Assembly: GCA_028691595.1 (NCBI GenBank)
Contig: JAQUZA010000003.1
Span: 1-34,012, forward strand
DNA: 34,012 nt
Source: Candidatus Rifleibacteriota bacterium
GTDB taxonomy: Bacteria; Muiribacteriota; Ozemobacteria; Ozemobacterales; Ozemobacteraceae
Reading direction: 5' to 3'
Shown here: positions 1 through 34,012 of the stretch, in pieces
Position numbering within the stretch: the stretch's first letter is position 1
Layout: each line of letters begins with the position of its first letter
The notes under the pieces: generated by a model
Database searches by the model: none
What the model was told of the DNA's origin: nothing
Seen by the model: only the letters and a program-made list of their open reading frames with translations
Program-made: the position numbers and the translations under genes

Positions 1-931
1 CTCTGATTTTGCATTTAACTGACACGGTGCCGGCTGATACCGGTATCATGGTCAGAGTATAGGCAATCGAGCCTTTGAGTGCATCGTTCACATTGCTGTC
101 GGTGTAGGTTGCTACGACTTTGCCGGCTGCTTCAGCCCAGACAATAATATCTCGCTGCTGGGATTCAAGAATATAGCCCGGCAGATTGCGCAGCGTTCCG
201 GTGATGTTAAGGGTCATGGGTTGAACCTTAATAACACCAAGATCTTTTGGCGAGGCACCAATAGAAATCGCTGTGCTGTTGCCGTCTGAACCTGCGGTAT
301 TGTATTCGGTATAGTTCGGGCAGGAAATGGTGTAGTGATGGTCGCCACCTTCAAGTCCTGTCCAGCCAATATCTCTGAAGTCTTCAGCCGTTTCAAACAG
401 CTTGGTGCGCCTCTGGTTGTAAGGCGTTGTCTGTGTAAGGGTGAAATTACGCAGAGGCCGGCCGGTTATGGCATCGATGGGGTAGCCCTTCAAGGTGCCT
501 TTTACGAGATCAGCGTTTTTCTGCATCTTTATGACCGGTGCCGAAACCGTTTCGCCGTTGGCAACATTGACTGCTGCGGCTGGTATATTAGTTGTATCGC
601 TGCCGGTTGCCTGGCTTGAAACAAGTGAATAACCATACTTTTCGACGAAAAGATTCCAGGTTCCCTTGGTAAGGTCAGTCATTACAAAAGAGCCATCGCC
701 GGCGGTGTAGACCGACCTGTTCTCATGCGCACCCGTTGCTGTGGTGCCGTCACCTCTGATGAGAACTTCGGCAATCGGCTGATTGTTAGTCGAGTTCAGC
801 ACATAACCCGTAATTGTTCCGCCCTGAATGCCAAGTGAGCCTTTTTCGCAGCCCGTAAAAATAATACTGGCCAGCGTCAGGACGAAAAGCAGTAGCCAGC
901 GTCCTTTTGCAGTGGTCTGATGTTTAACCAT
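1..931 (-). CDS. Lipoprotein with carboxypeptidase-regulatory-like repeat domains (partial, C-terminus beyond window start)
   Basis: Not in ORF track because it is open at the edge. Reverse strand reads MVKHQTTAKGRWLLLFVLTLASIIFTGCEKGSLGIQGGTITGYVLNSTNNQPIAEVLIRGDG..., with GGAGG upstream of the ATG and a lipobox (FTGC). I read no stop down to position 1. Confidence 0.85.
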   Translation of the reverse strand, partial: MVKHQTTAKGRWLLLFVLTLASIIFTGCEKGSLGIQGGTITGYVLNSTNNQPIAEVLIRGDGTTATGAHENRSVYTAGDGSFVMTDLTKGTWNLFVEKYGYSLVSSQATGSDTTNIPAAAVNVANGETVSAPVIKMQKNADLVKGTLKGYPIDAITGRPLRNFTLTQTTPYNQRRTKLFETAEDFRDIGWTGLEGGDHHYTISCPNYTEYNTAGSDGNSTAISIGASPKDLGVIKVQPMTLNITGTLRNLPGYILESQQRDIIVWAEAAGKVVATYTDSNVNDALKGSIAYTLTMIPVSAGTVSVKCKIR

Positions 932-1050
932 GGTTGCCTCCATGAAAGTGTAGAAAATATCTCAGCATGTCTATCGGCAATTGAACTGACAACTTGAATA
1001 GTTTTTTTTATTTTTTACCAGATATTTGAGTTCCCTGTCGTCCCGCGTAA

Positions 1051-1245
1051 AGGCTTGTCGATTTATTTTCCAATGATTTAAGGATTACTAAATAATGTTC
1101 TCCGGTTCGACGGCGCAGCTATCAGCCGGGAGTCGCTTACCGCCCTCCTGGCGCAATAATCCCGTTTTCTATCTGCACCTGGTAATGGTTTAAAACTGGT
1201 TTCTATTAAAATTAACGCCAAATTCCTTATTAAATCGACAGACCC
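1051..1245. repeat. Dispersed repeat copy 1 (inverted-repeat-bounded, variable internal hairpin)
   Basis: Left end AGGCTTGTCGATTTA and right end TAAATCGACAGACCC are near-perfect inverted repeats. The interior matches the copy at 21648-21877. Confidence 0.75.
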
Positions 1246-1545
1246 GTAAGCGTGAATCTAGTTTTTGCCTGCTTAAGTGTTTGTTTGTGCAGCAGGAGCT
1301 GCAGCGCATGGTCTGGTTACTTAGAGGGTTAGAGATTGGTCGTGCCATTTCCCTGCGCCTGGTCTTGTAATGGTTATGCCAAAATCATCGGGGCGCTTTT
1401 CATGGTGCGATGATCAAAAGAGAGGGTCTGAGCTGATTTTTGTTTCCGGCAAATAAAACTTACAGATTCTGGTTAATTTTTTGTGCGGATGCGCCGATTA
1501 GGTAGTGAAGCCGACTCTTTTAAGAATCTTGCTGGAGGCGTAATT

Positions 1546-2781
1546 ATGAATAGAGAAAGGCGGAACCCGGTAAATATCGGGATTCTGACGGCACTTTTTC
1601 TTGTGCTGCTGGGCAGCCTTGTTGGGTGCGAAAATGGGACCCTTGGATTGAAGGGTGGTAGCATTTCGGGAACAGTACTGGACAGCCGGACGCTGACTGG
1701 TATTGCTGCCGTCAATATCACAGCAGTTTCAGGGGACGATGAGGATAAAGCCTCGAAGTTTACCAGCTCAGATTCAAATGGCAACTACCATTTTTCGAGC
1801 ATGCGCGCTGACGAATGGACACTGACCTTTGACAAGGTTGGTTATACACCAATAGACAGCACTGCTTCGACGGCTGTTCAGGTTGTTGTGGTCAACAATG
1901 AAAACAGCCAGGTTCCACAGGTGCGGATGGTTCAGAACTTCATCAATCAGTATGTAACCATCAGGGGAACACTCAAGGATGCCACTAATGGCAGCGTCAT
2001 TACCTATGGCAACTGTCAGTTTCTGTTTGGTCAGGAATCCTTCAGTAACCGATTGCCCGGCGAGTTCACCACCGGGTTCAGAATTCCCGCATCAACATCA
2101 CCGCTGAATATCGTTATCACCGTAGCCGGTTATCTGACCGCGACTGTGCCTTTGACCGATGCAGTTACCGATCGTGATCTGGGAAGCATAAGCCTGCAGC
2201 CTGAAACCTACAAGGTCGTCGGTCGCTGGACCGATGTGCCAGGCTGGGTTTTTAAAGAAAAGGCTCCTGCAACGATTATTGCCCGCTCAGGCAGCAAAAT
2301 TGTGGCAATGGCCTCATCGACTCTTGATATGCAGCAGTTCGAACTCACCGGTATTCCGAAGGGTCTGTCAGTGACTATCGATGCTGAAATAAAGGGTTAT
2401 CGCATGAATTCGCCAATCTCGATCTACCCCAATGGCGACTTCCAGGGGACCATTTATCAGACTTTCTCGCTGAAGAATAATTTTTCTGCAATTATGCGTG
2501 AAGTCAGGGTTGTTTACAGCAACTCTGCTATTGGTACCAATGACCGTGTCGGTGCCTACTGTGAAGAAACCGGAACACGCTGGCCCGAGACAATTCTTAC
2601 CAATCCGACCGGAACTTCTCTGGGAACTCCAGAAATCGTCGACCTTGGGACGCAGTACATGCCAACCGGTTATACATTCACTTTTGTTGGCTATATTGTC
2701 GAGAATGCCGCATCCAAGGGAACCGTATCGAAATTCATTAACGATGATGGCGCTGAAGCCCAGATCGTATCAATACCGTGA
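1546..2781 (+). CDS. Lipoprotein with carboxypeptidase-regulatory-like domain (paralog 2)
   Basis: ORF 1483..2781; start at ATG 1546 preferred (GGAGG upstream, MNRERRNPVNIGILTALFLVLLGSLVGCENGTLG signal/lipobox). SGTVLDSRTLTGIAAVNITAVSG... followed by NGNYHFSSMRADEWTLTFDKVGY. Confidence 0.85.
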   Translation: MNRERRNPVNIGILTALFLVLLGSLVGCENGTLGLKGGSISGTVLDSRTLTGIAAVNITAVSGDDEDKASKFTSSDSNGNYHFSSMRADEWTLTFDKVGYTPIDSTASTAVQVVVVNNENSQVPQVRMVQNFINQYVTIRGTLKDATNGSVITYGNCQFLFGQESFSNRLPGEFTTGFRIPASTSPLNIVITVAGYLTATVPLTDAVTDRDLGSISLQPETYKVVGRWTDVPGWVFKEKAPATIIARSGSKIVAMASSTLDMQQFELTGIPKGLSVTIDAEIKGYRMNSPISIYPNGDFQGTIYQTFSLKNNFSAIMREVRVVYSNSAIGTNDRVGAYCEETGTRWPETILTNPTGTSLGTPEIVDLGTQYMPTGYTFTFVGYIVENAASKGTVSKFINDDGAEAQIVSIP

Positions 2782-2831
2782 GGTCAAATATGCATAAACA
2801 GTCTTCTCATTCAGCCGGGAGGTTTAATATT

Positions 2832-4331
2832 ATGAATCTGAGATTCCTGGGCGGCTGGTTTCTGGCAATTGCCGGTATCAGCATTCTTCTGACAATGGGG
2901 TGCGAGAAGGGCGCTCTTGGGGTGAAACCGGCAACGGTTGTCGGCCAGATTGTCGACAAGGATAATCCTTCAATTCCTGTCGCCAACGCGGTAGTTCGCA
3001 TGATTTCAAAAGAAGCGGTCGGCTCTTCTGAACTCATTCAGGGCAACAACTTTGTATCTGCGGTAACAGGCGCAGACGGCAAATTTACCTTCGAAAGCGT
3101 TCAGGCTGACAACGTGGTATTTGAATATTCAGCCCCGGGCTATGCCAGCATGCTCTACCCGAAAAGTGGCAAAGGCGATGCTGAAGAGGGCGCTACTGCC
3201 GAAATAGAGTTCGTAAGCATTCGCAGCGGTGCCTTCGTTGATTTGCGCATGCTGCCTTTGCAGAAAATATCTAACCCTCTGCCTGCTGAAGTGAATGTAA
3301 AGCTGGATCTTGTTGACAGTGCAACCAAGCAGCCGATTGACAAGAACTACGACAATAGTGAAGCACTTAAATTCACTATCAGCTTCAATGGTATTGCCTT
3401 CACCAAGAGCGCTCAGATGTGGCGCGATGAGGGGGTTAAAATATCGGCCGCCAGTGCAGTTAAGACTGTTATTCGCAATGAACCGGTCGGCAGCGGCGCA
3501 CCTGTTTACGAAACCCGTGATGATGTCTCAATAGATGGCAGCGGTGACGTGTTTCAGCGCATCGAAATGACTCCGGTAACCTACCAGCTGTCACTGCGCT
3601 GTTTGAATGTTCCTGACTATATTGTCGGGTCACAGGCTGTGGTTAACCTGTTTGCCGAAATTCCGGCCTATGATTTCCGCCCGGCTCAGATTATCCAAAG
3701 TGCTGTTATGCAGGCTTATGGTGATCTGTATGTTCTCGAATTGCCCGGCATCGTTCTTCAGAGCGCCCTTGGCGTGCACCTGCGCATTCAGACCCGTGGT
3801 TACCTCGATGAAATCGTGCATATCACCAGCAGCAACCTTAAAGAGGGCTCTCAGGGGAATTACCGCCTCGACATCGACTTTTTGCACAGCAACAACACCA
3901 TCGTCGGTGGGCAGCCCACCCCGGTTACCTATGACCCGGCTGACCCGACAAAGAGCGTAGTTGGTCTCTATGACAACATTAAACGCCGTGATGTCGCAAT
4001 CTATGTTACCAATCTCAATCCTAATGATATTGTTTCGATGGCTATCAGTCTGCCGCATACTGGTGTGAATTACGATCTGCCGTATCCGCTCAACCCAACT
4101 TCCGCCGGGCAGTCAACCGGTGGTGAACCGGTTGTGGTTACCTTCAGAGACGTGGCAGTGGGCTTCTATATGTCATACTCGCTTGCGGTGACAAGAGGAA
4201 CCGAGTCTTTCAGCGTTGCCAAGACAAATCTGATGATCAACCCGGAAAACGAACCAACACCCAGCACCCTGGTGTTTGCAGTCAACTGGAAGGTTGAATA
4301 CGACAAGATACTTGCTAAACCAGCTGAATAA
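2832..4331 (+). CDS. Lipoprotein with carboxypeptidase-regulatory-like domain (paralog 3)
   Basis: ORF 2778..4331; start MNLRFLGGWFLAIAGISILLTMGCEKGALGVKP at 2832 with GGGAGG upstream (MHKQSS at 2790 is an alternative). Shares the GCEKGxLG lipobox context with the two neighbours. Confidence 0.82.
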   Translation: MNLRFLGGWFLAIAGISILLTMGCEKGALGVKPATVVGQIVDKDNPSIPVANAVVRMISKEAVGSSELIQGNNFVSAVTGADGKFTFESVQADNVVFEYSAPGYASMLYPKSGKGDAEEGATAEIEFVSIRSGAFVDLRMLPLQKISNPLPAEVNVKLDLVDSATKQPIDKNYDNSEALKFTISFNGIAFTKSAQMWRDEGVKISAASAVKTVIRNEPVGSGAPVYETRDDVSIDGSGDVFQRIEMTPVTYQLSLRCLNVPDYIVGSQAVVNLFAEIPAYDFRPAQIIQSAVMQAYGDLYVLELPGIVLQSALGVHLRIQTRGYLDEIVHITSSNLKEGSQGNYRLDIDFLHSNNTIVGGQPTPVTYDPADPTKSVVGLYDNIKRRDVAIYVTNLNPNDIVSMAISLPHTGVNYDLPYPLNPTSAGQSTGGEPVVVTFRDVAVGFYMSYSLAVTRGTESFSVAKTNLMINPENEPTPSTLVFAVNWKVEYDKILAKPAE

Positions 4332-4344
4332 AGTATTGTAGCAA

Positions 4345-4376
4345 AAAAGGGCCGGCGATAACTCGCCGGCCCTTTT
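4345..4376. terminator. Bidirectional Rho-independent terminator between convergent genes
   Basis: AAAAGGGCCGGCGA-taac-TCGCCGGCCCTTTT perfect stem flanked by A/T runs. Confidence 0.85.
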
Positions 4377-4400
4377 CATTTTAGCTTAATCAAGCAAACT

Positions 4401-5546
4401 TCAGATTACTGATTTGCCGTTATGATATGGTACTTTAAGATGTGCGGCGATGGTGGCGGCTACATCCCAGAAGCCCTGACGAATGCCGAGGTCGAGACCA
4501 GATCTGCCATGCTGATAAACAAGCAGGGGAACTGCCTCGCGGGTGTGATCTGAGCCTTTGTAGGTCGGATCACAGCCATGGTCGGCGGTGATCAGCAGCA
4601 GGTCGTCATTTTTCATCAGTTTGACAAAATCGCCGAGCCAGACATCGAAGTCTTCAAGAGCTTTTTTATAACCGGCGACATCGCGGCGATGACCATATTT
4701 CATATCAGTATCGACAAGGTTGGTAAAAATAAGGCCATTCTCTATTTTGCTCAGAGATTCAACGGTGCGCTGCATGCCATCATCGTTGCTTTTGGTCGTA
4801 ACATGCGGTTCAACACCCTGGCCGGCAAAGATGTCATAGATCTTGCCAATGCCGTAGGTTGCAATGCCCTTGGCCTTGAGAACGTCGAGAAGGGTTTCGG
4901 TGGGCGTAAGGCTGAAGTCATGTCGGTTTGAAGTTCTGGTATAACTGCCCGAACTGCCGGTGAACGGGCGGGCGATTACACGGGCTGCTCCAAGTTCTGG
5001 TGGTTGCAGCATGTCTCTGGCAATCTGGCAGATGCGATAAAGTTCTTCAAGCGGAATGACGCTTTCGTGAGCCGCAATCTGAAAAACTGAGTCGGCCGAA
5101 GTGTAAACGATCGGTTTGCCGGTTTTAACGTGCTCATCACCGAGCTTTTCTATTATTTCGGTGCCTGAAGCCGGGTAATTGCCCAGTGTCTGGCGACCGA
5201 TCGCCTTTTCGAACTGCTCGATAAAGTCTTTCGGAAAGCCTTCTGGAAAAACAGGAAAGGCGAATTCAAGCCTGGCTCCCATCATTTCCCAGTGACCGGT
5301 GGTCGTGTCTTTGCCTGGCGAAAGTTCATACATTTTGCCGTAAGAACCAGTTGGGGTTTTTTCGGGTGGGACTCCGGTTATTTCGGCAATATTGCCAAGA
5401 CCCATCTTCTGCATGTTGGGTACGTTCAGCCCACCTGCAACCTTGGCAAGGTTCGGTATGGTGGCGGCCCCGACATCACCATATTCTTTCTGATCAGGCA
5501 TTGGCCCGATTCCGGCGCTGTCTAATACTATACAAATTGCTCGCAT
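4401..5546 (-). CDS. deoB: Phosphopentomutase
   Basis: 381 aa; [44 protein letters not shown] and [29 protein letters not shown] motifs typical of DeoB. Confidence 0.95.
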
Positions 5547-5621
5547 TATTTTTAATTCCTTATGAGTTAATTTTCTGCAGCAGAAGGCTGCGGGCTTTAA
5601 GAAGCCATTTTAATCTCATAC

Positions 5622-5627
5622 ATTATA
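5622..5627 (-). promoter_or_regulatory. Candidate -10 box upstream of deoB
   Basis: Reverse strand reads TTGTCG-N20-TATAAT; -10 is perfect but -35 spacing is poor. Confidence 0.35.
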
Positions 5628-5713
5628 ACACAATACGATCTCGATTACGACAACCGCCCCGCTTCGCAGTGGCCGGGCAGGGCTGAGAACGATGAGGATT
5701 GGGGTTATGCCGA

Positions 5714-6169
5714 TCAGGCTTTGGTTCTGAGATCTTCGAGCCGCATGATTTTTTCGACGCGGGCGGCGTGTCGACCCGGTGCTGGTTCTGTGTTGAGCCA
5801 GAGATCGACGATCTGTTTCATCAGACCGGTGCCGATTACCATGCTGCCAAGGGTTAAAACGTTGGCATGATTGTGTTCTCTGCTGTTACGCGCGGTATAA
5901 AGATCGTTGCAGCAGGCGGCTCTGACTCCGGGCACCTTGTTGGCAGCCATGCATGAGCCAATTCCGGCACCATCGACGATGATTCCGAGGGTGTGGGGGT
6001 TCTGTGACACAGACCAGGCGACGAGAAAAGCGATGTCGGGGTAATCGACAGCGTTATCAGAGTAAGTGCCCACATCTTCGACCACAAAATTTTTGCTCTG
6101 CAGGTGTTTTTTAAGTTCTTCTTTGAGCGGAAAACCGCCATGATCAGCGCCGATTACTATTTTTGGCAT
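5714..6169 (-). CDS. RpiB/LacA/LacB-family sugar-phosphate isomerase, BMC-associated
   Basis: 151 aa MPKIVIGADHGGFPLKEELKKHL...VDGAGIGSCMAANKVPGVRAACCNDLYTARNSREHNHANVLTLGSMVIG. Start overlaps the stop of the upstream BMC-T gene (TGATG). Confidence 0.9.
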   Translation of the reverse strand: MPKIVIGADHGGFPLKEELKKHLQSKNFVVEDVGTYSDNAVDYPDIAFLVAWSVSQNPHTLGIIVDGAGIGSCMAANKVPGVRAACCNDLYTARNSREHNHANVLTLGSMVIGTGLMKQIVDLWLNTEPAPGRHAARVEKIMRLEDLRTKA

Positions 6170-6726
6170 CAGATGAACTCCTGGAACAATTCTGGCCTTG
6201 GCCTTGGTATTACGACATAATTCACTACCAGACCCTTTTCTTCGAGCGAACTGAGGCCGGCAGCAACTGCGGCCTCAACCGCTGCCACATCGCCGGTCAT
6301 TGTATAGAAGGCTTTGCCACCGATGGCCATGGCAATTCTGAGCTCACAAAGGGTAACATCGGCAGCTTTAACAGAGGCATCGGCGGCCAGAATCGTCGAA
6401 ACGATGTCGAAGGTTTCGACTACGCCAAGGGCATCGGTTTTATCAACCATATTGGTCGCAGTCATGGCGGGGTAGATTTGTTCGTGCAGGTTCGGAATAA
6501 CCAGATCGTTAACCAGATAACCCTGCCCGACCTGAATACCGGCGGCAACACTCGCTTCAACCGCAGCTACATCGCCCCACACCAGGCAGATAAATTTGCC
6601 CGGGCAAACGGTTCTGGAGAGTAAAAGTTCTACTGATGCGGTTTTAAGCATGGTGTCGGTCACGAGGTATCCGACAGAAATGCTTGAAAGCTCGATCAAT
6701 CCTATGGCATTCCGGCTTATGTTCAT
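6169..6726 (-). CDS. Tandem-BMC-domain shell protein, PduT-like (BMC-T)
   Basis: 185 aa with two BMC domains (AIGLIELSSISVGYLVTDTMLKTASVELLL...; ALGVVETFDIVSTILAADASVKAADVTLCEL...); SRTVCPGKF matches the Cys-Pro-Gly-Lys loop of PduT. Confidence 0.92.
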   Translation of the reverse strand: MNISRNAIGLIELSSISVGYLVTDTMLKTASVELLLSRTVCPGKFICLVWGDVAAVEASVAAGIQVGQGYLVNDLVIPNLHEQIYPAMTATNMVDKTDALGVVETFDIVSTILAADASVKAADVTLCELRIAMAIGGKAFYTMTGDVAAVEAAVAAGLSSLEEKGLVVNYVVIPRPRPELFQEFI

Positions 6727-6736
6727 GGCTGTTCCC

Positions 6737-8050
6737 TTAATCTCCGGCGATTACAATGGCGCGGTCACTGACTGAAACAATTTTACCGCTGATGGATGCG
6801 TGCAGTTGTGCCCCAAGTTTGCCTTCCGGCACGGTTCCTATTTGTTGCCCGGCGCTGACGGTATCGCCGGTTTTGACCAGCGGGGTAACCGGCACGCCGA
6901 TATGCATTTTCAGTGGCAGCGTTACCTTCTTAAAACGTCTGCTGATATTGGTCAATGGTGCTTTATGGTTATAGTCAAGCAGCGCCAGTTTTTTGAGCAG
7001 TCTTTCGATGGTTACCCGGCGGGCCTGGCGCATCGGGTGAATTTGGGGTTCGCCTTTGAATGCAGCCAGTTTGACACCCTTGCCCAGGTGAAATTTCTTT
7101 GAAATCATACACATTTCGCGTGGCGGCAGGTCTTCTGGGCACGAAAAGAGTGAGCACAGGCCACATTCACTGCAGAAAACGGAATCAATGGCATAGTCAC
7201 TTTCGGCGTAGGGTGCCAGCTGGGCGGTGCGCATTGCTTTGTGTGGTCTGATCGGGTAGCCAAGCAGTGCTCGAGGGCAAAGCTCTGAGCAATCAGTGCA
7301 CTGGTCGCAGGCTGAGCGTGCGATGCGCGAATTCTTGCGGTCACCTGCGGTCATCTTGCGGATCAACACGTGATCTTCAGGCATGGCAATCAGGCCGCCA
7401 CAGGTTTTGCTGACAATATCAACGGCCGGGTCGGTGACCAGTTTCCCCATCATTGGGCCGCCATCAATTATTCGCAGGCCATCGATACTGTTAAGGCCGG
7501 CAAGAGCCAGAGCTTCGAGAACAGTGATGCCGATAGGGACTTCAACGGTGCAGGGGTGGGGGACCTTGCCGGTAATGGTAAGAAATTTGCTGATTACCGG
7601 GCGGTTTCGCCCGATATTGAGGAGGGTTTCGACATTCATGACCACGCAACCGATGTTCAGCGGAATCCCGCCGAAGGGGATCAGCCTGCCGGTTGCTTCA
7701 TATACAAGCTCGTATTCGTCGCCGGCGGGGTAAAAATCACCAAGTCGCAGTACCTGGATGCGTTCATCAGGTATGGTTTCTTCAAGGTAGCATATCAGTT
7801 CGTTATATTTCTTTTTGATGCCGATGTAACCTGTTTTGGCACCGGTAATATTTATGGCAGCAATCAGGCCTTTAAAAAAATCTGAGGTATGGTGCCTGAG
7901 AATCTCTTTGTCTTTGTGAAGCAGTGGTTCACACTCAGCGGCATTGACGATCAGTGCGTCAACATTGCGGGCTGCGAGCTTGACCTGAGTTGGAAAGCCG
8001 GCACCACCGCAACCTACCAGCCCAAGATGGGCGAAATTCTGTTCTGCCAT
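6737..8050 (-). CDS. PduS/RnfC-like Fe-S flavoprotein (BMC-associated electron transfer)
   Basis: ORF 6737..8086; start MAEQNFAHLGLVGCGGAGFPTQVKL preferred. Two cysteine clusters CDQCTDCSELCP and CSECGLCSLFSCPEDLPPREMC; C-terminal biotinyl-like segment. Confidence 0.9.
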   Translation of the reverse strand: MAEQNFAHLGLVGCGGAGFPTQVKLAARNVDALIVNAAECEPLLHKDKEILRHHTSDFFKGLIAAINITGAKTGYIGIKKKYNELICYLEETIPDERIQVLRLGDFYPAGDEYELVYEATGRLIPFGGIPLNIGCVVMNVETLLNIGRNRPVISKFLTITGKVPHPCTVEVPIGITVLEALALAGLNSIDGLRIIDGGPMMGKLVTDPAVDIVSKTCGGLIAMPEDHVLIRKMTAGDRKNSRIARSACDQCTDCSELCPRALLGYPIRPHKAMRTAQLAPYAESDYAIDSVFCSECGLCSLFSCPEDLPPREMCMISKKFHLGKGVKLAAFKGEPQIHPMRQARRVTIERLLKKLALLDYNHKAPLTNISRRFKKVTLPLKMHIGVPVTPLVKTGDTVSAGQQIGTVPEGKLGAQLHASISGKIVSVSDRAIVIAGD

Positions 8051-8130
8051 ATTTGCCTCGATTATCAGAGCCGGTGTCAGCAACACCCGGGCACGCCCGG
8101 GGTGGGCTCACAAGCCAGCCAGGACAGTGA

Positions 8131-9546
8131 TCAGACGATTCTGAATGAATCGACAATGACGCAGCGGCGCATGCGGGTAAATGAGCGGGCTGTAGTAATG
8201 CCTTCGCCAGTTGGCGAGGCAATGGTCATGGTTGTGTTACCTTCTCCGCCAAACCCCAGCCCTGCATAGCTGGGGCCATTTTTAACGAAGATACTGCAAT
8301 CGCATTTGCGGGCCATGAGGTGAAGATTGTCGATGTTTTTGCTGTGCATTACTGCGGTATGGCGGTTTCCGGCTTCAACTTTCACTGCCAGATCGATGGC
8401 AGCAAAAACATCACGGACGCGCACCAGTGGGATAACCGGCATCAGCAGTTCTTCAACCACGAAAGGATGGTCTGGAAGAGTTTCGCAAAGGATGATCCGG
8501 GTTTCTTCCGGGATTCTGACACCGATTTCAGCCATAATGACCGAGGCGTTGCGCCCGACAAGCTTACGATTGGGTGCGCCAGCTTTCTGGTCGATGCAGA
8601 TTTTTTCGAGTTGCTGAATTTCGCGCTGCGAAGCTTCATAGGCACCGCTGTTGCGCAGGTGTTTTTTGAGTTCGTCAGCAACTGATTCAACAACAATGAT
8701 TTCTTTTTCGGCGATGCACAGAACATTGTTGTCGAAACTGGCACCCGAAACGATGTCGCGGGCGGCCTTTTTAAGGTCGGCGGTTTCGTCGACGACGGCC
8801 GGCGGATTACCCGGGCCGGCGGCAATATATTTTTTGCGCGATTTAGAAGCAGCGGCAACGACACCGGGGCCACCGGTAACTGTAAGCAATCTGATACCGG
8901 CATGTGTCATTATTTTCTGCGCGTTTTCAATACTGGGTTCAAAAACTGTAGTAAGCAGATTTTCGGGCCCGCCAGCCTCAACGATGGCATCGTTCAACAG
9001 GCTCATGGCAAACTGGCTGCATTTGGCAGCTGCCGGGTGCGGGGCAAAAACTACTGCATTACCGGCGGCAACCATGCTGATAGCATTATTTATCACTGAT
9101 GCCGTCGGGTTGGTGGATGGGGTGATTGCCCCGATAACACCATAGGGAGCTCTCTCGACAAGGGTAAGGCCATGGTCGCCGGAAGCGGCTTCGGGTGTCA
9201 GATCTTCGATGCCGGGAGTTTTGTCGATAACCAGTTTGTTTTTCTGGATTTTGTCGTCAACTCGCCCGTAACCGGTTTCTTTGTTGGCAAAGCGGGCCAG
9301 CTCTTCAACTTTTTCGAGTGAGCGGCGGCGCATGTTGTCAATAATTTTGCCGCGCGTGGCCAGCGGCAGATCGACAAGCTGTTTTTGGGCCCGGTCAGCG
9401 GCGGCAACGGCATCGTCTACCGATTCAAAAATGCCGCGGCCTTGTGCTGCAGCGGGTTTTGAAATGGCGGAGGGCAATGGGGCGTTACCTATCCGGCTGA
9501 GTACTTCCTGGACAATCAGATTCAAGTCTTCCCTTGAAACGCTCAT
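8131..9546 (-). CDS. CoA-acylating aldehyde dehydrogenase (PduP/EutE family), BMC cargo
   Basis: 471 aa; active-site region SFDNNVLCIAEKEIIVVE; N-terminal amphipathic helix SREDLNLIVQEVLSRIG followed by a linker, as in encapsulation peptides. Confidence 0.95.
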   Translation of the reverse strand: MSVSREDLNLIVQEVLSRIGNAPLPSAISKPAAAQGRGIFESVDDAVAAADRAQKQLVDLPLATRGKIIDNMRRRSLEKVEELARFANKETGYGRVDDKIQKNKLVIDKTPGIEDLTPEAASGDHGLTLVERAPYGVIGAITPSTNPTASVINNAISMVAAGNAVVFAPHPAAAKCSQFAMSLLNDAIVEAGGPENLLTTVFEPSIENAQKIMTHAGIRLLTVTGGPGVVAAASKSRKKYIAAGPGNPPAVVDETADLKKAARDIVSGASFDNNVLCIAEKEIIVVESVADELKKHLRNSGAYEASQREIQQLEKICIDQKAGAPNRKLVGRNASVIMAEIGVRIPEETRIILCETLPDHPFVVEELLMPVIPLVRVRDVFAAIDLAVKVEAGNRHTAVMHSKNIDNLHLMARKCDCSIFVKNGPSYAGLGFGGEGNTTMTIASPTGEGITTARSFTRMRRCVIVDSFRIV

Positions 9547-9582
9547 ATTCTGTGTCTCCGGTTTTTAAGAATGCCGGGCTAC

Positions 9583-9864
9583 TCAGGAACGTTCTGAATC
9601 GAAAACCACCTGGTCTACGATGGCGCAGACTGCAGCGTCAACCGGCTTTTTGAGCGTGCGCTCACAAAGCCTTGCCGAGCTGCCGGCAACGACCAGAACG
9701 TTCTCTGAGGCACCTGCACCTACCGCGTCAACAGCGACGACGTGGTTACCTGTAGGTTTGGCACCGTCGAGAGTCAGTTCTTCGACTACGAGCAGTTTCA
9801 AACCTGTCAGGCTGTCATCTTTGCGGGTACAAACAACAGTACCACATACGCGGCCAAGTATCAT
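9583..9864 (-). CDS. EutN/CcmL-family pentameric shell vertex protein (BMC-P)
   Basis: 93 aa MILGRVCGTVVCTRKDDSLTGLKLLVVEEL...VDAVGAGASENVLVVAGSSAR. Confidence 0.95.
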   Translation of the reverse strand: MILGRVCGTVVCTRKDDSLTGLKLLVVEELTLDGAKPTGNHVVAVDAVGAGASENVLVVAGSSARLCERTLKKPVDAAVCAIVDQVVFDSERS

Positions 9865-9880
9865 AGCTTATGCCCTTTGA

Positions 9881-10177
9881 TTACTTCTTGGAGCTGGCCA
9901 GGATTTCTCTGATGGGCAGCACTTCGTCAAGATTGGTGTGAGGGCGGGGAATTACGTGTACAGAAACCAGTTCGCCGAGTTTCTTGGCAGCGGCAGCGCC
10001 GGCATCGGTAGCAGCTTTAACTGCGGCAACATCGCCTCTGACGAAAGCGGTTACATAACCTGAACCGATTTTTTCCCAGCCGACGAGTTTTACGTTGGCG
10101 GCTTTTACCATTGCGTCACATGCTTCAATGAGAGCTGTTAATCCACGTGTTTCAATCATACCCAGGGCTTCCTGCAT
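9881..10177 (-). CDS. Hexameric shell protein (BMC-H)
   Basis: 98 aa [60 protein letters not shown]; classic Pfam BMC domain. Confidence 0.96.
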
Positions 10178-10212
10178 GACAACCTCCTGAAAGTTTTATT
10201 ACAAAATTAAAA

Positions 10213-10857
10213 TTAAGCTACTATTTCGACCATGTCGCCGTTTTTGAGGCCGGCGGCGTTGGCTTCGTCCGTATCGATATGGAAATCAAGAGCGAACTTG
10301 TCGCTGACCCTGACGAGAACGTTGTTAAAAATGACCGATTTAACTCCACCGGTTTTAACAGAGACTCTGTCGTTGTCTTTGAGACCAAGTTTAGCTGCGT
10401 CACTGGTGCTGGCGTGAATGTGGCGGGCAGCCACGATTACACCTTCTTTGATGGTAACGGCACCAGCAGGGCCTACCAGAACAAGCCCGGGAGTATTCGC
10501 GGTATCGCCGGAATCTCTGACAATTGCTTTAACTCCGAGCTTAAAACTGTCGGTCATGGAAATTTCGACCTGAGTGCTCGGTCTGACCGGGCCGAGAATG
10601 CGGCACTTTTCGATCGAGCCTTTGGGGCCTACAAGCAGAACGGTTTCTTCAGCGGCATATTGGGCCGGTTGAGAAAGGGGTTTCATTTCTTTGAGGGCGT
10701 AGCCTTTACCAAACAGGGTTTCGAGGTCAGCCTGAGAAACGTGCAGGTGGCGATTGCTGACACCGCAGGGCACCATGCCCGTTTTAATTCTACCGCGGAG
10801 GTCGATGCATTTTAACACTTCAGCAACGATTGTTTTAACCTGGTTTTCGTCGATCAT
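10213..10857 (-). CDS. pduL: PduL-family phosphate propanoyl/acetyltransferase
   Basis: 214 aa; GVSNRHLHVSQADLETLFGKGYALKEMKPLSQPAQYAAEETV and VAARHIHAS motifs; N-terminal encapsulation-peptide-like MIDENQVKTIVAEVLKCI. Confidence 0.94.
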   Translation of the reverse strand: MIDENQVKTIVAEVLKCIDLRGRIKTGMVPCGVSNRHLHVSQADLETLFGKGYALKEMKPLSQPAQYAAEETVLLVGPKGSIEKCRILGPVRPSTQVEISMTDSFKLGVKAIVRDSGDTANTPGLVLVGPAGAVTIKEGVIVAARHIHASTSDAAKLGLKDNDRVSVKTGGVKSVIFNNVLVRVSDKFALDFHIDTDEANAAGLKNGDMVEIVA

Positions 10858-10862
10858 CTGGT

Positions 10863-11930
10863 TCAGTTTCCTTTCCTGATGGTAATTTGCTGTAAAAAGT
10901 CTTTAGTTACTGCTACGGCACCCGATTCTGGCAGTCGGCCCGGGTCAACAACCCCTGATTGATAAAGGGAAATCATGCCATCTGCGGCCCGACGATCAGA
11001 GGCAATTATATCACAGGTACCGTTAGACGCAAGTGTAAATGTGCAAAAAAGAGCAAGCCCATGCTTTTGCGCGGGAGCTGAAAGTTTTTTCAGGTTCTCA
11101 GGGTCCGTATAAGGCTTCTTTGGAGGTATAATGGCTCCAAAACAACGCTGGTCAACCAGCATCTGCACCGAAACTTCACCGGTGAAGGCTCCATGGCTCG
11201 CCCAGTGAACAGACGGAGCGACGGTTCGACCACTCAGGGAGGGGAATAGACCATTAAAAACCGGCAGATAAAGCTCATTGACGATAAAAAGAAGGCCGGG
11301 AAAGCGACTTGCCAGGGAAAAAAGTTCTTCGCGCTGATTCGCCAGCCCCTGGCGAGATTCGGCAATGACCGGGAGTAGAAAATAAAGCTGGTGTTTGCTA
11401 TTGCTGAGGTTCAGCGACGCTGCCACCTCTGCGGCCCATGGGGTGAGGGTGCAGCCATCAGGCAGGTTTCTTGCGCCATTTTGATGCAGTGAGCGAACGT
11501 CATCAGCAGTCAGAACTGTGCTCTGAGTAAATTTTTCACTGCCGGCAAAGCTTCTGGTCTGCTGATCAACAGTGGTATCAACAAGTTTCCGCAGCTCACC
11601 GGGAATTATGTATTCAACGCCCAGTTGCTGCATTTCGGGGCTGGTCTGGGCCATTTTTTCGACAAGCAGGTATACTTTTGGGCCCCGGGTGCCGGAAAGG
11701 AGCTCCCAGAGCGATTGGGTTTCATGATCGTCTCTGATGCCCAGGCTGACTTTTTTGAGAGTCTGACTGATGCTTGCGCAATCGATAACCACCGTTTGAA
11801 GAGCTGAAAACCCGAGATATCTTATTGAATCAAGTTTTGCGGCCCGGCATTTGTCGGGTGAAAGAGCCAGTGGCTCAATAAAAAAGCGACTGGGGTTATC
11901 CGAAATTATTAACACCTGATTGCTGTTCAT
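10863..11930 (-). CDS. Composite BMC-locus protein: flavoprotein-like region + EutQ-type segment + truncated TIM-like domain
   Basis: ORF 10863..11966 (MNSNQV at 11930 is the more likely start). VVIDCASISQTLKKVSLGIRDDHETQSLWELLSGTRGPKVYLLVEKM resembles flavoprotein family; LTADDVRSLHQNGARNLPDGCTLTPWAAEVA resembles the EutQ N-terminus; VAPSVHWASHGAFTGEVSVQML resembles triosephosphate isomerase. Confidence 0.6.
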   Translation of the reverse strand: MNSNQVLIISDNPSRFFIEPLALSPDKCRAAKLDSIRYLGFSALQTVVIDCASISQTLKKVSLGIRDDHETQSLWELLSGTRGPKVYLLVEKMAQTSPEMQQLGVEYIIPGELRKLVDTTVDQQTRSFAGSEKFTQSTVLTADDVRSLHQNGARNLPDGCTLTPWAAEVAASLNLSNSKHQLYFLLPVIAESRQGLANQREELFSLASRFPGLLFIVNELYLPVFNGLFPSLSGRTVAPSVHWASHGAFTGEVSVQMLVDQRCFGAIIPPKKPYTDPENLKKLSAPAQKHGLALFCTFTLASNGTCDIIASDRRAADGMISLYQSGVVDPGRLPESGAVAVTKDFLQQITIRKGN

Positions 11931-12006
11931 GGGCCACATAATAAACGCAAAAAACGGCAAAAGCAATTATTTTAAGGAATTGCGTGCCAGGCAGGTGGCA
12001 AAACCG

Positions 12007-12687
12007 CTATCGGCGGTCCAGCCCTTCAATTTCGACGGTTCGCTTGAGATGCCGGCATATTTCCGCTGCTTCTTCAATCAGGGCGGGTACAGTTGCGGCC
12101 CAAACTCCACCGCCCCTGTGGAGCATCAGGGTATTGCCCACTCCCTCTAACTGCGAACAACTGCCAGCGTATTTCATCATAATCTTTCTGGTTTTCGCAT
12201 TGAACAGATATTTCAGATCTATTTCGTCATCACCCTGAAGAACAAAGGCTTCTGAAAAAGCCGGGTCTTCTGCAAAATTGATATCCTGCCCACCGAATAA
12301 TTTCCCCAGGTAGTCGTAAGGGTTGTCTTCATGCCTCAAGAAAAAATGTGGCAGGTTCATTGTATGGTCATGGATCAGGCAGATAGTATAAAAATGAGCT
12401 TGTGCTGAATGGCTGAAGCCAGTTGCAAAGCTGTAATCGGCAACTTTGAATTCAAAGTCTCCGAAGTTGCCGGTAATTACGTTCGCTACTCTTCTATTCT
12501 GACCTTGTGAAAAGAATTTAAACCTTCTGAGGCGGCGGATAAAACCCGGGCTGGTCTCTTTATAAGAGTAACCGTTTTTCTCTGCCATCTTTTTGAAATT
12601 TTCGGTGCGCTCCTGTTCACGTTCTCTGCTCTGGAAAAATATCCAGGCAATAAGAATACTTATAATTGTCAATACAACAATATACAT
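12007..12687 (-). CDS. Membrane-anchored hypothetical protein
   Basis: 226 aa with N-terminal TM helix (MYIVVLTIISILIAWIFFQ); closely spaced with flanking genes on the same strand. Confidence 0.65.
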   Translation of the reverse strand: MYIVVLTIISILIAWIFFQSREREQERTENFKKMAEKNGYSYKETSPGFIRRLRRFKFFSQGQNRRVANVITGNFGDFEFKVADYSFATGFSHSAQAHFYTICLIHDHTMNLPHFFLRHEDNPYDYLGKLFGGQDINFAEDPAFSEAFVLQGDDEIDLKYLFNAKTRKIMMKYAGSCSQLEGVGNTLMLHRGGGVWAATVPALIEEAAEICRHLKRTVEIEGLDRR

Positions 12688-12692
12688 AGCTT

Positions 12693-13319
12693 CTATTTAT
12701 GCTGTTTCGGGCCGGTTTTGCCGTAATTTTGCCCTTTTGTCTTTGTTTTTGCCATGTCAGAGAGTGCCGCCCGCCGATTCAGCTCGGCAATACTCGGCTG
12801 TGATGAATTTTTAAAGGTTTTTGCGGTTCTGGGGTCTTTGATCAACTGCGCCGCAATCAGCATTTTTCGCAGTTCAAGCCCGAATGGGAAGGCAATCACC
12901 AGGGCAACAACTATGAGGGTAGCCGGAGAATACCACAGGGCGGCAGGCGTGTTGACTCTGTATCTCTTGTCTGGTCGGTCGGGGTCATAGATAAGTTCAA
13001 CTTTGTGACCAATTTCGGCCTTGCAGTGTTCGGACAGCAACATCTTAATCTCGATGTTTTTGTTGGTCGTAAAGGTAACAATCGGGTTATAACGGGTGCC
13101 TCGTTTGGTCGAGTAGGGGTCGAGCTTTGTGACGACAGCCGTTGCCTTCAACCCATCGCCGGTCAGTCTCCAGGCATCATAAATCCCCCAGGCTCCCCAT
13201 ACGGCTCCGGCCAGCAGCAGGAGAACCACTACGCCAATAAACATGATTACCAGCATCAAATCACTGGATTGGAGCTTTTCGAAGTCTTCGATTGTACTAA
13301 GCCTGCTTGATCTGGCCAT
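12693..13319 (-). CDS. DUF3592-like membrane protein
   Basis: 208 aa; two TM segments flanking a region with AVVTKLDPYSTKRGTRYNPIVTFTTNKNIEIKMLLSEHCKAEIGHKVELIYDPDRPDKRYRV. Confidence 0.7.
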   Translation of the reverse strand: MARSSRLSTIEDFEKLQSSDLMLVIMFIGVVVLLLLAGAVWGAWGIYDAWRLTGDGLKATAVVTKLDPYSTKRGTRYNPIVTFTTNKNIEIKMLLSEHCKAEIGHKVELIYDPDRPDKRYRVNTPAALWYSPATLIVVALVIAFPFGLELRKMLIAAQLIKDPRTAKTFKNSSQPSIAELNRRAALSDMAKTKTKGQNYGKTGPKQHK

Positions 13320-13427
13320 TAATAAACCTTTAACACCGGCAATATGAGAAACCTGCCTTTTAAGTTTAGCATCTAAAAGCCAAAATTTGAAGAATAAAGA
13401 GGGCTAATGCCAAGAAGTGGCAGAAAT

Positions 13428-13455
13428 AAAAAACCGCCCGTGAGGGCGGTTTTTT
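13428..13455. terminator. Rho-independent terminator following the 6S RNA gene on minus strand
   Basis: AAAAAACCGCCCGTGAGGGCGGTTTTTT. Confidence 0.85.
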
Positions 13456-13456
13456 G

Positions 13457-13655
13457 AACCCCGCAGATGCCGTGTAAAGGATAAATTGAACCCACTGAAA
13501 CAGCACGGTTGTCCGCCTGCCTAATCATCGGGGACTTCGTAATGGCATTACATCCACTCGTAAGTTGATCCCAGAGATAGTCAGAGACAGATTCCCTTTA
13601 AGATACAGGTATCGGCTCAATTTGACCTGCACCATCACGCACAACGCAGGGAAAA
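13457..13655 (-). ncRNA. ssrS: 6S RNA (inferred)
   Basis: Reverse strand: CCCTGCGTTGTGCGTGATGGTGCAGGTCAAATTGAGCCGATACC near the 5' end and ACGGCATCTGCGGGG at the 3' end, matching the order and spacing of remembered 6S RNA (5' ...GAGATGTTCG...GAGCCGATA; 3' GGCGGCATCTCGGAGA). The ends can pair, there is no ORF, and promoter and terminator flank it. Confidence 0.7.
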
Positions 13656-13688
13656 TTATCAAATAGCTTTAAAACTGCTTACACTTAA

Positions 13689-13717
13689 AACATAACAAAA
13701 TCATGGGGGCTTGGCAA
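13689..13717 (-). promoter_or_regulatory. Sigma70-type promoter for 6S RNA
   Basis: Reverse strand TTGCCA-N17-TATGTT. Confidence 0.55.
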
Positions 13718-13834
13718 GGAGAAGTGTTAAATATTTTTTACGTCATAATTCTGCAGTCAATTTGCTTTTCATCGTATCAACAGCCGCCGGACCGTACAAA
13801 GAAAAGCAACAACATGTTGTAAGTCTGTGCGAAG

Positions 13835-15928
13835 TTATCTGGGTTTACGGCCGTGCTGCCCCGGTGCCATAAGAGTCCGGGTTTTTCTTTTCCGGGCGGC
13901 TCCCTTTTCTTTGCCTGTTTTTAAGGCTTTGCCGAGTTGGCCGAGGACACCCAGTTCAAGGTGTTCTTCCTGGAGGGCGATTATTTCATCGCGGATCATT
14001 GCCGCCTTTTCGAATTCCATGCGGCCTGCGGCTGCATTCATCTCATTCTTCAGATTGTTGAGCAGCTCTGTAAGTCTGACTTCATCGATTCCGGTGGGTT
14101 CTTTGCGGTCAGGGGCATCACCGGGAAGAAATAGTGCCGGCAGCGATTTGATAATGGTTTTGGGCTGAATCCCGTTGTCGATGTTGTATTGTTCCTGGAT
14201 CTGTCGCCGGCGCGCGGTTTCATCGATGCAGAATTTCATGGCTGCGGTGACTTTGTCGGCAAATAGAATGACTTCGCCATTGACATTTCTGGCCGCGCGG
14301 CCGCAAATCTGCATCAGGGCCCATGCCGAACGCAAAAAGCCCTCTTTGTCTGCATCGAGAATCGCCACCAGTGATACTTCGGGCAGGTCGAGACCTTCTC
14401 TGAGCAGGTTAATGCCGACCAGAACCTTGATTTCGCCGGCTCGCAGGTCTCTCAGTATCTCGATGCGCTCGAGGGTATCGATTTCGTCATGGAGGTAACT
14501 TGTGGGAATATTGAGGTCTGAAAGATAGCCTGAGAGTTCCTGGGCCATTTTTTTGGTGAGGGTGGTTACCAGCACTCTTTCGTTGCGTTTGATGCGAATA
14601 TCGATCTGGCTGACGAGATGGTCGATCTGCCCTTCAGATTTTACGACGGTGATCTTCGGGTCGAGAAGGCCGGTCGGGCGAATAAGCTGTTCGGCAATAC
14701 GATCTTGAGAAGTCTCGAGCTCGTATGGCCCGGGGGTTGCTGAAACGAACAGCAGTGGTCTTTTCCGGCCCAGGAATTCTTCAAAGGTCAGACAACGGTT
14801 ATCGAGTGCGGAAGGCAGTCTGAAGCCAAAATCGACAAGGGTTTGCTTGCGGCTGCGGTCGCCGCGATACATGCCCTTGAGTTGTGGCACCGTCATGTGC
14901 GATTCATCGAGAATTATCAGGCAGTCTTTGGGAAGGTAATCGACGAGGGTGTCGGGTGGTTCGCCGGCCTGTCGCCCTGAAAAATGGCGGGAATAATTTT
15001 CGATGCCTTTGCAGAAACCGGTTTCCCGAAGCATTTCCATGTCGTAGCGGGTGCGTTCATAAATTCGTTGTGCTTCGATCATTTTGCGGTTGTTCTCAAA
15101 GAACTGAACCTGGTCTTTCATTTCTGCTTCGATATTTACCAGGGCGCGTTCCATTTTTTCGCTGGTGGTAACAAAGTGCTGGGCAGGAAAAATCTCGACT
15201 GAATCGAGTTTCTGGGTGACTTCGCCGGTTAGCGGGTCAAACTGCTCGATTTTTTCGATCTCGTCGCCAAAAAATTTAACTCTGATCGCCTGTTCACTGG
15301 AGGCAGGGAAGATATCTATTGTTTCGCCGCGGGCGCGAAATCTTGAACGATGAAAATCCATGTCGTTGCGGGAATATTGAATATCGATAAGATCGCGGAC
15401 CAGTTTTTGCCGGCTCAACTCCTGGTTGAGCTTGAGGGGAATACGCATTTCGGAGTAATCGGAAGGTGAGCCCAGCCCAAAAATGCAGCTGACAGAGGCA
15501 ACGACCATGACATCGCGCCGCGAAAAAAGTGAAGTGGTGGCGGAGTGTCTGAAACGGTCTATCTGTTCGTTAATGGCCGAGTCCTTTTCGATGTAGCTGT
15601 CAGTCGAAGGAATGTAGGCTTCGGGCTGGTAGTAGTCGTAATAGCTGACGAAATATTCGATGGCGTTTTCCGGAAAAAATTCTTTAAATTCGCTGTAGAG
15701 CTGTGCGGCAAGCGTTTTGTTGTGGGTGATCAGCAGAACCGGTCTTTGGACGCGTTCGATGATATTTGCCATGGTAAAAGTCTTGCCTGAACCGGTTACG
15801 CCCAGCAGGGTGGTGCGTTCATGCCCCTGTTCTACCCATGCTGCAAGTTTTTTTACAGCCTCAGGCTGGTCGCCACGAAGCTGAAAAGGGCTATGAAGTT
15901 TAAAATAGCGGTTGCCTTTTTTTGCCAT
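13835..15928 (-). CDS. uvrB: UvrABC system protein B
   Basis: 697 aa; LLGVTGSGKTFTMANII, YYDYYQPEAYIPSTDSYIEKDSAINEQIDRFRHSATTSL, ILDESHMTVPQL, C-terminal UVR motif. Confidence 0.98.
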   Translation of the reverse strand: MAKKGNRYFKLHSPFQLRGDQPEAVKKLAAWVEQGHERTTLLGVTGSGKTFTMANIIERVQRPVLLITHNKTLAAQLYSEFKEFFPENAIEYFVSYYDYYQPEAYIPSTDSYIEKDSAINEQIDRFRHSATTSLFSRRDVMVVASVSCIFGLGSPSDYSEMRIPLKLNQELSRQKLVRDLIDIQYSRNDMDFHRSRFRARGETIDIFPASSEQAIRVKFFGDEIEKIEQFDPLTGEVTQKLDSVEIFPAQHFVTTSEKMERALVNIEAEMKDQVQFFENNRKMIEAQRIYERTRYDMEMLRETGFCKGIENYSRHFSGRQAGEPPDTLVDYLPKDCLIILDESHMTVPQLKGMYRGDRSRKQTLVDFGFRLPSALDNRCLTFEEFLGRKRPLLFVSATPGPYELETSQDRIAEQLIRPTGLLDPKITVVKSEGQIDHLVSQIDIRIKRNERVLVTTLTKKMAQELSGYLSDLNIPTSYLHDEIDTLERIEILRDLRAGEIKVLVGINLLREGLDLPEVSLVAILDADKEGFLRSAWALMQICGRAARNVNGEVILFADKVTAAMKFCIDETARRRQIQEQYNIDNGIQPKTIIKSLPALFLPGDAPDRKEPTGIDEVRLTELLNNLKNEMNAAAGRMEFEKAAMIRDEIIALQEEHLELGVLGQLGKALKTGKEKGAARKRKTRTLMAPGQHGRKPR

Positions 15929-15993
15929 GATGAAGCATATTATAATACGACAAACGCTTCGCTGTATGTGAAATTTTTCGGGAGAGAACGCAC

Positions 15994-16815
15994 ATGAAAC
16001 TTTATATTGTTGCAGATATGGAAGGCATTGCCGGCGTGGTTGCAGAGACCCAGACCGGAGGGAATTCTTCTTATTTTGAGGCGGCCCGGTTGCAGTATAC
16101 CCGTGAAATCAGGGCGGTTTGCGAGTCTGCCATCAGCGCTGGCGTTGAAGAAGTTTATGTTAATGATTTTCATGGTAATGGTCTCACGGTGCAAACCGAG
16201 ATGCTGCCCCGTGAAGTAATGGTGATTCGTGGTGGTTTCAGACCCACTTCAGGGTTTGATCTGTTAGATTCAACTTTCACCGGGCTGGTTCTGCTTGGCA
16301 TTCATGCCAGAACCGGCACTTATGGCGGCGTTCTGCCACATACCTATTCGAACAAGGTTTCTTTTGAAATTTTTGGTCAGCCGGTTGGTGAGTTCGATAT
16401 TCTTGCTCTGGTGGCAGGCGAAATGAAAGTGCCAACTCTTCTGATCAGTGGTGATTCGAAGTCTGTTGAGCAGGCGGGCACCAACATGCCTTCAACTCAC
16501 ACTGTAATTACCAAATACTCAATTGGTTCTGACGGAGCTTTGTGTGTGCATCCTGACCGGGTATGTGAACAATTACGCGATGAAACCAGGCGGGCCCTGA
16601 AAAATGTTGCTTCAATCGAGCCATCGCAGATTTCGGGGCCGACGCAACTGACAATTAAGTTACATGATGTCAGTCTTTCGCCGCGCCTCGAATGGATTCC
16701 CGGTGTTAAAAAGACTGGCGATGCAACTTTTGAATTTACCGGAGCAAACATGAAGTCGATCGCCAATCTTGTATATGGTGTTGCAACTCTGGTAGAGGCA
16801 AAATTCACCGGTTAA
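15994..16815 (+). CDS. M55 family D-aminopeptidase (DppA-like)
   Basis: MKLYIVADMEGIAGVV, EVYVNDFHGNG, GIHARTGTYGGVLPHTYS. Confidence 0.9.
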   Translation: MKLYIVADMEGIAGVVAETQTGGNSSYFEAARLQYTREIRAVCESAISAGVEEVYVNDFHGNGLTVQTEMLPREVMVIRGGFRPTSGFDLLDSTFTGLVLLGIHARTGTYGGVLPHTYSNKVSFEIFGQPVGEFDILALVAGEMKVPTLLISGDSKSVEQAGTNMPSTHTVITKYSIGSDGALCVHPDRVCEQLRDETRRALKNVASIEPSQISGPTQLTIKLHDVSLSPRLEWIPGVKKTGDATFEFTGANMKSIANLVYGVATLVEAKFTG

Positions 16816-16820
16816 CCGGT

Positions 16821-18281
16821 TTAACCCCTGATTTTATCAAGCCCCAGCTGTTTTATCTTGCGTTGCAGAGTTCTGCGGCTGATCTGCAGTGCCGCTGAAG
16901 TTTTTGAAACATTGAAGTTGTGCTTCTGCAGCTGAGCTGAGAGGATTTCTCGTTCAGCGCAGGCCATAAGCTCATCAAAAGAGCCGTTTTCCGGCATCGA
17001 AGCCCTGAATTTGTTCTGCATTGCCGCTTCTTTGATTCCGGCCGGCAGATGATCAGGCTCTATTGTTTCGTCAGCGAGAACGACGGCACGTTTGAGGGCA
17101 TTTTCAAGCTCCCGGATGTTTCCCGGCCAGTTGTATTCATGCAGAATTCTCCATGATGCAGCACTGATCGCTGGTGAAGTGCGATTGTTTTGCGCAGCAA
17201 ACCGCTGGAGAAAGTGCTTAACAAGTGATGGCAGGTCTTCTTTGCGTTCTCTCAAGGGCGGCAGCGAAATTGTCATTTCGTTGATGCGGTAATAGAGGTC
17301 ATGTCTGAAGGCTCCGGTTTTGGCCATTTCGAGCATGTCTCTATTTGTGGCAGCGATTATCCGGCAGTCAACCGAAACTGGTCTGGTGCCGCCAACTCTG
17401 TAAAACTGTTGTTCCTGCAAAACCCGCAGAAGTTTGACCTGGGTGTTGAGAGAGGTTTCGGTTATTTCATCAAGAAAAATGGTGCCATGGTTGGCAATCT
17501 CGAAATAGCCGGGTTTTTGCGAACCCGCACCAGTAAAAGCGCCCTTCTCGTAGCCGAACAGTTCGCTTTCAATAATTGAATCTGGCAATGCTCCGCAGTT
17601 AACCGGAATAAAACTGTTGCCGGCACGGTCAGACAAAGAATGAATGGCGTGAGCTACGAGTTCTTTGCCGGTGCCGCTTTCGCCCTGAATGAGAATCGAC
17701 AGATTACTGCCGCTTATTTTTTTAAGGCATGAAAACATCGAGCGCATGGTTTCTGATTGCCCGATAATACCCCCAAACGATATGTCGCCGGCGGAGTCTT
17801 CATAGTTTTCCATCTGGGAGGCACTATTTACACTGCCGACCCGGGCCGGCGACAGTTCAACTGCCTTTTTTCGGGCAATTCCTGTCAGCCAGGCCGGAAA
17901 AAAGTCAACGAGTTGTTGTATCTCGTTCTCGAAAAGGCGTAATCTTCGGCCTTCCCGCCATATCTGGCCAGCCATTTCCTCTTTGCCAATGCTGGTGATT
18001 GAGTCGCCAAATTTTTCTACCAGGTTTTTCATTACAATCAGGTAGGGCAGGTGCCGGTCTGGAATCTGGGGAGCACTTTTGTCTTCGAGCCCGATGCTGG
18101 CAAGAACCCGGCGGCGCATTTCGGGCGGCATTGCCAGCCCGAAGTTTACCGCAAGTTTGCTGACGCTGTCAGATTTAAGCTGATCAAACAGGGCATCGAC
18201 CTGCTTAAGAACCGGCGGCGAAAACTGAGCCAGAAAATCGCCCGCCAGTTCTTTCAGGTGGTCACTTCTGGACATCAGCAT
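16821..18281 (-). CDS. Sigma54-dependent transcriptional activator with Fis-type HTH
   Basis: GESGTGKELVAHAIHSLS, ELFGYEKGAFTGAG, GTIFLDEITE, REL..NALKRAVVLA, C-terminal ALQISRRTLQRKIKQLGL; N-terminal about 180 aa unrecognised. Confidence 0.93.
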   Translation of the reverse strand: MLMSRSDHLKELAGDFLAQFSPPVLKQVDALFDQLKSDSVSKLAVNFGLAMPPEMRRRVLASIGLEDKSAPQIPDRHLPYLIVMKNLVEKFGDSITSIGKEEMAGQIWREGRRLRLFENEIQQLVDFFPAWLTGIARKKAVELSPARVGSVNSASQMENYEDSAGDISFGGIIGQSETMRSMFSCLKKISGSNLSILIQGESGTGKELVAHAIHSLSDRAGNSFIPVNCGALPDSIIESELFGYEKGAFTGAGSQKPGYFEIANHGTIFLDEITETSLNTQVKLLRVLQEQQFYRVGGTRPVSVDCRIIAATNRDMLEMAKTGAFRHDLYYRINEMTISLPPLRERKEDLPSLVKHFLQRFAAQNNRTSPAISAASWRILHEYNWPGNIRELENALKRAVVLADETIEPDHLPAGIKEAAMQNKFRASMPENGSFDELMACAEREILSAQLQKHNFNVSKTSAALQISRRTLQRKIKQLGLDKIRG

Positions 18282-19065
18282 CTCTTGGCTTGAGAAGTTC
18301 AGCGGGGATGGTTGCTTTGAGAGTTTTTAGAAAGTGAATGGCGGTTTTATCACCGGGGTTGGCTTCAAGGCTTTTCAGGTATGCTTCTTTTGCCTCGGCG
18401 GTTTTTCCGGCTTCCATTCTAACTCTACCAAGCCAGTTCCAGGCATCATGATTCATCGGGTTTGCCTTGGTTGCTTCTTCAAAAAGGGTGGCGGCCCCGG
18501 TTTTATTTTTCTGGCTGTAAAACAGATATCCCCATTTGCGCAGGGCAACCGAGAGATAAGCATTTGCCGTAGATTTTTTCTTGCTTTCGGGGAATTTGCT
18601 GATAAATTCACGCCAGGTTTCGGCCTCGCGTGAGAAGAAATTCATGCGGTGCAGCAGCATGGCGCGTTTATAAGTCAGCTTTTCTTCGTCTTCAGGCTTC
18701 TGTTTGAGAAGATGGGCGATTTTCATCAGTTCTTTTTCGATTCTGGCGCGCTCAGACTGGCCGAGTCTAAGTTGTTCGCGGGTTTCTGAGGCAATACGCC
18801 CCAATACTCTCATTTCTGCGAGTGGTGCGTTGCAATTGATACAGAAATCTTTGTCAGCGGGGTTTTCAGTGTTGCAATCAAGGCAAAGATTCAAGGCCAG
18901 CATGCAGTTCTTGCAGTTTGTGGCATCAGCTTTATTTATGGTTTTGCATTCGTAGCAGACGTTACGCTGGGCAAAAGCATCGGTGGCAGCGAAGAGAAAA
19001 AGACAAACTGCAAGCAGTGTGAAAAGAGTGGTTCGGGTAGACTTAGAGCGCAGAGAAAAAGTCAT
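18262..19065 (-). CDS. Exported zinc-ribbon and TPR protein
   Basis: Signal peptide MTFSLRSKSTRTTLFTLLAVCLFLFAATDAFA-QRN, two CxxC...CxxC ribbons (CYECKTINKADATNCKNC; CLDCNTENPADKDFCINC), C-terminal TPR-like repeats. Confidence 0.8.
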   Translation of the reverse strand: MTFSLRSKSTRTTLFTLLAVCLFLFAATDAFAQRNVCYECKTINKADATNCKNCMLALNLCLDCNTENPADKDFCINCNAPLAEMRVLGRIASETREQLRLGQSERARIEKELMKIAHLLKQKPEDEEKLTYKRAMLLHRMNFFSREAETWREFISKFPESKKKSTANAYLSVALRKWGYLFYSQKNKTGAATLFEEATKANPMNHDAWNWLGRVRMEAGKTAEAKEAYLKSLEANPGDKTAIHFLKTLKATIPAELLKPRDADVQK

Positions 19066-19885
19066 GGTAAACTCCATCGTTGATTGGGATCAAATCAGCG
19101 GCTTCGCAGGCCCTGTCGCTGAGTAGAATGCGACCTGGCAGCAGTGATGCCGCAGTTTTCAGGACAGATGAAACAACATCTTTCTCGGGTTTGCAGTCAC
19201 CCTTTTTAAAGATAAACCACTCGCGCCCGTCGTGGCAGGCGAGAAATGTCAGGTCTTTTTTGTAGATTTCGAAGGTTGCGGGCTTGCTGTGACGAAAGAC
19301 CGCGTAATCTGCCCCAAGATAGGCCCGCTGCATAAGATAAGCCGGGGGCAGGGGAGAACCGAGAAAAGGATGCAGGTTAAGCCCGGCAATCTCGTCGGGG
19401 TGAAGAACCACTCTCTCATTTCTGAGAATTTTGCCATGCTCGGCAGCAGAGATGTCAGCATAGCGATAATTGCGATCAGGGCGCATTCCTAGCATTGCAA
19501 GTTCTTCGCTGATTTTGCTGCTTTCAGCGAAGATTATCATTCCCGAACATTCTCTTTTTTTGGCTTCACGGCTTAGGCCTTCGAGAAGAAGCCGGGCAAC
19601 CTTCGGGTGACGATAATTTTCGTGAATTCGCCAGCCAATTATCGAAGCTTCGCCCGAAGGCTGCTTGACAAGATCGGCATGGGCAAAGATCAACGAGTTG
19701 TAGGCGAGCACCCATGAAGAGCCGGGGCTGCGAAAAACGATTTTGGCGTGCATGCGGCATGTTTCGCTACGGTCAAACCACGACCCTTCGAGAACCTCAG
19801 AACAGCAATGCATGTCTACGACGGCTTCTGGGTCTTCTTCGTAAGAAAAGGCTCTGAATTCAAGTTTATTAAAAATTTCCTGCAT
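19043..19885 (-). CDS. GNAT-like acetyltransferase
   Basis: 280 aa; IIGWRIHENYRHPKVARLLLEGLSREAKKRECSGMIIFAE resembles GNAT motif A context. Confidence 0.5.
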   Translation of the reverse strand: MQEIFNKLEFRAFSYEEDPEAVVDMHCCSEVLEGSWFDRSETCRMHAKIVFRSPGSSWVLAYNSLIFAHADLVKQPSGEASIIGWRIHENYRHPKVARLLLEGLSREAKKRECSGMIIFAESSKISEELAMLGMRPDRNYRYADISAAEHGKILRNERVVLHPDEIAGLNLHPFLGSPLPPAYLMQRAYLGADYAVFRHSKPATFEIYKKDLTFLACHDGREWFIFKKGDCKPEKDVVSSVLKTAASLLPGRILLSDRACEAADLIPINDGVYHDFFSAL

Positions 19886-20010
19886 AATGATTTCCTGTTG
19901 GTCTGACTACATCTTTAACGATTTTCAGGGCAAAAAGTCAAGCTGTAAACAACCTTCTGTTAACGCTTGTGAGAATAACGCCGATACATAGGTGAATTGT
20001 AATTCGACTT

Positions 20011-21567
20011 ATGCGAGGTAATGGCTTGTCTGGAATCAACGAAATTGTTCCGCTGATACTCAGTGAAGGCATATTTTTTGTTCTGCTGCTGGTTTTAATA
20101 ATAGGTTGGCGAGGCTTTTTGCGAGTGATGGCACGGCGCAGCGGGGCGAATGAAGGAACCTTCTGGAATGCCATTTCCATGCCCGGCTATCTTATGGCGG
20201 CATCATTGCCATTTTATATTTATTGCCGGCTGCGTGATTTTGATTTTTTCAGACCGGAAGTTTTTGCGCTGGCTCAATTACTGTTAAACGCTTCTCTTGT
20301 TCTGCTGATCGGCGAAATTCTCTTTTTCGGAGCCCTGCGCAGCTATTCACAGCGCAAGTCAGGGCAGGAGTTTCCGAGTATTTTCAGGCAGCTTTTAAAG
20401 AGTCTGGTATATCTGATTCTTATACTGTCGTTTCTATCTAATACCTACAAAATTGACATTACCCCCTTGTTGACCACTTCAGCGGTTTTTACAATGGTTC
20501 TCGGTCTTGCTCTTCAGGATGTGCTCGGCAACCTGTTTGCCGGTTTGTCGGTTCACATTTCCCCCCCGTTCAGAATTGGTGACTGGATAAAGATCAACGG
20601 TTATTTTGGCCGTGTCGAAGAATCAAACTGGCGGGCAACCACCTTGCGTCAGTCTAATATGGGTCTGGTGGTCATCCCAAATAATCATATTTCCAAAAAT
20701 GAAATAATCAATTACTCAGATAATTCCGGTTCAATGTTCAGTGAGCTGACAGTCGGGCTTCCATACGGAGTTTCGCCTGAAAGGCTTCGTAGAATACTAC
20801 TGGCGGCAGCAAGACAGGTTGAAGAGATTTATCAGCGGCCGACTCCAAGCGTTATCATTACCAGGTTTGGTGAATCGGCAATTGATTACAAAATCAGGTT
20901 CTGGCAATCGAATGATGATCGACCCGATAAAATTCTTGATCAACTCTCATCGCGTATCTGGTATAGATTGAAGCGTGAAGGTCTGTCGATACCTTTTCCC
21001 ATCAGAGATGTCTATGTTCACCATGAACAGGACGATCATCAGAAGGTCATCGAGCACCGCCTCAGCCTTATCGCCGGGGTCGATTTTATCGCCGCCCTTG
21101 ACCAGAAGCTCAAAGTTCTGGTTGCCGAAAGGCTTGAAGAATGCTGGTATGAGACTGGTGAGCACGTGGTTACCGAAGGGGCTTTTGATACCGACTTTTT
21201 TATAATTGACCGTGGCAGGGTGCAGGTTTTTGTCGCCAGTGCCGGCCAGAAGGCTGTTGCAGAGCTTGGAGAAGGAGAGTTCTTCGGAGAAATGTCATTG
21301 CTTACGGGCGAAAAGCGCTCTGCTTCCGTTGTCGCCAAGACCGAAATACGCCTGCTTAAGTTGAATCGGGATACGATGGGCCGTCTGCTCAGCGAAGACA
21401 GTCAGCTGGCAGAAAATTTGAGCAAGACTCTGGCAGAAAGAAGCAACAGAACCAGTCAGATGGTTGCCAGCCATCATGAAAGCAAGGTCGTCAGCCAGAA
21501 ACAGGTTGACGAAAACGCTGCCAAAGCCGCTATTTTGCGGCGAATTCGTGGTTTCTTCAAGCTATGA
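20011..21567 (+). CDS. MscS-family mechanosensitive channel with C-terminal cyclic-nucleotide-binding domain
   Basis: GLALQDVLGNLFAGLSVHISPPFRIGDWIKINGYFGRVEESNWRATTLRQSNMGLVVIPNNHISKNEIINYS (MscS) and FDTDFFIIDRGRVQVFV...LGEGEFFGEMSLLTGEKRSASVVAKTEIRLLKL (cNMP domain). Confidence 0.92.
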   Translation: MRGNGLSGINEIVPLILSEGIFFVLLLVLIIGWRGFLRVMARRSGANEGTFWNAISMPGYLMAASLPFYIYCRLRDFDFFRPEVFALAQLLLNASLVLLIGEILFFGALRSYSQRKSGQEFPSIFRQLLKSLVYLILILSFLSNTYKIDITPLLTTSAVFTMVLGLALQDVLGNLFAGLSVHISPPFRIGDWIKINGYFGRVEESNWRATTLRQSNMGLVVIPNNHISKNEIINYSDNSGSMFSELTVGLPYGVSPERLRRILLAAARQVEEIYQRPTPSVIITRFGESAIDYKIRFWQSNDDRPDKILDQLSSRIWYRLKREGLSIPFPIRDVYVHHEQDDHQKVIEHRLSLIAGVDFIAALDQKLKVLVAERLEECWYETGEHVVTEGAFDTDFFIIDRGRVQVFVASAGQKAVAELGEGEFFGEMSLLTGEKRSASVVAKTEIRLLKLNRDTMGRLLSEDSQLAENLSKTLAERSNRTSQMVASHHESKVVSQKQVDENAAKAAILRRIRGFFKL

Positions 21568-21647
21568 ACGGCCGCGTGATGTAAATTCTTGAGAATTATT
21601 CCCGCGAAGGCGGGGCTAAAAGCAGGCAAGCACTGGATTCCCGCTTG

Positions 21648-21877
21648 CGGGTCTGTCTATTTATTCTCCCATGAAAAGTGATTTAAGGATTATTAAATAA
21701 TGTTCTCCGGTTCGACGGCGCAGCTATCAGCCGGGTTACTTTTTCTTCAGCGATTCCTCACTTCGTTCGTCACAAGCTTACGAAAAAGTAATCCCGTCTT
21801 CTATCTGCACCTGGTGAAGGCTTAAAACTGGTTTCTATTAAATTAAGCATCAAATTACTGATTAAATCGACAGACCC
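21648..21877. repeat. Dispersed repeat copy 2 (inverted-repeat-bounded, variable internal hairpin)
   Basis: GGGTCTGTCTATTTA ... ATTAAATCGACAGACCC ends; interior AAGGATTATTAAATAATGTTCTCCGGTTCGACGGCGCAGCTATCAGCCGGG shared with copy 1. Confidence 0.8.
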
Positions 21878-22028
21878 TTGCCGGGACGAAGAACCCCCGA
21901 AATTCTTGTGTGACAAAGGCTTAGCAGTTTTTAAACAGGGGTTAAGGCATACCTGTCATTGAACTGGCAGAATTTTATTTCTGGGTGTTCGATATTGTTT
22001 TTGTGATTTGAAAAAAAGCATGAAAATG

Positions 22029-22057
22029 TTGACCTGTCGGTAGCCTGGGCATATAAT
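22029..22057 (+). promoter_or_regulatory. Sigma70-type promoter for downstream YkgJ-like gene
   Basis: TTGACC-N17-TATAAT. Confidence 0.7.
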
Positions 22058-22089
22058 TCAAACACCCTGTTTTGTGTGTGGGAGTTCTA

Positions 22090-22416
22090 ATGCAGAAAGT
22101 TTATAAAAAAGTTGTAACTTCTTTTAAAATGCAGGTTAAGCGCCGCTACCTGATGCTTCTGAAAAAGCAGGTCGTTGAAGAGGGGCTTAAACGCCGTCGG
22201 GGTGACTGTCTTGGTTGTGGAGCCTGCTGCAAATCGTCTTTTCCCTGCCCGTTTCTGTATGAAAAAGACGGGATGTTTCTCTGCCGCATACATGAAACCA
22301 AGCCCGATGTCTGCAAAATTTATCCATTCAACGAAGAAGATATGTTTCCGCATACCAAAGACAAATGCGGTTACCATTTCGTCGATGAGATTATCGACGA
22401 AAACGAAAAAAGGTAG
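22090..22416 (+). CDS. YkgJ-family cysteine cluster protein
   Basis: CLGCGACCKSSFPCPFLYEKDGMFLCRIHETKPDVCKIYPF; ATG at 22090 with GGGAG upstream. Confidence 0.82.
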   Translation: MQKVYKKVVTSFKMQVKRRYLMLLKKQVVEEGLKRRRGDCLGCGACCKSSFPCPFLYEKDGMFLCRIHETKPDVCKIYPFNEEDMFPHTKDKCGYHFVDEIIDENEKR

Positions 22417-22448
22417 TTACTGCTGATTTGTCAGCCTGATTTGCCATA

Positions 22449-22499
22449 AAATCTGCAGAAGCCCGGCCAGTTTGTTAAAGGCCGGGCTTCTGCAGATTT
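22449..22499. terminator. Long perfect inverted repeat, probable bidirectional terminator
   Basis: AAATCTGCAGAAGCCCGGCC-agtttgttaaa-GGCCGGGCTTCTGCAGATTT, 20-bp perfect stem between convergent genes. Confidence 0.75.
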
Positions 22500-22500
22500 G

Positions 22501-23922
22501 TTATTTAATGCGGTGCAGTTTCATCAGGTTGGTGTTGCCTTTAACCCCCAGGGGCACGCCGGCAACGATGACAATGACATCACCGGATTTAACAATACCG
22601 AGTTCTTTTAATGTTTTTTCTGACATGGCGATCATCTCGTCGGTATTGCGCATGTCGCTGACGATAAGCGGATTTACACCCCAGCTGAGGGCAAGGCGGC
22701 GGCAGGTTGCAGCCCGGGGAGTCAAGGCAAAGACCGGAGTTGAAGGATGATACTTTGAAATGTGCAGGGCGGTATTGCCGCTGTGGGTAAAGGGCACAAT
22801 TGCCCTGGCATTAACATTCAGGGCTGCCTCGCACGCTGCGTGTGCCATAACTTCTTCGATGGCATTACCCACCTCAGGGAGCAGGTTGTTGATGCGTTCA
22901 TCATTGCCAACATTGACCTGCTCTGCTTCAGCGGCAATTGCTGCCATCATTTTAACAGCTTCTACCGGGTATCTACCGGCGGCAGTTTCACCTGAGAGCA
23001 TGACTGCATCGGAGCCTTCGATTATGGCGTTAAAAACGTCGGTGGTTTCGGCCCGGGTGGGGCGCTGGCTTTCGATCATTGATTCAAGCATCTGGGTGGC
23101 GGTAATGACGGTTTTGCCGCGTCTGCCGCATTTCTGGAGAAGTTGGCGCTGTACGGCCGGCACCTTTTGAATCGGCATTTCGACTCCGAGGTCACCGCGG
23201 GCAATCATTATCCCTTCACAATTGTCGAGAATTCTGTCTATTTCGCTCAGGGCTTCGGGTTTTTCAATTTTGGCAATGATGCGAACGGGGTTGTCGCCAA
23301 TCAACTGCTGCAGGTCGATTAGATCCTGGGCTTTTCTGACAAAGCTGAGTGCCACAAAGTCGAGTTCATTTTCGATCATGAACTTGAGGTCGAGCTTGTC
23401 TTTTTCGGTAATGGTTGCAATGCTCAGAGCTGCGTTGGGCATGCTCAGCCCCTTCTTGTCCTTCAGGGTGCCGCCATCGGTAACTCTACAGTTTATGCGG
23501 TTTCCTTCAATACTGATGGCTTCGAGGGCCAGGTTGCCGTCGTCGAGAAGAATTGAATTGCCCGGCCTGATGTCTTTGGTCAGGAATGGGTATGAAGTGC
23601 CAATGCCGTTCTGACTGCCTGGTTCATCGGGGTTTTCGCTTAAATAGAAGAGATCGCCGGCTTTTAATTCGATTGGGCCGTTGGCGAATTTGCCAATTCT
23701 GATCTTTGGCCCGCAAAGGTCGCCAAGAATTGCGACGAAGCGGCAGGTTTTTTCGGAAGCCTGCCGTATGGTTTTGATGGCGGTCAGGTGGCTTTCATGC
23801 GTGCCATGGGAAAAGTTGAGGCGAAAGACGTTGACTCCTGCCATAATGAGCTGTTCGACGGTTTCGAGGGCGGAAGATGCCGGGCCAAGGGTGGCAACAA
23901 TGCGCGTTTTTTTTGAGGTCAT
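22501..23922 (-). CDS. pyk: Pyruvate kinase
   Basis: 473 aa; TRIVATLGPASS, VFRLNFSHGTHESH, IIAKIEKPEAL, GIMIARGDLGVEMP, TATQMLESMIESQRPTRAETTDVFNAI. Confidence 0.97.
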   Translation of the reverse strand: MTSKKTRIVATLGPASSALETVEQLIMAGVNVFRLNFSHGTHESHLTAIKTIRQASEKTCRFVAILGDLCGPKIRIGKFANGPIELKAGDLFYLSENPDEPGSQNGIGTSYPFLTKDIRPGNSILLDDGNLALEAISIEGNRINCRVTDGGTLKDKKGLSMPNAALSIATITEKDKLDLKFMIENELDFVALSFVRKAQDLIDLQQLIGDNPVRIIAKIEKPEALSEIDRILDNCEGIMIARGDLGVEMPIQKVPAVQRQLLQKCGRRGKTVITATQMLESMIESQRPTRAETTDVFNAIIEGSDAVMLSGETAAGRYPVEAVKMMAAIAAEAEQVNVGNDERINNLLPEVGNAIEEVMAHAACEAALNVNARAIVPFTHSGNTALHISKYHPSTPVFALTPRAATCRRLALSWGVNPLIVSDMRNTDEMIAMSEKTLKELGIVKSGDVIVIVAGVPLGVKGNTNLMKLHRIK

Positions 23923-24112
23923 TTAGTCTCTCCTGCCTACTGGTTACTATTTTAAGGCTTCGGCCTGTCAGCCGCCTGTTTTTTATAGCATACACGAGAA
24001 TGATTTTCACTACAAACGGTGCACCTGCAAAAAAAGTTGCTGTTAACGCATGGATTTGCCGATAGACATAGGGAAAAATTATAAATTGTTGCCAATAATC
24101 AGGAGGCAAATC

Positions 24113-25783
24113 ATGAAAAGGCTTGTGTTTACCGGTTTTCTGGTGCTTTGCCTGAGTGTTCCTGTTTTTTCTCTATCTTTTGATGCCCTGCCGGGGTATC
24201 AGGATGAAGGAATGAAGCTTTATGTGCGCGGAACAGGGAAACTTCAGGACCGAAATTTTGTTGAGGCTGTTACCGACCTGACGAGGGCGGTAAAATTGCG
24301 TCCTGATATTGCCGAGGCTTTTCACAATCTGGGTTTTGCCTTTGAGAAGACCGGAGACTTGCGCAACGCAGCCCGGGCTTATGAACGGGCCCTTAACATC
24401 AAACCAAATTACCCTTCGGCGCTCAATAATCTTGGCTATCTTCTGGCAACGACCGAGACCGATGCTGCAAAGGCAGTAGCTCTTTGTCAGCGTGCAGTTG
24501 AACTTCAGCCGAACACAGCCAGTTTTCAGGATTCGCTCGGTTGGGCGCTCTATAAAGCCAATCGCCATGCCGAGGCCGTCAGTCATTTTTCGGCCGCCAT
24601 CAAGCTTGAACCAGGCTTTTTCAAGGCACATTTCAATCTCGGGCTTGTTGAATTTTCGGCTGGCAACTACAGTGCTGCCGCCAGTCACTTTCGCAATGTC
24701 ATTCAGTTGAACGCAAATTATCTCAAGGCTTATGTGCCGCTGGCAGATTGTTATGAAAAGCTTAAAGATGATGCCAAGGCCCTGCACGTCTATCGTCAGG
24801 CACTTGCAAAAGCTCCTGAATCAGACCCGATCAGAAAGCACCTTGAACGCAAGGTTAAAAGTCTGACCTCAGAGTCTAAAAAATTCTATTTTTCTAATGT
24901 AAAGAAGATGCAGGGCAGCTCAAAACTTCAGGAACTTCTTGAACGCAAAGGCAAATCCGGTTCACTGGGTGCAGGTTATAATGTTGCAGCAGCCCCTGTT
25001 GAAAGCAATACGAGCTTTACCCCGGTCAGTGCCATCGATCAGCCGGTAGTTGCAGCAGCTTACAACCCTGCAGATGTGGCGTTCAATGCTGCTCCGGCAG
25101 CTGTCAGTCAATATAATGTGAGTCGGGCAAATATTGCCGCCCGCAATGAACGCGAAACCAATACTGTTTCATCCTCATATTCAGCGGCTTCAGTGCGCAT
25201 GGTTTCTACTCCAAGAGAAATCAGCGTCAGCCAGGAGCGAGAACTTGAAAGAAAGTATTCGTTGAGCAAATCTTATCTCGATCGTGGGCTTGTTTCTGAA
25301 GCCGCAAATGAACTGAACTACATTATCAACAATGCCCCTCAGACAACAATGGTTTCGCGTCAGGCGAGAAACCTGTTGCTCAGGGTGCGCAAACAAATGG
25401 AAGAAAAGAGTTCGCAGAAAGCTCAGACTCATCGCGACATGGGCAAGGACTTCTTCAGATCCGGGCAGTATGCCCTTGCTGAAACTGAATTTAACAAGGC
25501 GTTGAGCCTTGACCCTGAAAATGCTGAGGTCTACAAGGATATTGCACTGCTCTGTTATAACCAGGGTCGATATCAGGATGCCTATGAAAAAAGCAAGAAG
25601 GCGATTGCGCTCGACCGCACCCTTAAAGAAGCTTATGTGGTTCTGGCCTCTCTCTATGCCAGAAAAGGTCGCCCCGACGATGCGCGTCGCACTCTTAAGA
25701 TGGTGAAGGAAGTTTCTTCCAGGCGTGATGCCGTCGATGAACTGGCCGAAAAAATGATGGCCTCGTTGACCCCCGAATACTGA
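24113..25783 (+). CDS. Exported TPR-repeat protein
   Basis: Signal peptide MKRLVFTGFLVLCLSVPVFSLS with AGGAGG upstream; multiple TPR motifs (EAFHNLGFAFEKTGDLRNAARAYERALNIKPNYPSALNNLGY...). Confidence 0.9.
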   Translation: MKRLVFTGFLVLCLSVPVFSLSFDALPGYQDEGMKLYVRGTGKLQDRNFVEAVTDLTRAVKLRPDIAEAFHNLGFAFEKTGDLRNAARAYERALNIKPNYPSALNNLGYLLATTETDAAKAVALCQRAVELQPNTASFQDSLGWALYKANRHAEAVSHFSAAIKLEPGFFKAHFNLGLVEFSAGNYSAAASHFRNVIQLNANYLKAYVPLADCYEKLKDDAKALHVYRQALAKAPESDPIRKHLERKVKSLTSESKKFYFSNVKKMQGSSKLQELLERKGKSGSLGAGYNVAAAPVESNTSFTPVSAIDQPVVAAAYNPADVAFNAAPAAVSQYNVSRANIAARNERETNTVSSSYSAASVRMVSTPREISVSQERELERKYSLSKSYLDRGLVSEAANELNYIINNAPQTTMVSRQARNLLLRVRKQMEEKSSQKAQTHRDMGKDFFRSGQYALAETEFNKALSLDPENAEVYKDIALLCYNQGRYQDAYEKSKKAIALDRTLKEAYVVLASLYARKGRPDDARRTLKMVKEVSSRRDAVDELAEKMMASLTPEY

Positions 25784-25796
25784 AACACCGGCTGCA

Positions 25797-26504
25797 ATGA
25801 AGATTTTTAAAGACGAAAAGATTCTGGCGGCTTTTTCTGACGCTGAAGATGGCGATCTGGCGTTCTACAACATGGACGCTGCCATGGCGAAGGTTGTCTG
25901 GAACGGGTTGCCGGTTGTCAAAGAATATGGCCTGCCTTTGCCTACTTTTGCCCATCAGGTTCACCAGGACAGGGTAATGCCGGTTTTGGCTGCTGCTTCT
26001 TTATTGCAGGCAGGCGAAGCAGATGGTCTGATAAGCGGTCTTGCCGATCGCCCGGTCGGGGTTTTTTCTGCAGATTGCCTGCCACTGCTGATCTATTCGG
26101 AAAATGCCGTAGCCGCGGTTCATGCAGGCTGGCGCAGCACCTGCATGAATATCGGGTTGCGAGCCGTCGAGGCATTTTCCAGAGAGTATGGGGTTGGCGC
26201 AGGCGATTTGAAGGCGTTAATCGGGCCCTGTATCGGGCAATGCTGCCTGGAGATGGGTGAGGAAGTATACCAGCAGTTTGTGGAAACTGACCCTGGATGG
26301 GGAGATTTTTTTAAGAGGCGAGTGAAATGGCATCTGGACTTGCGTGGTCTGAATCGCCGGCAGCTTGAGAGTGCTGGTTTGAAAAGCGGCAACATTATTG
26401 ATCATGACGAATGTACTTTCTGTAAAAACGGTGGATATTTTTCATTCAGGAGGCAGCGGCAGCGAAATGGCAGCATGTTTTCGTTTATCGTTCGCCGCAC
26501 TTAG
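25797..26504 (+). CDS. pgeF: Multicopper polyphenol oxidase/laccase-domain family protein (PgeF/YfiH family)
   Basis: THQVHxD-type FAHQVHQDRV, FSADCLPLLIY, AVHAGWRSTCMNIG, ALIGPCIGQCCLEMG. Confidence 0.93.
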   Translation: MKIFKDEKILAAFSDAEDGDLAFYNMDAAMAKVVWNGLPVVKEYGLPLPTFAHQVHQDRVMPVLAAASLLQAGEADGLISGLADRPVGVFSADCLPLLIYSENAVAAVHAGWRSTCMNIGLRAVEAFSREYGVGAGDLKALIGPCIGQCCLEMGEEVYQQFVETDPGWGDFFKRRVKWHLDLRGLNRRQLESAGLKSGNIIDHDECTFCKNGGYFSFRRQRQRNGSMFSFIVRRT

Positions 26505-26597
26505 ATGAAAATTACTTATAAAGCTAATTACTTATTGAACCTTTGACGATGATTAAAGTGAAATCTTGTCAAGTTACCCTGTAAAAGGAGATTACTT

Positions 26598-28550
26598 ATG
26601 TGGAAAAAGGTTGCGCCCAGAAAAGCGGGGCGGAATTTCGTGGCAGTTGCCCTGCTGCTCATGATTTTCACCTTGTTCGGCTGCACTACTGGAACAAAAA
26701 AGGACCCGGGTCTGACAGACTACGAGGCTCCCAACATCCCGCAGAATGTTACGGCTGTTGGTAAAGAACGCGCCTGTCTGATCAACTGGTCTGCAAATAC
26801 TGAGGCTGACCTGGTGGGGTATAAGCTTTACCGTTCGACGAGTTCGGGTGGACCATTCACCCTGATTGCGACAATCGGTAATCAGCCGGCTCCTTCATAC
26901 CTTGATAACGATCAGCAGAATGGTCTTGTAAATGATCAATACTATTTTTACAAGATTTCTGCCTTCGACACCCAGGGAAAAGAATCAGACCTGTCGCGCA
27001 CCAATGCCATTCAGGTTAGAGCTGGTCTGCCTGCTGAAGAGAGACCACCCAGGGTTGTTAATATCAGAGCGAGAGCTTCTACCGAAGCCGTGTATGTTGC
27101 CTGGGACAAGGTTACTTCAAGCAATATCAAAGGTTATAACATTTATCGAGGGCTGAGCACCAGCGCCGGCGGAGTGACCTGGGTTTCTTCGGTTCCTCAG
27201 GATACACCGGGTTTTGTTGATACTGCTATCAGCAAGTCTTCTGCCGAACAGTATACCTATATTATCCGTTCCTTTAACGAAAACTACACTGAAAGTGAAA
27301 ATTCTGACCCTGTTCAGGTAACACTGAAATCAGGCGACGATACCATTCCGACTTCTCCATTCAACCTTTCGGTCAGCAATGATGTTGACCCGATCATCAG
27401 CTGGAGCAAGCCGACGGTAAATGAAGATGGTTCAAACATTTTTCAGGGCCAGAACCCGACGCTCGATCTTGACAGTTATCTGATTTTCAGGGCTAATTCA
27501 AACGACGGTCTGTTTTCTCTGATTGGTATTGTCGAAGATAACGGCACTGCCAACCTGACTCAGAGCTTCAAAGATATCAACGGCACAGCTTACAATCTTT
27601 TTGCGTTGAGAGTGGTAGATCGCAATGGCAACATCAGCAAAATGAGTTCAATCACCACTCAGGCTTCAGATGCTGATATTCCTGCGGTTCCGGCCAATGT
27701 TAAAGCCTGGTCATCGAGTGCTACCGAATCAGGCATCAAGCTGGCCTGGGAAAGCAGCCGCAATGCCGTAAGCTACAATGTGTATTTCTCGACTGTCGCT
27801 GATGGTGGTTACACCAAAATGTTGACCGGGCAGCCGCAGTGGACTGAGGCATCTGCCTACGTAATAAATGCTTTCCCGAGTTCTTATAATCAGAACCCAG
27901 ACAAGAAGGGCATGAAGCTTGAATTTGGCGTGCCATATTTCTTTAAAGTATCTGCCGTAAGCTCTTCTGGCAAAGAAAGCGAGCTGAGCCCATATGTTAA
28001 AGCATACCCGGGCGGCATGTTCGTTGCAATTCTCGAAGGCGAAAACCCGAACTGGGAATTCGATGATGCAGCCAACGATAACCTGAATCATTTCTACGTT
28101 GTCTACAGCTCAAAAGACTATCCAAAAGTTGATTACTTCTCTGGGGCAGGTGTTGCGCTTCTGGTTCCATCTACGGTTGGTGTTCCAGGCACTGGCGACC
28201 AGTTCAGATATGGTGCCGGAACTCTCTTCTCGTCTGACTATTTCCGGCTTCCGGCTCCCAGCAGCGGCGGTTATCGTTACAATGTTCTTGCCTACTATTT
28301 TCCGCACAATACCAGCGGTAACTGGCGTGTATCGATCAGAGAAAACGGCATTCTCAGCTCAACACTTCTTGAAAAAGATATCAGTGGCTATAGCTCGATA
28401 AACAAGGGTAGAACTGCTGTCTCTCTTGGCCAGATTCAGATCAATGCCGGTGTATCTGGTGTCGACATCGACCTTACGGCTATCAGCGCTGGTTCTGGTG
28501 GCAATGCCACCCTGTTCCTGGACGGTCTGGTGTTTGTAAGAGTTATGTAA
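26598..28550 (+). CDS. Lipoprotein with fibronectin type III domains
   Basis: 650 aa; lipobox FTLFGCTTG; repeated FN3-like units (PNIPQNVTAVGKERACLINWSANTEADLVGYKLYRSTSSGGPFT). Confidence 0.88.
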   Translation: MWKKVAPRKAGRNFVAVALLLMIFTLFGCTTGTKKDPGLTDYEAPNIPQNVTAVGKERACLINWSANTEADLVGYKLYRSTSSGGPFTLIATIGNQPAPSYLDNDQQNGLVNDQYYFYKISAFDTQGKESDLSRTNAIQVRAGLPAEERPPRVVNIRARASTEAVYVAWDKVTSSNIKGYNIYRGLSTSAGGVTWVSSVPQDTPGFVDTAISKSSAEQYTYIIRSFNENYTESENSDPVQVTLKSGDDTIPTSPFNLSVSNDVDPIISWSKPTVNEDGSNIFQGQNPTLDLDSYLIFRANSNDGLFSLIGIVEDNGTANLTQSFKDINGTAYNLFALRVVDRNGNISKMSSITTQASDADIPAVPANVKAWSSSATESGIKLAWESSRNAVSYNVYFSTVADGGYTKMLTGQPQWTEASAYVINAFPSSYNQNPDKKGMKLEFGVPYFFKVSAVSSSGKESELSPYVKAYPGGMFVAILEGENPNWEFDDAANDNLNHFYVVYSSKDYPKVDYFSGAGVALLVPSTVGVPGTGDQFRYGAGTLFSSDYFRLPAPSSGGYRYNVLAYYFPHNTSGNWRVSIRENGILSSTLLEKDISGYSSINKGRTAVSLGQIQINAGVSGVDIDLTAISAGSGGNATLFLDGLVFVRVM

Positions 28551-28573
28551 GGGTCTCAGATTTCGGATTCAGG

Positions 28574-28609
28574 GCCGCCGGTCAGCTCAGGTTGACCGGC
28601 GGCTTTTTT
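28574..28609 (+). terminator. Rho-independent terminator
   Basis: GCCGCCGGTCA-gctcaggt-TGACCGGCGGC-TTTTTT. Confidence 0.9.
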
Positions 28610-28634
28610 ATTGCAAAATTGCCTGACAGTTTAA

Positions 28635-28663
28635 TTGAATTTGCATTTTTACAATGCTATAAT
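28635..28663 (+). promoter_or_regulatory. Sigma70-type promoter for parvulin gene
   Basis: TTGAAT-N17-TATAAT, followed by GCGGAGG and ATG at 28695. Confidence 0.7.
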
Positions 28664-28694
28664 CTATCCGCATTTAAATTAACGCGGAGGCATT

Positions 28695-30356
28695 ATGCAT
28701 TTGAAACATCAGCGCCCAGGCGCTTTGTTTATTTTTCTGTTTCTTTTCGCGACTTTTGTCGCTTCTTCTTTTGCTCAAGATAACCCTGCCAAAGGGAGCC
28801 CTGAAGATGTTCTGGCCGAGATCGGCAGTGAAAAAATCCTGCGCAGCGCCTACGACAAAGAGCTGAGCGGTCTCGTAGCCAATTCCAAGCCTGAAGTGGT
28901 TGCTCGCTTTGCCACTCCTGATGGTCGCCAGGAATTTTTGGATCAGATGGTTGAAGTTAACGTTCTTCAGAAAAAGGCTGAACAGCTGGGCCTTAACAAG
29001 GGCGCAGAATATGAAAAGACTTTTAACGAGATGGTTACCATGAGACTGGCCGCTGAAAGCATGAACAAGACTGTCAGCGCCGTCGAAGTTAAAGAAGAAG
29101 AAGTCAAAGAATCATACGAAAAGAACAAAGCCGGTTTTGTTGATCCTGCTCAGTATCATCTTTTTCAGATGTCTTTAAAATCAGCCGACAAGGCAGCCGA
29201 AATCAAAAAACAGCTTGATTCAGGCAAGTCTTTTGTTGAACTGGCAAAAGTAGAATCAACCGATGCCGCCAAAGAAAACGGTGGCGACAAGGGGTTTGTT
29301 GAAGAATCACAGATTCAGCCAGAAATCGCGACTGCCCTCAATGCCCTCAAAGCTGATGAAGTTTCAGGCCCGATCAAGATCGACGAAGATCTCTACCTTC
29401 TTGTTAAATACAGCGAAAAGAAAGAAGGAGCTACCAAGGCTTTTGATACCGTTTCTGCCCAGATCCGCCGCGACCTCCTCAACCAGAAACAGCAGGAAGC
29501 ATATAAAGCTGAAATTGAAAAGCTTAAAAAGGAAGTTGCCTTTGAAATGGATGCAGCCGTAGCTGAAACCCTTCGCAAAGAAACCCTGACCGACGAAGAA
29601 AAGAATGCCATTCTGTTTAAAATCGCCGGCAAAGAAATTAAAGTTTCAGAACTCGATGCTGAACTTCAGCAGATTCCCCCTTTTATTCGCCCGCAGATTC
29701 TTGGAGGCGAAGGGCTTAATGATTTCCTTGAACGCTTTTATGCCAGACACCTCGCTTCTGCCAACGCTGAGAAAAACCTCACAGCCCTGTCTGCCCAGTT
29801 TCCTGATGTGGTGACTGATGTTTCAAGACGAACAATGATTCACAAGCTTCTTTCTGACAAACTCGATGGCATACAGATCGATGACAAGGCCATTGAAGAA
29901 TTTTATCAGAAGAATCTCGCTCAATTTGCTGTTCCAGCGCAGATGAAGGCTCATCACATTCTGGTTAAAGAAGAAGCTGAAGCCAAGGATCTGCTTGCCG
30001 CTCTCGAAAAAGATGCTACTAAATTTTCCGATCTCGCCCGCGAAAAATCCACCTGTCCGTCAGGCAAAGAGGGTGGAGATCTAGGCGAATTCGGCGAAGG
30101 TCAGATGGTTCCAGAATTCGATCAGGCCTGTAAAGCTGCCGAAATCGGCAAAATTGTCGGCCCGGTTAAAACCCAGTTCGGCTACCACCTTATCAGGGTT
30201 GATGAACGCCAGCCAGCCGGCAATCGCAAGCTCGAAGATGTAAAAGAGCAGATTCGCGGTCACCTGCTGCCCCAGAAACAGCGTGAGGCTTTTGAAGCCT
30301 ACGTTGAAGAACTCAAGAAAGAGTTCAGTGTTAAAATTCACCAGGAAAATCTCTAA
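28695..30356 (+). CDS. Exported parvulin-type peptidyl-prolyl isomerase (SurA/PrsA-like, two PPIC regions)
   Basis: Signal peptide; MKAHHILVKEEAEAKDLLAALEKDATKFSDLAREKSTCPSGKEGGDLGEFGEGQMVPEFDQACKAAEIGKIVGPVKTQFGYHLIRV plus an earlier degenerate PPIC-like segment. Confidence 0.93.
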   Translation: MHLKHQRPGALFIFLFLFATFVASSFAQDNPAKGSPEDVLAEIGSEKILRSAYDKELSGLVANSKPEVVARFATPDGRQEFLDQMVEVNVLQKKAEQLGLNKGAEYEKTFNEMVTMRLAAESMNKTVSAVEVKEEEVKESYEKNKAGFVDPAQYHLFQMSLKSADKAAEIKKQLDSGKSFVELAKVESTDAAKENGGDKGFVEESQIQPEIATALNALKADEVSGPIKIDEDLYLLVKYSEKKEGATKAFDTVSAQIRRDLLNQKQQEAYKAEIEKLKKEVAFEMDAAVAETLRKETLTDEEKNAILFKIAGKEIKVSELDAELQQIPPFIRPQILGGEGLNDFLERFYARHLASANAEKNLTALSAQFPDVVTDVSRRTMIHKLLSDKLDGIQIDDKAIEEFYQKNLAQFAVPAQMKAHHILVKEEAEAKDLLAALEKDATKFSDLAREKSTCPSGKEGGDLGEFGEGQMVPEFDQACKAAEIGKIVGPVKTQFGYHLIRVDERQPAGNRKLEDVKEQIRGHLLPQKQREAFEAYVEELKKEFSVKIHQENL

Positions 30357-30431
30357 TTCATGCAGAAAACGTCCTTGACAGCCATTGATGGGTTGTCAAA
30401 AAAAATATCTACAAATTCCAACGGAGGAACC

Positions 30432-31979
30432 ATGCAATACCTGTTCTACTTAATATGTGCAGGTGTGGGTGCCCTCATCGGTTATTTCATTTCAAATCAC
30501 CTGGTTCGCAAAAGTGGTGAAGGTATTCTTGCTGCTGCCAAGCAGCAGGAAAAGGAAATTCTTGATGAAGCCCGCGCTGCCGCGCAAGAAGAGCTGCAAA
30601 AAGCTCAAAAGAAAGCCAAAGAGATTCGTGACAAGGAACTGAATGACAAGAAGAACGCTGACCGTGAACTGCAAAAACGGCGGCAGGAAATCGAAAAGCT
30701 CGAAACTCATCTGACCAGCCGTCTCGAGAAGGTAGATGTCAGAGCTGAGAACCTCGAAAAGCGTGCTGACCTTCTTCGTGAGAAGGAAAGCGAGCTCGAC
30801 AAGCTCAAGAAAGACAGCGTAGACATTATCGAGCAGCAGAAAAAAGAGCTCGAAAGGGTTGCCGGTCTTTCACCCGAACAAGCCCGTGAACAGTTGATGA
30901 AAAAGATTGAAGACGAGCTTCAATATGAAATCGCGCTCAAAGTTAATGAAGCTGAGCAGAAGATCAAAAGCTCTGCCGACAAGAAATCGCGTGAGGTTCT
31001 TGCTACTTCTATTCAACGTTGCGCCACAGATCACACCATCGATCCAATCGTGACCGTGGTTGAGCTTCCCAGCGAAGAAATGAAGGGGCGTATTATCGGC
31101 CGTGAGGGTCGTAATATTCGCGCCTTTGAAAGCCTTACCGGCGTAGATGTCATTATTGACGATACTCCGGAAGCCGTTGTTCTTTCGTCGTTTGATCCGA
31201 TCAAACGTGAGGTTGCGCGTGTTACCCTTGAAAACCTCACTCTTGACGGTCGAATTCATCCGGCCAAAATTGAAGAAATGTATGAAAAGGCTCAGAAAGA
31301 AGTGCATCTGCGCATCAAAGAAGCCGGCGAACAGACCATGCTCGCTCTTGGTATTCAGAGCATTCACCAGGAACTGGTCGAGATCGTTGGCAGGCTTAAT
31401 TATCGCACTTCTTACGGTCAGAACGTTCTGCAGCATTCGATAGAAGTGGCAAATCTTGCCAGCAATCTTGCCGCAGAAATTGGTGCCGACATTCAACTGG
31501 CCCGTCGTGCAGGTCTACTGCATGATATTGGCAAGGTTATCGAGAGCGATGAAGGTAATCATGCCAAGCTGGGTGCAGATTTTGCCCGCAAATTCCAGGA
31601 ATCGCCCAAGGTTGTTAACGCGATTGCCGCTCACCACGAAGACGTGCCGTTCGAAACTCCTGAAGCGGTTCTTATTGCCGCTGCAGATGCGATTTCGGCC
31701 TCAAGACGTGGTGCCAGAAGCGAATCGCTCGAAGCATATATCAAGCGTCTTGTTGATCTCGAAACCATTGCCAAGAGCTTCAAGGGCGTTTCTTCGGCCT
31801 ATGCAATTCAGGCCGGTCGTGAGATCAGGGTCATGGTCAGCCCCGAGGAAATTGACGATATCTCTGCACCGAAAGTGTGCCGAGACATCGTTAAGAAAAT
31901 CGAGAGCGACATGGAATACCCCGGTCAGGTTAAAGTGGTGCTGATTCGCGAAACCAGAAGCGTTGAAGTAGCTCATTAA
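30432..31979 (+). CDS. rny: Ribonuclease Y
   Basis: TM anchor, coiled coil, KH domain (EEMKGRIIGREGRNIRAFESLTGVDVIIDDTPEAVVLSSFDPIKREVAR), HD domain (GLLHDIGKVI). Start ATG 30432 with GGAGG. Confidence 0.97.
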   Translation: MQYLFYLICAGVGALIGYFISNHLVRKSGEGILAAAKQQEKEILDEARAAAQEELQKAQKKAKEIRDKELNDKKNADRELQKRRQEIEKLETHLTSRLEKVDVRAENLEKRADLLREKESELDKLKKDSVDIIEQQKKELERVAGLSPEQAREQLMKKIEDELQYEIALKVNEAEQKIKSSADKKSREVLATSIQRCATDHTIDPIVTVVELPSEEMKGRIIGREGRNIRAFESLTGVDVIIDDTPEAVVLSSFDPIKREVARVTLENLTLDGRIHPAKIEEMYEKAQKEVHLRIKEAGEQTMLALGIQSIHQELVEIVGRLNYRTSYGQNVLQHSIEVANLASNLAAEIGADIQLARRAGLLHDIGKVIESDEGNHAKLGADFARKFQESPKVVNAIAAHHEDVPFETPEAVLIAAADAISASRRGARSESLEAYIKRLVDLETIAKSFKGVSSAYAIQAGREIRVMVSPEEIDDISAPKVCRDIVKKIESDMEYPGQVKVVLIRETRSVEVAH

Positions 31980-32002
31980 CTGAAAAGACAGGTATAAGTT
32001 TT

Positions 32003-32036
32003 CTGCCCCGGGGTTGACCTTCAAGCCCCGGGGCAG
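32003..32036 (+). terminator. Hairpin between rny and ymdB-like gene
   Basis: CTGCCCCGGGG...CCCCGGGGCAG 11-bp stem; only a weak T tract follows. Confidence 0.55.
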
Positions 32037-32053
32037 TTATATTTCACTGCAAT

Positions 32054-32836
32054 ATGAAGATTCTAATGATAGGTGATATATACGGTAAGACAGGCCGGGA
32101 TGCGTTGAGTTCACTGTTACCCGGGCTTCTTTCTCTTTATAAGCCGGACTGGGTCATAGCCAACGGTGAAAATGTTACCGCCGGCAACGGCTTGTCTGCC
32201 AAGCATGCCAATTTTGTTAAAAGCTGCGGGGTTGACATAATAACTACCGGCAATCATATTTTTTCCCGCCTGGATTGGCCTGAACTGCTTACTCGCAATG
32301 ATTTCATCCTGCGGCCGCAAAATATAATCGCGGCCAAAGTTGGTAGCGGTTGCCGGGTTTTTAAAAAAGCAGCTGTGGGTGATCTGGCGGTGATCAACCT
32401 GGCCGGCCGTGTTTTTATGGAGGGTTCAGAATGCCCGTTTGCAGCCTTTGACAGGCTTTACGCGACTTTGCCCGGTAAAATGCCGGTGATTGTTGATTTT
32501 CATGCCGAAGCAACCTCAGAAAAGCTGGCATTTTTCTGGCATGTCAATGGCAGAGCAACAGTGGCGTTCGGCACCCATACCCATGTTCAGACTTCTGATG
32601 AACGCCTGCTGCCAGACGGCGGAACGGCTGTGATTACCGATATTGGTATGACCGGTGCTGTGAACGGCGTTATCGGTGTCGATCGAAAAACAGTTACCGG
32701 CAGGTTTATTTGCGGTTACTCAGACAAATTTCTCTGTGCGCCACCCCCCGGCAAGATCGAGGGGCTGGTGGTGGATATCGATGCCGACGGGCGTGCTGCA
32801 AATGTTGAGAGGTTCAGGTCGATTCAGGAACCATAA
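32054..32836 (+). CDS. YmdB-family (TIGR00282) metallophosphoesterase
   Basis: MKILMIGDIYGKTGRDALSSLLP, WVIANGENVTAGNGL, TTGNHIF, VDFHAEATSEK, GTHTHVQTSDE, TDIGMTG. Confidence 0.95.
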   Translation: MKILMIGDIYGKTGRDALSSLLPGLLSLYKPDWVIANGENVTAGNGLSAKHANFVKSCGVDIITTGNHIFSRLDWPELLTRNDFILRPQNIIAAKVGSGCRVFKKAAVGDLAVINLAGRVFMEGSECPFAAFDRLYATLPGKMPVIVDFHAEATSEKLAFFWHVNGRATVAFGTHTHVQTSDERLLPDGGTAVITDIGMTGAVNGVIGVDRKTVTGRFICGYSDKFLCAPPPGKIEGLVVDIDADGRAANVERFRSIQEP

Positions 32837-33164
32837 AATCTTTATTTTTGCGATTTTCGATAATGTGTTTAAGGTAGGCTGTTAAAAAATCTTGGGCCTG
32901 GTAACCGTGAAGGTGTTCAACGAGTTCGCCGTCTGCGTAAAGCAGGGTTGCCGGAAGGGTTCTAACCATGAGGCGGTCGGCAAGCCCTGCATGCTGATCG
33001 ACATCAATAATCTGAATAAGAATCTGCCCGCCAAACTGCCCGGCAAGTTTTTCGATCACCGGTTTCTGTAAACCGCAGGGCCGGCACCAGTCAGCGGTAA
33101 AAACAAGCATGGCTGCGGCCTTTTTTGCGATCAATTCTTCGTCAAAAGTTTCAAGACAGATCAT
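32814..33164 (-). CDS. Thioredoxin-like protein
   Basis: 116 aa; VFTADWCRPCGLQKPVIEKLAGQF...VRTLPATLLYADGELVEHLHGY. Confidence 0.88.
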   Translation of the reverse strand: MICLETFDEELIAKKAAAMLVFTADWCRPCGLQKPVIEKLAGQFGGQILIQIIDVDQHAGLADRLMVRTLPATLLYADGELVEHLHGYQAQDFLTAYLKHIIENRKNKDFMVPEST

Positions 33165-33200
33165 TTATGCATCAAACCTCATTTTTATACTGATTTTGGT

Positions 33201-33229
33201 TTGTGAACGTCAGCAAGATACTGTATAAT
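33201..33229 (+). promoter_or_regulatory. Sigma70-type promoter
   Basis: TTGTGA-N17-TATAAT upstream of GTG start at 33275. Confidence 0.55.
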
Positions 33230-33274
33230 ACCAGACGGTCTGGCAAAAATCGACTGAATTATCGGAGAACCAGA

Positions 33275-34012
33275 GTGTATCTTTTAAAGCTCACAGAAAT
33301 GCTTCGCAGAATTTTTGCTGATTTTGCAGTTCCTGAACTGCCAGCGTTTCCAGCTCCCCTGGTTGAGCCATGGTGTCACCCCGATATCTATTTATCGATT
33401 GCAGGCCGGGGCATCGGTTCATGCTTTGCATTTCAGATTCCTGTTACAGCTGCTGGTTTTCTTGCTGATCAGTCTTGCAACAATCACGATCTGGTATGGT
33501 TTGCAGGTTTGCAGAACGGTGAATATCTCAAGACCGTCTCTGATTTTCTTCAGATTTTGCAGAAAGAATTGTTTTTAAAAGATGAAAATGCAGTGTTTTC
33601 TATTCTGGCCGATTCGCGGCGAAAGTTTCTCCCCTTCGAGGAGGGCAGCAGCTGGAAAATTTTCCTGGCAGGGGTGGAATGCGGCAGAATGACTGTTTAT
33701 GCCGGAATTCCGGGGGTTAACACTGATAATAGAATGGCCCCCGTTTTGATTCTTAACCTGAGAGCCATCGCCCGCATTTCCGATTCTTCTGATTACCTCC
33801 AGGAGATAAGCTGGTCACCAGGGGTGGGCGTTGAGCGACTGGCTGTTTTTAACGCCTGGAATCCGGGGTTGCCGACCTCTGAATGTTCTTTAAGCGAGGT
33901 AAAAGATGAGATCAATAAGATTTCTAATGCTTCAGATGCAAACCCTGAAGCTAAATTGTGCCACCTTCTCGGCATCTATGGCGCTTATGCCCGGGTAATA
34001 AATCAGAATCAG
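33275..34012 (+). CDS. Hypothetical protein (partial, runs off window end)
   Basis: Open from GTG 33275 to end: VYLLKLTEMLRRIFADFAVPELPAFPAPLVEPWCHPDIYLSIAGRGIGSCF...; not in ORF track because no stop is reached. GGAGAA upstream. Confidence 0.6.
   Translation, partial: MYLLKLTEMLRRIFADFAVPELPAFPAPLVEPWCHPDIYLSIAGRGIGSCFAFQIPVTAAGFLADQSCNNHDLVWFAGLQNGEYLKTVSDFLQILQKELFLKDENAVFSILADSRRKFLPFEEGSSWKIFLAGVECGRMTVYAGIPGVNTDNRMAPVLILNLRAIARISDSSDYLQEISWSPGVGVERLAVFNAWNPGLPTSECSLSEVKDEINKISNASDANPEAKLCHLLGIYGAYARVINQNQ

Follow-up and report, generated by a model that had tools for sequence, protein, structure and literature searches.

Cargo enters bacterial microcompartments (BMCs) by way of encapsulation peptides or through linkers such as EutQ. 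In the sugar-phosphate-utilizing (SPU) pathway, deoxyribose-1-phosphate is converted to deoxyribose-5-phosphate, which yields acetaldehyde and glyceraldehyde-3-phosphate; the acetaldehyde passes to acetyl-CoA and on to acetyl phosphate. SPU is a described BMC type (Sutter 2021, PMC8217296; Axen 2014, PMC4207490); one Atribacteria SPU locus encodes a triosephosphate isomerase (TIM), and PF02441 flavoproteins are frequent in BMC loci, among them EUT2 and GRM (Axen 2014, PMC4207490). In Salmonella EutQ, the shell is bound through helices H1/H2 and the encapsulation peptides of cargo through H3/H4 (PMC12487888). The dimer interface of TIM is formed by interdigitation of loop 3 together with helices 2 and 3, and deletion of loop 3 leaves near-inactive monomers whose activity is down three to four orders of magnitude (PMC4664265). 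Prozymes are examples of dead paralogs that regulate an active enzyme partner (PMC5201418).

The window, by which we mean the whole 34,012-nucleotide stretch of Candidatus Riflebacteria DNA analysed here, carries a BMC operon whose leading conserved gene, directly before pduL, encodes a protein that we call pTIM (pseudo-TIM). After pTIM the order is pduL, BMC-H, BMC-P, AldDH, pduS, BMC-T, rpiB and deoB (Table 1). The locus contains the RpiB, AldDH, PduL, BMC-H, BMC-P and BMC-T of an SPU locus, and judged by gene content the operon is of the SPU type. Upstream of it lie two minus-strand open reading frames (12007-12687 and 12693-13319) with no family match; for the 208-aa member of this pair a homolog exists in L027, the closest relative, but the other loci examined show neither frame. 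Proteins with CarboxypepD_reg (Ig-like) domains adjoin the operon (2-943, minus strand; 1483-2781 and 2778-4331, plus strand), and those at 1483-4331 have homologs at the same place in many relatives.

Table 1 Features of the BMC operon and of pTIM, in window coordinates
Feature	Coordinates	Strand	Basis
pTIM (pseudo-TIM) gene, about 355 aa	10863..11930	-	homologs; dN/dS
N-terminal alpha/beta (Rossmann/flavodoxin-like) domain, degenerate PF02441 relative	11571..11930	-	profile links; AF2
EutQ H1/H2-type segment (LTADDVRSLHQNGARNLPDGCTLTPWAAEVAASLN), putative shell-binding module	11397..11531	-	hmmsearch; Salmonella EutQ analogy
Half-TIM domain, equivalent to TIM beta1 to beta5	11037..11396	-	Pfam, profile-profile, AF2 fold
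Retained TIM loop 3 and helix-3 socket Met, GAFTGEVSVQM	11160..11192	-	G, A, T, G, E, S, M invariant 17/17
C-terminal tail replacing TIM beta6-beta8, without catalytic Glu motif	10866..11036	-	AF2 model, motif inspection
pduL phosphate propanoyl/acetyltransferase	10213..10857	-	PF06130 263.7 bits; N-terminal encapsulation-peptide-like helix
BMC-H shell protein, EutM-like	9881..10177	-	above NCBIfam EutM cut-off
BMC-P (EutN/CcmL) vertex protein	9583..9864	-	family profile match
Acylating aldehyde dehydrogenase (AldDH)	8131..9546	-	profile match; N-terminal encapsulation-peptide-like helix
PduS/RnfC-type flavin/Fe-S electron-transfer protein	6737..8086	-	profile match
BMC-T (PduT-like) shell protein	6169..6726	-	profile match
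RpiB-family sugar-phosphate isomerase (pfam02502)	5714..6169	-	profile match
DeoB phosphopentomutase	4401..5546	-	NCBIfam deoB 451 bits, cut-off 341

The DeoC-type aldolase (pfam01791) is encoded outside the main locus, in a satellite locus where two BMC-P genes adjoin it; the DeoC of a relative matches TIGR00126 at 296 bits, and in the window's genome the satellite locus is split over two contigs (G000 contigs C160 and C517). Its product is a fusion that runs from an encapsulation-peptide-like helix through a flavoprotein-like domain (weak PF02441, 15.6 bits) and a Cys-rich linker with CxxC repeats to DeoC, and the fusion is kept together with the two BMC-P genes in most of the family (L109, L110-L127, L148-L150). 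As in described SPU loci, AldDH, PduL, RpiB, shell genes and a DeoC with an encapsulation-peptide-like N-terminus are thus all present here; unlike in those loci, DeoC stands in a satellite locus and bears an extra N-terminal domain, and DeoB is encoded inside the operon.

The loci differ also in TIM, which is intact in some SPU loci elsewhere, whereas in the Riflebacteria locus it is replaced by pTIM. Neobacillus and Bacillus SPU loci encode a TIM with full catalytic motifs and an encapsulation-peptide-like N-terminus, and in one further locus (L097) TIM directly precedes pduL, the slot that pTIM holds in Riflebacteria. Intact TIMs with an N-terminal encapsulation-peptide-like helix were seen in Bacillaceae SPU loci at L054:7776-8612 and L062:5056-5907. 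Each genome of the Riflebacteria family that has a full-length TIM has exactly one, and one incomplete genome has a fragment; this housekeeping TIM carries neither an N-terminal extension nor an encapsulation peptide, and follows PGK in the window's genome.

The pTIM frame as listed runs from 11966 to 10863 on the minus strand, with 367 codons counted from TTG 11966; homologs open at an ATG matching 11930 or a few codons upstream, and translation is likely to begin at ATG 11930, with ATG 11939 as the alternative. A sequence-only reading had described this frame, beside pduL, as a composite of a flavoprotein-like region, a EutQ-like segment and a truncated, degenerate TIM; the frame and the C-terminal peptide quoted from it are where that reading placed them, and the three-part architecture held in tests. 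pTIM is almost certainly a conserved BMC protein in which a degenerate flavoprotein domain is followed by a EutQ H1/H2-type segment and then by a dead half-TIM, and we found no description of it in the literature searched.

We found pTIM in 17 of the 24 genomes of its family and in 0 of 16 genomes belonging to the phylum's other families. Its proposed tie to pduL and BMC shell genes was borne out: it directly precedes pduL in 17/17 (the window and 16 relatives), all of which have BMC shell genes, and on every contig of sufficient length the genes after it follow in the same order. Four genomes, all in a single genus, lack BMC-P, the DeoC fusion and pTIM alike, and three further incomplete genomes have the satellite BMC-P pair only; among the family genomes examined, pTIM is kept in every one with a main BMC locus. 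One of the 17 members (L014) is truncated at its C-terminus.

That the half-TIM is homologous to TIM is close to certain. The window protein matches PF00121 at 22.7 bits (gathering score 20.1), as do all 17 family members (best E 4.4e-8), and a profile of the C-terminal domain aligned to a profile of 99 true TIMs with a probability of 98.6% (E 6.6e-16). When the PDB was searched with the family profile, the best 60 entries listed were TIMs or one TIM-family isomerase (best E 3e-7); a fold search with the AF2 model of pTIM (pLDDT 78.9) likewise listed, as its best 50 PDB entries, TIMs or the TIM-family L-erythrulose-1-phosphate isomerase. The resemblance claimed from sequence therefore stands above chance by Pfam, profile, PDB and AF2 fold comparisons, and a chance match was rejected. 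Profile comparisons are collinear over beta1 to beta5 and stop after beta5, and the AF2 half-TIM has five core strands and a short tail, not a full (beta/alpha)8 barrel of about 250 aa. Compared with TIM (PF00121, TIGR00419), pTIM shares this ordered beta1-beta5 homology and an intact GAFTGExSxxM motif but lacks the full barrel, the catalytic Lys, His95, Glu97, Glu167 and the phosphate-binding half. A circularly permuted full TIM was also considered and rejected, the N-terminal domain not being TIM-like by profile.

In a TIM phylogeny pTIM forms one clade (100/100) on a very long branch, compatible with an origin from either an SPU-locus TIM or the housekeeping TIM. A profile scan of genome contigs returned, outside Riflebacteria, ordinary TIMs only among the matches listed; with few exceptions, the 98 scanned ORFs and the window genome's own TIM retain the catalytic residues. 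The long branch, and the TIM in the same slot in L097, would fit pTIM being a decaying remnant of an SPU-locus TIM, on its way to loss after fusion and with no present role. Selection contradicts this: between the window and L027 (73% identical) dN is 0.204 and dS 1.64 for pTIM (dN/dS about 0.12), and dN is 0.133 and dS 1.02 for the half-TIM portion (dN/dS 0.13), and the gene is therefore under purifying selection. With pTIM also retained alongside every main BMC locus and its loop 3 invariant, a remnant is extremely unlikely, and a pseudogene was rejected on the ratio of 0.12.

The catalytic residues, by contrast with ordinary TIM, have been lost from the domain. For the catalytic Lys, the beta1 segments of pTIM members have no NWK-type motif; the His95 position, taken by ungapped register, holds His in 1/17; neither Glu (Glu97) nor either Arg is among the residues seen in the GHSERR region of the 17 members; and YEPxW, the motif of the Glu167 region, occurs in 0/17. 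The proposed loss of Lys and His is thus confirmed, and the Glu167/YEPxW region has gone as well. pTIM has no counterpart of loops 6-8, the phosphate-binding half of TIM, and its homologs differ freely from one another at the catalytic positions of loops 1 and 4. An operon that handles sugar phosphates (RpiB and DeoB, with DeoC in the satellite locus) would suit a sensor that binds sugar phosphates or an enzyme whose active site has been rearranged, and phosphate sites are often kept in TIM-barrel folds; given the absent loops, the absent Glu167 and the drift at loops 1 and 4, we consider such a function very unlikely. Of the roles put forward in the sequence-only reading, a pseudoenzyme or scaffold fits best, while sugar-phosphate binding is left unsupported.

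What survives in the half-TIM is the dimer-docking loop, a point that had been missed when the domain was correctly called a truncated, degenerate TIM. The stretch GAFTGExSxxM, which spans 11 of the 118 columns, holds 7 of the 12 invariant half-TIM residues (hypergeometric p 4e-6), and its helix-3 Met, invariant in 17/17, matches Met81 of Trichomonas TIM, which helps to form the socket that receives the partner subunit (PMC4664265). The donor side of the interface (Thr and Glu of GAFTGE) is kept in 17/17, whereas on the acceptor side Glu and Arg of loop 4 have been lost. Across 99 true TIMs, Glu of loop 3 and Arg of loop 4 covary, with E,R in 93 and M,P in 6, the latter being one cyanobacterial clade and hence one event; pTIM keeps the Glu without the matching Arg, and on this pattern the Arg partner would be expected on a different molecule. 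The M,P sequences are Synechococcus/Cyanobium-type TIMs (L039, L042, L051, L052, L057 and L092), in which GAYTGM is paired with GHSEPR.

Against docking, loop 3 contributes to the fold as well, and some of its conservation may have a structural cause. The half-TIM might then be a re-used fold that acts as a structural scaffold for lumen enzymes or the shell through other surfaces and makes no contact with real TIM, with loop 3 conserved for the stability of the half-barrel or of a pTIM homo-oligomer. A first gene in the operon, with a EutQ-type segment, a BMC-flavoprotein module and no catalytic residues, could well encode such a scaffold; however, the invariant Thr, Glu and socket Met are partner-subunit contacts in TIM, and the acceptor pocket for a symmetric pTIM dimer has been lost, which makes a scaffold of this kind somewhat unlikely.

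The N-terminal domain is linked by profile to flavoproteins of BMCs. A profile of this domain plus the linker finds PF02441-bearing BMC flavoproteins outside the phylum (24.1 and 34.4 bits; cut-off 22.7), two of which adjoin BMC-H genes (L140, L141) and, like pTIM, have this domain followed by a EutQ-type segment; unlike them, pTIM falls below the PF02441 score and is fused to a half-TIM. None of the 17 members, the window protein included, exceeded the PF02441 gathering score, and a fold search with the domain (AF2 pLDDT 83) gave weak Rossmann/receiver-type matches only, so the flavoprotein-like assignment stands by its profile links but not by its own Pfam score or fold match. The pTIM and DeoC-fusion N-terminal domains align in the right register, but not significantly (P 0.17), and a common origin is not claimed. 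The profile of this domain plus the linker also recovers a paralog of 230-250 aa in the same genomes, with a flavoprotein-like domain and a EutQ-type segment but without TIM (233-243 aa in L139 on G000:C99, L142, L145, L146 and L147); no BMC genes were recognised around it.

The 45-residue middle segment joins pTIM to a system with a demonstrated shell contact. An HMM built from pTIM linkers alone matches residues 2-45 of E. coli EutQ with an E value of 1.3e-7 (hmmsearch, Z=4000), EutQ being the best of 16 proteins from its region; the segment corresponds to EutQ residues 3-46. The EutQ likeness noted earlier is thereby confirmed; what had escaped notice is that the matching part of EutQ falls inside the part responsible for shell binding in Salmonella. 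By analogy, we infer that the pTIM segment would bind the shell too. pTIM resembles the Salmonella/E. coli shell-cargo linker in having a homologous H1/H2 segment joined to a cargo-capable module, but differs in lacking the cupin domain and the H3/H4 encapsulation-peptide-binding helices, and in placing the segment between an N-terminal flavoprotein-like domain and a C-terminal half-TIM. The EutQ cupin (PF06249) is absent from pTIM (17 members, the window included) and from the window's genome; its matches in relatives' genomes are mostly small cupins. In two distant genomes the EutQ-type segment also forms the C-terminus of PF02441-type BMC proteins whose genes adjoin BMC-H. Elsewhere, a PduL with a EutQ H1/H2-type segment at its C-terminus (L143:9303-10340) has three BMC-P genes nearby, and residues 18-45 of E. 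coli EutT (L180:7503-8306) match a broader linker profile at 14.8 bits, which suggests that EutT carries part of the segment.

The union of a shell-binding-type segment with a TIM docking module occurs in organisms in which TIM lacks an encapsulation peptide, which suggests that it is an adaptor for that TIM. We propose that pTIM is a shell-to-cargo adaptor that docks the housekeeping TIM through loop 3; this is the best-supported mechanism, to which we give a probability of roughly 0.48. The EutQ H1/H2-type segment would tether pTIM to the EutM-like shell, and the half-TIM, unable to catalyse, would serve as the docking module. Its loop 3 would enter the pocket that loops 1 and 4 form in the only real TIM of the cell, as in a pair of TIM subunits, and the housekeeping enzyme would be drawn inside the organelle or onto its surface, the organelle being where glyceraldehyde-3-phosphate is set free by DeoC. 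More tentatively, a housekeeping enzyme may in this way be captured for the BMC by one-sided mimicry of its homodimer interface and not by an encapsulation peptide.

Several points weigh on the adaptor. Because TIM homodimers are tight and both pockets are filled, pTIM would have to compete with a subunit or bind before assembly. We count against it that the pTIM-TIM contact would be only half of the normal TIM interface, and also that the BMC needs no TIM activity in its interior if glyceraldehyde-3-phosphate can exit through the shell. The same docking evidence could instead describe a prozyme-like regulator of TIM or of flux, changing activity (by inhibition or activation) and not location, and there is precedent for dead paralogs regulating active partners; the EutQ shell-binding-type segment fused to pTIM speaks for a role in location and not in regulation alone, and we hold a purely regulatory role to be decidedly unlikely. 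The adaptor does share its proposed logic with prozyme-type dead paralogs such as the trypanosome AdoMetDC prozyme, in which a dead relative binds the active enzyme, but its proposed effect is localisation via a fused shell tether, and its interaction is putative.

If pTIM is such an adaptor, it would represent a different solution to cargo recruitment, in which a pseudoenzyme copies one face of a dimer interface to recruit a shared housekeeping enzyme, and would offer a modular route for targeting unmodified enzymes to engineered shells. The EutQ H1/H2 segment is also seen here in a new architecture, so that the shell-binding role proposed for it can be tested in a second system. For the Riflebacteria themselves, the adaptor would explain how an SPU compartment without a TIM of its own handles the glyceraldehyde-3-phosphate made by DeoC.
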